Origin: an uncultured Rhodobiaceae bacterium
GTDB lineage: Bacteria > Pseudomonadota > Alphaproteobacteria > RS24
Assembly (NCBI GenBank): GCA_937907245.1
Contig: CALCUM010000002.1
Location: 248,001 to 312,000 of the forward strand
Direction: 5' to 3'
Length of the DNA: 64,000 nucleotides
Part shown: in pieces, positions 1 to 64,000 of the stretch
Position numbering within the stretch: the stretch's first letter is position 1
Layout: every line of letters begins with the position of its first letter
Position numbers and translations under genes: made by a program
Notes under the pieces: model-generated
Seen by the model: the letters and a program-made list of their open reading frames with translations, nothing else
What the model was told of the DNA's origin: nothing
The model's database searches: none

Positions 1-96
1 ACGCACACGATGTTGTTCAATCGTGCGTCGACGATTTTCGGCGGTACGACGGAAGTGCAAAAAGGCATTATCTCGAAATTCGTCCTCGGCCTGTAA
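1..96 (+). CDS. acyl-CoA dehydrogenase, C-terminal end (partial)
   Basis: The window opens inside a reading frame whose last 31 residues end FGGTTEVQKGIISKFVLGL and then a TAA stop. The FGGT(T/S)E.QK.I motif near the C-terminus is typical of acyl-CoA dehydrogenases, flavoproteins that introduce the alpha-beta double bond in acyl-CoA. Only the tail is present, so substrate class cannot be judged. The thioesterase gene that follows is convergent, ending 10 bases downstream, and may also act on acyl-CoA. Confidence 0.8.
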   Translation, partial: THTMLFNRASTIFGGTTEVQKGIISKFVLGL

Positions 97-106
97 GCCA
101 ACGGAT

Positions 107-901
107 TTAGGCGAACACTGCCTGAAGCTGCATCGCGTCCATAATACGACGGCCTTCGGAGTTCCATACTTGGGTAAGCTGAGAGCTATAGCCCTGGCAC
201 ACATGGCGCGTGGCAGAGCGCATGAGCCACCAACCGTCCTCGGTTTCCATTTTATCGGTGAGGAAATTAATATTCCAATTCATCGAGCTGAGGGCGCGCA
301 CCGGCTGGTCAAAAAACGTCAAAGCGGCGGGCGGCGTGTCGGCTAATACCAAAACCGGCATCAGGCCTTTATCCCAACTTTTGGGGTCGGTTAGGCGGGC
401 CCACATTAAAACATCGGGGTCGTCTGAACCTTGCATAAAACGCGGGCCGGAAACCAGGCGTCGGTCTAGGTTTTGTAAAAATGTTGGGGCATCGGCATGT
501 TTCGGAAAGAAAATTTCCGCGTCGTCTGGCTTCAGGGTGATTTGCTTTACCGGATAATCTACCTCGCGCGGCAACTCGCGGTTTACGCCATAGGTGAAAT
601 AGCCATGCGTGCCAGCCCCGATTGGGCTGTTCAGCTCGGCTGAGAAAGTGACATTGTTTTTGCCTTGGCGTTGCAATTTATGCGAGACGCTAAGCTGGTC
701 TACCGCGGGGCCGATGAAGTTGACTTGAGCGGTTCGCAGCGGCGGCAAGTCTGGGTTTTCTGCTTCGATGGCGGCAGCAAGAAGAGCGGTGGTTAAGCCC
801 CCGAAGGCGGTGCGCCCTTGTTTCCAATTGTCCGGCAGGTCGGCCACATAATTTGGGCCACTAGCCAAAAACTCGGCCATAATATCGCTATAGGTTTTCA
901 T
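107..901 (-). CDS. TesB-like acyl-CoA thioesterase family protein
   Basis: The 264-residue protein resembles double-hotdog thioesterases, which hydrolyse acyl-CoA to free acid and CoA. The N-terminal half has the hotdog-like stretch GRTAFGGLTTALLAAAIEAE around residues 30-50 and RTAQVNFIGPA around 57-70. The C-terminal half carries the second hotdog with WNINFLTD and a WW-rich strand. I start it at the ATG preceded by AAGGAAG seven bases upstream; an upstream in-frame start would add about 20 unlikely residues. It converges with the acyl-CoA dehydrogenase fragment, so a role in lipid or branched acyl turnover is plausible. The exact substrate is unknown. Confidence 0.75.
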   Translation of the reverse strand: MKTYSDIMAEFLASGPNYVADLPDNWKQGRTAFGGLTTALLAAAIEAENPDLPPLRTAQVNFIGPAVDQLSVSHKLQRQGKNNVTFSAELNSPIGAGTHGYFTYGVNRELPREVDYPVKQITLKPDDAEIFFPKHADAPTFLQNLDRRLVSGPRFMQGSDDPDVLMWARLTDPKSWDKGLMPVLVLADTPPAALTFFDQPVRALSSMNWNINFLTDKMETEDGWWLMRSATRHVCQGYSSQLTQVWNSEGRRIMDAMQLQAVFA

Positions 902-926
902 GAAACTTCCTTTCTTGGGGTTCGGT

Positions 927-1199
927 TTACACCGCGTTGAGCAATTTTTGCCGTTCGGCACGGTTGTTCTTCAATTGATATTCTCGCGACATGGCGGCGC
1001 CGCGCGTGGTGAAAGTTTCGCTATAAATCAATCGCCATTGCCGGCCTCTGGTGGCCTTGGCGCCGCTGCCATCATTATGAGCAGCCAAGCGTTTGTCTAG
1101 GTCTACCGTCCAGCCCACATAAGATTTTGCGGCGCCCGCGTCGCAGGTTTGTAGCAGGTAAACATAGCAGTTTGTTAGATAGCGTTTTGTGTTGGTCAT
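927..1199 (-). CDS. GIY-YIG nuclease superfamily protein (UPF0213-like)
   Basis: This is a 90-residue protein made of little more than one GIY-YIG module. The CYVYLLQT strand at residues 11-18 and SYVGWT at about 27-32 replace the two name-giving motifs, followed by LDKRLAAHNDG and a GRQWRLIYSE strand. Stand-alone single-domain members of this kind are common in bacteria and usually uncharacterised; GIY-YIG domains cleave DNA or act in repair. The start is the ATG just behind GAGGAAT; an upstream start would add 23 residues. It lies just upstream of, and transcribed in the same direction as, the thioesterase gene, so the two may share a transcript. Confidence 0.75.
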   Translation of the reverse strand: MTNTKRYLTNCYVYLLQTCDAGAAKSYVGWTVDLDKRLAAHNDGSGAKATRGRQWRLIYSETFTTRGAAMSREYQLKNNRAERQKLLNAV

Positions 1200-1297
1200 A
1201 TTCCTCAAGGGCTCTAGTCTAGGGCAACAATATATTGCTTTACAGTGCCTTGGAAAGGGTCTAATCACGCCGCAGATTGGCGATTTTCGAGGATGTT

Positions 1298-3226
1298 ATG
1301 TCGGAAGCTAAAAACCTTATAAACCTGCCTAAAAACCCCGCTTCGCGTGACGCCGATGCGCTTTATGGCGTGTCGCGTTGGGGCGAGGGGCTGATAACGG
1401 TTTTGGATAACGGCCATATCGGTCTTCTCCACCCATCGCGTCCAGAGGCGACGCCGACAGATCTTATGTCGGTTTTAGATAATCTAGAGCAACGCGGAAT
1501 TTCTGCGCCAGTATTGCTGCGCGTCGCTGACTTCATTGAATGGCGTATCGACCAGATTAACGATGCTTTTAACGAGGCTATTTCTGAGCTGACCTATCAG
1601 GGCAGCTATAAAGGTGTTTTCCCGATTAAAGTGAACCAGCAAGCGCAAGTGATCGACCGCATTGTAGCCTATGGGCAGCGTCATGGTTTTGGTTTTGAGG
1701 TTGGCTCGAAAGCTGAATTGCTTATCGCCATGGCGCATAATCCGGGCACGGAAAGCGCGCTGATTTGTAATGGCGTGAAGGATGAAGAGTTCATCCAATT
1801 GGCGCTTATGTCTTTGCAGCTTGGCTTTAATACGTTCATCGTGCTGGAAAGCCCGCGCGAGCTGGAGCTGGTTTTGGCGGTGGCGGAAACCATGAAGGTT
1901 CGCCCGCAATTGGGCATACGGATTAAATTAACCCATGAAGTTAGCGGCAATTGGGCGGCTTCCTCGGGCGATCGCTCGACGTTTGGCATGACCATCGCGC
2001 AAGTGATGGACGTGGTGGATGCGCTGCGCAAGCGCGATTTTCTCGATTGCCTGAAGCTGCAACACTGCCATTTGGGCAGCCAAGTGCCCAATATTATCGA
2101 AATCCGCATGGCGGCGCAGGAAGCCTGTCGGTTCTATTTGGAACTCATGAAAGAGGGCGCGCCGCTAGAGTTTCTGGATCTCGGCGGCGGGCTGGGCGTC
2201 GATTATACGGGCGAGCATCGCGCGACGGAAAACTCCACCAATTATACGCTCAATGAATATTGCCTTAACATCGTCGAGACGGTGAAATATGCCATGGACG
2301 AGGGGGGTGCCCCCCATCCGGTTATTATTACGGAGAGCGGGCGCGCCTGTGTGGCGCAAAGCTCCATGCTTTTGTTCAACGTACTGGAAGCCACCCAATA
2401 TGACAGCACCGAGCCCGTTTCGCCGGCCGAAGATGACCATACGTTGCTGAAATCTATGTTGGCGGTAGAAGAATATCTAACGCTAGAGCGGGTTAGCGAA
2501 GCGTGGAATGACTTAGTATATTATCGCAATGAAATGCGGGCGCTTTTGAAAAGCGGGCAGGTGTCTTTGCGCGAAACGGCCAAGGCCGAGCGTATCCATT
2601 TGTATATGATGAGCCGCATTAAAACCATGCTGGCCGATAGCGATATGGAAAACGAAGAAATGCGCGCGGCCCTAGAGCAGACAGCCGATATTCTGCATGG
2701 CAATTTTTCATTGTTCCAAAGCCTGCCAGATGTTTGGGCCATCGATCAAATTCACCCAATTGCGCCGCTGCATAGGCTTAATGAAAAGCCACGCCGCCGA
2801 GCTATTTTGTCTGATATCACCTGTGATAGTGACGGCAAAATTGATAAATTTGTGCTGGGCGATGGCGTGTCGAACACGCTGCCTGTGCATGATTTGCGCG
2901 CCGAGGAAGATTATTATCTTGGGGTGTTTTTTGTTGGTGCCTATCAAGAAACCTTAGGCGATTTGCACAATCTGTTTGGCGACACCAATGTGGTGACGAT
3001 TGAGTTGCGCGACGATGGCTCGTTTGAATTAATGCATGAGCAAGACGGCGATACCATTTCGGAAGTTCTGTCTTATGTAGAGTACGACCCGCGCCTGATG
3101 GTCAGCAATTTCAAGAAAACCGTAGAGCGAGCTGTTCAGGCGGGCAAGTTAAGCCCTCGCGAGCGTCGCGAGATGATTACGGCCTTTAAAGATAGTATTA
3201 ACGGCTATACATATTTCGAACGATAG
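1298..3226 (+). CDS. speA: biosynthetic arginine decarboxylase
   Basis: A 642-residue PLP enzyme of fold type III that decarboxylates arginine to agmatine, the first step of putrescine synthesis. The PLP lysine is in FPIKVNQQ at about residue 111. The glycine-rich phosphate-binding segment LDLGGGLGVDYTG and the C-terminal dimer motif with CDSDGKIDKF are both present, and the length matches the SpeA family. I use the ATG preceded by GAGGA rather than an in-frame TTG 21 bases upstream. It is the first gene of a co-directional block with carboxyspermidine dehydrogenase, carboxyspermidine decarboxylase and agmatinase, so its product is very probably channelled to spermidine. Confidence 0.95.
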   Translation: MSEAKNLINLPKNPASRDADALYGVSRWGEGLITVLDNGHIGLLHPSRPEATPTDLMSVLDNLEQRGISAPVLLRVADFIEWRIDQINDAFNEAISELTYQGSYKGVFPIKVNQQAQVIDRIVAYGQRHGFGFEVGSKAELLIAMAHNPGTESALICNGVKDEEFIQLALMSLQLGFNTFIVLESPRELELVLAVAETMKVRPQLGIRIKLTHEVSGNWAASSGDRSTFGMTIAQVMDVVDALRKRDFLDCLKLQHCHLGSQVPNIIEIRMAAQEACRFYLELMKEGAPLEFLDLGGGLGVDYTGEHRATENSTNYTLNEYCLNIVETVKYAMDEGGAPHPVIITESGRACVAQSSMLLFNVLEATQYDSTEPVSPAEDDHTLLKSMLAVEEYLTLERVSEAWNDLVYYRNEMRALLKSGQVSLRETAKAERIHLYMMSRIKTMLADSDMENEEMRAALEQTADILHGNFSLFQSLPDVWAIDQIHPIAPLHRLNEKPRRRAILSDITCDSDGKIDKFVLGDGVSNTLPVHDLRAEEDYYLGVFFVGAYQETLGDLHNLFGDTNVVTIELRDDGSFELMHEQDGDTISEVLSYVEYDPRLMVSNFKKTVERAVQAGKLSPRERREMITAFKDSINGYTYFER

Positions 3227-3244
3227 AGAGAAGGGGCGGCGATA

Positions 3245-4450
3245 GTGTCTCATGTTTTAGTAATTGGTGCGGGCGGCGTAGGCTCGGTCGCGGTTCATAA
3301 AATGGCAATGTTGGGCGAGCGGTTTAAAACCATCACCCTCGCGTCACGGCGCCTGTCGTCTTGCGAAGCCATCCAAAAAGCTGTGAAGGAACGCCTAGAC
3401 CGCGACATTCATATTGCGCAAGTGGATGCGGATGATGTGTCGCAAACCACCGCTCTTATCGAAAAAATACAACCTGACCTCGTGGTCAATCTGGCTTTGC
3501 CATATCAAGATTTGGCGATTATGGATGCGTGCCTTGCTACAGGCGTGCATTATTTGGACACGGCCAATTATGAGCCGCGCGACGAAGCCAAGTTCGAATA
3601 TCACTGGCAATGGGCCTATCAGGAACGCTTTGCCGAAAAGGGTCTGATGGCGCTTCTGGGGTCGGGGTTCGACCCCGGCGTGACCAATGTGTTTACCGCC
3701 TATATTCAAAAGCATTTAGTGTCAGATATGAAGACGTTAGATATTCTCGATTGCAATGGCGGCGACCATGGACAAGCGTTTGCCACTAATTTTAACCCTG
3801 AAATCAACATCCGCGAAATCACCGCGCCGGCCCGCCATTGGGCCAAGGGCGCTTGGGTGGAAAGCCCAGCTTTGTCGCATAAACAGGCCTATGTGTTTCC
3901 CGAAGTTGGGGAGCGCAATATGTATCTGATGTATCATGAGGAGCTGGAATCCTTGTCGAAACATTACCCCGAGATAGAACGCGCCCGTTTTTGGATGACC
4001 TTTGGCGACGCTTATTTGACCCATTTGGAAGTGCTGCAAAACGTCGGCATGACGGCCATTGAGCCAGTGCTTTACGAGGGCAAAGAAATTGTGCCTTTGC
4101 AGTTTTTAAAAGCGGTGCTGCCAGACCCGGGCGACTTGGGCAAAACGACAAGCGGCAAAACGTGCATCGGTAACATCGTGAGCGGCCAACACGAAGGCGT
4201 CGACCGCACGGTTTACCTGTATAACAATTGCGATCATGAGGCGTGTTTTGCCGAAGTAGGCAGCCAGGCGGTCAGCTATACCACGGGCGTGCCAGCAATG
4301 ATTGGCGCTGCTTTAATGCTGGATGGCACATGGATGCAGCCGGGGGTTTTCAACCTCGAGCAACTCGACCCCGATCCGTTTATGGCCATGCTGAACCAAC
4401 ATGGCCTGCCGTGGCAGCATGTGGAGCTAGATGCTCCCTTGAGCTTTTGA
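3245..4450 (+). CDS. carboxy(nor)spermidine dehydrogenase, saccharopine dehydrogenase family
   Basis: The 401-residue protein starts with a Rossmann motif VIGAGGVGS at residues 5-13 and continues as a saccharopine-dehydrogenase-like reductase. Members of this family condense putrescine or diaminopropane with L-aspartate semialdehyde, using NADPH, to make carboxyspermidine or carboxynorspermidine. It lies 18 bases behind speA and just ahead of the matching decarboxylase. That neighbourhood, rather than a residue I can see, separates it from lysine-pathway saccharopine dehydrogenases. Translation starts at GTG behind GAAGGGG. With SpeA and SpeB supplying putrescine, carboxyspermidine is the more likely product. 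Confidence 0.88.
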   Translation: MSHVLVIGAGGVGSVAVHKMAMLGERFKTITLASRRLSSCEAIQKAVKERLDRDIHIAQVDADDVSQTTALIEKIQPDLVVNLALPYQDLAIMDACLATGVHYLDTANYEPRDEAKFEYHWQWAYQERFAEKGLMALLGSGFDPGVTNVFTAYIQKHLVSDMKTLDILDCNGGDHGQAFATNFNPEINIREITAPARHWAKGAWVESPALSHKQAYVFPEVGERNMYLMYHEELESLSKHYPEIERARFWMTFGDAYLTHLEVLQNVGMTAIEPVLYEGKEIVPLQFLKAVLPDPGDLGKTTSGKTCIGNIVSGQHEGVDRTVYLYNNCDHEACFAEVGSQAVSYTTGVPAMIGAALMLDGTWMQPGVFNLEQLDPDPFMAMLNQHGLPWQHVELDAPLSF

Positions 4451-4469
4451 GCCAGCTTTGAGCCCGGTC

Positions 4470-5630
4470 ATGCAAACCCAATCAACGGGTGCGGGAAGTT
4501 TCGCGACCTTTGATTTATCGCGCGTGCCCTCGCCCTGTTTCGTGGTCGATGAAGTGGCTTTGCGCCAGAACCTAGAGATACTGCAAGCGCTGTCGAAGGC
4601 CTCAGGTGCGGAAATTTTATTGGCCCTGAAGGCCTTTTCTATGTGGTCTTTGGCGCCCATGGTGCGCGAGTATTTATCGGGCACTTGCGCGTCGGGTCTA
4701 TGGGAAGCAAAATTGGCGCAAGCCCATTATGGCGGCCAATTGACCAGCTATGCGCCCGCTTTTAAAGCCTCTGAATTCAACGAGATTGCGAGCCTTTCGG
4801 ATCATATTGTGTTCAACAGCGTGGCGCAGGTGACGCGGTTTGGCGCACAAGCGCAACATTTAGGCGCCTCCATTGGCTTGCGCCTTAACCCGCAACATTC
4901 AGAGGGCGAAGTCGAGAAATATGACCCTTGCGCGCCGCGCTCGCGTCTTGGCCAACCGGTATCCGAAATTACGGAATTGCCCGAGATGGTTTCGGGGCTG
5001 CATATGCACACATTATGCGAGCAAGGGTTTGCTCCCTTGGCGCGCACGATAGAGGCCATAGAGCCGTTTTTACACGCCCATAAAGACCAGCTGAAGTGGC
5101 TAAACCTAGGCGGTGGCCACCTCATCACGCGGCCCGATTATGACCGCGATGGACTTGTGCAATTGCTCACCCGCTTGCGCCAAGATTTGGACGTGCAAAT
5201 CTATTTAGAGCTTGGCACCAGCGTTGCTTTTGATACCGGTATTCTGGTGGGGGAAGTGTTGGATGTTATGGAAAATGACGGGCCGGTCGCCATTGTCGAT
5301 ATTTCGGCGACCTGTCATATGCCCGATGTTCTGGAGGCGCCTTATCGGCCGGCTTTATTGGGCGAGCCAACATCATCTGATAGTCGTCAGGTAACTTTGG
5401 GGGGCCCGAGCTGCTTGGCAGGCGATGTGATCGGGCGCTATGCATTTGAGGCTATGCCGCAAGCGGGCCAGCGGCTCGCTTTTCTCGATCAGGCGCATTA
5501 TTCGATGGTTAAAACATCTACCTTTAATGGCATTGCATTGCCCTCGATTGCCATTTGGAATAGCGAGAGCGATGCGCTACGCCTAGTGAAACAATTTGAC
5601 TATCGTGATTTTGAAACCCGTCTATCGTGA
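4470..5630 (+). CDS. nspC: carboxy(nor)spermidine decarboxylase
   Basis: A 386-residue PLP-dependent decarboxylase of the alanine-racemase fold. The PLP lysine is in LLALKAFSMW at about residue 54. LNLGGGHLI supplies the phosphate-binding glycines, and the C-terminal part has the AHYSMVKTSTFNG segment of the family. It removes the carboxyl group from carboxyspermidine to give spermidine, the last step of the route encoded here. The ATG lies 19 bases after the dehydrogenase stop; an in-frame TTG 12 bases upstream is less likely. I recognise it by its similarity to NspC and by pairing with the upstream dehydrogenase. Confidence 0.9.
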   Translation: MQTQSTGAGSFATFDLSRVPSPCFVVDEVALRQNLEILQALSKASGAEILLALKAFSMWSLAPMVREYLSGTCASGLWEAKLAQAHYGGQLTSYAPAFKASEFNEIASLSDHIVFNSVAQVTRFGAQAQHLGASIGLRLNPQHSEGEVEKYDPCAPRSRLGQPVSEITELPEMVSGLHMHTLCEQGFAPLARTIEAIEPFLHAHKDQLKWLNLGGGHLITRPDYDRDGLVQLLTRLRQDLDVQIYLELGTSVAFDTGILVGEVLDVMENDGPVAIVDISATCHMPDVLEAPYRPALLGEPTSSDSRQVTLGGPSCLAGDVIGRYAFEAMPQAGQRLAFLDQAHYSMVKTSTFNGIALPSIAIWNSESDALRLVKQFDYRDFETRLS

Positions 5631-5640
5631 GCCTAGCTTT

Positions 5641-6513
5641 ATGAGCCATCCAACCCAATTCCTCGGCGAAGAATTAAGCGCTTCTGAAAACAACATGGCG
5701 ACAGCGCGCTTTGAAGTGGTGCCCTGTGGGCTGGAAGCTACGGTGTCTTATGGCACAGGGGCGGCGCGGGGCCCGCAAGCGATACTCGAGGCCAGCCAAC
5801 AGTTAGAACGCTTGGTGGCAGGAAAAACGCCTTGCGCGGAAGGTATTTTCACCCATTCTGCGGTGAATTGCGACCAGCCAATAGAAGCGGTAATGGCCGA
5901 TTTACGAGCCTGCACCCAACAGATTAGCGCTCGTGGCCATGTGCCGGTCACTTTGGGGGGCGAGCATTCCCTGAGCTATGGCGCGGTGATGGGCGTGGTC
6001 GATGCGCTGGCGCAAAGCGGCGCAGGCCCTGTGGGGCTGGTGCATATTGATGCCCATGCCGACTTTCGCGACGCCTATCAAGGCCATAAACATTCGCACG
6101 CCAGTGTGATGAACTTGCTAGCTGCCGAAGGCCTGCCGATGGCGTCTTTTGGGGTGCGGGCGCTGGCCGAGGAAGAAGAAGCGGCGCGTCGAGCGCACGG
6201 GGTTTTAACCTTCGATGGGCCAGAGCTGGTGCGCGCGCAAACCTCGAGCGTGACCCTACCGGATGATTTTCCTGAAAATATTTATGTTACTTTCGACGTC
6301 GATGGTCTCGACCCCTCGGTGATACCAGCTACAGGCACGCCCGTTCCAGGCGGTTTGGGTTTCTATCAATCGCTAGATTTGATTGAAAGCACGCTCAAGG
6401 GGCGCCGTTGTGTTGGCATAGATGTCGTAGAATTAGCCCCGATAGAGGGGCAAAGCGTGTCTGATTTCACGGCCGCCTTGATTACCTATCAGCTGATGGC
6501 GATGGCGCTTTAA
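5641..6513 (+). CDS. speB: agmatinase (ureohydrolase family)
   Basis: A 290-residue binuclear manganese hydrolase that splits agmatine into putrescine and urea. The metal-ligand motifs are in family order: GGEHSLSYGA, DAHADFRD, and VTFDVDGLDPSVIPATGTPVPGG. Its substrate is the product of SpeA, encoded at the head of the operon, which favours agmatine over arginine or guanidinobutyrate. The start is the ATG 11 bases after nspC; an upstream in-frame TTG would overlap nspC by 35 bases and is less likely. A strong GC hairpin follows the gene. Confidence 0.93.
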   Translation: MSHPTQFLGEELSASENNMATARFEVVPCGLEATVSYGTGAARGPQAILEASQQLERLVAGKTPCAEGIFTHSAVNCDQPIEAVMADLRACTQQISARGHVPVTLGGEHSLSYGAVMGVVDALAQSGAGPVGLVHIDAHADFRDAYQGHKHSHASVMNLLAAEGLPMASFGVRALAEEEEAARRAHGVLTFDGPELVRAQTSSVTLPDDFPENIYVTFDVDGLDPSVIPATGTPVPGGLGFYQSLDLIESTLKGRRCVGIDVVELAPIEGQSVSDFTAALITYQLMAMAL

Positions 6514-6515
6514 CT

Positions 6516-6549
6516 AAAAACCCCCCGACGAGGGAGAGGCGTCGGGGGG
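6516..6549. terminator. GC-rich hairpin after speB
   Basis: A perfect 10-bp stem, CCCCCCGACG pairing with CGTCGGGGGG around a 9-base loop, closes the polyamine operon. On the plus strand no T-run follows. On the minus strand the stem is followed by five T, so as an intrinsic terminator it would work best on antisense transcripts. It may instead protect the 3' end of the operon mRNA. Confidence 0.6.
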
Positions 6550-6651
6550 GTAGATAATGGGATCTGAGGAGATCTCTCATTTGTCTATACGCAAGATATT
6601 ACAAGACGGATGTTTAAATTTTTATTAAGCTGCCTGCAGGGGAGAAAAACT

Positions 6652-8466
6652 ATGAAAAATCTACGGGGAATAGCGCTTGCCTTGACGTTTTTGGCAGCTC
6701 CATGGGCCACGAATGCGGCTGAAAACCGGCAAAACCGCGAAGTTTTATTCGGCGAGACGCATTTGCATACCGTAATGTCTTTTGATGCGTATATTTTCGG
6801 CAATCGCAATACGCCAGACGACGCCTATCGTTTTGCCAAAGGGGAAACCATCAAGCATCCAGCTGGTTTTGACATGACCCTGAGCGAACCGTTGGATTTT
6901 CAGTCGGTTACCGATCACGCCATTTACCTTGGCATGTTGCCCGCCATGCATAATCCGAAATTAAAAGTTTCCAAACACCCGATATCGCTGGAGATGCGCA
7001 AGGCGAAGAGTGCCGCCGAGCGTTTGGTCGCGTTTCAAAAACTATTCCCCTATTTGAATAAAAGCGACAAGCCAGATGATTTGGTTGATGTGGATGTCAT
7101 GAAATCGGCTTGGAGCGAGATTATTGCTACCGCCAATCGTCATAATGAGCCGGGCAAATTCACCACGCTCATCGGCTATGAGTTTACCTCTGGCCCGAAA
7201 AACCAAAACCTGCACCGCAATGTTTTCTTCCGTGGAGACAAAGCCCCCCGCCTGCCGTTTAGCCGCATTATGTCTCCCAATCCAGAAGACCTCTGGAAAT
7301 GGATGGATAATTTGCGCGCCAAGGGCATGGACACATTGGCCGTGCCGCATAATTCAAATGGCTCGAATGGTCTGATGTTCCAAACCACCAAATGGGATGG
7401 TAGCCCGATGGATATGGCTTATGCAAAAACGCGTATGCGCAATGAGCCGATTGTGGAAGTGACCCAAGTCAAGGGCGATAGCGAGACCCATCCATTGCTT
7501 TCGCCGAATGATGAATATGCTGATTTTGAAACCATGCCGTTTCGTATCGGTGCTTGGGTGCCGAGCCAAGCCGATGGCTCTTATGTACGCCAAGCCTATT
7601 TGCGCGGGCTTGAGATGGCTGCAAAAGGCAAAGGCAATCCCTATAAATTTGGCCTCATCGGCGCCTCCGACACCCATGTGGGCGCGGGCGCGTTTGACGA
7701 AGATAATTATTGGTCGAAAGTCGGGCTGGTCGATAGTAACGCCAAACTGCGTGGCTCTGTGCCACTCGACAAGCCGAATAAAGATGGCAGTCGTTATAAT
7801 GAAAACAATTTCCAAACCTGGAGCGCGTCTGGTTTGGCAGCCGTTTGGGCGGATAGCAATACGCGGGGCGATATTTTCGATGCCATGCGCCGCAAAGAAA
7901 CCTATGCCACCACCGGCCCACGCATGAAGTTACGCTTTTTTGCGTCGGATAATTTCGAACGGCGCATCCTCAAGCGCGCCAATATGGTGGAGCGCGCCTA
8001 TCGCCAAGGTGTCTCTATGGGCAGTGATTTGACGTTGGACAAAAACCAGTCGCCAGAGTTTTTGCTGTGGGCGATGCGCGATGCCCGTTCGCAAGGGCTG
8101 CAGCGGTTGCAAATTGTCAAAGGCTGGCTGAAAGCCGATGGCTCGAGCGCCGAGAAAGTATTTGATGTGGCTTGTGCGGGCGGAAAAACGCCCAATGCCA
8201 AGCACCGCTGCCCAGACAATGGCGCCAAAGTGGATGTCAAAACCTGCAAAGCTTCAGCCAAAACCTCGGCCAATGAATTGAAAACCACATGGCGTGACCC
8301 CGAGTATGTTTCGGGTCAGCAGGCGTTTTATTATGTTCGTGTTTTGGAAAACCCGAGCTGTCGTTGGTCGAGTTGGGATGCTTTGCGCGCTGGCGTGGCG
8401 CCACGACCGGACGTCGATGCAACCATTCAAGAACGCGCTTATTCATCGCCAATTTGGGTGAATTAG
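6652..8466 (+). CDS. secreted DUF3604 domain protein
   Basis: The 604-residue protein begins with a clear signal peptide (basic MKNLRG, hydrophobic core, cleavage near ATNAAEN). The mature part opens with FGETHLHTVMSFDA, and further on has SVTDHAIYLG, GYEFTSG, VPHNSNGSNG and GASDTHVGAG. Such His/Asp-rich motifs resemble PHP-type metal phosphoesterase cores, and DUF3604 is assigned to that neighbourhood. No enzymatic role is established that I know of. The start is an ATG eight bases behind GGGGAG. It is convergent with znuB, the stops being 3 bases apart. Confidence 0.85.
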   Translation: MKNLRGIALALTFLAAPWATNAAENRQNREVLFGETHLHTVMSFDAYIFGNRNTPDDAYRFAKGETIKHPAGFDMTLSEPLDFQSVTDHAIYLGMLPAMHNPKLKVSKHPISLEMRKAKSAAERLVAFQKLFPYLNKSDKPDDLVDVDVMKSAWSEIIATANRHNEPGKFTTLIGYEFTSGPKNQNLHRNVFFRGDKAPRLPFSRIMSPNPEDLWKWMDNLRAKGMDTLAVPHNSNGSNGLMFQTTKWDGSPMDMAYAKTRMRNEPIVEVTQVKGDSETHPLLSPNDEYADFETMPFRIGAWVPSQADGSYVRQAYLRGLEMAAKGKGNPYKFGLIGASDTHVGAGAFDEDNYWSKVGLVDSNAKLRGSVPLDKPNKDGSRYNENNFQTWSASGLAAVWADSNTRGDIFDAMRRKETYATTGPRMKLRFFASDNFERRILKRANMVERAYRQGVSMGSDLTLDKNQSPEFLLWAMRDARSQGLQRLQIVKGWLKADGSSAEKVFDVACAGGKTPNAKHRCPDNGAKVDVKTCKASAKTSANELKTTWRDPEYVSGQQAFYYVRVLENPSCRWSSWDALRAGVAPRPDVDATIQERAYSSPIWVN

Positions 8467-8469
8467 AGC

Positions 8470-9270
8470 TTAGGCTTTTTTGGATTTTGCCCAATCCATC
8501 AGCAATTTTGCGCTGAGCACGACAAGAAACACAGCCACCGAGAAAGACACAATGGCCGGCCCTATGGGGACGGCCATTTGTTGTGCGAGGGGCAAGCCAA
8601 TTAACATCGACAGACAAGCAAAAAGACTGCCCCCAACGCCCATGGCTTCCGGTGACTTGGCAAATAAACGCGCTGTAGAGGCGGGGATGATAAGCAGCGA
8701 TGTGATGAGCAGCGCCCCGACCAATTGCACGGCACCCGCCACGACAACGCCCATCAAGAGCATCAGTAAAAACTCATAGACGCGCACCGGAACGCCCTCT
8801 GCATGGGCTAATTCTTCGCTTGTGGTCATCAGCAAAAGCCCCGGCCATAGGCGCATCAATAGCCCCAAAGACAAGCCGCTGCCGAGTACTAAAATCGGCA
8901 ATATATCGGGCGAAACACTATCTAGGCTGCCGAGTAAATAATCATGCACTTCGGCGTCTTCCATGCCCAAAAGCGCCATCGAAACAATGCCCAAAGATAA
9001 AGCCGCATGGGCCAGAATGCCCAGCAATGTATCCGTGGCCAGCAGGCGTTGGGTGCGAAGCCAAATCAGCGCGACCGCAAAAGCAATCGCGATGAGGATC
9101 ATGCCAAGCTGGTTGGAAATGCCAATTAATAAGCTGATAGCCACCCCGAGCAACGCCGAATGGGCCAAGCCGTCGCCGAAATAAGCCATACGTCGCCAAA
9201 CCACGAAACAGCCCAATGGGCCGGCCAATAATGCCAAAGCGGCGGCCGTGATAAGCACCGGGGTCATCAT
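8470..9270 (-). CDS. znuB: zinc ABC transporter permease
   Basis: A 266-residue integral membrane protein with about eight hydrophobic helices, of the ABC-3 family of metal permeases. GCFVVWRRMAYFGDGLAHSALLGVA near the N-terminus (residues 20-45) is the family signature. It would carry Zn2+ (or Mn2+) across the inner membrane from a periplasmic binding protein. The start codon overlaps the end of the ATPase gene by 4 bases, indicating translational coupling. No znuA or zur gene is in the window, and I see no Zur-like site just upstream of the pair. Confidence 0.9.
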   Translation of the reverse strand: MMTPVLITAAALALLAGPLGCFVVWRRMAYFGDGLAHSALLGVAISLLIGISNQLGMILIAIAFAVALIWLRTQRLLATDTLLGILAHAALSLGIVSMALLGMEDAEVHDYLLGSLDSVSPDILPILVLGSGLSLGLLMRLWPGLLLMTTSEELAHAEGVPVRVYEFLLMLLMGVVVAGAVQLVGALLITSLLIIPASTARLFAKSPEAMGVGGSLFACLSMLIGLPLAQQMAVPIGPAIVSFSVAVFLVVLSAKLLMDWAKSKKA

Positions 9271-10019
9271 GTTTTGGCCTCTGGAACAGGGGGCTCATGG
9301 TTGTGGTCGTGATTATGGCTGTGCTGGTAAACCGACATCATTTGCGCCATATCTTTGCCGAACATAGAAATGAACTCTGGGTCGCGTGCCACGCTTTCGG
9401 GCGCACCCGAACAGCAAATGTGATGATACATACAGACCACGCGACGCGTCGAACTCATCACCAAATGCAAATCATGGCTCACCATCAATACCGATAAATC
9501 GCGTTTTTCAAAAATCTCTTCAATCAATTCATAGAAGTGCAATTGGCCAGATACATCGAGGTTTTGCGCGGGCTCATCCAGCATTAAAACCTGCGGCGAG
9601 GCGGCCAGCGCACGGGCTAATAAAACCCGCTGCAATTCGCCCCCCGATAGAGCTGCCAAAGGGCGCTCCAGCAGAGTTTCGCAATGCGTCTCCTTGGCTA
9701 ACGCCTGAATAGCCTCGGGCTTTAGCTGATTGTTGAGGCTCAAGAAGCGCTTCACCGGCATTGGCAGCGTAGGGTCGATTTGAAAGCGCTCGGGAACATA
9801 GCCGATTTTTAATCCATCGCGATGGGCGACGCTGCCGCTTTGCCCGGTTTCGAGCTTTAGTAGGTGGCGCAGCAGAACGGATTTTCCGGCGCCATTGGGC
9901 CCAATAAGCGTGATAAAATCATTCTCTGCCAAATCTAGCGAAATATGATCCAGCACCATGCGGCCCTGACGCGAGGCGCAAAGATTGTTGGCGGAGATTA
10001 GATAATCAGAATTACTCAT
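9267..10019 (-). CDS. znuC: zinc ABC transporter ATP-binding protein
   Basis: A 250-residue ABC ATPase: Walker A GPNGAGKS near residue 40, the LSGGELQRVLLARAL signature, Walker B VLMLDEPAQNLD, and the switch histidine in MVSHDLH. The histidine-rich C-terminal tail (HSHNHDHNHEPP) is typical of zinc-transporter ATPases and supports zinc over other metals. It powers ZnuB, encoded by the overlapping next gene. Confidence 0.93.
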   Translation of the reverse strand: MSNSDYLISANNLCASRQGRMVLDHISLDLAENDFITLIGPNGAGKSVLLRHLLKLETGQSGSVAHRDGLKIGYVPERFQIDPTLPMPVKRFLSLNNQLKPEAIQALAKETHCETLLERPLAALSGGELQRVLLARALAASPQVLMLDEPAQNLDVSGQLHFYELIEEIFEKRDLSVLMVSHDLHLVMSSTRRVVCMYHHICCSGAPESVARDPEFISMFGKDMAQMMSVYQHSHNHDHNHEPPVPEAKT

Positions 10020-10065
10020 GCGCTTTTATGACCCGACAAAGCAGGGAGGGCAAGTCGATTTCGCG

Positions 10066-10479
10066 TCAGCGAGAAGCGCCTTTCGCGGCTTCTAGCTGCG
10101 CGCCCATTTTTTCCCATAACATGTTCACCGCCTGCAAAGGGCGAACCATCACTTTGAATTCGGTAATCAATCCGTCTGCATCGAAGTCAATAATGTCGAC
10201 GCCATTGATATATTTGCCGTCAATTTCGGCTTCAAATTCCAGCACCATTCGGTCGTCGGTGAGGGTTTCTTTTTTATAAGTAAACTTGCTGTCGTCAAAC
10301 ACGTGCCCTGCGGCCAATAAATATTGCAGCGTGATGGCTTTGCCTTTTTGCGGCGTAAACACGACTGGCGAGATGAAAGTGCAATTTTCGTGCAGCATAT
10401 CGTCTAGGGCCTGGGCGCTGGGGGCGTCCATATAGGCATGCCATTTTTTAACGAGGGCCTGCGGATTAGATTGGGTCAT
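10066..10479 (-). CDS. nuclear transport factor 2 family protein (SnoaL-like)
   Basis: A 137-residue single-domain protein. The N-terminal helix ALVKKWHAYMDAPSAQALDDMLHENCTFISPVV followed by curved beta strands (FEAEIDGKYINGVDIIDFDADGLITEFKVMVRPL) is the usual pattern of NTF2-like cone folds. Many of these are small isomerases, dehydratases or ligand binders; nothing here shows which. It lies between znuC and proteorhodopsin on the same strand, but the proteorhodopsin terminator separates it from that gene. Confidence 0.7.
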   Translation of the reverse strand: MTQSNPQALVKKWHAYMDAPSAQALDDMLHENCTFISPVVFTPQKGKAITLQYLLAAGHVFDDSKFTYKKETLTDDRMVLEFEAEIDGKYINGVDIIDFDADGLITEFKVMVRPLQAVNMLWEKMGAQLEAAKGASR

Positions 10480-10533
10480 GCGAACTCCTATTTTTAAGCC
10501 TTAAGAGTGCGGCTATTTTTTGGTATCGGCAAC

Positions 10534-10567
10534 AAAAAAGGGCCGGTATTTTTTCAAATACCGGCCC
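10534..10567 (-). terminator. intrinsic terminator of proteorhodopsin
   Basis: On the minus strand a 12-bp perfect stem (GGGCCGGTATTT with its complement) around a 4-base loop is followed by TTTTTTG. It lies 23 bases beyond the proteorhodopsin stop codon and has all parts of a rho-independent terminator. Confidence 0.9.
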
Positions 10568-10590
10568 CCAAATTGTTTGAAAAGAGAAGC

Positions 10591-11358
10591 TTAGGCTTCG
10601 CTTTCCGTCACAGCGACGTGCCAGATGATAAGACCGAAAGCGATCTTGTTCAGCACATCTGCCAAATTGTAGATGATGTTCAAAGTAGCACTGTCTACCG
10701 AACCCATCATGTAACCCAGAATATAGCCGAGCGGGTAAATTGCCCAACCGAAGGTCACAATGTTACGCATCATTTTAAAGGCAGATTGCACAGCTGGGCT
10801 GGCATTCTCTGCATTGATGCGACTGGCTTCGCCGAGGAAAATCTCATACAGCACATAGAACCAAGCTACGGTACCGATAACAAAACCAAGCGTTACATCC
10901 ATGTAACCAGCTTCGCCGAGATAGCCGAATACCAGCATAACGGTTGTGCCGACCAAGAGGCGCCAGAACACGCCAGCCGGAACTTTGGTGATTGCCGATA
11001 GGATGAGGAAGAACTCAACCATCAACAAAGGCACCGTGATGAGCCAGTCAATGTAGCGATATACAGTCGGCGTTTCGCCCGTCGATACCCAAACGTCGCG
11101 CATATAGAAATAATGCACAGCCGCGACGAGAGTTACCAAACCAGAAACCGTAAGAGAGGTTTTCCATTTGTTAGCCACGCGGTCGCGTTCGATGAAGAAA
11201 AAGACTGTCGAGGCAACTAGGGCCATCGAGATTAACCAGAAAGAAATACCTACGAAATCATCTGGTGCCAAATTAGCCTCGGCCGCGTTTGCGAGCGATG
11301 GCATAGTCATAAGAGCGGATGTTGCAACAGCAGCTCTCCAATGTTTAATAAATTTCAT
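10591..11358 (-). CDS. green-absorbing proteorhodopsin, light-driven proton pump
   Basis: A 255-residue type I rhodopsin with a cleavable N-terminal signal (through about SLANAAEA) and seven helices. All key positions align with gamma-proteobacterial proteorhodopsin with a constant offset of 7. D104 in RYIDW is the proton acceptor (D97), E115 is the donor (E108), H82 matches H75, and K238 in DVLNKIAFG is the retinal Schiff-base lysine (K231). The D104-T108-E115 motif marks an outward proton pump. L112 at the spectral-tuning site (position 105) predicts green absorption. The start is the ATG behind GGGAG; longer starts have no signal peptide. No retinal or carotenoid synthesis genes are in the window. 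Confidence 0.96.
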   Translation of the reverse strand: MKFIKHWRAAVATSALMTMPSLANAAEANLAPDDFVGISFWLISMALVASTVFFFIERDRVANKWKTSLTVSGLVTLVAAVHYFYMRDVWVSTGETPTVYRYIDWLITVPLLMVEFFLILSAITKVPAGVFWRLLVGTTVMLVFGYLGEAGYMDVTLGFVIGTVAWFYVLYEIFLGEASRINAENASPAVQSAFKMMRNIVTFGWAIYPLGYILGYMMGSVDSATLNIIYNLADVLNKIAFGLIIWHVAVTESEA

Positions 11359-11375
11359 GTTCTTACTCCCAATAT

Positions 11376-11414
11376 TGAACAAGTTCAGTTTAGGGTGACA
11401 GATTGTCGCGACAA
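11376..11414. promoter_or_regulatory. two palindromes upstream of proteorhodopsin
   Basis: Bases 11403-11414 form a perfect 12-bp palindrome TTGTCGCGACAA, and 11376-11387 form TGAAC-AA-GTTCA. They sit 45 and 18 bases ahead of the proteorhodopsin start codon, within an otherwise AT-rich leader. They look like operator sites, but I cannot name the regulator. The rest of 11415-11640 holds no convincing gene. Confidence 0.35.
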
Positions 11415-11640
11415 GTAAAAAAATGTTCTTTTTCTTCATTTTTTTTAAATTTGTTAAAATATTTTCTATCGAAAATTGCAGCCGAGACATCCCGGTTTTG
11501 GATTTTCTGAAGTTAAAACAAGGCTGAAAGGCGAGCTTGCCGATAGTCTCGAGCGGTCGCAATTTGTTGCGAAACAAAAACAGGCGCGCTCCCGTAACCA
11601 ATGTCGCTGCCTATATCGCGGATTATCGGTGCGAGTGACT

Positions 11641-12114
11641 TTAATTCATCTCGTGATTCATTTTATGCATGTGGTTTGATTTATGTTTGGCTCGCGCCTT
11701 GGTGGGCGCTTTTATGTCTAGGCTGCGGCCATCGGCGAACGATAGGCGGACGCCTACAATATCGCCAATCTGTCCGGTAAAGCCAAACAACATTAAATGA
11801 TGCCCACCTGGTTTCAGGTCGACGCTGCCCATGGCGGGAAGGGCATAGCTTTCAACGCTATGCATGCGCATGGTGCCATCGCTAGATTTTGTGTGCGTGT
11901 GTAATTCTATACGCTCGAATGCTGGGCTACTGGCGCCTATCAATCGCGTGGCCGACTTAGACTGGTTCTTCACCACGCCATGCAAAACCGCAGGTCGCTC
12001 GCCAATACCCAGTTTAATTTCGCCGTCCTGCAGCGTTATTTGCGCATGGGCTTGCCCAAGGCTAAAGAAGGCCACAAGAGCCGTAAGAACGAAAACACGC
12101 ATAGACTTATTCAC
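11641..12114 (-). CDS. PCu(A)C family copper chaperone
   Basis: A 157-residue secreted protein with a signal peptide ending near AHAQ. The copper-site pattern of periplasmic PCu(A)C chaperones is present: HTHTKSS, then MRMHSVESYALPAMG, then LKPGGHHLMLFG. The tail HKSNHMHKMNHEMN is unusually rich in histidine and methionine and could add further copper ligands. Family members deliver Cu(I) to the CuA or CuB centre of cytochrome oxidase. It sits 15 bases downstream of the monooxygenase gene on the same strand and may be co-transcribed with it. Confidence 0.85.
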   Translation of the reverse strand: MNKSMRVFVLTALVAFFSLGQAHAQITLQDGEIKLGIGERPAVLHGVVKNQSKSATRLIGASSPAFERIELHTHTKSSDGTMRMHSVESYALPAMGSVDLKPGGHHLMLFGFTGQIGDIVGVRLSFADGRSLDIKAPTKARAKHKSNHMHKMNHEMN

Positions 12115-12128
12115 TTTACTCGCCAGAA

Positions 12129-13640
12129 TTACTCAGCTGCCACCTGATTGGTGCCGCTGAATTCGTAGTCTTCTTCTTTGGCAGCTTGGGTTGCGTCTTG
12201 GTAGACATAGGTGAACTCTGGCCAGTTGTTGGTCACTTTGCCACTTTCGTTTTTATACCAGCTATCGCATTCCTTCACGAAAACCGAAGTGTCCATGCGG
12301 GCTTTTAAGAAGTCAGCAAACTCTGCCATAGCGCTTGGTTTCAAATCCATACTCGTGGCATTTTGCGCTTCCATTTTTTCGAGGCAGCTGAGAACGTAAG
12401 TCACCTGACATTCGATCATGAAGATAATCGAATTATGACCAAGATTGGTGTTGGGCCCATACAGCATGAAAAAATTAGGGAAGTTAGGCATGGTGATGCC
12501 AAGGTAAGCTTCGGCGCCATCTTTCCAAGCCTTGTTTAAATCCGTCCCTTGGGTGCCAGAAACATCGAGCGGTGCCAAAAATTCGGTTGAGGCAAAGCCG
12601 GTGCCATAGACAATCGAATCGAATTCATGCAAGTGGCCATCTTTAGTTTGAATGCCGGTTTTGGTAATTTTTTCAATGCCCGACACTTCGACGGTTACAT
12701 TCTCGCGCTGCAAAGCGGGCAGATATTCGTCAGAAATAACCACGCGCTTACAGCCGACCGGATAATCTGGCTTAAGTATTTCGCGCAGTGCGGGGTCTTT
12801 AACTTGCTCGTCGAAATGATCGGCAATGATTTTTGTCAGGTCCCCCGGCAGATTGAATAATTTAATCAAAAGGCGGGCGTTTTTAATCTCATTAAACACC
12901 GTGAAGTTTTTCTCGATGGCATAATACAATAAGCCGCGATAGGCGCGCCGAACGGCTGGGAACGCCAGAAGGAATTTTGCAATCGCGCCGTATTCTTTAT
13001 CATTGCGCGGCACAACATGGCATGGCGAGCGTTGGAATACGGTCAGGTGGTCAGCGACTTTCGCGACTTCCGGGATAAATTGCGCGGCCGAAGGGCCATT
13101 GCCAATAACGGCGACTTTTTTTCCGCTAATGGGCGCATCATGTTGCCATTCGGCAGAATGGAAAATAGCCCCCTCAAAATCATTTTGGCCGTTAATTTCA
13201 GGCACTTTCGGACGATTGAGCTGGCCCAAAGCCGTTACCACGACATCGGTAGTCAACACATCGCCATTGGTCAGAGTTAGGTTCCATTTTTGACTTTTTT
13301 CATCGAATTTGGCGCTGAGCAATTCGCTATTGAAGCGGGTCTTTTTGCGCAGGCGATATTTTTCCGTCAGCTCATTCAAATAGGCGTGAATTTCTTTGCG
13401 CGCTGGATAGACCCTCGACCAATTGCCGCGTGTTTCAAAGGAGAAAGAGTAAAAATGCGAAGGCACATCGCAAGCGCAACCCGGATAATCATTGTCGCGC
13501 CAAGTGCCACCAATATCTTCGGCTTTTTCCAAAATGGTAAAATTATTGCGTCCATGGCGGATCAATTGCATAGCCATGCAAATACCCCCGACGCCGCTGC
13601 CGATAATGGTTACATGTGGTTGGTTTGCTTGCTTACTCAT
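12129..13640 (-). CDS. flavin-containing Baeyer-Villiger-type monooxygenase
   Basis: A 503-residue FAD/NADPH enzyme. The FAD Rossmann motif GSGVGG is at residues 14-19 and the NADPH Rossmann motif GNGPSA at 180-185. Between them F155-x-G157-xxx-H161-xxx-W165 fits the Baeyer-Villiger monooxygenase fingerprint FxGxxxHxxxW. Such enzymes insert oxygen beside a ketone to give an ester or lactone. The start is the ATG nine bases behind GGGAGGGAG. It is divergent from the quinohemoprotein alcohol dehydrogenase, suggesting joint use in ketone or alcohol degradation. Confidence 0.88.
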   Translation of the reverse strand: MSKQANQPHVTIIGSGVGGICMAMQLIRHGRNNFTILEKAEDIGGTWRDNDYPGCACDVPSHFYSFSFETRGNWSRVYPARKEIHAYLNELTEKYRLRKKTRFNSELLSAKFDEKSQKWNLTLTNGDVLTTDVVVTALGQLNRPKVPEINGQNDFEGAIFHSAEWQHDAPISGKKVAVIGNGPSAAQFIPEVAKVADHLTVFQRSPCHVVPRNDKEYGAIAKFLLAFPAVRRAYRGLLYYAIEKNFTVFNEIKNARLLIKLFNLPGDLTKIIADHFDEQVKDPALREILKPDYPVGCKRVVISDEYLPALQRENVTVEVSGIEKITKTGIQTKDGHLHEFDSIVYGTGFASTEFLAPLDVSGTQGTDLNKAWKDGAEAYLGITMPNFPNFFMLYGPNTNLGHNSIIFMIECQVTYVLSCLEKMEAQNATSMDLKPSAMAEFADFLKARMDTSVFVKECDSWYKNESGKVTNNWPEFTYVYQDATQAAKEEDYEFSGTNQVAAE

Positions 13641-13698
13641 AATAAAATCTCCCTCCCACGATATTAGGCAGAAATATCGGCGGAGCAAGGAGGTAATT

Positions 13699-13758
13699 AT
13701 GTCGCAAGAAAAAATCCACAAAAATTCATTTGCTGGGCATTTGGGGCTTGTCTGTTAG
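13699..13758 (+). CDS. 19-residue leader-like small ORF
   Basis: A short frame reads MSQEKIHKNSFAGHLGLVC and stops at TAG. It begins 4-5 bases after AAGGAGGT, one of the strongest ribosome binding sites in the window, which is hard to explain unless it is translated. It lies in the 167-bp divergent gap, 49 bases ahead of the alcohol dehydrogenase start on the same strand. A regulatory leader peptide or a tiny secreted or modified peptide are possibilities. It lacks the Glu/Tyr pair of PqqA. Confidence 0.45.
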   Translation: MSQEKIHKNSFAGHLGLVC

Positions 13759-13807
13759 GTCGGTTTGTTCCTAGTATTTTTTAATCGAGTTTTAGGGAGA
13801 GAAGTGA

Positions 13808-16027
13808 ATGGGACATCCGTCATTTACGAGACAACAAGCAACCATAATTAATGTCGTGGCCGGCGGCCTTTTGGCCTTGGGCATTATCAGCGCCATGATG
13901 CAACAATCCGATGAGGGCGGCCTGTCGGGCATGTTCTCAAGCAAGGGCTCTGCCAGTGCGAGCATTGGCCAAATTGATACCGACCGTATTATTGCGGCCG
14001 ATAGCGAGCCAGGCAATTGGCTGTCTTATGGCCGTGACTATGGCGAGCAGCGCCATTCGCCACTGACGCAAATTAACGCGAAGTCGATCAAAGATCTTGA
14101 GCTGGCTTTTTCCGTCGATATGTACACAACGCGTGGCCTCGAAGCCTCTCCGATTGTTGTCGACGGCATTATGTATATGACCAGCTCTTGGAGTGTGGTC
14201 TATGCGGTGGATGCAAAAACCGGCGACGAAATTTGGTCCTATGACCCAGAAGTGCCGGGCGATTGGGCGCGCAAAGCGTGTTGCGATGTCGTGAACCGCG
14301 GTGTTGCCGTTTATGAGGGCGCGGTTTATCTGGCGACTTTGGATGGCTATCTGGTTTCGCTGAATGCGGAGACGGGCGAAGAAATCTGGCGCGTCAATAC
14401 TTTGATCGACCGCAACCGTCCTTACACCATCACGGCAGCGCCACGCGTGGCCAATGGCCGTGTGTTTATTGGTAATGGCGGCGGCGAATTGGGCGTGCGC
14501 GGGTATGTAACGGCTTATGACACGAAAACCGGCGAACAAGACTGGCGTTTCTACACGGTGCCAGGCGACCCGAACCTGCCGTTTGAGCACCCTGAAATGG
14601 AAGAAGCTGCCAAGACCTGGAAAGGTGGCGAGTGGTGGAAAATCGGCGGTGGCGGCACCGTTTGGAACTCGATTGTTTATGACCCAGATACCGATACGGT
14701 TTTCTTGGGCGTGGGGAACGGCAGTCCTTGGACACGCACCATCCGCTCTCCGGGCGGTGGCGATAACCTTTTCCTATCCTCCATCGTGGCCCTAGACCCG
14801 AACACGGGCGCGAAGAAATGGCATTATCAAACGACGCCAGGCGACACATGGGACTATACGGCTGTGCAAGATATGATGCTGGCCGATATGGAAATCGACG
14901 GCAAGCAGCGCAAAGTGATTATGCAGGCGCCGAAAAACGGCTTCTTCTATGTTCTTGACCGCGAAACAGGCGAGCTGTTGCGTGCCAACCCATATGTAAC
15001 TGTAAATTGGGCAACCCACATTGATATGGATACAGGGCGTCCGGTAGAAAATGATTCCCGCGATTTTAATAAATCGCGCGAGTCGAAATGGATTTTGCCT
15101 GGCCCGCTCGGCGGACATAACTGGATGGCCATGTCGTTTAATCCAAATACCGGCCTGGTTTATATTCCGGCCATGGAAAGCCCCTTGGTATTTGACATCG
15201 ACCACGACTTTAAAGCCACGGGTCGCTATAAATACATCGAAGGCGGCTGGAACACAGGCATTGAGTTTGGACGCCTTCTACCCTTGGTAGCAGAGCACCC
15301 AGATATGCCGGGTAACAAGGGCTACATTACAGCCTTTGACCCGCTGACCGGCAAAACGCATTGGATGCGCGAACATAGCACCCATTGGAACGGTGGCACT
15401 TTGTCGACCGAAGCTGGTTTGGTGTTCCAAGGCAATGGCGACGGTTACTTTGTGGCCTATGATGCCACCACGGGCGAAGAAGTTTGGAAAGTAAACACCT
15501 ACACAAGCACCATTGCCCCGCCCATCACCTATGCAATTGATGGCGAGCAATATGTGGCCATTCAAGTGGGCTCTGGCGGTGCTGGCCTAACGGATGGGTC
15601 AACGACGCCTGCGTCTTCTAAGTATGGCAACTTTGGTCGTCTGTTGGTGTTCAAGCTGAACGGCGGTCTGTCTATCGACGAGCCAGACCATTGGGCACGC
15701 GAAATTCCGAAGCCACCAGAAATGGAGCTGAAAGCAGAAGTCGTAGACCATGGCATGGAGCTGTATCATGAGGTTTGCACCTTCTGTCATGGCATTGCGG
15801 TTATTGGGTCTGCGGCCTTGCCAGACTTGCGCAAAATGAGCGATCAAACGCACCGCATGTTCAAGGAAATTGTGCTGGGCGGCGTGTTGGAAGACCGCGG
15901 CATGTCGAGCTTTGCAGATCGCTTGAGCGAAAAAGACGTGGACAGCATCCATGCCTTTATCGTGGCGCGTAGCTGGCAAGACTATGAAGTGCAAGAAGCT
16001 GCGAAAAAGAAACTTGCAGCCAAGTAA
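13808..16027 (+). CDS. PQQ-dependent quinohemoprotein alcohol dehydrogenase
   Basis: A 739-residue periplasmic enzyme: an N-terminal hydrophobic signal or anchor (residues 11-30), an eight-bladed PQQ propeller, and a C-terminal cytochrome c domain. The adjacent cysteines C158-C159 in KACCDVVNRG form the disulfide ring of PQQ alcohol dehydrogenases. The catalytic aspartate is D349 in GDTWDYTAVQ. Two residues on lies T351, where lanthanide enzymes have Asp, so calcium is predicted. Heme is bound by C657-TF-C660-H661. It would oxidise primary alcohols and pass electrons through its own heme to cytochrome c. The ATG follows GGGAGAGAAG. PQQ synthesis genes are not in the window. Confidence 0.93.
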   Translation: MGHPSFTRQQATIINVVAGGLLALGIISAMMQQSDEGGLSGMFSSKGSASASIGQIDTDRIIAADSEPGNWLSYGRDYGEQRHSPLTQINAKSIKDLELAFSVDMYTTRGLEASPIVVDGIMYMTSSWSVVYAVDAKTGDEIWSYDPEVPGDWARKACCDVVNRGVAVYEGAVYLATLDGYLVSLNAETGEEIWRVNTLIDRNRPYTITAAPRVANGRVFIGNGGGELGVRGYVTAYDTKTGEQDWRFYTVPGDPNLPFEHPEMEEAAKTWKGGEWWKIGGGGTVWNSIVYDPDTDTVFLGVGNGSPWTRTIRSPGGGDNLFLSSIVALDPNTGAKKWHYQTTPGDTWDYTAVQDMMLADMEIDGKQRKVIMQAPKNGFFYVLDRETGELLRANPYVTVNWATHIDMDTGRPVENDSRDFNKSRESKWILPGPLGGHNWMAMSFNPNTGLVYIPAMESPLVFDIDHDFKATGRYKYIEGGWNTGIEFGRLLPLVAEHPDMPGNKGYITAFDPLTGKTHWMREHSTHWNGGTLSTEAGLVFQGNGDGYFVAYDATTGEEVWKVNTYTSTIAPPITYAIDGEQYVAIQVGSGGAGLTDGSTTPASSKYGNFGRLLVFKLNGGLSIDEPDHWAREIPKPPEMELKAEVVDHGMELYHEVCTFCHGIAVIGSAALPDLRKMSDQTHRMFKEIVLGGVLEDRGMSSFADRLSEKDVDSIHAFIVARSWQDYEVQEAAKKKLAAK

Positions 16028-16062
16028 AACGGAAAATCTTCTCCCTCAGATTTTGAGGGGGA

Positions 16063-16626
16063 CTATTTCGGCGGAAGGTCTGGGGTAGGAAGCTCTCTAA
16101 ATTCAAGCTTCAACCTCTCCTCATCGCCAGCAGAATCGGGGCGGCTTTTATTGCCGTCCCGTTTTTTTATCTCTTCCATCTCACTATCCGGATTGGCCGC
16201 CTTATAGCTGAGGCGCGCCTCTAGCGGTTTGCCGTCTTCTTTTTTGCTCAGGGCTTCGTCGATTTCTTCGGCCAGCTCTGGCGTGAACGGCAATTCATAA
16301 AGGCGTGGGCTACCTGTGGGCGAGCCGTTTGCGCGCATCGCTTGGCCCAGAATATAAATCGCGCCATCGGTGCGTTTAATCTTATCTGGCTCCTCTACGA
16401 TGGCCCAATGTAGTTTAAACGGATTGGGTGGCGCTTTTTGGATGGCCCAGCCGCGCAAGTTTTGGCTGCCGTGATAGGTGCCCGCATAAAGCAAGCTGAC
16501 GATAATTATCGCGCTAATTTTAATCGCGCGGCTATAGCGTTTGGGAAACGTATTCGGCAGGTTGAGGTTCAGCAATAAAGCGGCAATGGCGGCATAGGCC
16601 AGCCCCAGGACAAGCGGGATGGTCAT
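16063..16626 (-). CDS. membrane-anchored protein of unknown function, third gene of ExbB/ExbD-like operon
   Basis: A 187-residue protein that I do not recognise. It has two hydrophobic helices (residues 3-24 and 33-50), then a soluble part with a beta-like core (AIYILGQAMRANGSPTGSPRLYELPFTPELAEEIDEAL) and a charged, proline-rich tail. Its start overlaps the end of the ExbD-like gene by 4 bases, so it is made together with the ExbB/ExbD-like pair and may be the part driven by it. No catalytic motif is visible. Confidence 0.6.
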   Translation of the reverse strand: MTIPLVLGLAYAAIAALLLNLNLPNTFPKRYSRAIKISAIIIVSLLYAGTYHGSQNLRGWAIQKAPPNPFKLHWAIVEEPDKIKRTDGAIYILGQAMRANGSPTGSPRLYELPFTPELAEEIDEALSKKEDGKPLEARLSYKAANPDSEMEEIKKRDGNKSRPDSAGDEERLKLEFRELPTPDLPPK

Positions 16627-17270
16627 TGGCTATCTCCTGCATCCGAATTGCGCTTGGCTTCAAAGCTCTCGGCCCGAATGAGCAATTTATCGCGGGTCGC
16701 CATTTCCACCACATTGCCTGCCGCATCTAGGCGGAAGCGGATAGAGGTTTGCTCATCGCCCGCCCCGTTCAATTGCGTGGTGCCCGCAAAAATGACGCTG
16801 ACCTGCGGGTTTAGTTTTTCAACCTTCACTTTTACCGGAACCGTGCCGCTGCCTTGCGCTTTATAGTGCAATAGATTGACCACATATTCGCCAGCCGCAA
16901 TGCCGCGAAGGGTAACGGTTTCTTGGTTTAATGGATTGTTGATGGTGCGTCCTGCCACGGTAATACTATCGCCCAAAAACCCTCGGTCATCACGGTCTAA
17001 GTGCATCAGGCCAGACTCGCGCGCATCAAACCAAACCAAGTTGCCTTCGCCATCTTCGACAATCAAATCGATATCGTCTTCATGGCCGTCGGGCCAAGCG
17101 GCGGTAATCATAAACTCCGCTTTTGGGTTCACCTTGCCCTGAATAATCTCAGGACGGATGAGCATAAAGGCGATGGAGAACATGAAAGCAAAACCCAAAA
17201 GGGCATTGAACAAAATGTCGGTGAAAGCATTTTGGTCTTCGGCTGGGGCGAATAGTTTTGCGCCAATCAT
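16623..17270 (-). CDS. ExbD/TolR-like membrane protein
   Basis: A 215-residue protein with a short cytoplasmic N-terminus containing DQNAFTDILFNALLGFAFMFSIAF, a single transmembrane helix at residues 14-38. The aspartate at the helix start is where ExbD, TolR and MotB carry their proton-binding Asp. The large periplasmic part is not a normal ExbD or OmpA domain. It has immunoglobulin-like strands (AAWPDGHEDDIDLIVEDGEGNLVWFDARESG) ending in charged residues. It overlaps the ExbB-like gene by 4 bases upstream and the unknown gene by 4 bases downstream. Confidence 0.65.
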   Translation of the reverse strand: MIGAKLFAPAEDQNAFTDILFNALLGFAFMFSIAFMLIRPEIIQGKVNPKAEFMITAAWPDGHEDDIDLIVEDGEGNLVWFDARESGLMHLDRDDRGFLGDSITVAGRTINNPLNQETVTLRGIAAGEYVVNLLHYKAQGSGTVPVKVKVEKLNPQVSVIFAGTTQLNGAGDEQTSIRFRLDAAGNVVEMATRDKLLIRAESFEAKRNSDAGDSQ

Positions 17271-17851
17271 GCGGGCGTGTCCATCTGCGTCCCTCGGGCT
17301 TGTAACATTAAAGATTGCATCGTATCGGCCAGAAATTGAAACTGAAAGCGCAACACGATGTTAACCGCAAGTCCGGTGAGTGTGGTGTATAGGGCAACGG
17401 CCATGCCGCCAGACATGCCGCCCAAAGCTTTTTGCAAGCTGGCGGGGTCGAAGCTGACGAGGCTTGAAATAGGCGCCAGCATAAGAATAAACCCAATTAT
17501 GGTTCCCAAAAGGCCGATTTTCAAAACGCTATCGGCGGCAAACCAACCATGGTTTAACCAGCGCGCCATTTTGGCTTCTTGCTCATCTTCTGGCTCGCTT
17601 TGAAACAGGGGAAGGTCATCTCTTTGCGCTTGCACCCATTGCAATAAATAAATCCAGCGCGCGCTCATCAGCGCCCAAATAAGGAGAATGAGCCAAGATA
17701 AGCGGCTCTTGTCGCCGGCCAATAAGACGCTCAAAAGCCCGCTGTCATAAAGCAGATAAGCGCCGAATAAAATTAACCCGAGAACGATAAGCCCCTGATG
17801 CAAAGCCTTGCTATTGCTGCTGGGCGCAAAGGTTTTGGATGCCTTTTGCAT
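17267..17851 (-). CDS. MotA/TolQ/ExbB proton-channel family protein
   Basis: A 194-residue membrane protein with four hydrophobic segments. LKIGLLGTIIGFILMLAPI and ALGGMSGGMAVALYTTLTGLAVNIVLRFQFQF are the conserved helix pair of the MotA/TolQ/ExbB family, which forms the stator around an ExbD/MotB partner and couples proton flow to force. The start is the ATG eight bases after GGGAG. Together with the next two overlapping genes it forms a compact three-gene operon; there is no TonB, Pal or flagellar gene nearby. Confidence 0.78.
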   Translation of the reverse strand: MQKASKTFAPSSNSKALHQGLIVLGLILFGAYLLYDSGLLSVLLAGDKSRLSWLILLIWALMSARWIYLLQWVQAQRDDLPLFQSEPEDEQEAKMARWLNHGWFAADSVLKIGLLGTIIGFILMLAPISSLVSFDPASLQKALGGMSGGMAVALYTTLTGLAVNIVLRFQFQFLADTMQSLMLQARGTQMDTPA

Positions 17852-17930
17852 AGTGATAACTCCCATAATAAGTGGGCACACTTTAGGGGGCTTGAGGGGT
17901 TGTGTCGAATATATTCAGCCCTGCTTTGAG

Positions 17931-17990
17931 CCCTATATTTGACCTTCTATTTAACCTTATATTTAGCCTTATATTTAGCCTTATATTTAG
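17931..17990. repeat. five tandem copies of a 12-bp repeat
   Basis: Five head-to-tail 12-bp units with consensus CCTTATATTTAG, the last three identical and the first two with one to three changes. They lie between the ExbB-like gene and the sugar symporter, inside the divergent promoter gap. The unit holds a TATATTTA core, so copy number could alter promoter strength. Confidence 0.85.
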
Positions 17991-18042
17991 TCTTGCAAAG
18001 GCTCGTGATAAATGATGCTCTCACGGGCAGGGAGACAAATTT

Positions 18043-19446
18043 ATGAGTGTGACAGAAGCAAAATTGGCGCCGTCCAAAATGCGCCGAGTGAGTTGGTTAG
18101 AAGTTTTTTTATATGCTTTACCCCCCGTGGGCGCTGGTTACATGTTTTGTTTGGTAACCCTTTACACGATGAAATTTGCCACGGATGTTTTGCTTATCGC
18201 GCCTGCTTTGATGGGCGCGATTTATGGTCTCTCGCGGTTTTGGGATGCGATTTCAGATCCGCTAGTTGGCTATCTTTCCGATAAAACGAAAACCCGTATT
18301 GGCCGCCGTCGGCCTTGGTTGTTTGGCTCTATTTTGCCGACCGGAGCATTTTTCTGGATGCTCTCAGCGCCCCCCGCCTGGCTTTCAGAAGGGCAGTTGA
18401 GCCTATGGATGGGCGTGGCGATTATCGGCTTCTTTTCCGCCCAGACCATGTTCATTGTGCCGCATATGTCTTTGGGCGCAGAGCTTACGGATGACTATCA
18501 TGAGCGCACGAAGATTTTTGGCGCCCGTCATGCGGGCTGGATTGCGGGCTATATTTCTGCCCTGTTTACCATGAGCCTGCTCATCTCAGCTGAAGCCGAG
18601 AGCGAAGCGGCGGTGCGTGCTTTGTCGTCGACGCAGTCATTTTATGCCGCCGTTTTTTGTGGTTTATGCCTTTTGGCTTGCGCTTGGTTTTTGAAAGAGC
18701 GCCCAGAGTTTATGGATAAAGCGCCGGAAAAACCTTGGGAAGCGGCGCGCGATATTTGGAGAAACAGCCATGCACGGCTTTTACTCATCGTTATTTTCAT
18801 CGAGAACCTTGGCGGGGCGACGATTACGATTTTGACCCTTTACGTGGCCCATTATGTGATGAACGCGCCGCAATTGGCGCCGTTCTTTATTCTCGCTTAT
18901 ATGGTTTTCTCCTTCTCTTTAACCCCACTTTGGATGCCTTTGGCGCGTCGCTTGGGCAAAAAGAACCTTTGGCTCGGCTCTCTGCTGGTGTCAGCCTGCG
19001 CCTTTGGCGGCATGATAACGCTGAACCCTGGCGATGAAGTTTTATTGGTTTCCTTGGCCGCTCTGGCGGGCGCGGCCGGCTCGTGCGGGGGCACGGTCAA
19101 TCCATCGATTAAATCGGATATTATTGATTTTGACGAATACCGCACGGGAGAGCGCAAAGAAGGGGCCTATTTTGCCGCTTGGTATTTCGTTTCCAAATCC
19201 GCCTATGGCGTCATGCTCATGGTCACGGGCTTTGCGTTAAGCCTGTCTGGATTTGTTCCCAATGCCGAGCAATCCGCGACGGTGGTTTGGACCTTCAAGG
19301 GGCTTTATGCGGGGTTACCATTTGTCGCTTATATCGTGGGCGCCATTTTGTTTATGCGATTTAGCTTCGATGAGAATGAGCATAAAAAAGTTATGGTAGA
19401 ATTAGAGGCAACCCGCCTGGCGCGCACATCATCTAAAAGCTCATAA
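18043..19446 (+). CDS. GPH-family (MelB-like) sugar:cation symporter
   Basis: A 467-residue protein with twelve hydrophobic segments of the glycoside-pentoside-hexuronide:cation symporter family. Typical features are the early DPLVGYLSDKTKTRIGRRRPWLFG loop (residues 72-95), the NPSIKSDIIDFDEYRTGERKEGAYFA loop in the second half, and the twelve-helix MFS layout. It should import a sugar or sugar derivative with H+ or Na+; the substrate cannot be read from the sequence. It is divergent from the ExbB-like operon across the 12-bp repeat array. The ATG has GGGAG upstream. Confidence 0.88.
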   Translation: MSVTEAKLAPSKMRRVSWLEVFLYALPPVGAGYMFCLVTLYTMKFATDVLLIAPALMGAIYGLSRFWDAISDPLVGYLSDKTKTRIGRRRPWLFGSILPTGAFFWMLSAPPAWLSEGQLSLWMGVAIIGFFSAQTMFIVPHMSLGAELTDDYHERTKIFGARHAGWIAGYISALFTMSLLISAEAESEAAVRALSSTQSFYAAVFCGLCLLACAWFLKERPEFMDKAPEKPWEAARDIWRNSHARLLLIVIFIENLGGATITILTLYVAHYVMNAPQLAPFFILAYMVFSFSLTPLWMPLARRLGKKNLWLGSLLVSACAFGGMITLNPGDEVLLVSLAALAGAAGSCGGTVNPSIKSDIIDFDEYRTGERKEGAYFAAWYFVSKSAYGVMLMVTGFALSLSGFVPNAEQSATVVWTFKGLYAGLPFVAYIVGAILFMRFSFDENEHKKVMVELEATRLARTSSKSS

Positions 19447-19518
19447 GTCGAGCCTCGAGGCTTTTCTTGTATACAGGCGGCATCCTCGGTAAGCTCTGTC
19501 GAAACAGGAGATGAGATA

Positions 19519-20877
19519 ATGAATAAAGCCTTGATTCCAAGCCTTACCCTAGGTTTCGCCTTAGTAATGGGTTCTGTGGTTCCCAGTTTCGCGCTCGATG
19601 CCAGTTCGCTCGGTAGCGTTTTGACGAAAAATGGCGCCGACCCTAGAGCCTCGGGTGCGGTTCCTGCCTATACGGGTGGCATCACTCAACCGCCTGCCGG
19701 CTATGTGCGCGGCGGCGATCATATCGACCCCTTTGCCGCTGATAAGCCTTTGTTCACCATCACCAACGCCAATAAAGAGCGCCATAAGAGCCGTCTAAGT
19801 GCCGGGCAATTGGCGCTATTCGAGCGCCACCCGGAGACCTATAAGATGCATGTCTATCCGTCGCGGCGGTCTTGTGCGCTGCCAGACTTTGTTTATGACG
19901 AGACCAAGAAAAATGTCTCGCGGGCCAAGTTGACAGACAATGGAAATGGCGTCGAAGGCGCGCGGATTGGCGTGCCGTTCCCGTTGCCTAAAACGCCGGT
20001 TGAATATTACTGGAACCATAATTTTCATTGGCATGGCTATCGTTACCAAGCGGTAACCAATGGCGCCAATGTCTATCCAAATGGCGATCGTACGCGCATT
20101 ACGCGCAAAGACTGGCGCTATAATTATTACGCTGACCCGCAAGGGCCGGTGGCGAAACATGCCAATGACCAATTTGTTTGGATGGGGGTTTGGACCTCGC
20201 CACCGCGCTTTAACGGCCAAGGCTTCTCGATGACCAATACGATTAACCAGATTGAGAAGGCGCGTCATGGCTCTATTTTTAACCCAAGTACACGTAAAGT
20301 CATGCGCACCACGCCCAGCATGACAACTTATGATGGGCCGCTGAGCACATCGGGTGGCCTGCGCAATAATGATAATATGTTTTTGTTTGGCGGTTCGCCA
20401 GACCGCTATGAATGGAAGCTGGTTGGAAAACGCGAAATTCTAGTGCCGTATAATAATTATCGCGCCTCGGCCTCGACCACCTCGGCGGATGAGCTGATGA
20501 CGCCAAACCATCCGAACCCAGATTTGTTGCGCTATGAGGCGCATCGGGTAAATATTTTGGAAGCCACGGTAAGGCCTGGGTTTAACCCGACCTACACCAA
20601 GCGCCAGTTTTATGCCGACGAAGATAGCTGGATTTTCTTGATGGCTGATTTATACGACGATAAAGGCGCGCTGACGCGAGTGCAGCATGCATTTATTAAA
20701 AACTACTATGAAGCGCCTGCCTGCGTATTCGAGTTTGATGTGATGCATGACTTAGCCTCAGGCCGCTATAGCGTCGATCACATTAAGTTGGAAGAAGGCC
20801 CTGCTAATTTGGATGCGCCAGATTTGAGCCCATCTCAATTTGGATCCAGCGCTTTAAAACGTAAAGTGGGCCGGTAA
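19519..20877 (+). CDS. secreted DUF1329 family protein
   Basis: A 452-residue protein with a signal peptide ending near PSFALDAS. The body matches DUF1329: PAYTGGI near residue 50, then GDHIDPFAADKPLFTITNAN, DWRYNYYADP, SGGLRNNDNMFLFGGSPDRYEWKLVGKREILVPYN, and the C-terminal YYEAPACVFEFDVMHDLASGRY. DUF1329 proteins are predicted outer-membrane-associated LolA-like carriers and often sit beside genes for degrading hydrophobic compounds. That would suit the alcohol dehydrogenase and monooxygenase nearby, but no function is proved. An AGGAGATG site precedes the ATG. Confidence 0.85.
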   Translation: MNKALIPSLTLGFALVMGSVVPSFALDASSLGSVLTKNGADPRASGAVPAYTGGITQPPAGYVRGGDHIDPFAADKPLFTITNANKERHKSRLSAGQLALFERHPETYKMHVYPSRRSCALPDFVYDETKKNVSRAKLTDNGNGVEGARIGVPFPLPKTPVEYYWNHNFHWHGYRYQAVTNGANVYPNGDRTRITRKDWRYNYYADPQGPVAKHANDQFVWMGVWTSPPRFNGQGFSMTNTINQIEKARHGSIFNPSTRKVMRTTPSMTTYDGPLSTSGGLRNNDNMFLFGGSPDRYEWKLVGKREILVPYNNYRASASTTSADELMTPNHPNPDLLRYEAHRVNILEATVRPGFNPTYTKRQFYADEDSWIFLMADLYDDKGALTRVQHAFIKNYYEAPACVFEFDVMHDLASGRYSVDHIKLEEGPANLDAPDLSPSQFGSSALKRKVGR

Positions 20878-20878
20878 T

Positions 20879-21487
20879 ATGAAGCTTCCCATTGCGCTGG
20901 ATAGCGTAAAAGGGTTTTTGGACGAGCAAGAGGGCGAAGCTCTATTTGCGGTGGCAAGTGAAATGTCACCCCAAGGCCTATGCGTTGAAATTGGCTCTTA
21001 TTGTGGCAAGTCGACGGTGATACTCGGCACGGCTTGCCAATTGGCTGGCGGCGTTTTGCTGGCCATTGACCATCACCGTGGCTCCGAAGAAAACCAACCT
21101 GGCGAAGAATATTTCGATACAGAGCTGGATGACGGGGAGGGCGGCATGTCGTCTTTATTACAATTCCGCGCCAATATTCGACGTGCGAATTTAGAAGACA
21201 CGGTTATTCCAGCCCTCAGCCCGTCGCAAGTGGTGCAGCAATTGCCTTTGGCGGCACCCGCTTTCGTGTTTATTGATGGCGGTCATTCCCTGCCAGCGGC
21301 TTTGGCGGATTATCGAAATTGGGGAGCGCGGGTTATGCGCGGCGGCATTTTGGCCATCCATGATGTATTCCCTAATGTCGCGGATGGCGGGCGTCCGCCG
21401 CACGAGATTTATAAATTGGCATTGCATTCGGGATTGTTTATCGAAGAAAAAGCGGTCAAATCTTTGCGGATATTGCGCCGTTTATAA
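20879..21487 (+). CDS. class I SAM-dependent methyltransferase
   Basis: A 202-residue methyltransferase of the Methyltransf_24 type. The SAM-binding glycine loop is in CVEIGSYCGKSTVILG (residues 31-46), an acidic residue follows in LLAIDHHRG, and AFVFIDGGHSLPAALADYRNW is the motif-IV region. The target molecule is unknown. Its start lies 1 base after the DUF1329 stop, so the two are translationally linked. Confidence 0.82.
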   Translation: MKLPIALDSVKGFLDEQEGEALFAVASEMSPQGLCVEIGSYCGKSTVILGTACQLAGGVLLAIDHHRGSEENQPGEEYFDTELDDGEGGMSSLLQFRANIRRANLEDTVIPALSPSQVVQQLPLAAPAFVFIDGGHSLPAALADYRNWGARVMRGGILAIHDVFPNVADGGRPPHEIYKLALHSGLFIEEKAVKSLRILRRL

Positions 21488-21505
21488 GGTGGCGATAACC
21501 CGTCT

Positions 21506-22564
21506 TTAACGCCCTGTCAGCACGCCATGGGCTGGCGTCTTTTGGCTCACGGCATCCTGCGCTAAAATAACCGCGCCGGCCGTCCACGCTGGTTGCTCGA
21601 TTGGCCAGAAGGCTTTTTGCTCTACCTGCATGCCCATCCAATAAGCGCCGTTTTCATCTCTAAATTGGTCGAGCCACGAAAGCTGTGTTTGCGCGCGGGC
21701 CATATCGCCATGGGCCACCAGAGCCATAATCAGCTCGGCGCTTTCCGCCACCGTAATCCAAGGCTCGTCTTCCACACAGCGGCAGCCGAAGCCATCGATA
21801 ACGAAGTCATCCCAGCGTTTTTCAAGCCGAAGCTTAGCCTGTTCGTGCGCCAAGGCGCCACTTAGCACAGGGTAATACCAATCCATCGAATAGCGCGTTT
21901 TGGGCTCCCACGTGCGGTCGAACCGTTCGGGCTTATGCGCCAGTGCTTCGCCCAACTTTAGACGCGCGCTGTGCCATGAGCCGGCGTCTTGGCCTAAGGC
22001 TTTGGCCAATTTTTCCGCACAAATGAGGCTTTTGTGGATCGAGCTATTGCCCGTCACCAAAGCATCGTCTTCTGGGGTGCCGGGGTCGCGCGCCGTCCAC
22101 CGAACCTCGCCATGTTCGGATTGCAAAGTGAGTATGAAATCAATCGCAGCTTTCACCATTGGCCAATTGGCATGGGCAAAATCGAGGTCTTGATGCAGCG
22201 AATAATGATGCCAAATGGCGGTAGCGATATAGGCAATAAAATTGGTGTCACGAATGCGGTGTCCGCTCTCAATGCCCTGCATGGTGAATTGGTGCAAGGC
22301 TTCGTCAATCGGCACAGCGCTTCCTAATTGCCCCCACCAACTGCCATCTGGGGCTTGGCTGTCGCGCAAGAAAGCAAGGCCATGTTCGGCCGCGTCTCTT
22401 TCGCCAATGACGTTTAAGCCCATCACGGCTTCCAAATGATTCCATGGGTCAATGACGCCGTTTTGAAACCAAGGGATAGAGCCATCGCGGTTTTGTAAGG
22501 CCAACATGCTATCGCGAGCGCCGTTGAAGAAATCACCAAAGGGAGACTTTGACGTCTGGCTCAT
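21506..22564 (-). CDS. alpha/alpha-toroid protein (prenyltransferase/squalene cyclase-like fold)
   Basis: A 352-residue soluble protein with repeated helix pairs and motifs such as LQNRDGSIPWFQNGVIDPWNHLEAVMGL and RDSQAPDGSWWG. These QxxDGSW-like repeats occur in terpene cyclase and prenyltransferase toroids and in some glycoside hydrolases. It has no membrane segment and no DDTA or DCTAE catalytic motif, so I do not call it a cyclase. It overlaps the methyltransferase gene by 4 bases and follows a glycosyltransferase, which suggests work on a glycan or glycolipid. Confidence 0.65.
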   Translation of the reverse strand: MSQTSKSPFGDFFNGARDSMLALQNRDGSIPWFQNGVIDPWNHLEAVMGLNVIGERDAAEHGLAFLRDSQAPDGSWWGQLGSAVPIDEALHQFTMQGIESGHRIRDTNFIAYIATAIWHHYSLHQDLDFAHANWPMVKAAIDFILTLQSEHGEVRWTARDPGTPEDDALVTGNSSIHKSLICAEKLAKALGQDAGSWHSARLKLGEALAHKPERFDRTWEPKTRYSMDWYYPVLSGALAHEQAKLRLEKRWDDFVIDGFGCRCVEDEPWITVAESAELIMALVAHGDMARAQTQLSWLDQFRDENGAYWMGMQVEQKAFWPIEQPAWTAGAVILAQDAVSQKTPAHGVLTGR

Positions 22565-23304
22565 GTGGCGTCTTTCGAGTTCGTGTCGAGCGGTTTTTCA
22601 AAATAAAGCACCACGCTTTTACCCATCCATGGGTCTGCCAGCGCCGATAAAATACGCAAAGGAAGTGGGTTTTTCAAAATTTCAATTTCGAGCAATTTTT
22701 TATAGGCGCGCACAAAAATATTGCGGTCGTTGGTCACCCCAATCGCGCAGCGCAACCACCAATAGGGGCTGTGCAATCCATGCTTTAAATGTTTGCGTTG
22801 GAAGGTAAAGCCCAAGGCTTCGAAATCGGCGCGCAGCTCCTTGGCCTTAAATATCCGCACATGGCCGCCGGGTGTGTTGTGATAGTCTTCTGACAACAAC
22901 CAACAAATCTTTTCCGGCCAACGGTGCGGCACAGAAATGCCAATGCGCCCGCCCGGTTTCATCACCCGCCAAATCTCGGCCAAAGCGGCTTGGTAATCTG
23001 GGATATGCTCCAGAACCTCCGAGCAAATCAGGCGATCAAAATGGCCATCCACGAAAGGCAGTTGCAGCGCATCGCCAACCATCAGGTCATAGCTGCGCAT
23101 GCGCCCTGTCTGGGGTTGTAAATCTGGGTGAGCGTCAAACCCATTGCGAGTGATCAGAATATCGTCAAAGCCAAGGTCAATGCCGACCGCTTGGCAGCGC
23201 TTATGAAAGAAAGCCGCATGGGTGTGTCGACCATGACCGCAACCCAAGTCGAGCACCCGGTGGTCGTCTTCAAGGCCGAGAAAATTAAGATTGATGGTTT
23301 GCAT
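22561..23304 (-). CDS. class I SAM-dependent methyltransferase (Methyltransf_11)
   Basis: A 247-residue methyltransferase. Motif I is VLDLGCGHGRHTHAAF near residue 17, motif II AVGIDLGFDD, and the later DGHFDRLICSEVLEHIPDYQAALAEIWRVMKPGGRIGISVPHRWPE segment is classical. It is sandwiched between the glycosyltransferase (3 bases upstream) and the toroid gene (4-base overlap), so it probably methylates the same glycan or lipid. Its exact acceptor is unknown. Confidence 0.85.
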   Translation of the reverse strand: MQTINLNFLGLEDDHRVLDLGCGHGRHTHAAFFHKRCQAVGIDLGFDDILITRNGFDAHPDLQPQTGRMRSYDLMVGDALQLPFVDGHFDRLICSEVLEHIPDYQAALAEIWRVMKPGGRIGISVPHRWPEKICWLLSEDYHNTPGGHVRIFKAKELRADFEALGFTFQRKHLKHGLHSPYWWLRCAIGVTNDRNIFVRAYKKLLEIEILKNPLPLRILSALADPWMGKSVVLYFEKPLDTNSKDAT

Positions 23305-23307
23305 AAT

Positions 23308-24618
23308 CTACAGAGAAACCTTGTGGTGAGCCGCTAAAGTTTGGCGATATAAAGCCACCACGTCGCGTGCGCAGCGTTCCCATTTAAAATTATCCAGAAT
23401 GTGCTGACGGGCTTTTTTCGACATGGCTTCGCGCCGCGCCGGATCTTTTAGCAAGGCGTCAATAGCCTCTGCCAGCGCTGGCGGATTGGAATGTGGCACC
23501 ACAAGACCGGCATCCCCCACAACCTCTGGTAACGAGCCGCCGGTGGTGGCAATGGTTGGCACACCGCAAGATAAAGCCTCGCCGGCGGGAAAGCCAAAGC
23601 CCTCATAAACCGATGGCGATACGGCAATGGTAGCCTCGGCATAGAGGTCGCGAATATCTTCGCTGGTCAGGCCAGAGACAAATTTAACACGGTCGCGAAT
23701 GCCTAGTTTATTCAGCAATTGCATCGTTTGGCCTTCGCGCAGGCGCCCGACTACCAGCAGCTCCAAATCAGGATGCGCTTGGAGGAGGCTGGCATATGCC
23801 TCGATGAGGTAAATCAGCCCTTTTAGGGGCACATCCGCGCTGGCCGTGACCATTAGTCGATTGGTCTTGCGGGTAATATGGGGTTGGGGTTGAAATAATT
23901 CGTGGTCGATACCGTGGTGGATGCGAACCATTTTTTTCGGGTCGACGCCGAAGTCTTTTTCGACATCGCGCTTGGTGCTATCCGACACCACGATGAGCGG
24001 GTCTAGCTGGCGCGCCACTTTGATTTGCATGTTCAAGAAACTATACCAGCGCCATTTCAAAAACTTCATGTGTGGCCATTTGGCATGGGCAATATCAATG
24101 CGCTTGTCCATGGTAATCGGGTGATGAATGGTGCCGACAACGGGCAGCCCCATGGCGCGCACATCAAGCATGCCGTAACACAGCGTTTGGTTGTCATGCA
24201 TAATGTCATAGTCGTCGATTTTATCGCGCATATAGTCGGCCATACGAACGCCGAATGTATAGGGCTCGGGGAAGCCGCCCCAATTGTGGCTCCACCATTC
24301 GAAGAAATCAGTCTTATTCGACATGATTTCCCGATTGAGACACAGTATCGGGTTCGGGCGAGCATACATATCTAGCGACGGCAGTTTAATCAGCCCCACG
24401 CGTGGGTCGAGGTCGGGGTAAGGCGGCCCCGAGATGACGTCCACATGATGACCCAAATCAACCAGCGCTTTGGCAATTAGGCGCATATAAATGCCTTGGC
24501 CGCCAGTATGCGGGTCGGAGCGATAGCTCGGCAATAGAATACGCAAAGGTGCGTCGCCTTGAATGGCGGCAATTTGGGTGGCGGAAGCTTGGCCTATGTC
24601 TTTTTCAGGTTTGTTCAT
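23308..24618 (-). CDS. GT4 family glycosyltransferase
   Basis: A 436-residue GT-B glycosyltransferase of family GT4. RILLPSYRSDPHTGGQGIYMRLIAKALVDLGHHVDVISG is the N-terminal Rossmann domain with its GG loop. The C-terminal nucleotide-sugar domain has VSPSVYEGFGFPAGEALSCGVPTIATTGGSLPEVVGDAGLVV, including the EGFGFPAGEA catalytic E-x7-E motif. It is the first gene of a three-gene minus-strand cassette with a methyltransferase and a toroid protein. Donor and acceptor sugars cannot be told. Confidence 0.88.
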   Translation of the reverse strand: MNKPEKDIGQASATQIAAIQGDAPLRILLPSYRSDPHTGGQGIYMRLIAKALVDLGHHVDVISGPPYPDLDPRVGLIKLPSLDMYARPNPILCLNREIMSNKTDFFEWWSHNWGGFPEPYTFGVRMADYMRDKIDDYDIMHDNQTLCYGMLDVRAMGLPVVGTIHHPITMDKRIDIAHAKWPHMKFLKWRWYSFLNMQIKVARQLDPLIVVSDSTKRDVEKDFGVDPKKMVRIHHGIDHELFQPQPHITRKTNRLMVTASADVPLKGLIYLIEAYASLLQAHPDLELLVVGRLREGQTMQLLNKLGIRDRVKFVSGLTSEDIRDLYAEATIAVSPSVYEGFGFPAGEALSCGVPTIATTGGSLPEVVGDAGLVVPHSNPPALAEAIDALLKDPARREAMSKKARQHILDNFKWERCARDVVALYRQTLAAHHKVSL

Positions 24619-24707
24619 CGTCTCGCTACAAATCTCTGTTCAGTTGGCGCGACTATAGGGCTAGCCGTGCGCTGGCTCAAGGTTTTGCAAAAAAATATCT
24701 CGCAGGT

Positions 24708-25715
24708 TTAACCGAAACGCCGCGCTAGCCAATCTAGCATTAAGGCGCTTAAGGCTTCGGGCTGTTCGTTTTGAGTCCAATGGCCGCAATTGTCGATGAT
24801 ATGGGTCTCTAAATCGCTGACATAGGCGGGCATACCGTCGGCCATGGAGGGGGGCAACACGTGGTCGTCGGCGGCGCAAATCATCAAGCTGGGGTGCGGC
24901 ACGGTTTGCTCTACGCCCTCAGCGGCTTGCCAGTTACGAGTGAAATTTCGGTACCAATTAATGCCGCCGCGAAAACCAGAGCGCTTATAGGCGTCGACGT
25001 AATAAGCAAAATCTTCGTCATTCAATAAAGGAACGCCGGGCCAAGTGGCTTCGTCTTGTTGTATCATTTTGAGCAATTGTATCTTTTCCCATACCTCAGC
25101 TGACCCTGCTGGCGGCGGTGTTTGCGTTTGCGCGTCGCCCGCGCTTTGGCGATAGAGGCAGCCTAAAGGTAGCGCCGGGTCCGCGTCTAATATGGCTTCG
25201 GCTTGGCCGTAGTTTTGAAACATCACGATATAAAAATCTTCGCCCATGGCGCCCCGCATCAGCTCGATAGGGTCGTGCGACAGGCGCGGAATGAACGGGG
25301 TATTGACGCCGATAAGTCCGGCAATGCGCTCGGATTGGAAAAACGGCAATTGCCATATCATAAGGCCGCCCCAATCATGGCCAGCAAAAACCGCTTTCTC
25401 TAGGCCATAGGCATCGAGAAGATGCGCCATATCGCCTGTCAAATGCGCCATATCGTAAAGCGGCACGCCGCTCTCATCGCCAGCATCGCTGAGGGCTTTG
25501 CCGGTAAAACCATAGCCGCGCTGTTCGGGAATAATCACGTGCCAGCCCGCCTCTACCAGAGATGGCACGACTTTGCGCCAACTATAGGCAACTTCTGGCC
25601 AGCCATGGCATAGCACCACACTGGGGCGATCGTCGCGCGGGGTGCCAGCTTCAAAAACCGCCATGCGTAAGTCTGGCAGCTCGAGATACTTTGGGTTTTT
25701 CCAATCTATCGTCAT
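24708..25715 (-). CDS. alpha/beta hydrolase, epoxide-hydrolase type
   Basis: A 335-residue alpha/beta hydrolase. The oxyanion motif HGWPE is near residue 38 and the nucleophile is the aspartate of GHDWGG, as in soluble epoxide hydrolases and dehalogenases. A late acid in CAADDHVLPP and the final histidine in NCGHWTQNEQP complete the triad. Tyrosines in the cap would favour epoxide hydrolysis over dehalogenation, but I cannot place them with certainty. It is not clearly operonic; 89 bases separate its stop from the start of the glycosyltransferase cassette. Confidence 0.82.
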   Translation of the reverse strand: MTIDWKNPKYLELPDLRMAVFEAGTPRDDRPSVVLCHGWPEVAYSWRKVVPSLVEAGWHVIIPEQRGYGFTGKALSDAGDESGVPLYDMAHLTGDMAHLLDAYGLEKAVFAGHDWGGLMIWQLPFFQSERIAGLIGVNTPFIPRLSHDPIELMRGAMGEDFYIVMFQNYGQAEAILDADPALPLGCLYRQSAGDAQTQTPPPAGSAEVWEKIQLLKMIQQDEATWPGVPLLNDEDFAYYVDAYKRSGFRGGINWYRNFTRNWQAAEGVEQTVPHPSLMICAADDHVLPPSMADGMPAYVSDLETHIIDNCGHWTQNEQPEALSALMLDWLARRFG

Positions 25716-25729
25716 GCGGGAAACTTAGC

Positions 25730-26035
25730 CTATTCGCGCCTCAAGTAGGTAGATTTTTTGGCTTTCTGGATGGAAACCAAGCAGGGATCCTCGTCGGTAT
25801 AATGGAAACTGTAAACAAAAGCCTCTGCGCCTTGCATAACAAGTCGGCAAAAACCCTTATCTTTATTTGGCAAATTATCCGGACAGGCAGGCATATCGAT
25901 ATGCGGAATAGCCTCTTCAAACTCTGAGTATGGCACCGGACATTGTTCGCCCGCGAAACTAGGCAGGGAGAACAGAAGGGCGAAACAAAGGCAGCTTATT
26001 AAGCTGAGGTGTTTGGCGGCAATGCGTCGGGTCAT
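25730..26035 (-). CDS. small secreted cysteine-containing protein, possibly iron-regulated
   Basis: A 101-residue protein of unknown function with a signal peptide (basic start, long hydrophobic stretch, cleavage near PSFAGEQ). The mature part has four cysteines (EQCPVPY, MPACPDN, KGFCRL, EDPCLV), which could form two disulfides or a metal site. It starts at the ATG behind AAAGGA. Just 31 bases upstream of that start is a 17-bp palindrome like a Fur box. Its mature domain has only about 77 residues and I do not recognise a family. Confidence 0.65.
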   Translation of the reverse strand: MTRRIAAKHLSLISCLCFALLFSLPSFAGEQCPVPYSEFEEAIPHIDMPACPDNLPNKDKGFCRLVMQGAEAFVYSFHYTDEDPCLVSIQKAKKSTYLRRE

Positions 26036-26065
26036 GTGGAAATCCTTTTCTGGGGTATATTGCAA

Positions 26066-26082
26066 TTAATAATCATTATTAA
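26066..26082. promoter_or_regulatory. Fur-like palindrome
   Basis: TTAATAAT-C-ATTATTAA is a perfect 8-1-8 inverted repeat. Its ATAAT.ATTAT core resembles Fur-family operators. It lies just upstream of the start of the small secreted cysteine protein on the minus strand, where an operator would overlap the promoter. Which Fur-family regulator (Fur, Mur, Zur, Irr) is open. Confidence 0.5.
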
Positions 26083-26133
26083 CTAAGAATGAGTAGGCCA
26101 TCAAGTATTTTGTCTCGGCACAGAGAAGTTTGC

Positions 26134-26190
26134 GCGCTAGCCCCAAATGTCGGCGCTAGCCCCAAATATCGGCGCTAGCCCCAAATATCG
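26134..26190. repeat. three tandem 19-bp repeats copying the 3' end of the epimerase gene
   Basis: Three head-to-tail 19-bp units with sequence GCGCTAGCCCCAAATATCG; one unit has a single change (AAATGT). On the minus strand each unit reads CGATATTTGGGGCTAGCGC, which encodes the last residues DIWG and the TAG stop of the epimerase gene. The gene therefore ends in the first unit it meets, and two spare copies of its 3' end follow. Confidence 0.9.
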
Positions 26191-27164
26191 GCGCTTGGCG
26201 GGTGTAGGCTGGCACCATCAAACACCAGGCCCGGGTCTCGGTCTTGCGCCAACCAGAGGGGGCCATCTAGGTCGACCAGATCTGCGTGTTGCGCCACAAT
26301 AAAAGCGGGGGCCATAGATAGAGATGTGGCGACCATGCAGCCGACCATTATTTTTTTGCGCCGAGCGCGTGCCATCTCAACACAAGCCAGCGCCTCGGTA
26401 AGTCCGCCGGCTTTATCGAGTTTAATATTTACCCAAGAATAGGCATCGCCCATGGCTTCGATATCATGGCGGTCGTGGACGCTTTCATCGGCGCAAAACG
26501 GTAGGTCGATTTTTGATAGCTCGCTCTCTTGCGCTTGCGGCACGGGTTGCTCGAAAAAAAGCACGCCATACCGCCCCAGCGCCTCGGCATAACGCGCCAG
26601 CTCACCCACTTGCCAGCCTTCATTGGCATCGACCACCAATTGCGCATCGGGGCGTGCTTCCGCGACCGCGCTCAAGCGCGTGAGGTCTGCCATCACGCCC
26701 TCTGGCCCACCTAGCTTTATTTTGAGCAGCGGATAGACCTGGGCCTTCACCGCCATAATGGCCATGCGATCGGCATCGTCTAGCCCGATGGTAAAAGCCG
26801 TGGTGATAGGCCTGAGGGCGGATATGCCAGCCGTTACATAAGCTCTTTCGCCACTTTGTTTGGCTGCCAAATCCCATAAGGCGCAGTCCAAAGCATTGCG
26901 TGCCGCCCCTGGCAAAAGCGCTTGGCTTAGGTCTTCGCGGGTCATGCCCGCCTTTAACGACGGCATAAGGGCCTCAATGCTGGCACTGGCAGTCTCTAGG
27001 GTTTCGCCAAATCGAGCATAGGGCACCGCTTCGCCACGGCCGAGGAAGCCGTTTTCTTCAATTTCGACGCAAATTACATCCGCATCCACTTTGCTGCCTC
27101 GAGCAATTGCGAAGCGCTGCTTCAAAGGCCATGTTTCTACTTTAATCGTTATGTGGCGTGCCAT
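26175..27164 (-). CDS. dipeptide epimerase (enolase superfamily, L-Ala-D/L-Glu epimerase type)
   Basis: A 329-residue enolase-superfamily protein of the muconate lactonising subgroup. Catalytic and metal residues are visible in order: KIK in LLKIKLGG, VVDANEGW, FFEQPV, CADES, and the second catalytic lysine in NIKLDKAGG. DLDGPLWL near the C-terminus matches the dipeptide-binding DxD motif of L-Ala-D/L-Glu epimerases. It would recycle murein-derived dipeptides. The stop codon lies within a 19-bp tandem repeat. The gene is divergent from the ferredoxin gene. Confidence 0.85.
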   Translation of the reverse strand: MARHITIKVETWPLKQRFAIARGSKVDADVICVEIEENGFLGRGEAVPYARFGETLETASASIEALMPSLKAGMTREDLSQALLPGAARNALDCALWDLAAKQSGERAYVTAGISALRPITTAFTIGLDDADRMAIMAVKAQVYPLLKIKLGGPEGVMADLTRLSAVAEARPDAQLVVDANEGWQVGELARYAEALGRYGVLFFEQPVPQAQESELSKIDLPFCADESVHDRHDIEAMGDAYSWVNIKLDKAGGLTEALACVEMARARRKKIMVGCMVATSLSMAPAFIVAQHADLVDLDGPLWLAQDRDPGLVFDGASLHPPSADIWG

Positions 27165-27239
27165 TGGCGGAGCCTTCTTTGAAACAAGAGGGGGGGGACG
27201 GGGAGCTATAATATTCCGATAATATGAAGCGGCGAGTGC

Positions 27240-27279
27240 TTGCCCTCAAGCGGAAAGTGCGTATATTAAGTTTACTTAA
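27240..27279 (+). promoter_or_regulatory. promoter with inverted repeat ahead of ferredoxin
   Basis: TTGCCC at 27240-27245 and TATATT at 27262-27267, 16 bases apart, fit a sigma70 promoter. Overlapping the -10 is a perfect inverted repeat TTAAGT-TT-ACTTAA (27266-27279), placed where a repressor could block initiation. The ribosome binding site GGAGG follows at once. Confidence 0.4.
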
Positions 27280-27291
27280 TTGGAGGAAAAA

Positions 27292-27612
27292 ATGGCTAAA
27301 ATTACTTTCGTCGGACACGACGGCACAGAAGTTACTCATGAGGGTAACAACGGCATGACCGTAATGGAAGTGGCGATCAAAAATTCAGTCGTCGGTATCG
27401 ATGCAGACTGCGGTGGAGCCTGTGCTTGCGCAACGTGCCATGTTTATGTGCGCGACGAATGGGTGGCCAAAACCGGCGACCGCGCAGAAATGGAATCTGA
27501 CATGTTGGATTTCGCTTTTGAAGTGAAAGACAATAGTCGCCTGTCTTGCCAGTTGAAAATCAGCGATGAGCTAGACGGCCTTACTTTGGATGTTCCAGAA
27601 AAACAATTCTAA
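27292..27612 (+). CDS. 2Fe-2S ferredoxin, adrenodoxin type
   Basis: A 106-residue soluble ferredoxin. The cluster cysteines are in [15 protein letters not shown] and LSCQL, the C-x5-C-x2-C...C spacing of vertebrate-type (adrenodoxin, FdxB) ferredoxins that serve P450s or iron-sulfur assembly. GGAGG six bases ahead sets the start. It is not next to isc or suf genes, so I cannot choose between roles. Its stop overlaps the stop of the convergent chorismate mutase gene by 4 bases. Confidence 0.93.
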
Positions 27613-27908
27613 CGCTTATCAAACACCCGATATTCATGCTCGATTGAGCTTTCAATCAGTTGCCGCCAAACAGGCTCCGCAATCTCTGCAGCGAGCCCTG
27701 TCTTGGCGGCTTCTTTTAATACCAAATCAATAACTTCTTCGATGCGCGCTTCATCGCGTACGGTGGTGCGTGCGGGCTTAATATTGCCAGCCGCCTCAAT
27801 CATTTTTTGGCGTTGGGTCAATAGGGCCACGAGTTGGCGATCGAGCGCGTCGATGGTTTCACGAACTTCAGCCATTTCGGGGCAGGGAAGAGGGGCACGG
27901 TCGGTCAT
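27609..27908 (-). CDS. chorismate mutase (AroQ type)
   Basis: A 99-residue all-helical chorismate mutase of the AroQ class: [29 protein letters not shown] in helix 1 and [22 protein letters not shown] next, with the catalytic arginine and lysine positions present. It converts chorismate to prephenate for phenylalanine and tyrosine synthesis. It may also act in other chorismate pathways, since stand-alone short versions are common. It converges with ferredoxin. Confidence 0.87.
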
Positions 27909-27999
27909 TTGGGTCTCGTCAAATCTCTAGGGGTTATACCTAAACTGAGGCACATGTAGCCAATAATAGACTGCATTACCAGCCCACGAAAACATTCGC

Positions 28000-28563
28000 T
28001 TACTTGTCAGACCAATCAGCGTGTTTCATGCCTTGGCGAATATAGTCGTAGCCGGTGACCAAAGTCAGTATGGCGGCTAACCACAATAGGCCCAGCCCAA
28101 TAATATACGCCCCGGGAAGAAGCGTTTCGCCCGCTTGGTCAGACAGCAAAAACCCAATGGCGACCATCTGAATGGTGGTCTTATATTTCGCCAAAGTAGA
28201 AACTGGAAGCGCCACGCGCAGCTCCATCAGATACTCGCGCAAGCCCGACACTAAAACCTCGCGGCACAGAATAATAACGGCTGCCACCATGTGCCAATCG
28301 TTCACAATATCAAAACCAACCAGCAGCATGAGACAGGTGGCGACCATTAACTTGTCAGCGATTGGGTCGAGCATACGGCCGAAACTGGATTGCACATCTA
28401 ATTTGCGCGCCAGCCAACCATCGAAAAAATCAGTGAACCCGGCAATCGAAAAAATAACCAACGCAAGCCAATCCCCAAGATGACCAGGCACATAGAATGT
28501 CAAATAGACGGCCGGTATCATGGCAATGCGCAATAGGGTTAGTAGATTGGGTAGGTTTTGCAT
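28000..28563 (-). CDS. pgsA: CDP-diacylglycerol-glycerol-3-phosphate 3-phosphatidyltransferase
   Basis: A 187-residue inner-membrane enzyme that makes phosphatidylglycerol phosphate. The CDP-alcohol phosphotransferase motif is complete: DGWLAR, then G and D-xxx-D in SSFGRMLDPIADK (residues 44-70). Four to six hydrophobic helices surround it. It follows uvrC on the same strand with 12 bases between, a common alphaproteobacterial arrangement. The moaD/moaE genes often found next in line are absent here. Confidence 0.93.
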   Translation of the reverse strand: MQNLPNLLTLLRIAMIPAVYLTFYVPGHLGDWLALVIFSIAGFTDFFDGWLARKLDVQSSFGRMLDPIADKLMVATCLMLLVGFDIVNDWHMVAAVIILCREVLVSGLREYLMELRVALPVSTLAKYKTTIQMVAIGFLLSDQAGETLLPGAYIIGLGLLWLAAILTLVTGYDYIRQGMKHADWSDK

Positions 28564-28575
28564 GGGGTCGATTCC

Positions 28576-30435
28576 TTACGACTCGTCTGAGTTAAAATGA
28601 TTGTAGATGCGTTGCGCCATTTTTGCACTAATGCCGTCAACTTTTTCTAGATCGGCCAGTGCAGAACTTGCTACCTCGCGAGCGGAACCAAAATGATGCA
28701 GCAAGGCTTTCTTGCGATGCCCACCGATGCCGTCGATGCCATCCAATGGATTTTTGCGAATTTCGGCTTTGCGTTTGGCGCGATGGCGGCCAATGGCAAA
28801 CCTATGCGCTTCATCACGCAAGCGTTGCAGGTAATATAATATTGGCGAATTATGCGACATCATGAAGTCTTGTTTGCCAACCATGAAAAACCGTTCGCGC
28901 CCTGCATCTCGGTCGGGCCCTTTGGCCACGCCCACGAGGGGGATGTCTTCGAGCCCAAGTTCGACCATTACTTTTCGTACAACGCTCAGCTGCCCTTTGC
29001 CGCCATCAATAAGAACCAAATCGGGCCAAGCGGCGGTCTGGCGATTTTCTTCTTTGGCGAGGCGCCCATAGCGACGCGTAAACACTTCGCGCATCATCGC
29101 ATAGTCATCGCCGGGCGTGGTGGTTTCGTCTTTGATGTCGAATTTTCTATATTGGTTTTTCATTAATCCATCGGGGCCTGCGACAATCATCCCGCCAATT
29201 TGATTGGTGCCTTGCAAGTGGCTGTTGTCAAAAACTTCGATGCGTTGGGGCGGCGCTTTTAGATCAAAGGCATCGGCGACACCCTTGAGTAACAAGCGTT
29301 GGCTGGCACTTTCAGAGACATGACGACCCAGGGCCTCTTTGGCATTTTGTTCGGCATGGGTAATGAGCTTCACTTTATCGCCGCGCTGCGGGCGGTGAAT
29401 TTTAACATTATGGCCCATGCGAGAACTAAAGGCTTCGCCCAAAAGCGAGGCGCTGGATAAGGCGCGATTGATAAAAATCTCGCGCGGCACAGGACGCGAC
29501 TCATAGAATTGCCCAAGAAAAGCCTCGAGAATTTCTGTTTCGGTTTGGTGTTTATCATGGCGCGGGAAATAGGCTCGGTTGCCCAAATTATGGCCCGCGC
29601 GAATGAAAAAGACTTGTACGCAAGACTGTCCGCCTTCTTGCACAACGGCCACGACATCCGCCTCCACCACATCAAGCGGATTAACGCCATTGCCTCTTTG
29701 CACATAGGTCAGGGCACGAATGCGATCGCGCGCGGCGGCGGCGACTTCAAAGTCTAGCGCGTCACTGGCGCTTTGCATTTTCTCTAGCAAAGCGTCTTGT
29801 ACCTTGCGGCTATTGCCAGATAAAAAATCGCGCGCTTCCTCTACCAGTTCATCGTAATCCTCGGTCGAAATTTCTCCGGTGCAGGGCGCCGAGCAGCGTT
29901 TGATTTGATATAGCAAGCAGGGGCGCGAACGGCTTTCGTAAACACTGTCGGTGCAAGAGCGCAATAAGAAAGCGCGTTGCAAAGTGTTCAACGTCCGGTT
30001 GACTGCGCCGGCAGAGGCAAAAGGGCCGAAGTAAGCGCCGCGTCGTTTACGCGCGCCTCGGTGTTTGTAAAGCTGCGGCACCGCGTGGTCATCGGCCAGC
30101 AAAATATAGGGAAAGCTTTTATCGTCCCGCAGCAGCACATTATAGCGCGGGCGTAATTTCTTAATCAGATTGGCTTCTAGCAGTAGCGCGTCGGTCTCGG
30201 TCTCCGTGCGGATAAATTCCATCTGCCGCGTTGCGGCAATCATGGTCGAGATACGGTTGTTGTGGCCGGATGGGCGCGCATAAGACCCGACGCGATTTTT
30301 AAGATTTTTGGCCTTGCCGACATAAAGCGCATTGCCCTCATCATCGAGCATACGATAGACGCCGGGCGCAGACGGCAGCGTCGCGACTTTAGCCTCAATT
30401 AAGGCCCGTCCCTGAAGTTTTTCTGTTTCGCTCAC
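28576..30435 (-). CDS. uvrC: excinuclease ABC subunit C
   Basis: A 619-residue nucleotide-excision repair nuclease. It has an N-terminal GIY-YIG domain ([25 protein letters not shown]), a cysteine-rich stretch ([13 protein letters not shown]), a UVR segment that contacts UvrB, the RNase H-like second nuclease ([32 protein letters not shown]), and C-terminal HhH repeats. The start is uncertain: GTG at 30435 or TTG at 30447, neither with a good ribosome binding site. Its partner uvrB is 2.7 kb away on the same strand. Confidence 0.94.
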
Positions 30436-30818
30436 AATAAGACCCAATATCGGTAAATTCTGACCATAGTCTAGCTAAAACTGGACAAAATTTAATGCAC
30501 GGGTTCTGTGGATAACTATGTGCATAAAAAAAAGAATCGGGAGCCAAACTATTGATTTATAACATTTCCATACCCATTGCCCAAATTTTAAGCAAAACAG
30601 TTAAGCCATTGTTTTTATTTTAAAAAACAAAATCAAGCGGAGAGAAAAAATATTTTTAAAGGGCTGTTTTGGGGGTTTACAACAAAGTCAAAAATGTTGC
30701 AGGCGGGTGTGAAAAACTCTCATTATCCGTTTAATCTTTGAAAAACATATAGATAGAAAAATAAACGGGCGGATAAAGCCGATGATTTGTCCTATCCAAA
30801 ACCCGCTTTGGCTACTGT
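30436..30818. other. AT-rich gene-free stretch with one DnaA box
   Basis: These 383 bases hold no convincing gene. They are markedly AT-rich, with an inverted repeat near 30613-30640 (TTTTTATTTTAAAAAACAAAA region). A perfect DnaA box TGTGGATAA lies at 30507-30515, and two poorer look-alikes at about 30722 and 30770. The region presumably contains the uvrC promoter. I do not call it an origin. Confidence 0.4.
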
Positions 30819-31229
30819 TTAAGCGGTTTGTAGGCGTTCTATGGCAATGCCGACGCTTTCGGCAGCTTCAATGGCATCGGGTTTTTCAACCTGAATATGC
30901 AAATGGCGAATGCGCGTATCGGCGAGAAGTGTATCGGCAATGGTTTCGGCCAGGGTTTCGACCAAATCAACATGACCGCGCTCAACAATGGCGATGATGG
31001 TTTTGGTCATGCTTTCGTAGCAAACCACATCTTCTAGATTGGCGTCCGTATCTCCATGAGTTTCGGTCACCGCGGCATCTAGGCTAATCAGAATGGTTTG
31101 CTTGGCGCTGCGCTCATGCGGGTGAATGCCAATACTGGCCGAGACCGCAAGCTTTTTAACAAAGACATGCCGAAGCCCCAGCGCGGCGCTGGCAAGTTGT
31201 TGCTGAGAACTGGTTGGATGCTGGTTCAT
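30819..31229 (-). CDS. folB: dihydroneopterin aldolase
   Basis: A 136-residue tunnelling-fold enzyme of folate synthesis that splits 7,8-dihydroneopterin. VFVKKLAVSASIGIHPHERSAKQTILISLDAAV is the N-terminal FolB motif; VCYESMTKTIIAIVERGHVDLVETLAETIADTLL and the closing VEKPDAI, with its conserved KP.A, follow. It lies 12 bases downstream of the pteridine-reductase-like SDR gene, forming a pterin pair. Confidence 0.9.
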   Translation of the reverse strand: MNQHPTSSQQQLASAALGLRHVFVKKLAVSASIGIHPHERSAKQTILISLDAAVTETHGDTDANLEDVVCYESMTKTIIAIVERGHVDLVETLAETIADTLLADTRIRHLHIQVEKPDAIEAAESVGIAIERLQTA

Positions 31230-31241
31230 AACTCGCCTGTT

Positions 31242-32024
31242 TTATTCTTTCACGTCCACAACATCTGGCGTCTGCCATGCCAAATGCTGGCCGCCGTCTT
31301 GCGTTAAGGTTTGGCCGGTCATGGCACGTGCCGTAAGAATATAGCGGGCGGCAGCGACAATATCATCGGGCGAGGCCCCATGCGCCAGCGGCACAAGGCT
31401 GGCTTGTTTTTGAAATTCAGAAATATCTTGCCGCGGATTGGGCAAAGTCGGTCCGGGTGCGATGGCATTGACCCGAATATGTTGCGGTGCCAAAGCCTGA
31501 GCAAAAGTTTGGGTGAGCGTGGACAATCCGGTTTTTGAAACGGTATAGCTGACAAAATCTGGCGTTAGGCGAAACACGCGTTGATCGGTGATATTGATAA
31601 TATTACTATCACCCAAGCTGGCGTCTTGTAGTTCAGGCTGATTGGCAAAGTCGCGCATCAGCAAAGCCGGCGCGCGCAAATTAGCATTCAGGTGTGTGTC
31701 CCAAGTCTCGGCGCTAAGCGTATGGGCGGTGTCGCGTTCAAATGTTGAGGCATTGTTTATCAGGGCCGTTAAGGGGCCAAGCGCTGCGACGGCTTTTGGG
31801 ATTAAGCTCTCAACCTGCTGGGTATCGCGTAAATCAGCTTGAAGGGATATGGCTTTTCCCCCGCGGGCTGTGATGTCAGCCGTCAATTGTTCGGCCTCGG
31901 TTTGCGAGCCAGAATAGTGAATGGCGATAGCCCATCCATCGGCGGCGAGCGCTTCTGCGAGCGCACGACCGATGCGCTTGGCGGCGCCAGTTATTAGAAC
32001 GGCTTTAGGAGCAATCTCTGTCAT
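31242..32024 (-). CDS. short-chain dehydrogenase, pteridine-reductase-like
   Basis: A 260-residue SDR. The cofactor motif is TGAAKRIGRALAEAL near residue 10. This TGxxxRIG form, with arginine where most SDRs have glycine, is typical of pteridine reductases and FolM. NNAST and the YTVSK active site follow, and HIRVNAIAPGPTLP closes the domain. Adjacent folB strengthens a role in reducing pterins (dihydromonapterin or dihydrofolate). The start is the ATG at 32024; a longer in-frame start would add nine residues. Confidence 0.8.
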   Translation of the reverse strand: MTEIAPKAVLITGAAKRIGRALAEALAADGWAIAIHYSGSQTEAEQLTADITARGGKAISLQADLRDTQQVESLIPKAVAALGPLTALINNASTFERDTAHTLSAETWDTHLNANLRAPALLMRDFANQPELQDASLGDSNIINITDQRVFRLTPDFVSYTVSKTGLSTLTQTFAQALAPQHIRVNAIAPGPTLPNPRQDISEFQKQASLVPLAHGASPDDIVAAARYILTARAMTGQTLTQDGGQHLAWQTPDVVDVKE

Positions 32025-32378
32025 GCGCCTGATGTAGCAGTTTTCCCCCATGGCTGTAAGAGTTTTTGGTTAAAAAGACGCAATTTAGCGCTCCAGATGA
32101 CATTGCAAGCGGGCGGTAATTGGTTTTGCCAAAATCTCTGTCCCCTCCAGCCAACAAAAACGTTTTACAAGCTGGCGGAATTAGGTAAAACAACAGTAGA
32201 CCTAAGAATAAAAGTAAGATCGGTCGTTATTGTTTCGTGAATTTTTGAGTAATCATTCAGGTGCCATTTCACCTCTATGCCACATTGGTTTCTGCTGTGT
32301 GGGGCAATGTTGTAAGTCTTTCACTAAAAATTAACCAATACGGCGATAAGCTGTCGAAGAACAAAAAGGAGTAAGTCG
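32025..32378. other. gene-free divergent gap
   Basis: This 354-base gap separates the SDR gene from the outer-membrane protein gene, which point away from each other, so it must hold both promoters. I see no clear promoter boxes. A small hairpin GGTG-CCATTT-CACC lies near 32260, and a TGCCACA/TGTGGGGCA-like inverted repeat near 32278-32310. No gene is evident. Confidence 0.3.
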
Positions 32379-33032
32379 ATGCAAGTATATAATCATTCAA
32401 ATGAGGGTGTTTCCGTTTCAAACCCAATCCCAATCCATCGTATTGGGTTGCGGTTGGCCATTGCCATGTTTGCGCTGGTCGCCCTCACCCTAACCCAAGC
32501 GCACGCAGAGGATAACGACGACTATAAAGGTTGGCCAAAGCAATCGCGCTCTGAACGTTTGGGTACATTTACCTATGTTTATGGCGGCGCTGGTTTCGCT
32601 AGCCACACAGGCACGGAAGAAGGCAAAACAGCCTATGCCATCGGTTCGAATGAGGCGACCGAAGACCCCGATGATATTTATATGAACGGTGGTTTTGGCG
32701 TGCGCTTTCCGAATGACCTGAGTTTTGAAGTTGGTATTTCATTGCTCAACGGCGCTTACGATACAAACCCAGCAGGTGGCAGCTCATCGCCTAAACCTGA
32801 TCAGCCAGCTTTTGAAATGTCGCTGATGAAAGGTTTCGATTTGGGCGGTCCACCGCTATGGCGCTATACGCTTCGTGCGGGCTTTGCCTCGATTGATGAT
32901 CCGAATACAGACGACTCTGGTTTCTTTGGTATTGGTATTGCGCATGAGCCGTTCCGTGCTGAATTCCGCAGCTACGACTTTGGCGTCTTCCAAAGTGACG
33001 TCTTCGCGGTCAGCTATATCTACGACTTCTAG
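32379..33032 (+). CDS. outer-membrane beta-barrel-like protein
   Basis: A 217-residue protein with a long N-region and a signal peptide ending near QAHAEDN. The mature chain alternates polar and hydrophobic residues in strand-like runs (TFTYVYGGAGFASH, NGGFGVRFPNDLSFEVGISLL, RYTLRAGFASI, FFGIGIAHEPFRAEFRSYDF). It finishes in FAVSYIYDF, with the terminal phenylalanine used for outer-membrane insertion. About eight strands would fit an OmpA/OmpX-size barrel. The ligand is unknown. AAGGAG seven bases ahead marks the start. Its end is convergent with uvrB. Confidence 0.7.
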   Translation: MQVYNHSNEGVSVSNPIPIHRIGLRLAIAMFALVALTLTQAHAEDNDDYKGWPKQSRSERLGTFTYVYGGAGFASHTGTEEGKTAYAIGSNEATEDPDDIYMNGGFGVRFPNDLSFEVGISLLNGAYDTNPAGGSSSPKPDQPAFEMSLMKGFDLGGPPLWRYTLRAGFASIDDPNTDDSGFFGIGIAHEPFRAEFRSYDFGVFQSDVFAVSYIYDF

Positions 33033-33081
33033 GCACTTGCCTGCCCTTTGTATGGGGTAGTTAGACGACTTATTCTGCTTT

Positions 33082-33107
33082 AAGGGGCCTTGCTTTAAGG
33101 TCCCTTT
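33082..33107. terminator. probable bidirectional hairpin between the barrel protein and uvrB
   Basis: AAGGGGCCTT pairs with AAGGTCCCTT (one G-T pair) around a 5-base loop, between the converging genes and overlapping the uvrB stop codon. The T-run is short, so termination strength is uncertain. Confidence 0.4.
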
Positions 33108-35347
33108 CTGCTGCGTCGGCTTGGCCGACGAGGGGCTTTTTTGGCGGCTTTGCCCGTGCTTTCCGCCACGCGAGCCTCGACCTTCGATTGGCGTGCGAAT
33201 GGGTCGTCAGCAATGGCTAATTCGGTTTCTTGCAGACGTTTAATCTCATCGCGCAAGCGGGCAGCCGTTTCAAATTCAAGGTCGCCAGCAGCTTCGCGCA
33301 TTTCGCTTTCCAGCCCCTCGATGTGAGCTCGTAAATTACTTCCCAGCAGCGGCGCTTGTTTTTCTTCCATGGCTTCGCGCACCCGATACGGGCCAGGTGC
33401 GGCATGATTGTCTTGTCCGGCTAGGCCCTCGATAATATCGGCGATGTTTTTCTTTACCGAAGCGGGGGTGATGCCATTGGCCTCATTATGCGCCATTTGG
33501 CGTTCGCGGCGCCTGTCGGTTTCGGCCATGGCGCGGGTTAGCGATCCGGTCATTTTATCTGCGTATAACAATACCCGGCCTTCGACGTGGCGGGCGGCGC
33601 GGCCAATGGTTTGCACCAGCGAAGTTTCGGAGCGCAAAAACCCTTCTTTGTCAGCATCCAAAATGGCCACCAGCGAGCACTCCGGAATATCCAGCCCTTC
33701 GCGCAGTAAGTTGATGCCAATCAGGATGTCGAAAGCGCCGAGGCGTAAGTCGCGAATAATCTCAATGCGCTCCAGCGTATCAATATCCGAGTGCATATAG
33801 CGCACGCGCAAACCTTGCTCGTGCATATATTCGGTTAAATCTTCGGCCATTTTTTTGGTCAAAACCGTTACCAAAACGCGTTGGTCGCGCTTGGCCATTT
33901 CTTGGCATTCCGCCATCAGGTCATCGACCTGATTGGTGGCCGGGCGGATTTCGCAAGTTGGGTCAATCAGTCCTGTGGGCCGAATGACCTGCTCGACAAA
34001 TACACCGCCTGTACGCTCCATTTCCCAAGGGCCAGGCGTAGCAGAGACATGCACGGTCTGGGGGCGCATAACGTCCCATTCCTCAAACTTCATGGGCCGA
34101 TTATCGACGCAAGAGGGCAAGCGGAAGCCGAACTCGGCCAAGGTGGACTTGCGTTTAAAGTCACCTCGAAACATGCCCCCAATTTGCGGCACGGTTACGT
34201 GGCTTTCATCGGTAAACACCAAGGCGTTATCGGGTAAATATTCAAATAATGTGGGCGGCGGCTCGCCCGGTTTGCGGCCGGTTAAATAGCGCGAATAATT
34301 TTCAATGCCTGCGCAACTGCCCGTCGCATCCAGCATTTCCAAGTCAAACAAAGTGCGTTGTTCAATCCGCTGGGCTTCCAATAGACGGCCTGCGGCTTCG
34401 AACTCTTCGAGGCGTGTTTTCAACTCTGCCTGAATACCCACCGCCGCTTGTTTGAGTGTTGGCCCCGGCGTCACATAGTGTGAATTGGCATAGACGCGCA
34501 CTTGCTCAATGTCGGAAGTTTTATGTCCGGTCAGCGGGTCAAATTCGGTCAGATTATCAATCTCATCGCCAAATAATTCGACCCGCCAAGCACGGTCTTC
34601 ATAGTGGGCAGGAAAAATATCAACGGTATCGCCGCGCACGCGAAAGTCGCCGCGCGCGAAAGCCATATCATTACGATTATATTGCAGCGCCACCAAATCA
34701 GCGAGCAATTGCGATCGGCTGATTTCCAGTCCGGGCTTCAGCTCCATCGTCATATTGGAATAACTCTCGACCGAGCCAATGCCATAAATGCAGGATACGG
34801 AAGCGACGATAATCACATCATCGCGCTCCAACAGCGCGCGCGTGGCGGAGTGGCGCATGCGGTCAATCTGCTCGTTAATATTGCTTTCTTTTTCGATGAA
34901 TGTATCGGTACGCGGCACATAGGCCTCGGGCTGATAATAATCATAGTAAGAAACAAAATATTCTACCGCATTATCTGGAAAGAAACTTTTGAACTCGCCA
35001 TAAAGCTGCGCCGCCAGAGTTTTATTGGGCGCCAAAATTAGGGCAGGGCGCTGGGTGCGGTGGATGACTTGCGCCATCGTGTAAGTTTTGCCAGACCCGG
35101 TTACGCCCAGCAAAACTTGGTCGCGTTCTTCGGCGGCAATGCCCTTGAGCAATTCTTCAATGGCTTGGGGTTGGTCGCCGGCGGGTTCGAAATCCGAGAC
35201 CATGCGAAAGGCGAGGCCACCCTCGGTTTTTTCGGGGCGTTCGGCACGGTGCGGGGTGAAGGCCATAGCCTGGCCTTCCCGCATTCCCGGTTCTTCAATG
35301 GGCGCCAACTCACCGCGGCCCGTCATGCTTTTTTGCTCTTCTACCAT
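33095..35347 (-). CDS. uvrB: excinuclease ABC subunit B
   Basis: A 750-residue helicase-like damage verifier of nucleotide excision repair. Features are [20 protein letters not shown] near residue 47, Walker A GVTGSGKT, the [12 protein letters not shown] hairpin that inserts into DNA, DEXX box TDESH, helicase motif [17 protein letters not shown], and a C-terminal UVR domain that binds UvrC. The roughly 46 residues ahead of the usual start are longer than in most UvrB proteins. A second ATG at 35326 has a better AGAAGAG site, so the true start is uncertain. No LexA box is visible upstream. Confidence 0.95.
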
Positions 35348-35413
35348 AGGCGCAATATAGCGCGATTGCCTGAAATAGGAAGCGCGCTGCCGAAACCTGA
35401 GGATGGGCTAAAA

Positions 35414-35581
35414 CTAGCGGTGGCGCCCATCGAAATTGGAGGGGCTGTCATTGACTTTAGCGATGAGCCATTCCACCGAACCTTGCAGCCACATGGCAAT
35501 AATAACCGCGACGACGACGAACAATAGATGCGCGGCTAAATAGGCTGCTAACAGCAGAATGTGCAAAATTATTTGTGTCAC
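35414..35581 (-). CDS. small membrane protein (55 aa)
   Basis: A GTG-initiated frame encodes a 55-residue protein dominated by one long hydrophobic segment (ILHILLLAAYLAAHLLFVVVAVIIAMWL, residues 5-32), followed by VEWLIAKVND and a short polar tail. It looks like a single-span membrane protein. The ribosome binding site is weak. It lies between the uvrB gene and the cache-domain gene on the same strand. I do not recognise a family. Confidence 0.45.
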   Translation of the reverse strand: MTQIILHILLLAAYLAAHLLFVVVAVIIAMWLQGSVEWLIAKVNDSPSNFDGRHR

Positions 35582-35653
35582 TTTGTGTCCGTTCTTCTTA
35601 TTTTTATTGTTCAGGAGCCATCTTGAGTGTCGCTCCTTTTCGGTAATTTATCG

Positions 35654-37734
<2,081 letters not shown>

Positions 37735-37766
37735 TTTTGCCTCTTTTATTGTTCAAACAAAACCAA

Positions 37767-37878
37767 CACCAGCTTTCGCTGGTGCTGGGGTGTTAGAACT
37801 ACCGCGTAAAGACGGCACGGCGTATTAGGCCGGAGCGCTATATTCCGCCGTCACCCCAGCAAAGCTGAAGTAGCGGAA
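37767..37878. repeat. REP-like palindromic elements
   Basis: A perfect hairpin CACCAGC-TTTC-GCTGGTG lies at 37767-37784. A second imperfect one at 37843-37878 pairs TTCCGC with GCGGAA outside and CAGC with GCTG inside, and contains GTCACCCCAGC. That text resembles the GTCACCCCAGC/GCTGGGGTGAC palindromes scattered through many proteobacterial genomes. They probably belong to a dispersed repeat family. Confidence 0.5.
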
Positions 37879-37892
37879 TTTAACGAATGTAT

Positions 37893-38150
37893 GATTAAGA
37901 AAACACTAAGCCGCTAGCTGTGGGCTTAGCGGCATGCATCCGCTTTACGAGGGGAGTTCTAAGCCCCAGCCATCGGGCCGTTGACCTGATGGATGTGGGG
38001 AGGATAGCACTGAAATTGGGTGGGGTGTTACACGTGTGGGGCGAGTGGGGGAGTGGGCGGCAACCTTGGGATTGTTGTGGGTGTCGCAAAACTTATCCCC
38101 GTAACTAATAAGCTCGCCGGAAGATTTATTTAAGTAAGAGCTTTTTAAAG
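37893..38150 (-). ncRNA. candidate small RNA, minus strand
   Basis: The minus strand carries a promoter-like TTGCCT-16-TAAATA near 38150-38119. A C-rich stretch follows, then a strong stem-loop CCCCA..TCCATC...GATGG.TGGGG (about 37955-37995). It ends in a GCCGCTA-AGC/GCT-AGCGGC hairpin (37910-37933) followed by TTAGTGTTTTCTT, an intrinsic terminator. There is no protein-coding frame of merit. I could not match tmRNA, 6S, 4.5S or RNase P RNA signatures. Confidence 0.35.
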
Positions 38151-38229
38151 GCAACGGCTCTTAGAGAGTCACCTATGATTAAACACTTAACTCTCTTTGA
38201 AAAACAAAAATAGAAAGGAGGTGAGTTGA

Positions 38230-38436
38230 ATGGCTCATTATTGCGTTAATAAAAATGCTCAAAGCAATGGAGACCATGAAGTTCATGTGGTTGGATGCAC
38301 GTTCTATCCTGCCGAACAGAATAGGCTGTTATTGGGCGACCATAACAGTTGTGGTTCAGCAGTTGTAAAAGCCAAGAAGACTTACAAAAAGTCCAATGGT
38401 TGCTTCTACTGTTGCTTGCAGTGTCACACGACTTGA
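38230..38436 (+). CDS. small cysteine-rich protein of unknown function
   Basis: A 68-residue protein, MAHYCVNKNAQSNGDHEVHV onward, with Cys and His at HEVHVVGC, HNSCGSAVVKAKKTY and a closing GCFYCCLQCHTT. I have a memory of similar short proteins (NGDHEVH..GC ... C..AV..AK..Y ...GC..C...CHT) in many bacteria, without a known role; a zinc site is likely. The ribosome binding site AAAGGAGGTGA is almost fully complementary to 16S rRNA, pointing to strong expression. It ends in a terminator and precedes the OLD-family nuclease gene. Confidence 0.72.
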   Translation: MAHYCVNKNAQSNGDHEVHVVGCTFYPAEQNRLLLGDHNSCGSAVVKAKKTYKKSNGCFYCCLQCHTT

Positions 38437-38442
38437 GGGTCG

Positions 38443-38470
38443 AATAGGTCGCGCTAGCGCGGCCTATTTA
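38443..38470 (+). terminator. hairpin after the cysteine-rich gene
   Basis: AATAGGTCGCG pairs with CGCGGCCTATT (one G-U pair) across a 4-base loop, followed by TTA. It lies 7 bases past the stop codon and probably ends that short transcript, so the OLD gene would need its own promoter. Confidence 0.55.
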
Positions 38471-38604
38471 ACCTCGCAGGTGTTAAGAAAAATAACCCGC
38501 TCGTAAGCGGCGTAACTCGGAATTTTTGTACCGATGAAGCTCTGCATGATGTGGAGTGGAAACTCATTTCGCAAAAATGGCGGAGAAAGTTAAAGGTTAC
38601 GATT

Positions 38605-40428
38605 ATGAAAATCAGACAGATTTCGATTAAAAACTTCCGGTCCATTAAGGATATGACGATTAACTTAGACGATTACTCGGTTTTTGTTGGAGAAAATGGA
38701 GCTGGAAAGTCGAACGTTCTGAAGGCACTCAATTTTTTCTTTCAGGAAAAAACAGATGAAGAGAACTTTGGAAAAGTAGACGAGAGTGACTTTTATCAGA
38801 AGGATGATTCTACGCCAATTGAAGTGGAGCTTGCTTTTTCTAACTTGAGCCCCCAAGCGGCAGAAGACCTCAAAGATTATGTAAGAAAAAATGGAAAAGG
38901 AGAACCAATTTTAAGGTGCGGTGCTGAAGCCACAGGAAAAGGAGGTGTGAAGCAATTTGGGCAAAGGTGGGCATGTGCGGAATTTGCCCCAGCGTTCAAT
39001 AAAGACCTTGGTGTTGTAGAGGTGAAGGAAATATATGCAGGCTTTAGGGAGAAATACACGGAACTTAAACCCTGCAATGGCAAAGACCATGCCAGAGAAT
39101 TGCTAAGAGAGTTTGAAGCAGGTCTTCCTGATGAAAGGAAAGGCTGGATTAAGAGCCATGATCAGCTCTACGGAGTTCAGGGAAGGGACAAGCTGATGAA
39201 ACATCTCAGCTGGGTTTATGTTCCAGTCTTAAAGGGGATGCAGAATGAAGATAGACAAGACAACAACAACTTTCTAAGTAAAATAATTAAGCGAGTGATT
39301 GGCGAAAAATCCCCCTTTAGTGTGGAAGTTGACAAGCTACAGACGGAAACCTCTGAGAAGTATAAAGAAATTATCAAAGACCATAGTTCGTTGCTTAATG
39401 GGCTGCAGGAGAACTTGCAGAAACAATTACATATTTGGGCCAACCCTTCGGTGAACCTTGGCTTGAGTTGGGACGAAGTTGAGGGGAAATCAGTGTCAGT
39501 AGGCATGCCTAAGGCGTTAATAAAACTTGAGGAGGGGCAGTTTTCAGGTGAAGTCAGCAAGTTCGGGCATGGTTTGCAGAGATCTATGCTTATTTCACTT
39601 TTGAATGAACTTTCGGCTTCAAGTGGGGAAAGTCAACCAACCTTAATTTTGGGATTTGAAGAACCCGAATTATTTCAACATCCTCCGCAACAGAGATATT
39701 TGGCAGAGCGGTTACTTGAGCTATCTAAAGGTCAAAATATGCAGACTTTAGTTACAACCCATAGCCCATACTTTGTTCCATCTCAAAATATCGAAAACCT
39801 TAAATTAATAAGAAAGACAAACGGTAAGTCGCAAGTCCACACAGTGGATAAAATTCTGTTGGAAGAGTTGATTTCTGGCGCTGGTGGCCATGTTGATAAC
39901 CTTCAGGAAAAGTTAGTGGGTTTTTTGAAATATCAGAGAAATGAAACATTTTTCGCACCTCAAGTTGTCTTTGTGGAAGGCCAAGAAGACGTGGCCTTTA
40001 TAGAAACTTATTTCTCTCTGAGTGGTAAGGCAGAGGAGCTTCGAAAGAAAAAAACCCATATTATTTCGGTCTCTGGCAAAGGTGAACTGCCCAAAGCGAT
40101 AGGTGTCGCCCAACTTCTTGGCATCCCTTACTTCTGTGTTTTCGACTATGATAAGGGAGAAAGTTCAGATAAAAGGCTCAACCCAATTCTTTGCAATTTA
40201 TTAAATTGGACTGAAAAGAATTTTCAAGAGCCCATCATTTCGGAAAATTTTTGTATATGGCCAAAGGATATAGGAACGACCGTTGTTGCTGAAATGGGGC
40301 TTAGCGATGGATTGGGTAAGGACCCGCTTCCCATTATGAGAAACTTGAGACAAGCATATGATGAAGGTAATCGCTCGCGTCATCTGGAAGAGCTATGTGA
40401 GAAAATCCTGAATCTCGGAGATGTTTAG
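38605..40428 (+). CDS. OLD-family AAA ATPase/TOPRIM endonuclease
   Basis: A 607-residue protein. Its ABC-type ATPase has Walker A GENGAGKS at 29-36, a signature-like FGHGLQRS at 320-327, Walker B FEEPE at 351-355 and the switch histidine in THSP near 386. A TOPRIM nuclease follows, with EGQED at 458-462 and FDYDKG at 513-518. This is the layout of OLD nucleases, related to P2 Old and the GajA subunit of Gabija. No UvrD-like helicase follows, so Gabija is not complete. Codons are AT-richer than in neighbouring genes, suggesting acquisition. The start is the ATG behind AAAGG. Confidence 0.88.
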   Translation: MKIRQISIKNFRSIKDMTINLDDYSVFVGENGAGKSNVLKALNFFFQEKTDEENFGKVDESDFYQKDDSTPIEVELAFSNLSPQAAEDLKDYVRKNGKGEPILRCGAEATGKGGVKQFGQRWACAEFAPAFNKDLGVVEVKEIYAGFREKYTELKPCNGKDHARELLREFEAGLPDERKGWIKSHDQLYGVQGRDKLMKHLSWVYVPVLKGMQNEDRQDNNNFLSKIIKRVIGEKSPFSVEVDKLQTETSEKYKEIIKDHSSLLNGLQENLQKQLHIWANPSVNLGLSWDEVEGKSVSVGMPKALIKLEEGQFSGEVSKFGHGLQRSMLISLLNELSASSGESQPTLILGFEEPELFQHPPQQRYLAERLLELSKGQNMQTLVTTHSPYFVPSQNIENLKLIRKTNGKSQVHTVDKILLEELISGAGGHVDNLQEKLVGFLKYQRNETFFAPQVVFVEGQEDVAFIETYFSLSGKAEELRKKKTHIISVSGKGELPKAIGVAQLLGIPYFCVFDYDKGESSDKRLNPILCNLLNWTEKNFQEPIISENFCIWPKDIGTTVVAEMGLSDGLGKDPLPIMRNLRQAYDEGNRSRHLEELCEKILNLGDV

Positions 40429-40463
40429 AACACAAAGCCGTCAGAAATTCATCCCCCCAACGT

Positions 40464-40583
40464 CCCACGGCGTAAGCTGTGGGCGACCCGTTTTTATGGG
40501 CGGGCGACTGCGACGCCAGCTTGCTGGCTTGGAGCAGGCTCAAGGGCAGGGCGCAAGCCCTGAACTTGAGCTCTAAGCCAAGC
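40464..40583. repeat. cluster of stem-loops behind the OLD gene
   Basis: Three hairpins lie close together: CCCACGGC-GTAA-GCTGTGGG (40464-40483), GCCAGC-TT-GCTGGC (40515-40528), and a nested one. In the nested one GCTTGG/CCAAGC encloses CTCAAG/CTTGAG, which encloses CAGGGC-GCAA-GCCCTG (40527-40583). Such density suggests structured RNA or a palindromic repeat. The gap 40429-40635 has no gene. Confidence 0.6.
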
Positions 40584-40635
40584 TTCTCATAAAAATAAAA
40601 AACACCAGAAGGTAAAAACAGCCTCGTTTCGGCTG

Positions 40636-41814
40636 CTAACCCCGCGACAACTCCCGCATAGCCTCATCCAGCCCCTGAATGGTCAGCGGATACATTCGGT
40701 CTGAGAAAATCTGCTTGATGATTTGCAGCGAGGCCGTGTGTTCCCAATAGCGTTCGCCCAGCGGGTTCAGCCAGATGGCGCTCTCGTAAATATCGGTTAG
40801 GCGTTTTAGCCATAAGGCACCGGCTTCTTCGTTCCAATGTTCCACGCTGCCGCCCTCATAGGTAATCTCATAGGGGCTCATCGAGGCATCGCCCACGAAG
40901 ATGATTTTATAGTCGCTGCCATAGGTGTGCAGCACGTCCCATGTGTCCATTTTTTCGTTGTGGCGGCGGTTGTTGTCTTTCCACACGCCTTCGTACAGGC
41001 AGTTGTGGAAGTAGAAATATTCCATGTTTTTAAATTCGCTGCGCGCGGCCGAAAATAGCTCCTCGCAAAGCCGAATGTGGGGATCCATCGAGCCGCCGAT
41101 ATCGAAAAACACCAGAACTTTAACTTTATTGCGACGCTCGGCGATCATTTTAATGTCTAGGTAGCCAGCGTTGGCGGTCGATTTAATGGTGTCGTCAATG
41201 TCTAGCATGTCGGCTTCGCCGTCGCGGGCAAATTGGCGCAAGCGACGTAGCGCTACTTTAATGTTGCGCGTGCCAAGCTCGACGCTGTCATCGAGGTTTT
41301 TATATTCGCGCTTGTCCCAGACTTTGACGGCCTTGAAGTTTTTGTTTTTGTCTTGGCCGATGCGAACGCCCTCGGGGTTATAGCCATCCGAGCCGAAAGG
41401 CGAGGTGCCGCCCGTGCCAATCCATTTATTGCCACCTTCGTGGCGCTTCTCTTGTTCTTCGAGGCGCTTTTTCAGCTCCTCCATAATTTTTTCCCAGCCA
41501 CCGAGCGCTTCAATTTCGGCTTTTTCTTCCTCGGAAAGGAATTTTTCCGTCAGCGTTTGTAGCCAATCTTCGGGAATTTCCGAAACCTCGCCATCGCCCA
41601 AGCTTTCGAGGCCCTTAAACACAGTGCCGAAAACTTGGTCGAATTTATCGAGGTTGCGCTCGTCTTTGACTAAGGCTGCTTTCGACAAATAGTAAAACTC
41701 GGTCACCTCGTTTTGGATGACTTGCGAGTCGAGCGCTTCCAGCAGCGAGAGATATTCGCGCAAAGACACGGGCACATTGGCGTTTTTCAGCTCGTGGAAA
41801 AAATTAACGAACAT
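40636..41814 (-). CDS. VWA domain protein, CoxE-like
   Basis: A 392-residue soluble protein. The N-terminal FFHELKNANVPVSLREYLSLLEAL is typical of the CoxE-like family, a glycine-rich linker follows (GGNKWIGTGGTSPFGSDGYNPEG), and the VWA domain has a MIDAS-like DIGGSM in place of DxSxS. The protein pairs with the MoxR ATPase gene 23 bases upstream. MoxR/VWA pairs act as metal-cofactor chaperones or remodelling machines, but the client is unknown here. Confidence 0.85.
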   Translation of the reverse strand: MFVNFFHELKNANVPVSLREYLSLLEALDSQVIQNEVTEFYYLSKAALVKDERNLDKFDQVFGTVFKGLESLGDGEVSEIPEDWLQTLTEKFLSEEEKAEIEALGGWEKIMEELKKRLEEQEKRHEGGNKWIGTGGTSPFGSDGYNPEGVRIGQDKNKNFKAVKVWDKREYKNLDDSVELGTRNIKVALRRLRQFARDGEADMLDIDDTIKSTANAGYLDIKMIAERRNKVKVLVFFDIGGSMDPHIRLCEELFSAARSEFKNMEYFYFHNCLYEGVWKDNNRRHNEKMDTWDVLHTYGSDYKIIFVGDASMSPYEITYEGGSVEHWNEEAGALWLKRLTDIYESAIWLNPLGERYWEHTASLQIIKQIFSDRMYPLTIQGLDEAMRELSRG

Positions 41815-41837
41815 GGGGCAAGACCCTCTCGGTTACT

Positions 41838-42689
41838 CTAATTGCGCTCTCGGCGGGCCAAGAAAGCCAGACGCTCAAACAAATGCACGTCTTGCTCGTT
41901 TTTAATCAAAGCGCCATGGAGCGGCGGAATGAGCTTGCCGGCATCTTGTTGGCGCAAGGTTTCGGGGTCTATGTCTTCGTTCATCAACAGCTTCAGCCAA
42001 TCTAGCAGCTCAGACGTGGAAGGCTTTTTCTTGAGGCCCGGCACATCGCGCACTTCATAGAAAGAGGCGAGGGCGTTTTTCACCAGACGGTCTTTGATGT
42101 CAGGATAATGCACATCGACAATCTCGGTCATGGTTTCGGCATCGGGGAACGAAATGTAATGGAAGAAGCAACGACGCAAAAACGCATCCGGCAATTCTTT
42201 TTCATTGTTCGAGGTGATGATAACCAGTGGGCGCTGCGCGGCCTTAATGGTTTCGCCGGTCTCGTAAACATAAAATTCCATGCGGTCTAGCTCTTGCAGC
42301 AAATCGTTTGGAAATTCGATGTCGGCTTTATCAATCTCATCAATGAGAAGCACGGCGCGTTCGTCTTGCTCGAAGGCTTCCCAGAGCTTGCCTTTGTTGA
42401 TGTAGTTTTTCACATCCTTCACGCGCTCATCGCCCAATTGGCTGTCGCGAAGGCGGGTGATGGCGTCATATTCATAGAGGCCCTGTTGCGCTTTGGTGGT
42501 CGATTTAACGTGCCACGTAATCAGCTTCATGTTCAGGGCTTTGGAAACTTCCTCGGCCAAAACGGTTTTGCCGGTGCCAGGCTCGCCTTTAATAAGGAGC
42601 GGGCGCTGTAGCGTTAACGCTGCGTTAACCGCAATACGCAAATCTTCAGTGGCAATATAATTCTCGGTGCCTTCAAACTTCTGGGACAT
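41838..42689 (-). CDS. MoxR-type AAA+ ATPase
   Basis: A 283-residue AAA+ ATPase: Walker A GEPGTGKT near residue 35, Walker B VLLIDEIDKAD, sensor 1 VIITSNNEKELPDAFLRRC. MoxR proteins partner with VWA proteins to insert cofactors or remodel complexes, and the VWA gene follows 23 bases on. The start is the ATG with GAGGAAAA upstream; the longer frame lacks support. Confidence 0.9.
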   Translation of the reverse strand: MSQKFEGTENYIATEDLRIAVNAALTLQRPLLIKGEPGTGKTVLAEEVSKALNMKLITWHVKSTTKAQQGLYEYDAITRLRDSQLGDERVKDVKNYINKGKLWEAFEQDERAVLLIDEIDKADIEFPNDLLQELDRMEFYVYETGETIKAAQRPLVIITSNNEKELPDAFLRRCFFHYISFPDAETMTEIVDVHYPDIKDRLVKNALASFYEVRDVPGLKKKPSTSELLDWLKLLMNEDIDPETLRQQDAGKLIPPLHGALIKNEQDVHLFERLAFLARRERN

Positions 42690-42905
42690 GGATGATTTTC
42701 CTCGTGAATATCGAATTTCCTGAAACAGGTTTCTTATGGCGCCAAAGACTAAGGGCAAGGCGCGGGTCGCGCAAGCCTCAATTCACGAAACTCAAACCAA
42801 CGAAGGTGTCTTGATTTTATGGCTCGAATTACCTATAGAAAATGCGCTCGTTTAATTGCACAAAATGCGGTAAACGAAAAACGACATTTTAGAAAAGAGG
42901 CGCTC

Positions 42906-43322
42906 ATGGCGACCCGACTACCTAAAGATTATGTTCCAAGTGATGACGAGCCTTTCATGAACGCTCGGCAGAGAGAATATTTCCGTCGTAAATTGATGGA
43001 CTGGAAAGACGATCTGATCAAGGGAACCAAAGAAACCGTCATGGGCTTGCAAAACGAAAGCGTCAATCATCCAGATGACGTGGATCGGGCAAATTCGGAA
43101 GCGGAAAAACAACTCGAGTTGCGAACCCGCGATAGGCATCGCAAGCTGGTTAATAAAATTGATAGCGCGCTGCGTCGCATCGACGAAAAGACTTATGGCT
43201 ATTGCGAAGAGACCGGTGACCCCATCAGTTTGAAACGCCTCGATGCGCGCCCGATTGCCACCATGGGTATCGAAGCGCAGGAGCGGCACGAGAAGCGGGA
43301 GCGGGTTTACCGCGACGATTGA
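42906..43322 (+). CDS. dksA: RNA polymerase-binding transcription factor DksA
   Basis: A 138-residue regulator that enters the RNA polymerase secondary channel with ppGpp. It has a coiled coil (NARQREYFRRKLMDWKDDLIKG...VDRANSEAEKQLELRTRDRHRKLVNKIDSALRRI) and a globular C-terminal YGYCEETGDPISLKRLDARPIATMGIEAQERHEKRE. Only one of the four zinc cysteines of the E. coli protein remains, as I recall for other alphaproteobacterial DksA proteins. The start is the ATG with GAGGCG upstream. Confidence 0.9.
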   Translation: MATRLPKDYVPSDDEPFMNARQREYFRRKLMDWKDDLIKGTKETVMGLQNESVNHPDDVDRANSEAEKQLELRTRDRHRKLVNKIDSALRRIDEKTYGYCEETGDPISLKRLDARPIATMGIEAQERHEKRERVYRDD

Positions 43323-43418
43323 TTCTGTTTCGAGCCGACCTGAAACGGGCGGTTTTGTTTTTACACACAGCCTTGAATTTATAAAAACCGTATAAATTTC
43401 AATTACTTAATCTCGTTC

Positions 43419-43448
43419 TTGACAAATAGAACAAAAAGTGAACATAAT
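43419..43448 (+). promoter_or_regulatory. recA promoter with LexA (SOS) box
   Basis: TTGACA at 43419-43424 and CATAAT at 43443-43448 form a promoter. In the spacer and -10 lies GAAC-N7-GAAC (43429-43443), which on the other strand is GTTC-N7-GTTC, the alphaproteobacterial LexA operator. Binding there would block polymerase, so recA is predicted to be SOS-induced. Confidence 0.85.
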
Positions 43449-43496
43449 GCTTCATTGCCCACTCTATCGGGCTATGAAATAACGGGAGCATATCTA

Positions 43497-44594
43497 ATGG
43501 CTGAAGTGGTGAACCTTATGCAAAAGAGTGAAGAAAAGAAAAAAGCGCTAGAAGCGGCGTTGTCGCAGATTGAGAAAAGTTACGGTAAAGGCTCGATTAT
43601 GAAGCTGGGCGATCCAGCGAACATCGAAGCTATCGAGAGCATCTCAACTGGCTCGTTAGGGCTAGACATTGCGCTCGGCATTGGCGGGCTGCCTAAAGGA
43701 CGGGTGATTGAGATTTATGGCCCCGAGAGCTCGGGCAAAACAACTTTGGCGCTGCATACGATTGCCGAGTCGCAAAAAGTCGGCGGCACTTGCGGTTTCA
43801 TCGATGCGGAACATGCGCTGGATCCGAGCTATGCCAATAAACTGGGTGTGAATGTCGAGGACTTGCTAATTTCGCAACCAGATAATGGCGAGCAGGCTTT
43901 GGAAATTGCCGATACATTGGTGCGCTCTGCAGCGGTCGATGTTTTGGTTATCGACTCGGTGGCAGCTCTAACCCCAAGAGCCGAACTAGAAGGCGATATG
44001 GGCGACAGTCTGCCGGGCCTGCAAGCTCGTTTGATGAGCCAAGCGCTTCGTAAGCTAACCGGCTCGATTTCGCGCTCGAATACAATGGTGATTTTCATCA
44101 ACCAGATTCGGATGAAAATCGGCGTGATGTTTGGCTCCCCTGAAACGACAACCGGGGGCAATGCGCTTAAGTTCTATTCGTCTTGTCGTTTGGATATTCG
44201 TCGTATTGGCGCCATTAAAGACCGCGATGAAGTGATTGGAAACCAGACCCGCGTGAAAGTGGTGAAGAACAAAGTGGCGCCGCCTTTCCGTGTCGTCGAG
44301 TTTGACATTCTTTATGGCGAAGGCATTTCTAAAATGGGCGAGTTGATCGACCTAGGTGTGAAGGCTGAAATCGTGGAGAAGGCAGGTAGCTGGTATAGCT
44401 ATGGCACGCAGCGAATTGGTCAGGGTAAAGAGAACACACGCAAGTTCTTGCTGGAAAACCCAGACATGGCAGCCGAAATTGAAGCAAAAGTCCGAGCGGA
44501 TGCCGGTCTCATCGATGTTGAAGAGTTGACCAAAGAAGAAGCCGAATTTGCCAAGGGTCAAGATGAAGCGCCCGTGGAAGAAGCGGCGGGTTAG
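43497..44594 (+). CDS. recA: recombinase RecA
   Basis: A 365-residue strand-exchange ATPase and SOS coprotease. Walker A GPESSGKT is at residues 75-82; [13 protein letters not shown] is Walker [22 protein letters not shown] covers loop 2, and the acidic tail [16 protein letters not shown] closes it. The ATG lies eight bases after GGGAG; in-frame codons further upstream would overlap the promoter. It begins the recA-alaS-icd order. Confidence 0.97.
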
Positions 44595-44624
44595 TCTTTC
44601 TTACCGACATATTGAAATGATTTT

Positions 44625-44651
44625 AAAGGCCCGGCACTGTCGGGCCTTTTT
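44625..44651 (+). terminator. intrinsic terminator of recA
   Basis: AAAGGCCCG pairs with CGGGCCTTT around a 7-base loop and runs into TTTTT. It stands 30 bases past the recA stop. Confidence 0.92.
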
Positions 44652-44710
44652 CTATTCTTGTTCTTGGTCGTTCGAACGGCTATGTAAAAGGCATAGAGTG
44701 AGGTGAACAA

Positions 44711-47386
44711 ATGTCGACTGGTCTGGCGGATATCCGCACAAGTTTTTTAGATTATTTTAAAGCGGAATCGCACGAAGTGGTGGCTTCTAGTCCGCTTGTG
44801 CCGCTGAATGACCCGACCCTTTTATTCACCAATGCCGGGATGGTGCCGTTCAAGAATTATTTCACGGGACAAGAATCAATTCCCGAAAAATGGGCTGGCC
44901 CGCGCGCTGTGAGCTCGCAAAAATGCGTCCGCGCTGGCGGCAAGCATAATGATCTAGACAATGTTGGCTACACGGCTCGCCACCATACATTTTTTGAAAT
45001 GCTTGGAAATTTTTCCTTCGGCGATTACTTCAAAGAAGAAGCCATCCATCACGCTTGGAACTTCCTAACCAAGGAACTCGATCTCCCGGCCGAAAAATTA
45101 TTGGCGACAGTCTATGCAGAAGATGAAGAGGCGTTTGGCCTCTGGCAAAAAATTGCTGGCCTGCCGGAAGATAGAATTATTCGCATTGGCACCTCTGACA
45201 ATTTCTGGTCGATGGGCGATACGGGTCCTTGCGGCCCTTGCTCAGAAATTTTCTTCGATCACGGCGAGGCGATTGCCGGCGGCCCTCCTGGTAGCCCAGA
45301 TGAAGATGGCGATCGGTTCATCGAAATATGGAATCTCGTATTTATGCAATACGAGCAGCAAAGCGATGGCACGCGCATTGATTTGCCCAAACCAAGTATT
45401 GATACCGGCATGGGGCTGGAGCGCATTGGTGCGGTTTTGCAAGGCAAGCACGATAATTATGACACCGATCTTATGCATCACCTGATTGAAGCCTCGGCTG
45501 ATATTTCTGGCCAAAGCATCGACGGCGCACACGGGGTCAGTCATCGGGTGATTGCGGACCACTTACGCTCATCTGCGTTTTTAATTGCCGATGGTGTGCT
45601 GCCTTCCAATGAAGGGCGCGGTTATGTGCTGCGCCGCATTATGCGCCGCGCCATGCGTCATGCGCATATGTTGGGCACCAAAGACCCTGTTCTTTGGCAA
45701 TTATTCCCAGCCCTTAAAACCCAAATGGCGGCCGCCTACCCAGAGTTGGAACGCGCCAGTGCCTTGATTGTCGAAACTTTGCGCCACGAAGAAGACCGCT
45801 TCCGCGATATGCTAGGGCGCGGCCTCAAATTGCTGGACGATGAATTAGGGCAAATGAAAACCGACACGCTACCTGGCGAAGTCGCTTTTAAATTGTATGA
45901 CACTTTCGGCTTCCCGCTCGATTTGACGCAAGATGCCCTGCGTGAAAAAGGCCTATCGGTCGATACCGATGGCTTCGATACGGCCATGGAAAAGCAACGC
46001 GCCGATGCGCGTGCCAATTGGTCTGGCTCCGGCCAAGAGGCTACGGAAGCCATTTGGTTTGATTTACGCAACCAACATGGCGCCAGCGAATTCGTCGGCT
46101 ATCAATCAAGCGAGGCCGAAGGTCAAGTGTTGGCGATTGTGCGAGATGGCGCGGTTGTGGAAGCCGGAAAACCTGGCGATGAGATTGCCGTGATGTTGAA
46201 CCAAACCCCATTTTATGCCGAAAGCGGCGGTCAAGTGGGCGACACAGGCATTTTGAGTGATACAGACGGACTGAACATCCAGATTACGCAAACCCGAAAA
46301 ATGCTTGGCGACGTGCATGTTCTTTGCGGCACTATCGAGGCTGGCGAGTTGAAACAAGGCGCGCTCGTGCATCAGAAAATTGATGCGCCGCGCCGCGATG
46401 CAATTCGCGCCAATCACTCGGCCACACACTTGCTGCACGAAGCCTTACGCCGAGTATTGGGCGATCATGTGACGCAAAAAGGGTCGCTGGTAAATGACCA
46501 TCACTTGCGTTTCGACTTTTCGCATCCGCGTGCCATGACCCCAGATGAAGTCAATGCGGCGGAAGCCTTGGTCAATGATATCATCCGCCAAAACGCAGAT
46601 GTCTCGACCCGCCTAATGACACCTGACGAAGCGATTGACGCAGGGGCCTTGGCATTATTTGGTGAAAAATACGGGGACGAAGTTCGCGTGTTATCAATGG
46701 GGCTCGGCTCGGCTACGGACGCAGATGGTGCTTACTCGGTTGAGCTTTGCGGCGGCACACACGTGCGCCGCTTGGGGGATATCGGCCTGTTGAAAATCAG
46801 CTCAGAAAGCGCCGTTGCCTCTGGCGTGCGCCGCATCGAAGCGCAAACGGGCAAAGGCGCTTTGGCGCAAATTGCAGCCCATGAAAACATTTTGCACGCC
46901 GCTACCAACGAATTGAAAGTGGGCATAGAAGACTTACCGGCACGTGTGAGCAAGCTTCTGGAAGAGCGCAAAACTCTGGATCGGGAGCTCGCCGAAGCGA
47001 AAAAGCAATTAGCCTTGGCGGGTCCCAATAACGGCGGCGATGACAGCGCGTCACAAGTGCGCGATATCAATGGCGTGCCCTTTATGGCGCGGTGCCTAGA
47101 CGGTTTGCCAGCCAAAGAATTACGCGGCCTTGTGGACGACGGTAAAAAACAATTGGGCAGCGGTGTCGTGGTTTTCATTGGCATCGATAATGGCAAAGCG
47201 GGTATCGCCGTTGGGGTTAGCGATGATTTGACGTCTCGCTTCAATGCGGTTGATTTGGTCAAAGCTGGCTCTGCCGCGCTTGGTGGACAGGGCGGGGGCG
47301 GACGCCCAGACATGGCGCAAGCCGGTGGGTCTGAGACGCAAAATGGCGCTCAAGCAATTGCCGAAATCGAAGCTCTTTTAAAGTAA
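44711..47386 (+). CDS. alaS: alanine-tRNA ligase
   Basis: A 891-residue class II synthetase. The catalytic core has [26 protein letters not shown] and motif-3 residues in GMGLERI. The editing domain has HSATHLLH with CGGTHV further on, and the C-Ala domain ends [11 protein letters not shown]. It charges tRNA-Ala and clears mischarged Ser and Gly. The gene follows recA with its own leader, the order usual in this class. Confidence 0.97.
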
Positions 47387-47388
47387 GC

Positions 47389-48600
47389 TTAAAGCGCTTT
47401 TTCTAAATTCTCGCGAACCGCATCGATGAAGCCCTCGGTGGTTAACCACTTTTGGCCTTTGCCCACCAGTAGAGCCAAATCTTTCGTCATGGAGCCGCGC
47501 TCCACAGTGCCAACGCAGGTTTTCTCGAGCGTGGCTGCGAAATGGGCCAAAGCGTCATTCTTATCCAATTCCGCGCGTTTGGAAATGCCACGCGTCCAAG
47601 CAAAAATAGAGGCGATAGAATTGGTCGAGGTATCTTCACCGCGCTGATGCGCCCGATAGTGGCGCGTTACGGTGCCATGGGCGGCTTCTGCTTCCATGGT
47701 TTTGCCATCCGGCGTCAACAGAACCGAGGTCATCAGTCCTAGCGAGCCAAAGCCTTGCGCCACGGTGTCAGACTGCACATCGCCATCGTAGTTCTTACAG
47801 GCCCAAACAAATTCGCCGCTCCACTTCATAGCTGCGGCCACCATATCGTCGATGAGACGGTGTTCATAGCTGATGCCTAATTCGTTGAACTGCGCCTCAA
47901 ACTCGGCTTCAAAGACTTCTTGAAACAGATCTTTAAAACGCCCGTCATAGGCTTTCAAAATGGTATTCTTGGTGGAGAGATAAAGCGGCCATTTGCGTTC
48001 AATGGCATAAAGCATGCAAGCGCGCGCAAAATCGCGGATGCTGTCGTCTAGATTATACATCGACATGGCCACGCCGCCGCTCGGGAAGTTAAACACTTCA
48101 AATTCTTTGGTGTCGCTGCCGTCTTCGGCTTCCCATTTCATGGTCAGCTTGCCTTTGCCAGGCACAACGAAGTCAGTGGCACGATATTGATCGCCAAAGG
48201 CATGACGGCCAATGACAATCGGGTCGGTCCAGCCGGGGACGAGGCGGGGCACATTGCGGCAGATAATGGGCTCGCGAAACACAGTACCGCCCAAAATGTT
48301 GCGGATGGTGCCATTGGGTGAGCGCCACATTTGTTTCAACCCAAATTCTTCGACGCGCGCTTCATCGGGCGTGATGGTGGCGCATTTTACGCCGACACCA
48401 ATTTTTTTGATGGCTTCGGCGCTATCCACGGTAATTTGGTCATTCGTGTCGTCGCGGGTCTCGATGCCGAGATCATAATACTTCAGGTCGAGGTCGAGGT
48501 AGGGATGAATTAATTTGTCTTTAATCATCTGCCAAATGATGCGGGTCATCTCGTCGCCATCAAGTTCAACAATTGGATTCTCTACTTTTATTTTCGACAT
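47389..48600 (-). CDS. icd: NADP-dependent isocitrate dehydrogenase
   Basis: A 403-residue enzyme of the TCA cycle that oxidises isocitrate to 2-oxoglutarate. It is of the eukaryote-like subfamily: [14 protein letters not shown] at residues 9-22, [19 protein letters not shown], and [26 protein letters not shown]. It converges with alaS, with 2 bases between the stops. The gap 48601-48740 to trmJ has no gene. Confidence 0.96.
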
Positions 48601-48740
48601 TTTCTCTTAATCCTGTGACTTGACTAGGGAAGGGCTATTTCCTGCAAAACCGCAAGCGCCCCCCGATTGACTTCATTAGCCTTAGGTCATAGCAAAATTG
48701 ACGCGTTGATAAAAGCCGTTCTTTGGCCTAAGGGAGGGGA

Positions 48741-49574
48741 ATGAGTGATTTAACGACAAAAGCTCCGGCAATTATCCTTGTCGGGGCCCAATTAGGCGAG
48801 AATATCGGCACCGTGGCACGGGCCATGCTGAATTTTGGGCTCACAGACCTGCGCTTGGTGCATCCGCGCGAGGGGTGGCAATATGAGCGCGCTTTAAAAG
48901 CCTCCTCGGGTGCCTCTGCGTTGATTGAGAACCATAAGCTGTTTGATACGGTAGCGGAGGCGACGGCCGATCTGGGCTTTCTGGTGGCCACTACGGCGCG
49001 CATGCGCGACATGGTTAAGCCGGTGCTCACGCCGGGTAAAGTAGCGGCGGAGATGCGCGCTCGCCAAGCCGAGACCGCAGATTTGCAAGGGGGCATTTTA
49101 TTTGGCCCCGAACGCACGGGCCTCGACAATGAGGATATTTCTCTGGCCGACGCGATTTGCCGCGTCCCGCTGAACCCAGATTTTTCATCGCTTAATTTGG
49201 CGCAAGCGGTTTTGCTGATGGGCTACGAATGGTTTCAAGTGGCAGACGAAACCCCCGAGGTTCGACACGAGATGCCAGACACGCGTCCCGCCACGCGAGC
49301 CGAAGTGAACGCCATGTTTGCGCATTTAGAATCAGCCCTGTCGGCTTCCGGATTTTTGGCGCCACCTGCCAAAGCTCCGGCCATGGCCCGCAATATTCGT
49401 AATATGTTGCACCGCGCCAAATTGACCGAACAGGACGTGCGTACGTTCCGAGGCATGGTTAATTCGCTTTTACGCTGGCCACGAGGGGCAAAAGACCCGC
49501 TTTTGAAGCCGCGCGTAGCGGCCATTTCTCGTGGTGAGCTTGACCCTGGTGAAGATATTGAGAAAGACACGTAA
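48741..49574 (+). CDS. tRNA (cytidine/uridine-2'-O-)-methyltransferase TrmJ-type (SpoU family)
   Basis: A 277-residue SPOUT methyltransferase. Motif 1 is GAQLGENIGTVARAMLNFGL near residue 17, motif 2 GGILFGPERTGLDNEDIS, motif 3 VPLNPDFSSLNLAQAVLLMGYEW. A helical C-terminal extension, as in TrmJ, follows. It would 2'-O-methylate position 32 of several tRNAs. GGGAGGGGA leads the ATG. It sits just ahead of rpsD on the same strand. Confidence 0.88.
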   Translation: MSDLTTKAPAIILVGAQLGENIGTVARAMLNFGLTDLRLVHPREGWQYERALKASSGASALIENHKLFDTVAEATADLGFLVATTARMRDMVKPVLTPGKVAAEMRARQAETADLQGGILFGPERTGLDNEDISLADAICRVPLNPDFSSLNLAQAVLLMGYEWFQVADETPEVRHEMPDTRPATRAEVNAMFAHLESALSASGFLAPPAKAPAMARNIRNMLHRAKLTEQDVRTFRGMVNSLLRWPRGAKDPLLKPRVAAISRGELDPGEDIEKDT

Positions 49575-49592
49575 TAAAGCGAAAAACCAGTT

Positions 49593-49658
49593 TGACAATG
49601 ACGGGGCTTTTTGTATATTACGCGCCAATCCGCGAGAAATCGTCTCGCGCTTTTTTTT
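49593..49658 (+). promoter_or_regulatory. rpsD promoter and terminator-like leader hairpin
   Basis: TTGACA (49593-49598) and TATATT (49615-49620), 16 bases apart, make a strong promoter. Transcription would start near 49627. At once follows CGCGAGA-AATCG-TCTCGCG (49631-49649) and CTTTTTTTT, a full intrinsic terminator shape. It may end trmJ transcripts, or act as an attenuator in the short rpsD leader. Confidence 0.6.
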
Positions 49659-49681
49659 GTTTAAAGTAAGGACCGCGCCGC

Positions 49682-50302
49682 ATGAGCAAGCGCCTATCAA
49701 CGAAGTATAAAATTGACCGCCGCATGGGCGAAAACATTTGGGGACGCCCCAAAAGCCCGGTCAACAACCGTGATTACGGCCCAGGCCAACATGGCCAGCG
49801 TCGCCGTGGCAAACTGTCTGACTTTGGTCTGCAGCTACGTGCCAAGCAAAAGCTCAAAGGCTATTACGGCAATATTACCGAGAAACAGTTTAAAGGCATT
49901 TATGCCGAAGCGGTTCGGGTGAAAGGCGATACGAGCGAAAACCTCGTAGGTCTGCTCGAATCACGTCTCGATGCTTTGGTCTATCGTGCAAAATTTGTGA
50001 CCACTGTGTTTGCGGCGCGTCAGTTCGTCAATCACGGTCATGTGATGGTCAATGGACGTCGGTGCAATATTCCAAGCCGTCGTCTGAAAGTGGGCGATGT
50101 TGTGGAAGTTCGTGAAAAATCACGCAATCTGAACGTAGTTCTAGAGGCTATTCAGAGCGCGGAACGCGATATCCCAGAATACACAAATGTGGATCACACC
50201 AAAATGACAGCAGCGCTTACCCAAGTGCCGCAGCTGGCAGACATTCCATACCCGGTTCAAATGGAACCAAATCTTGTGGTCGAATTTTATTCGCGCAATT
50301 AG
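49682..50302 (+). CDS. rpsD: 30S ribosomal protein S4
   Basis: A 206-residue primary 16S-binding protein. [49 protein letters not shown] is the typical N-terminus of the zinc-free form. The S4 RNA-binding domain lies in [45 protein letters not shown]. It ends EFYSRN. In E. coli S4 represses its own operon; here the gene stands alone behind a hairpin leader. Confidence 0.97.
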
Positions 50303-50352
50303 ATTTTAGGCTGGCCAAAACCAGCAGTAACGCGAAAGCGATATAAGCTATA

Positions 50353-50381
50353 AAAAAGCCCGCCAATTCGGCGGGCTTTTT
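50353..50381. terminator. bidirectional terminator between rpsD and grxD
   Basis: AAAAAGCCCGCC pairs with GGCGGGCTTTTT around a short loop. Both strands end in five T, so it serves rpsD from the left and grxD from the right. Confidence 0.92.
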
Positions 50382-50403
50382 CTTATTCAATTGTTGGTCT
50401 CGA

Positions 50404-50736
50404 CTAGTCAGCCAGCGCAATGCCTTTTTCTTCGAGGAGAGGGCGCAATTCGCCTTCTTCAAACATCTCGCGAATGATATCACAGCCACCCACAAACTCG
50501 CCCTTAATGTAGAGCTGCGGGATGGTTGGCCAGTTCGAGAAGGTTTTAATACCGTTTCGCAGGCCCTCGTCTTCCAGCACGTTGACGCCTTTAAATGGCA
50601 CGCCGATATGGCCGAGAATTTGGACTACTTGGCCCGAAAAGCCACACTGTGGAAACACCGGTGTGCCCTTCATAAATAACACGACTTCGGCGCTATCTAC
50701 TTCGCTTTGAATCATTTGGGTAATGTCGCTCATCAT
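50404..50736 (-). CDS. grxD: monothiol glutaredoxin (Grx4 family)
   Basis: A 110-residue CGFS-type glutaredoxin: the cluster-binding motif CGFS is at residues 31-34, followed by the glutathione-binding segments NWPTIPQLYIKGEFVGGCDI. Such proteins carry 2Fe-2S clusters together with BolA. The bolA gene lies 22 bases upstream on the same strand, which matches the family partnership. Confidence 0.95.
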   Translation of the reverse strand: MMSDITQMIQSEVDSAEVVLFMKGTPVFPQCGFSGQVVQILGHIGVPFKGVNVLEDEGLRNGIKTFSNWPTIPQLYIKGEFVGGCDIIREMFEEGELRPLLEEKGIALAD

Positions 50737-50758
50737 CGTCTCCTAAAATGGGGTTGCC

Positions 50759-50998
50759 TTATGTTTTTGAAGGCGCTGCGGTTTGCAGTGCCAAGGCGTG
50801 TAATTCGTCGCCCATGCCGCCTTGCAGCGCGTCATAGACCATTTTGTGTTGCTGTACGCGGCTGAGCCCCTCAAAGGCTGGAGCCACCACATGGGCCGCG
50901 TAATGGTCGCCGTCGCCGCGCAGGTCGGTAATTTCGACTTGGGCGTCGGGCAGGGCGGTGCGGATCATGGTTTCTAATTCGCCAGCGCTCATTGGCAT
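50759..50998 (-). CDS. BolA family protein
   Basis: A 79-residue BolA protein: ELETMIRTALPDAQVEITDLRGDGDHYAAHVVAPAFEGLSRVQQHKMVYDALQGGMGDELHALALQT. The invariant histidines in DHYAAHVV and the H/R-x-x-x-V-Y motif are present. It probably forms a 2Fe-2S heterocomplex with the glutaredoxin encoded next. The start behind AAAGGA lies 17 bases after the purL stop; a longer start would overlap purL. Confidence 0.9.
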   Translation of the reverse strand: MPMSAGELETMIRTALPDAQVEITDLRGDGDHYAAHVVAPAFEGLSRVQQHKMVYDALQGGMGDELHALALQTAAPSKT

Positions 50999-51015
50999 AG
51001 TGTGTCCTTTCGGGC

Positions 51016-53244
51016 TTAACTCGACATCAGAGCTGGGAGCCAACCCTCATAGATATCGTGTAACTCTGATACGGATATGGAAAGGCTAGCCCCAAATGTC
51101 AATGAATGACCAGAGGTTTTTCCAAGTCGCGTGAGAGAGACGTGCTTGGCTAAGGCTTCAAAGGCATCGGCTTTATCGGCCCCGACGCTGACCACATAGC
51201 GGGCTTGGTCTTCGCCGAACCAGTATCCTGTGTCGTTATCTGTGGTGGCATCAGCGTCGTCATCTATGTCGCCATCAGCGTCGATTTGGGCGCCGATACC
51301 GTGTCCCAAGCACATCTCGGCCAAGGCCACCAGTAGGCCGCCGTCCGATACATCATGAGCCGCGGCGATAAGGCCTTGGTCGATGGCTTCTCTTACAAGG
51401 CTGCCGTGGGCTTCTTCTAGCGCCAAATCAACGCGCGGGGGTGCCACAATCTCGTGATTGTCCAAGACGTCGCGTTGATATAGCGATGAGCCCAAATGGC
51501 CTGCCGTATCGCCCAATAAGTAAATAATCTGACCATCTTGCGTAAAGCTATTGCCGACGGCTTTATCGAGGTCTTGAATAAGCCCCACGCCACCGATAGC
51601 CGGCGTTGGCAAAATGCCCGTGCCATTGGTTTCATTATAAAGCGACACATTGCCCGAGACGACTGGGAAGTCGAGCGTTTTGCCAGCCTCTCCCATGCCT
51701 TCTAGGCAGCCAACAAATTGACCCATAATTTCGGGGCGTTCTGGGTTGCCGAAGTTTAAGCAATTGGTGATGGCCAAAGGTTTGGCGCCAACCGCACAAA
51801 TATTGCGATAGGCCTCTGCCACGGCCTGTTTGCCGCCCTCGATGGGGTCTGCGAAGCAATAGCGTGGGTTCACATCGGTCGATATGGCAAGGCCTTTATG
51901 GGTGCCATGCACGCGCACCAGCGCCGCATCCCCACCTGGGCCAGCCACGGTATCGCCCATCACCATACTGTCATATTGCTCATAGACCCAACGTCGTGAG
52001 GCGACTTCGCTGGAGCCCATAAGGGTTTTGAGCGCGCTAAGGGTATCGGGGGCTTTGTCCAGCCAGGCTGCTTTGAAGTCGGCGGCTTTGGGCGTTGGCA
52101 CATGCGGACGGTCATACTCGGGGGCGCCATCGGCCAGCGGCCCTAGCGGCATGTCGGCAATCTCGCGGCCTTTGTGATGCACCACCATGCGGTTGGTGTC
52201 GGTCAGCTCGCCGATGACGGCGAAATCTAGCCCCCAACGATCAAAAATCGCTTTGGCTTCAGGCTCGCGGCCGGGTTTTAGAACCATCAACATGCGCTCT
52301 TGGCTTTCCGAGAGCAGCATTTCATAGCCCGTCATATGGGTTTCGCGCACTGGCACTTTGTCGAGGTCTAGAACGATGCCCACCCCGCCCTTATCGGCCA
52401 TCTCAACCGATGAAGACGTCAGACCCGCCGCGCCCATATCTTGGATGCCAATAATCGCATCTGAAGCCATCAGTTCTTGGCAGGCTTCGAGCAATAGCTT
52501 TTCGGTGAACGGATCACCCACTTGAACGGTAGGGCGTTTTTCTTCCGACGCATCATCAAATTCGGCCGAGGCCATGGTGGCGCCGTGAATGCCATCGCGC
52601 CCCGTTTTCGAGCCCACGTAAACCACGGGGGAGCCAATGCCTGTGGCGGCGGCATAGAAAATTTTATCGGTGCGGGCCACGCCAACGCACATAGCGTTGA
52701 CCAGATTATTGCCATTGTAGCTCGGGTCGAAATTAATTTCGCCGCCCACGGTTGGCACGCCCATGCAATTGCCATAGCCGCCAATCCCCGACACAACGCC
52801 GGCCACAAGGTGGCGCGTTTTTGGATGATCTGGCGCGCCAAAACGCAGAGCGTTCAAATTGGCAACCGGACGCGCGCCCATGGTAAACACGTCGCGCATA
52901 ATGCCGCCAACGCCCGTGGCCGCGCCCTGATAAGGCTCAATAAACGAAGGGTGATTATGGCTTTCCATTTTAAATACAGCCGCATCGCCATCGCCAATAT
53001 CAATCACGCCCGCGTTTTCGCCCGGCCCTTGAATGACTTGCGGGCCTGAAACGGGTAGTTTTTTCAACCACTTACGAGATGACTTATACGAGCAATGCTC
53101 CGACCACATAACGGAGAAAACTCCCAGCTCGGTATAATTAGGGATGCGGCCCATATGGTCGCAAACCATTTGAAACTCGTCTGGCGTCAGGCCGTGTTCA
53201 GCCACCAGCTCATCGGTGATGGGCGTGTCGTTAATATGGCTCAT
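51016..53244 (-). CDS. purL: phosphoribosylformylglycinamidine synthase subunit II
   Basis: A 742-residue small-type PurL, the ATP-dependent synthase half of the fourth purine step. [51 protein letters not shown] and [14 protein letters not shown] are core motifs. Near residue 660 an acidic, repetitive stretch ([19 protein letters not shown]) is inserted, which I do not remember from relatives. It needs PurQ and PurS, both encoded just upstream, with a 4-base overlap with purQ. Confidence 0.96.
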
Positions 53245-53909
53245 GACAAGACCTCCACAATACCGGTGAACATTCGTTTGCCATCCTCGCCCCCAAGGGT
53301 CATTTCGGCGCGCCGCTCTGGGTGAGGCATCATGCCGACGATACGGCCAGATGCGTCGCTAATGCCAGCAATGTCGAGGCAAGCCCCATTGGGGTTATCG
53401 CCCTTGGCATAGGTCAGCGCGATGCGGTCTTCGTCTTGTAATTGTTTCAATGTGTCGTCATCGGCAAAATAATTGCCTTCATTATGCGCCACAGGAATGG
53501 TGATTTCTTCGCCCGCGCTATATAGCGAGGTGAAGGCGGTTTTGTTATTTGTGACGTTCAATTGCGTGTTACGGCAAACAAAGTTCAAGCCTTTGTTCTG
53601 CATCAAGACGCCGGGCAGAAGCCCACATTCGGTAAGCACTTGAAAGCCGTTGCAAATGCCCAAAACAGCCGCACCCTTATGGGCTTGGGCCACCACTTCG
53701 CGCATGATGGGGCTATTGGCCGCCATCGATCCGCAGCGCAGGTAATCGCCGTAAGAGAACCCGCCGGGCAAGACGATTAAATCGCATTTGGGCAGGTTGG
53801 CATCGCCATGCCAAGCCATTATAGGGGCTTGGCCAGTGGCGGCTTCTAGGCATACGGCAACATCACGGTCGCAGTTGGAGCCCGGGAAAACAATAACGGC
53901 TGCTTGCAT
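53241..53909 (-). CDS. purQ: phosphoribosylformylglycinamidine synthase subunit I (glutaminase)
   Basis: A 222-residue class I glutamine amidotransferase that supplies ammonia to PurL. The nucleophile is the cysteine of GICNGFQVL, the oxyanion loop is [12 protein letters not shown], and the histidine-glutamate pair is in MPHPERRAE. It is 5 bases after purS and overlaps purL by 4 bases. Confidence 0.95.
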
Positions 53910-53914
53910 CTGTC

Positions 53915-54160
53915 TTATGCCTCGCTGAGGTGGATGTCGTAATTTTCAATCACCGTATTGGCGAGTAATTTTTCGCACATATCGGTTAGGGTCGCGCGCG
54001 CTTTGTCGGCGTCGCTCTCATCCAAGCTCACTTCGATGAGCTTGCCTTGGCGCACGTCATCTACCCCGCCAAACCCCAAAGAGCCGAGCGCGTTTTCAAT
54101 GGCTTTGCCTTGCGGGTCTAATACCCCGTTTTTCAAAGTAATGTGGATGGTCGCTTTCAT
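53915..54160 (-). CDS. purS: phosphoribosylformylglycinamidine synthase subunit PurS
   Basis: An 81-residue dimeric accessory subunit that bridges PurQ and PurL. The pattern [38 protein letters not shown] is characteristic. It lies between purC and purQ on the same strand. Confidence 0.93.
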
Positions 54161-54180
54161 CTTAATTCCTTCAGGTAATT

Positions 54181-54945
54181 TTACTTAACAAGTTTGGGGC
54201 CATCGCCCTTTTCTGGGGTGATGTCACTCAAAAGGCCGAGACGGCGCGCAACATCTTGATAGGCGTCTATCATGCCGCCAAGGTTTTGGCGGAAGCGGTC
54301 TTTGTCTAATTTTTCGCCCGAGCTAACATCCCAAAGGCGACAACTGTCGGGGCTAATTTCATCGGCCAACACAATGCGCTGGGTCTCGCCATCCCAAATG
54401 CGGCCAAACTCGATTTTGAAATCCACCAGACGAATGCCGACACCTTGAAAGAGGCCCGTCATAAAATCATTGATACGCAAAGACATGGAAACAATCTCGT
54501 CCATTTCTTGCGGGCCCGCCCAGCCGAAAACGGCAATATGGTCTTCCGAAATCATCGGATCGCCCAGCGCATCGTCTTTGTAATAAAACTCAACCAAAGG
54601 ACGCGGCAGATTATCGCCTTCGTTCAAGCCAAGGCGCTTCACCAGCGAACCAGCCGCGACATTGCGAACAACAAATTCAATGGGAATAATTTCGGCTTCC
54701 CGCACCAATTGCTCGCGCATGTTCAGCGATTTAATGAAATGCGTCGGAATGCCAATCTCGCCAAGTCGTTGGAAAATATATTCCGAAATGCGATGGTTCA
54801 AAACGCCCTTGCCCTCAAACACTTCGTGTTTTTCGGCGTTAAAGGCGGTCGCATCATCTTTAAAATGCTGCACCAAAGTGCCGGGCTCTGGACCTTCGTA
54901 AAGGATTTTCGCTTTGCCTTCATAGAGGCGAACACGTTTCGACAT
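54181..54945 (-). CDS. purC: phosphoribosylaminoimidazole-succinocarboxamide synthase
   Basis: A 254-residue SAICAR synthetase that joins aspartate to [20 protein letters not shown] is the N-terminal ATP-binding part, and [10 protein letters not shown] and [15 protein letters not shown] are conserved core motifs. The ATG behind GGAGACAAAA is preferred over one 12 bases upstream. It is the second gene, after purB, in the minus-strand purine run. Confidence 0.95.
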
Positions 54946-55019
54946 TTTTGTCTCCATACCCCGTTACATCAACGGTGAGGTTAAAGCTTGCGGATGATTC
55001 TCGCAAACCGCGTTACTGG

Positions 55020-56306
55020 CTACTTGAACACACGGTCGAAAATCGTATCGACGTGTTTAAAGTGGTAGCCAAGATCAAATAGCGCTTCTAATTCCGCATC
55101 GCTCAACACGACCTCTGTGTCGGCTTTCAATAGCTCCAGAAACGTTCCCTCGCCGCGCCATACTGGCATGGCATTGCGCTGTACCAAACGATAGGCATCT
55201 TCGCGGCTCACGCCCGCTTGGGTGAGGGCCAAAAGCACCCGCTGCGAATGCACAAGACCACCCAATTTATCGAGGTTTTCTTGCATGCGGTCTGGATAGA
55301 CCAGCAAGTTATCGATGACGTTGGTCAGGCGGACTAAGGCAAAATCGAGGGTGATGGTGGCGTCAGGGCCAATCATCCGCTCGACGGAAGAATGCGAAAT
55401 ATCGCGTTCATGCCAAAGCGCCACATTCTCCATCGCCGGCACGGCCATGCCGCGCACCAGACGGGCCAGACCGGTAAGGTTTTCGGTCAGAATAGGATTG
55501 CGTTTATGTGGCATTGCAGAGGAACCTTTTTGGCCTTCCGAGAAATACTCCTCGGCTTCCAAAACTTCCGTGCGCTGCAAGTGGCGAACCTCAACCGACA
55601 GACGCTCTACCGAGGAGGCAATAACGCCGAGTGTGGCGAAGAACATCGCATGGCGATCGCGCGGGATGACTTGGGTCGAGACGGGCTCGATTTCAAGCCC
55701 CATGGCATCGGCCACGTGCTCTTCAACGCTCGGGTCAATATTGGCAAAAGTACCGACAGCGCCAGAGATAGCACAAGTGGCAATCTCTTTGCGGGCGGCA
55801 AGCAAACGCTCACGGCAGCGGTCGAATTCGGCATAGGCTTGAGCCATCTTGAGACCGAAAGTTGTCGGCTCCGCGTGAATCCCATGGCTACGGCCAATAC
55901 AGGCCGACATTTTGTGTTCCATCGCCCGCTTTTTAATCGCGGCCAAAAGCGCATCCATGTCTTGCAATAGAATATCGCTGGCGCGCATCAGCTGCACACT
56001 CAAGCACGTGTCTAAAACATCCGAGGAGGTCATGCCCTGATGCACAAAGCGCGCTTCGGGGCCAACATATTCAGCCAAGCTGGTCAGAAAAGCGATGACG
56101 TCATGTTTGACTTCGCGCTCAATCTCATCGATGCGGTCGACGTCAAAATTGCCTTTTTCACGAACGGCTTTGGCCGCTTCGGCAGGCACGATGCCTAGTT
56201 TCACCATGGCGTCCATGGCGTGTGTTTCAATCTCAAGCCAGATTGAGAAGCGACTTTCGGCTTCCCAAAGGGCGGTCATTTCTGGGCGGGCATAACGGGG
56301 AATCAT
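55020..56306 (-). CDS. purB: adenylosuccinate lyase
   Basis: A 428-residue fumarase/aspartase-superfamily lyase acting in two purine steps (SAICAR to AICAR, adenylosuccinate to AMP). The signature loop GSSAMPHKRNPI is present, as are HQGMTSSDVLDTCLSVQL and SHGIHAEPTTFGLKMA. It heads the purB-C-S-Q-L block, 74 bases ahead of purC. Confidence 0.96.
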   Translation of the reverse strand: MIPRYARPEMTALWEAESRFSIWLEIETHAMDAMVKLGIVPAEAAKAVREKGNFDVDRIDEIEREVKHDVIAFLTSLAEYVGPEARFVHQGMTSSDVLDTCLSVQLMRASDILLQDMDALLAAIKKRAMEHKMSACIGRSHGIHAEPTTFGLKMAQAYAEFDRCRERLLAARKEIATCAISGAVGTFANIDPSVEEHVADAMGLEIEPVSTQVIPRDRHAMFFATLGVIASSVERLSVEVRHLQRTEVLEAEEYFSEGQKGSSAMPHKRNPILTENLTGLARLVRGMAVPAMENVALWHERDISHSSVERMIGPDATITLDFALVRLTNVIDNLLVYPDRMQENLDKLGGLVHSQRVLLALTQAGVSREDAYRLVQRNAMPVWRGEGTFLELLKADTEVVLSDAELEALFDLGYHFKHVDTIFDRVFK

Positions 56307-56410
56307 TGGCAGTCTCCTTTGAGCCTCGATGTAACAGAAATACGCGTCTGATTAAAGCATCCGTTGGGTGCGAAGCGATTTTTCGTGTGTGCAAAGCGCA
56401 AATTTTGCTC

Positions 56411-57124
56411 TTAAAGCAGACCTTTCTCTTTAAAGCTCAAAACTTCGCCTCGTGCGACAATCAAATGGTCGTGCAAATCGATGTTAAAGCCCTTAGCTAA
56501 ATCACGCAATTTATGGGTCATATCGATGTCGGCCCGCGATGGCGAAGGGTCGCCGCTGGGGTGATTATGGGCGATAATCAGTGCCGTTGCGTTAAGGGCG
56601 AGGGCCCGTTTAATGACTTCGCGTGGGTAAACCGGGGTGTGGTCGACCGTGCCTTGGCCCATTTTCTCATCGGCGATAATGCGATTTTGCTTATCGAGAA
56701 ATAGCACATGAAATTCCTCGATCTGGTTCTCCACCATTTTTGTGCGGCAATAAATGAGCAAGTCCTGCCAATTGGCCAGCGCTGGTTTATGCAAAATCTT
56801 CGATTGGCCAAAGCGCAAGGCGGCGGCGCGCACGACCAAAAAGTCGTCTGCCACCCCATCGCTGACCCCCGTGATGGCCAAAAGGTCTTCGCGTGATGCG
56901 GCCAATACGGCGGATAAGTCGCCAAAGCGGTCGATTAACGAATGCGCCAAATCTTTCACATCGCGGCGCGGGATGGCGCGAAACAAAATCAGCTCGAGCA
57001 ATTCATGGTCTTGCACGCTATCGGGCCCGGCTTTTTTAAACCGGTCGCGCAAGCGGGCGCGGTGTCCTGCGCGATGATTTTTAGGTGGTTTGGTGAGGGG
57101 TGTTTTTATTGATTTTTCTTGCAC
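56411..57124 (-). CDS. radC: RadC/DUF2466 JAB-domain protein
   Basis: A 237-residue protein: an N-terminal helix-hairpin-helix part (ELILFRAIPRRDVKDLAHSLIDRFG...LLAITGVSDGVADDF) and a JAMM metallo-domain with HNHPSGDPSPSRADID. Despite the name, a role in DNA repair is not well supported for this family. It follows map on the same strand by 11 bases. That pair beside purB is usual in Alphaproteobacteria. Confidence 0.9.
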   Translation of the reverse strand: MQEKSIKTPLTKPPKNHRAGHRARLRDRFKKAGPDSVQDHELLELILFRAIPRRDVKDLAHSLIDRFGDLSAVLAASREDLLAITGVSDGVADDFLVVRAAALRFGQSKILHKPALANWQDLLIYCRTKMVENQIEEFHVLFLDKQNRIIADEKMGQGTVDHTPVYPREVIKRALALNATALIIAHNHPSGDPSPSRADIDMTHKLRDLAKGFNIDLHDHLIVARGEVLSFKEKGLL

Positions 57125-57135
57125 CCTGTTTCCTT

Positions 57136-57966
57136 TTAGCCGGCGGGGTTTCGGTGCGGTGTGTCACTTCCGTTTAAAGACTTGGTAAATATCTCGCAGC
57201 CCGTAGCGGTCACGCCGATGGAATGTTCAAATTGTGCTGAGAGCGTACGGTCTCGGGTGACGGCCGTCCAGCCATCGCCGAGAACTTTGACCGAAGGCTT
57301 GCCCAAGTTCAGCATTGGCTCAATGGTAAAGAACATGCCCTCGCGCAAAACCAGCCCTTCGCCTGGGCGTCCGTAATGCAAAATATTCGGCGTATCGTGG
57401 AAAATTCGTCCCAGCCCATGGCCACAAAAATCGCGGACGATGGTCATTCGGTTTAACTCGGCATAAGACTGAATGGCATGGCCAATATCGCCCAAAGTGG
57501 CCCCCGGTTTGGTAACTTGAATGCCCTGCATCAAGGCATCATAGGTCACATCCATAAGACGTTGGGCTTTCACCGACGTATCGCCAAGACCATACATGCG
57601 ACTGTGATCGCCATGCCAACCTTCGTGATACAGCGTCACGTCGACGTTCATAATATCGCCCTCGCGCAAAACCTTTTCGCCAGGAATGCCATGGCAAACC
57701 ACGTGATTGATAGAGGTGCAAATGGAGCGACGAAACCCACGGTAATTCAGGGGGGCAGGCACGGCGCCAAGGTCGCGAATAATTTCCACAGCCTTATCGT
57801 CCAAGCTTTGCGTGCTAATGCCGGGGCGCACAAATTCACTCAGCAAGTCGAGCGTTTGGGCAGCTTTTTGGCCGACCACACGCATGCCTTCAAAATCTTC
57901 TGCGGAGTGGATTTTAATTTGGCCAGTGTTTTTCAACGGCTCAAAGCTGGCTTCGATAAAGTTCAT
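57136..57966 (-). CDS. map: methionine aminopeptidase type I
   Basis: A 276-residue dinuclear metalloprotease that removes the starter methionine. Metal ligands are seen in MNVDVTLYHEGWHGDHSRMY (Asp), GHGLGRIFHDTPNILHYGRPG (His) and FFTIEPML (Glu), with a last Glu in FEHSIGVTATG. The C-terminus extends about 15 residues beyond the usual end. The start is the ATG behind AAAGGA; a longer frame upstream is less likely. Confidence 0.95.
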   Translation of the reverse strand: MNFIEASFEPLKNTGQIKIHSAEDFEGMRVVGQKAAQTLDLLSEFVRPGISTQSLDDKAVEIIRDLGAVPAPLNYRGFRRSICTSINHVVCHGIPGEKVLREGDIMNVDVTLYHEGWHGDHSRMYGLGDTSVKAQRLMDVTYDALMQGIQVTKPGATLGDIGHAIQSYAELNRMTIVRDFCGHGLGRIFHDTPNILHYGRPGEGLVLREGMFFTIEPMLNLGKPSVKVLGDGWTAVTRDRTLSAQFEHSIGVTATGCEIFTKSLNGSDTPHRNPAG

Positions 57967-58097
57967 GGCATTTCCTTTGACTATGAAATAGCACAAGCCG
58001 AGGGCGCCTGTCGACATCCAGTCGTGAGGCTTGCGGGCAAAATGTCTCGCCTTGTATTATTCGACGGCAGGGCTAACTTACGCCGCAGGAGAAACTT

Positions 58098-58883
58098 ATG
58101 AACCAGACTGTTGAACCCGTAACCGCCGCCATGTTGATTATCGGCAATGAAGTTTTGTCAGGCCGCACGCAAGACAAAAACTTGGCCTTTGTGGCTGGCG
58201 CCTTGGGCGAAATTGGCGTCGATATGCGCGAAGTTCGCATTGTGCAAGACGAGATGGACGAGGTGGTTGCCGCCGTCAATGCCTTGCGCGCAAAATATAC
58301 CTACGTGTTCACCACGGGCGGCATTGGCCCAACGCATGACGATATTACCGCCGATTGCATCGCCGCCGCCTTTGGCGTGAAGCTGGAGATGCACCCGATT
58401 GCCGTGCAGCTTTTAGAGGCCCATTACGAGGCGCAAGACATTGAGTTTAACGCAGCCCGCGCCCGCATGGCCCGCATCCCCGAAGGCGCCAGCCTTATCG
58501 ATAATCCAGTGTCGACGGCGCCCGGGTTTCGCATCGAGAATGTACATGTGATGGCGGGCGTGCCGAAGATTATGCAAGCGATGATGGAAAATATTTTGCC
58601 CAGTTTGCAAGGTGGAGAAAAACTATCCTCCATCACAGTAACGGCGCAAGTGCCGGAAGGCTCGATTGCTGAAGCGATGGAAAAACTGCAAGGCCAATAC
58701 CCAGACATTTCCATTGGGCTCTATCCGTTTTATGGCGCCGATGGCGCGGGCGTCAGCGTGGTTGCGCGCGGCACAGACGAAGCCGCGTTAGGCGCGGTCG
58801 AGCAATCGGTAAAAGCTCTGTTTACGCAAATGGGCATGGCGTTAATTGAACGCCCCGCGCCGTCTGAATTATTGAAAGCCTAA
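58098..58883 (+). CDS. CinA-type molybdopterin-binding domain protein
   Basis: A 261-residue protein holding only the N-terminal domain of CinA: AAMLIIGNEVLSGRTQDKNLAFVAGALGEIGVDMREVRIVQDEMDEVV then VFTTGGIGPTHDDITADCIAAAFGV. Full CinA adds a C-terminal nicotinamide-mononucleotide deamidase, which is missing here, so the usual NAD-salvage role cannot be assumed. Pyrophosphatase activity on ADP-ribose is known for this domain in some species. The stop overlaps the stop of the convergent DUF2332 gene by 4 bases. Confidence 0.88.
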   Translation: MNQTVEPVTAAMLIIGNEVLSGRTQDKNLAFVAGALGEIGVDMREVRIVQDEMDEVVAAVNALRAKYTYVFTTGGIGPTHDDITADCIAAAFGVKLEMHPIAVQLLEAHYEAQDIEFNAARARMARIPEGASLIDNPVSTAPGFRIENVHVMAGVPKIMQAMMENILPSLQGGEKLSSITVTAQVPEGSIAEAMEKLQGQYPDISIGLYPFYGADGAGVSVVARGTDEAALGAVEQSVKALFTQMGMALIERPAPSELLKA

Positions 58884-59875
58884 TCGGCCAGCCAAGTGAC
58901 ATTTTTGCCATGCATATGCGTGCGCGCCAAAAGCTGGCTGTCTAACGCCAAGGCGAAACGGCCCAGCATGTCCGCAGGCTGAATTTTGTTATTTTGATTA
59001 TCGGTGAAGTCAGCAAATAGATGCGGGTCTTCTTGGGAAATCCAGTGGACGGGCAGGGCGCGAATTTTCGAAACAAATTCTTCAACTCGATTGTGGGGCA
59101 GATAGTTCATCACCGCGCTGTGATAGATGACCACGTTCATATCTGGCGGCGCTTTATTGATGAGCGCCTCCAGCCCGTCTACCGCATCGCTGGCCTCTAT
59201 TTCGAAACTATGGTTTTGGGCTTCCTGCATGGCACTTTGAAGCCGCGTGAGGCGATGGTCTTGGCCCGGCCAGATGAGCGTCTCTAACCAATCTCGCTGG
59301 CTGGCATCGGTAATATCAATGGGGTGAATGTCTTGCCCGCGGCGCCAGCCTATATTGAGCGAGGTGTCGAAAACGGGCTTGCCCGTTATTTTACACACCA
59401 TGAGGGGCGCTTCCCTAGCGGCTTTTTGCGGGCGTTGCTCGATGCCATTTAGGCGATAGCGATAGAAATCAGGCAGCAGGCAAAGCCCCGCCGAGGCCCC
59501 CAACTCGATGAGCGCGATGGGCCTGTCGTCTGTTTCGGCCAGTTTGGAAAGCGCCATAAACAAGGCGGCACAGCGTGCGGGCTCATTGGTTTGGGTGCGC
59601 CGAGCCAGCACGAGCTTGGCTATTTCGGCGCCATGCTTGGCCAGTGCGGCCTCGGCGGCGGCTTGGCTATCGGGCACGCCAGCGATTTTGCGCAAGGCCG
59701 CGAACACGAGATTGGGTTGCTGTTTATCGCTGGGAAATTGTGAGACATATTGCAAGCACGGCTCGCTATCGGCGAAAAAACCTGCGAGAGCTTCATAGGC
59801 GGCACTGCGCCCCTTGGCTTCGAAGTGAGCGAATATGCGGTATCTGTCGGCAATGGGTTTCGTGTCGGAGGTCAT
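58880..59875 (-). CDS. DUF2332 domain protein
   Basis: A 331-residue soluble protein matching DUF2332: FAHFEAKGRSAAYEALAGFFADSEPCLQYVSQFPSDKQQPNLVFAALR near the N-terminus, LIELGASAGLCLLPDFYRYRL in the middle, and NVVIYHSAVMNYLPHNRVEEFV later. The GASAGL loop resembles a methyltransferase SAM loop, but the family is uncharacterised. Confidence 0.85.
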   Translation of the reverse strand: MTSDTKPIADRYRIFAHFEAKGRSAAYEALAGFFADSEPCLQYVSQFPSDKQQPNLVFAALRKIAGVPDSQAAAEAALAKHGAEIAKLVLARRTQTNEPARCAALFMALSKLAETDDRPIALIELGASAGLCLLPDFYRYRLNGIEQRPQKAAREAPLMVCKITGKPVFDTSLNIGWRRGQDIHPIDITDASQRDWLETLIWPGQDHRLTRLQSAMQEAQNHSFEIEASDAVDGLEALINKAPPDMNVVIYHSAVMNYLPHNRVEEFVSKIRALPVHWISQEDPHLFADFTDNQNNKIQPADMLGRFALALDSQLLARTHMHGKNVTWLAD

Positions 59876-60003
59876 GGACTGCCTTTCTATTGTTTCCCTA
59901 ATCTAGCATGCATATCGGGAGGTTCCGCAAACCTAACAAAACTTTTAGTTTTATTTTTGCGATGCACACGCCAGAGTAACAACATCACAAATGGGAGATG
60001 ATT

Positions 60004-60249
60004 ATGAAAAATACTGTTTCTGCTCTGGTACTAGCCGCCGCTTTTGCGCTGCCTAACGCCGCTGTAGCTCTTGATTCAAGCTTCGATGCGATGTCGCAAT
60101 CGGGCAACCACCAATTCTACGTTTGGTGCACAGGTAAAGCCGACTATAGCGCAGCCCAAAATGGCGCTGACGCGAAAGCCGCACAAAAAGCCCTCGCTAG
60201 TAAAGCTGGTGGCAAGTGCTGGCCAGTATGGCAAGGCCTAGATAACTAA
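60004..60249 (+). CDS. small secreted protein
   Basis: An 81-residue protein with a signal peptide (MKNTVSALVLAAAFALPNAAVA, cleaved near LDSS). The mature part has two cysteines, in FYVWCTGKADYSAAQNG and GGKCWPVWQGL, likely bridged. Alanine-rich helix AAQNGADAKAAQKALASKAGG lies between them. I do not know the family. The start uses the second ATG, correctly spaced from GGGAG. A terminator follows. Confidence 0.65.
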   Translation: MKNTVSALVLAAAFALPNAAVALDSSFDAMSQSGNHQFYVWCTGKADYSAAQNGADAKAAQKALASKAGGKCWPVWQGLDN

Positions 60250-60316
60250 TCCATTTGGGAGCCATTCGGCTTTTATCTGGGACTGGATACATATGCGTAT
60301 CCGACCTATATAGTTT

Positions 60317-60343
60317 AACGGCGGTCTTCGGGCCGCCGTTTTT
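60317..60343 (+). terminator. intrinsic terminator
   Basis: AACGGCGG pairs with CCGCCGTT around an 8-base loop and runs into TTTTTC. It ends the small secreted-protein transcript. Confidence 0.88.
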
Positions 60344-60347
60344 CTAT

Positions 60348-60401
60348 GAGCCAAAGGATTTTGGCCAAACAAAAGAGCCAAAGGGTTTTGGCCAAACAAA
60401 A
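60348..60401. repeat. 27-bp tandem duplication
   Basis: Two adjacent 27-bp units, GAGCCAAAGGATTTTGGCCA and seven more bases, differ at one position. They lie between the terminator and the lipoprotein gene. Being a multiple of three, they keep an upstream frame open that would read SQRILAKQK twice, but I think they lie ahead of the real start. Confidence 0.8.
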
Positions 60402-60414
60402 GAATGGTGAGAAA

Positions 60415-61503
60415 ATGAATATGTCGGCAGTTATCGGATTAGGGGCGGTTATCGTCTTGGGCGTGGTTCTTGCGTCGTGCGGAACCGGCAAGCCTTTGGG
60501 CGGCGATAAGCCTTATCATCATTTGGAAAATGGCTTTCGCAATCCGCCTGGTAGCATGACGCGCTATGTCTCTGTTGGCCGACGATTGCAGTTTTTGGGC
60601 CAAGCTGTTTGGCGCCAAGTCACCCATAGCGGCCAGCCCATTCCCCCCGACCACGCGCTGGCGCGTGAAAAAGCCAAAGCGCAATTGGCCGCCATTGGCG
60701 ATGCCGATTTTGTCAGCTGGATTGGCCACGCGAGTTTTCTCGTGCGCCTCGATGGTGTGAGCGTTTTAACCGACCCAGTGTTTGGCCGTCGCGCCAGCCC
60801 CATGTCTTTTGCAGGCCCTGCACGCCTGCTGCCGCCGGGACTTTTTATTGAAGACCTACCGCCTATTGATGTCGTGGTTATTAGCCATGCGCATTATGAT
60901 CACCTGGATGTGCATACGCTGGATAACTTGCCGAACCGCGAAAACATTACCGCCATTGTGCCGCTGGGGTTGGGCTCTTATTTCACCAAACGGGGCTATG
61001 GCACTGTGCGCGAAGTAGATTGGTATGACGATGTCACTCTGCCGTCGCGTTCGGGCGAGTTTCGCCTGACCGCTTATCCGGCTGTCCATTGGTCGAACCG
61101 GTCGCCATTTGACGTGAACCGCTCGCTTTGGATGTCTTACGGATTTTCGGCAGGCGGGCGTTCGGTGTTTCATACGGGCGACACCGAAACGCATGACACG
61201 CTATTCTCCGATATCGGCGCCCATATGGCCAAAAACCATGGCGGCTGCGACCTTGGCCTGATGAGCATTGGCGCCTATGCGCCGCGCGATTTCATGAGTG
61301 GCGCGCATATGGACCCAGAGGGCGGCGCAGCCATGGGGCGCGATGTGGGCTGCAAACGCATGGTGCCGATGCATTGGGGCACGTTCATTTTATCGTTTGA
61401 GCCATTTGTGGAACCGCGCGACCGTTTCGTGAAAGCGGCGGGCAATCAGGCCTTGGTGATGAAAATTGGTGAAAGCCTGAAAATGGACGATATTTCTAAC
61501 TAA
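60415..61503 (+). CDS. lipoprotein metallo-beta-lactamase-fold hydrolase (UlaG/NAPE-PLD-like)
   Basis: A 362-residue protein that begins with a lipoprotein signal (VVLASCG lipobox near residue 20). The beta-lactamase-fold metal site is in SWIGHASFLVRLDG, VISHAHYDHLDVHTLD, and HTGDTETHD; a late MHWGTF histidine completes it. This layout matches the NAPE-PLD and UlaG-like clan, which cleaves phosphodiesters or lactones. Two ATG codons six bases apart are both possible after GGTGAG. An in-frame ATG 69 bases upstream would add the 9-residue duplication and bury the signal, so I reject it. Confidence 0.85.
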   Translation: MNMSAVIGLGAVIVLGVVLASCGTGKPLGGDKPYHHLENGFRNPPGSMTRYVSVGRRLQFLGQAVWRQVTHSGQPIPPDHALAREKAKAQLAAIGDADFVSWIGHASFLVRLDGVSVLTDPVFGRRASPMSFAGPARLLPPGLFIEDLPPIDVVVISHAHYDHLDVHTLDNLPNRENITAIVPLGLGSYFTKRGYGTVREVDWYDDVTLPSRSGEFRLTAYPAVHWSNRSPFDVNRSLWMSYGFSAGGRSVFHTGDTETHDTLFSDIGAHMAKNHGGCDLGLMSIGAYAPRDFMSGAHMDPEGGAAMGRDVGCKRMVPMHWGTFILSFEPFVEPRDRFVKAAGNQALVMKIGESLKMDDISN

Positions 61504-61543
61504 ACAAGCGTGAAAACCATGCTATAGAAACGCCATCCAGCAT

Positions 61544-61630
61544 GGCCTCGTGGTGGAATCGGTAGACACAGCAGACTTAAAATCTGCGGCCCGTATGGGC
61601 GTGACGGTTCGAGTCCGTCCGAGGCCACCA
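61544..61630 (+). tRNA. tRNA-Leu (anticodon UAA)
   Basis: An 87-nt class II tRNA with encoded CCA. Acceptor GGCCTCG pairs with CGAGGCC, the anticodon stem CAGA/TCTG carries loop CTTAAAA (anticodon TAA), there is a long variable arm, and the T arm is GACGG-TTCGAGT-CCGTC. It is followed at once by two tandem repeats that copy its 3' end. Confidence 0.97.
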
Positions 61631-61638
61631 TGGCTCCA

Positions 61639-61707
61639 ATGGAAAATGAGATTAATTGGGCACCCGACTACGGGGCTGCGCCCCTTCGCTGGCGAAAGGC
61701 GCACTAA
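61639..61707 (+). other. 22-codon small ORF in unit 1
   Basis: ATG at 61639 opens MENEINWAPDYGAAPLRWRK and two more residues, ending at TAA. The other repeat unit has an equal-length frame. There is no clear ribosome binding site, so translation is uncertain. The stop codon lies at the foot of a hairpin. Kept as a candidate because of the pattern of differences between copies. Confidence 0.35.
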
Positions 61708-61752
61708 GGCAACAAGTTGCCAAGTGCTTTTATCGCGAGGCCAGTGGCTGCA

Positions 61753-61821
61753 ATGGAAAATGAGATTAATTGGACACCCGACTACGGGGCTGCGCCCCTT
61801 CGCTGGCGCAAAGCGGGCTAG
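61753..61821 (+). other. 22-codon small ORF in unit 2
   Basis: ATG at 61753 opens MENEINWTPDYGAAPLRWRK and two more residues, ending at TAG. Against unit 1 it has two silent third-base changes, a stop-to-stop change, and two amino-acid changes. One of the latter falls in the paired strand of the hairpin. Confidence 0.35.
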
Positions 61822-61916
61822 GCCAACCAGTTGGCAAGCCCTTCTAGCGCGAGGCCACCATAGTTAGAATAAATGAGATACGTGCTAGGCGACCCTCTTG
61901 AGGGCTACCGGCTTAT

Positions 61917-62885
61917 TTATTTCCCCAAAACATCCTGCAAAAATCTATGTGCATCCGCAGCGGTTTTTATTGGGAGTTCTTCATGTGCCAAATGACCCGC
62001 TTGCGGATAGATAATCAAATGACTTCTCGAAATCGCGGCGTTCATCCGAATGCCGTATTTTACTTTTATCAACTGGTCTTGCTGACCCCATAACAATAGC
62101 GTCTGCACTTTTATTTTGCCTAAATGCGGCTCTAACGACGCGCGGGTTTGATAGCCCGCAAAACGTTTGATGGTCGCATCGCGCGAGCCCGTCATGCGCA
62201 AGGTTTCCCAATAGAGATCAATCATTTCATCGGTCACAAAATTATCTGGGTCTGCCACCACGCCGCGTAAAGTAGAGGCAATTACAAATCGCGGCGTTAT
62301 ATAACGCATCATCATGCGGCCCAAAGGAGAGCCAACTAAATTAAACGCGCCGACGCTCGTTTCATCCGCATCTCGCGTCATCCCCGAAGCTGAAACAGGA
62401 ATGAGTGCAGCCACGCGTTTGGGATTATCCAAAGCAAATTGCAAAGCCACCGCGCCGCCCATCGAGTTGCCCGCTAGCGAGACTTTATCCAATTGAAATA
62501 AATCCGCTATCTCAAGCGTAAATCGCGACATGGCCTCTACGCTATAGTCATCCTCAGGCGTCGCGCCCGTTAGCCCATGGCCCGGAAGGTCAAAACTAAT
62601 CAGTCGATAATGCTGGCCCAGCTCGCGCACCCATGGCTCCCATGTGTGCAGGCTGGCGTTCGAGCCGTGAATTAGCAAAAGCGGTGGGCCTTGTTTATTG
62701 CCCTCGTCGCGAATATGCGCCCGCGCCCCCGAAGGTAGCTCATAAAGGAAGGACGCCTCATTGCGATATTTGGCAATCACGTCATGGCGTAATAAATCAG
62801 AAGAAATAAGAAAAGGCGAAGCTACCAACGCAAGAACGATGATGGCAAAAAGCCCGATCAATAGTTTCCCTAAAATGCGTGTCAA
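61917..62885 (-). CDS. alpha/beta hydrolase with N-terminal membrane anchor
   Basis: A 322-residue protein with a hydrophobic N-terminal anchor (residues 5-28). The hydrolase domain has LLLIHGSNASLHTWEPW, the serine nucleophile in LAGNSMGGAVALQFA, an acid in LLLWGQQDQLIKV and the last histidine in YPQAGHLAHEELP. It is of the general esterase/lipase or C-C hydrolase type; the substrate is open. Its stop lies 56 bases past the tRNA repeat region on the opposite strand. Confidence 0.85.
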   Translation of the reverse strand: MTRILGKLLIGLFAIIVLALVASPFLISSDLLRHDVIAKYRNEASFLYELPSGARAHIRDEGNKQGPPLLLIHGSNASLHTWEPWVRELGQHYRLISFDLPGHGLTGATPEDDYSVEAMSRFTLEIADLFQLDKVSLAGNSMGGAVALQFALDNPKRVAALIPVSASGMTRDADETSVGAFNLVGSPLGRMMMRYITPRFVIASTLRGVVADPDNFVTDEMIDLYWETLRMTGSRDATIKRFAGYQTRASLEPHLGKIKVQTLLLWGQQDQLIKVKYGIRMNAAISRSHLIIYPQAGHLAHEELPIKTAADAHRFLQDVLGK

Positions 62886-62974
62886 AGCGCGACCCCCAGA
62901 GTTGCAATACGGTTAAAAGATAACGCAACAGTGCCGATATTTGGACGCCACAACAAGAAAATTCCGAGAGCGCC

Positions 62975-63163
62975 CTAGGCCTTAAAGCGATATCGCGTCG
63001 AGCAATAGGGGCAAATAATCTCGTCTTCATCGCCCATATCTAAATACACATGGGGGTGGTCATTAGGGGCTTCAGCGCCAATGCACTCGAAGGCGCGAAC
63101 GGGAATAAACACTTCGCTCGCGCCGGCTTCATTGCTGATTTTTGGTTTGCCCACTTGAGCCAT
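62975..63163 (-). CDS. zinc-finger domain protein (NDUFS6-like)
   Basis: A 62-residue protein: VRAFECIGAEAPNDHPHVYLDMGDEDEIICPYCSTRYRF. The Cys, His and CPYC ligands form a compact zinc finger, as in the bacterial counterpart of complex I subunit NDUFS6. The start is the second ATG, giving MAQVGKPKIS. Confidence 0.85.
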   Translation of the reverse strand: MAQVGKPKISNEAGASEVFIPVRAFECIGAEAPNDHPHVYLDMGDEDEIICPYCSTRYRFKA

Positions 63164-63227
63164 ATTGGAATTCCTAATCACGATTAGACGGCTTTTCTAT
63201 AGCCGCTGTTCTGGGGTTTCGCAAGCA

Positions 63228-64000
63228 CTAGCAGCAGCCGCAGCCCCCCAAGCTGGCATCGCCGTTTTCGTGCCCGCCCTCACCATGCCAAGCGGCCAGC
63301 AAAGACTGCGCTGAAAACTCTGCCGTCTGGTCAAACTCGGCGCGTGCGGTCTGCATCATTTTTTTGTCGCACATCACATCAATGGCCGTCATGGCCAAGG
63401 CCTTGGCGCCATCTATAACCGCCTTATCGCCCATATCGGAACCCGCCCATTTAGCAAACTCAGGGTTATGTATCACCACGCTAGGGGGCGCACAGGCAAT
63501 CATCGGATGGATGGACGGCACCCGATGGCTCACATTTCCCATGTCCGTAGAACCTGCGCCGCTGCCGGGCATTTTTTCAATCGGGAAAAAATCACGCCCC
63601 AGACTTTCGGCGTTTTGCTGAAACCGTTCAGCAATCGGCCAGCTGTCTTTTATCTCCAAATAATCCCCTAGCGCCCAGTCGATTTGCACTTCGCAACCGG
63701 CGGCCAGAGCCCCAGCTTCGAAACAATTATGCACGCGTTGTTTTAGGTTGGCCAGTTCCAGCCCATTGGCGGCGCGCACATAAAACGTGCCTACCGCGCG
63801 GTCGGGCACTATGTTGGGGGCTAATCCGGCCTCATTAAAAATGCCGTGAATACGCTCGCTTTGTTTAATGTGCTGGCGCAATTGCGCGATCGATTGATAG
63901 GCCATGACCAAGCCATCTAACGCATTAATGCCAGCAAATGGCATGGCCGAGGCATGTGCCGCTTTGCCGGTATACGTGACGCGCACTTCATTTACCGCAA
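63228..64000 (-). CDS. M20 family metallopeptidase/amidohydrolase, C-terminal part (partial)
   Basis: The frame stays open to the window edge, so the N-terminal catalytic half is missing. What is seen is the dimerisation domain VTYTGKAAHASAMPFAGINALDGLVM and the end of the catalytic domain with GSGAGSTDMGNVSHRVPSIHPMI. This matches AbgB-like amidohydrolases that cut aminoacyl amide bonds. The C-terminus ends in the odd GGCGCC, which could bind metal. Confidence 0.82.
   Translation of the reverse strand, partial: AVNEVRVTYTGKAAHASAMPFAGINALDGLVMAYQSIAQLRQHIKQSERIHGIFNEAGLAPNIVPDRAVGTFYVRAANGLELANLKQRVHNCFEAGALAAGCEVQIDWALGDYLEIKDSWPIAERFQQNAESLGRDFFPIEKMPGSGAGSTDMGNVSHRVPSIHPMIACAPPSVVIHNPEFAKWAGSDMGDKAVIDGAKALAMTAIDVMCDKKMMQTARAEFDQTAEFSAQSLLAAWHGEGGHENGDASLGGCGCC

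Follow-up and report, generated by a model that had tools for sequence, protein, structure and literature searches.

The locus behind tRNA-Leu(UAA)

The window analysed here is a stretch of 64,000 nucleotides (C2:248001-312000) from the genome of an uncultured Rhodobiaceae bacterium (G000). On its forward strand lies a gene for tRNA-Leu(UAA) with an encoded CCA end (61544-61630; ARAGORN, and 59 bits with the Rfam tRNA model RF00005). The motif CGAGGCC occurs at 61620, 61736 and 61850, at and behind this gene, thus marking off two adjacent units of 116 and 114 bp, exactly as the initial annotation had described. That each unit starts with the tRNA 3' end is true of the motif but not of the full CCA: the middle copy reads CGAGGCCAG, and the complete CGAGGCCACCA is found only in the first and last copies. 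Compared without gaps, 61631-61743 and 61745-61857 are 88% identical, which is far beyond chance (blastn E ~1e-36). The differences, 14 in 113 positions, are unevenly spread: the first 64 bases hold 2 of them and the 44-base second hairpin 12 (Fisher p = 0.0003), and most of these 12 are paired compensatory changes.

The features of the two units all lie on the forward strand. The left copy of a direct repeat (61620-61659) consists of the tRNA 3' end CGAGGCCACCA and 29 bp of downstream sequence, a repeat of 40 bp that aligns to 61736-61773. It is followed by the first copy of a 74-nt core element (61662-61735, or G000:C2:309662-309735; 93.7 bits with our covariance model R1). This copy contains a short hairpin (GGGGCTGCGCCCC; 61672-61684, from the consensus fold and pair counts) and a second, longer one (61693-61735) with base CGA/TCG, stem GCACT/AGTGC and apical pairing GGCAAC/GTTGCC. 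The second repeat copy (61736-61773) starts with CGAGGCCA, exactly at the element's right end. Next comes the second core copy (61776-61849, or G000:C2:309776-309849; 91.0 bits), with its first hairpin at 61786-61798 (consensus fold and pair counts) and its second at 61807-61849 (base CGC/GCG, stem GGGCT/AGCCC, apical GCCAAC/GTTGGC), where both sides of the stem are altered relative to copy 1. The third copy of the tRNA 3' end, CGAGGCCACCA, followed by a diverged remnant of the repeat (AATAAATGAGAT), occupies 61850-61860.

A mini-element of about 115 bp that keeps the tRNA functional had been proposed for this locus. A family of small elements does exist and the flanking duplications leave the tRNA complete, but the mobile core measures only about 74 nt (61662-61735); what remains of the 115-bp unit is mostly a duplicate, about 40 bp long, of the tRNA end and the sequence behind it. 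The reported lack of an integrase was borne out as well, with no PF00589 match within the window and all matches in the genome lying outside it. Repeated insertion, on the other hand, is not the likeliest origin of the two units. Because a close relative (G005) has a single unit at the same gene, resembling the window's unit 2, they are most likely a tandem duplication of one; the locus would most simply reflect an insertion and then tandem duplication of the unit. Other insertions at the same gene did occur in other species, as described below.

Fold and distribution of the core element

The core of about 74 nt (consensus GCCGACTTCGGGGCTTCGCCCCTTCGCTGGCGCAAGGCGCACTAAGGCAACAAGTTGCCAAGTGCTTTTAGCG, from 20 aligned copies) has conserved ends, GCCGACTT...CTTTTAGCG, lacks coding capacity and folds into two hairpins, the first short, the second long and imperfect. 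Across the 20 copies 93.5% of the cells in this structure are paired, and both sides have changed in a compensatory manner in 16 of its 20 pairs. Double-change cells number 64, against 19 expected from shuffles, and the pairing is lost when the partner is shifted by 1-3 columns. The sequence CTTTTA stands after hairpin 2. Some copies (e.g., L085 and L086) are missing the first hairpin, and the second may therefore be the minimal unit. No Rfam family matches the core at the gathering threshold.

Copies elsewhere, which the initial annotation had proposed to seek, were found both by blastn and with a covariance model built from the aligned core copies; they form a dispersed family that is often situated behind tRNA genes. 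Searching the same genome with the units yielded more copies behind tRNA-Ser(CGA), and the relatives gave many more. The covariance model has 23 matches in the window's genome, some of them overlapping or in tandem arrays, and 2-24 matches in each of the 12 sampled genomes of the genus, all of which carry the family, G007 with few copies and G009 with many. There are about a hundred copies in all, many of them from fragmented metagenome-assembled genomes. In sister genera copies are rare and sporadic, and a wide distribution can be dismissed, as only 4 of 386 genomes across the class have the family. In a pattern search, the named records that matched were exclusively alphaproteobacterial metagenome bins. 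Carriage by phages was likewise considered and rejected, since patterns for two element variants found no match in 2.9 million viral contigs.

Gene ends, flanking repeats and unfilled sites

Genus-wide, a tRNA gene lies within 60 bp in 25 of 92 clusters, mostly with the element on the tRNA 3' side, and 13 clusters have an end at an offset of 0-2 bp from the tRNA 3' (CCA) end. By our estimate from about 40 tRNA genes, such genes and their 60-bp flanks make up well under 1% of such a genome. In the window's genome six of seven sites are tRNA-related: four clusters touch a tRNA (Leu, Ser-CGA, Ser-GGA and Thr) and two further ones (L090 and L088) lie beside pieces of tRNA-Met. The remaining copies in the genus are mainly found at the 3' ends of protein genes, typically between convergent genes, and some at terminators. 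The strong concentration at tRNA 3' ends thus agrees with the targeting that had been suspected, but these ends are not the only sites occupied. Part of this position bias will be due to purifying selection; nonetheless, elements join the CCA exactly and are in excess at tRNAs relative to other 3' ends, which suggests that tRNA ends are really targeted.

Two arrangements recur. Either the element is codirectional with the gene and followed by a repeat of the gene's 3' end, or it is reversed, with its right end abutting the tRNA 3' end, as in the 13 clusters at an offset of 0-2 bp. Reversed copies that abut the CCA have no flanking repeat, and the tRNA-Ser(CGA) genes of G000 and G004 have had their encoded CCA replaced. 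Convergent protein genes often take their stop codon from the reversed right end of the element (CGC TAA); at L104, L116, L118 and L120, from several species, the convergent gene concerned is apparently the same one.

Pieces of tRNA-Met deserve separate mention. At L090 (G000:C2:219300-220900) the 3' half of tRNA-Met(CAU), from the anticodon on and without a 5' half, adjoins an element copy at about 672-720 of the locus. Tyrosine recombinase genes at C2:212561 and C2:186678 suggest that an island displaced the half gene. At L088, L136, L139 and L143 (G000, G001 and G005) the element lies within an apparent duplicate of part of the initiator tRNA-Met 3' end, behind the intact tRNA and its terminator.

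Flanking repeats were assessed by comparing 60 bases on each side of 98 copies and counting direct-repeat scores of at least 12. Such repeats flank 24% of the copies, compared with 0.6% of flank pairs taken from different copies and 1% in an inverted-flank control; about three quarters of the copies have none. Their length varies from 12 to about 100 bp, and in nearly all cases the right repeat copy starts exactly after ...TAGCG or ...TACCG (gap 0). By inspection, no consistent rule of microhomology between element end and target emerged, except for a frequent CAAG at the start of the right repeat.

Filled and unfilled versions of the same site occur among the relatives. The 3' end of a gene that we take to be lepA from its C-terminus is unfilled in G003, G006 and G007; in G009 it carries an element with a 49-bp repeat (1 mismatch), and in G008 a separate element whose repeat of about 66 bp starts at another base. 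The gene at L108 lacks the element in G006, G009 and G011; G002 has one there, together with a 24-bp repeat that matches exactly. As for tRNA-Leu(UAA), no element is present in G006, G009 and G010. G003 and G008 share a different insertion that repeats TCCGAGGCCACCA, behind which G008 has a reversed copy too, and in G011 a reversed copy follows immediately after CCA. These element-free sites support insertion.

The duplicated coding ends tell a second story. Between the two repeat copies of seven coding-gene cases there are 37 third-, 6 first- and 3 second-position changes, amounting to 38 synonymous versus 4 non-synonymous codons (p ~1e-10), and four of the seven carry most of the differences. 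Synonymous divergence of this kind means that both copies mostly diverged as working gene ends, and recombination or import of gene tails is thus also involved. At L101 (a gltD-like gene), L130, L066 and L186 the gene-end duplicates flanking the element differ almost only synonymously, a pattern pointing to an exchange of alleles between species; cases so strongly diverged are not what simple duplication and decay would give. Either the upstream gene later gave way to another species' allele, the element serving as anchor, or incoming elements bring a foreign gene tail with them. L066 is a mosaic in which 26 identical bases stand beside a strongly diverged stretch, which would fit later recombination.

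Origin of the family and relation to known repeats

We conclude that this is a real, lineage-specific family of mobile hairpins whose insertions restore gene ends. More specifically, it is probably a genus-restricted, non-autonomous family of mobile two-hairpin elements that insert at gene 3' ends and are kept where the host gene stays complete. What was observed is the family, its conserved fold, position bias and flanking repeats, and filled versus unfilled sites; we infer that an enzyme or a replication/repair process moves the element in trans. New copies would enter at terminators and at the 3' ends of tRNA and protein genes, the right end of the element being joined precisely to a position within the gene or at its very end. 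When element and gene are codirectional, the sequence from this join point to the left junction, 12 to about 100 bp long, would come to lie on both sides, and copies would persist where the host gene remains complete. For tRNA-Leu, tandem duplication of the unit would have come after one insertion, and later the second hairpin of one unit may have been swapped for another common variant of the family. The great and variable length of the repeats and the absence of three candidate enzyme families lead us to favour copying by strand invasion or template switching at a displaced strand over a transposase making staggered cuts. With two modes, repeat-flanked and reversed at CCA, a single insertion rule does not cover both.

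The absences concern three domains. Neither Y1_Tnp (PF01797) nor the reverse transcriptase domain RVT_1 (PF00078) was found in any of 28 genomes of the order, in searches whose controls were detected, and no rve integrase was found in the 12 genomes of the genus. RAYT/REP systems, reverse transcription and rve integrases were rejected as movers on these grounds. Tyrosine recombinases number 1-5 per genome and presumably include XerC/XerD; the window's genome has some beyond such a pair.

Whether the chemistry itself is undescribed is a narrower matter, on which we are tentative and lean slightly against: a precise right end with a long gene-rebuilding duplication, or exact reversed joining to CCA, could be the work of host replication/repair or of an as yet undescribed enzyme, in streamlined bacteria where reverse transcriptase, Y1 transposase and rve integrase were not found. 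Bacteria commonly carry small hairpin repeats for which no mover is known, but the insertion chemistry of such repeats can seldom be seen. In the present case the mechanism becomes testable, thanks to about a hundred copies, the element-free sites of relatives, exact ends and long gene-rebuilding duplications. The family also represents a way of colonising essential tRNA genes without breaking them, and possibly a route for swapping gene tails between species.

The best-surviving alternative, although unlikely, is a functional structured RNA, such as a terminator or a stabiliser of mRNA or tRNA 3' ends, that is selected at these ends and spreads by homologous recombination between species rather than by transposition. 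The strong covariation, the position of almost all copies at 3' ends or between convergent genes, the CTTTTA behind hairpin 2 and the stop codon that the antisense end CGCTAA offers to convergent genes are all in keeping with it, and the synonymous differences of the duplicated coding ends are a sign of such recombination. However, recombination alone neither accounts for long repeats whose start coincides with the element's end nor explains the separate lepA insertions with different repeat starts; both orientations behind the same tRNA gene and the commonly unfilled sites in relatives also speak against this reading.

A conventional miniature transposon, be it a DDE MITE, a REP-type repeat moved by a Y1 enzyme or a SINE-like repeat copied by reverse transcriptase, is improbable. 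The element is small, non-coding and dispersed, its ends are precise and direct repeats flank it, and unusually long target duplications have a parallel in the IS1202 group, 1.5-kb insertion sequences with a transposase and target duplications of 16-28 bp (PMC10132070). In contrast, the present element comprises 74 nt, its repeats run from 12 to about 100 bp instead of the short, fixed length typical of MITEs, and the domain searches came up empty for Y1_Tnp and RVT_1 in the order and for rve in the genus. REP, BIME and REPIN sequences are likewise short imperfect hairpins, non-coding, dispersed, genus-specific and found at 3' ends or between convergent genes, but no Y1 (TnpA_REP) gene accompanies our family within the order, its flanking repeats are long, and the GTAG-type tetranucleotide at the hairpin foot is not conserved (alignment A1). 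Rickettsia palindromic elements, which have no known mover, likewise belong to an alphaproteobacterial lineage and are palindromic, small and mobile; they insert in frame inside protein genes, whereas the present copies are situated at or close to the 3' ends of genes and come with duplications, a distinction of position.

Less probable still are remnants of tRNA-targeted integrative elements, in which the repeats would be attL/attR sites of tyrosine-integrase elements that were later deleted. As in such islands, a tRNA 3' end is duplicated at the junction; the repeats hold tRNA 3' ends and gene tails, tail replacement accounts for the synonymous divergence, and both the additional tyrosine recombinases in the window's genome and the displaced tRNA-Met half beside the copy at L090 fit. 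Yet the same core of only 74 nt at dozens of unrelated sites exceeds the range of any single integrase, and no integrase gene adjoins the copy in the window.

The tyrT 178-bp repeats encoding rtT RNA are known from one tRNA locus in Escherichia coli and Salmonella (Rfam RtT). Like them, the window has units in tandem that immediately follow a tRNA gene, each with a tRNA 3' end, in variable number (copy-number variation of the tyrT repeats: PMC2658671), whereas the core described here is dispersed in about 20 copies, has two hairpins with covariation and shows no RtT match in sequence or structure at the gathering threshold. A single local tandem duplication of that type is therefore refuted for practical purposes, despite the two units each with a tRNA 3' end, by the core's presence at many other sites and genomes. 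The family is previously unnamed and, for REP-type repeats, Rickettsia palindromic elements and tyrT/rtT alike, lacks some of the defining features that were tested; in the open-access literature (subscription journals being outside our scope) we found no description of a mini-element of tRNA 3' ends or of such a family.

Some minor observations concern individual tRNA genes. Behind tRNA-Ser(CGA) in the window's genome (L035 1880-2600; G000:C3:940379-941100), a reversed element precedes a tandem series of five units, each of about 123 bp, in which hairpin 2 occurs along with a hairpin 1 that is reversed and has another spacer. Element copies of equal score lie behind tRNA-Thr(GGU) at two contig ends (L086 1-245, at the start of G000:C2, and G000:C3:1041669-1041752), and the assembly appears to break inside a tandem array at this gene. 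Lastly, in the genus-wide list, tRNAs of class II, whose variable arms are long (Ser, Leu and Tyr), seem over-represented among the tRNAs that bear elements.
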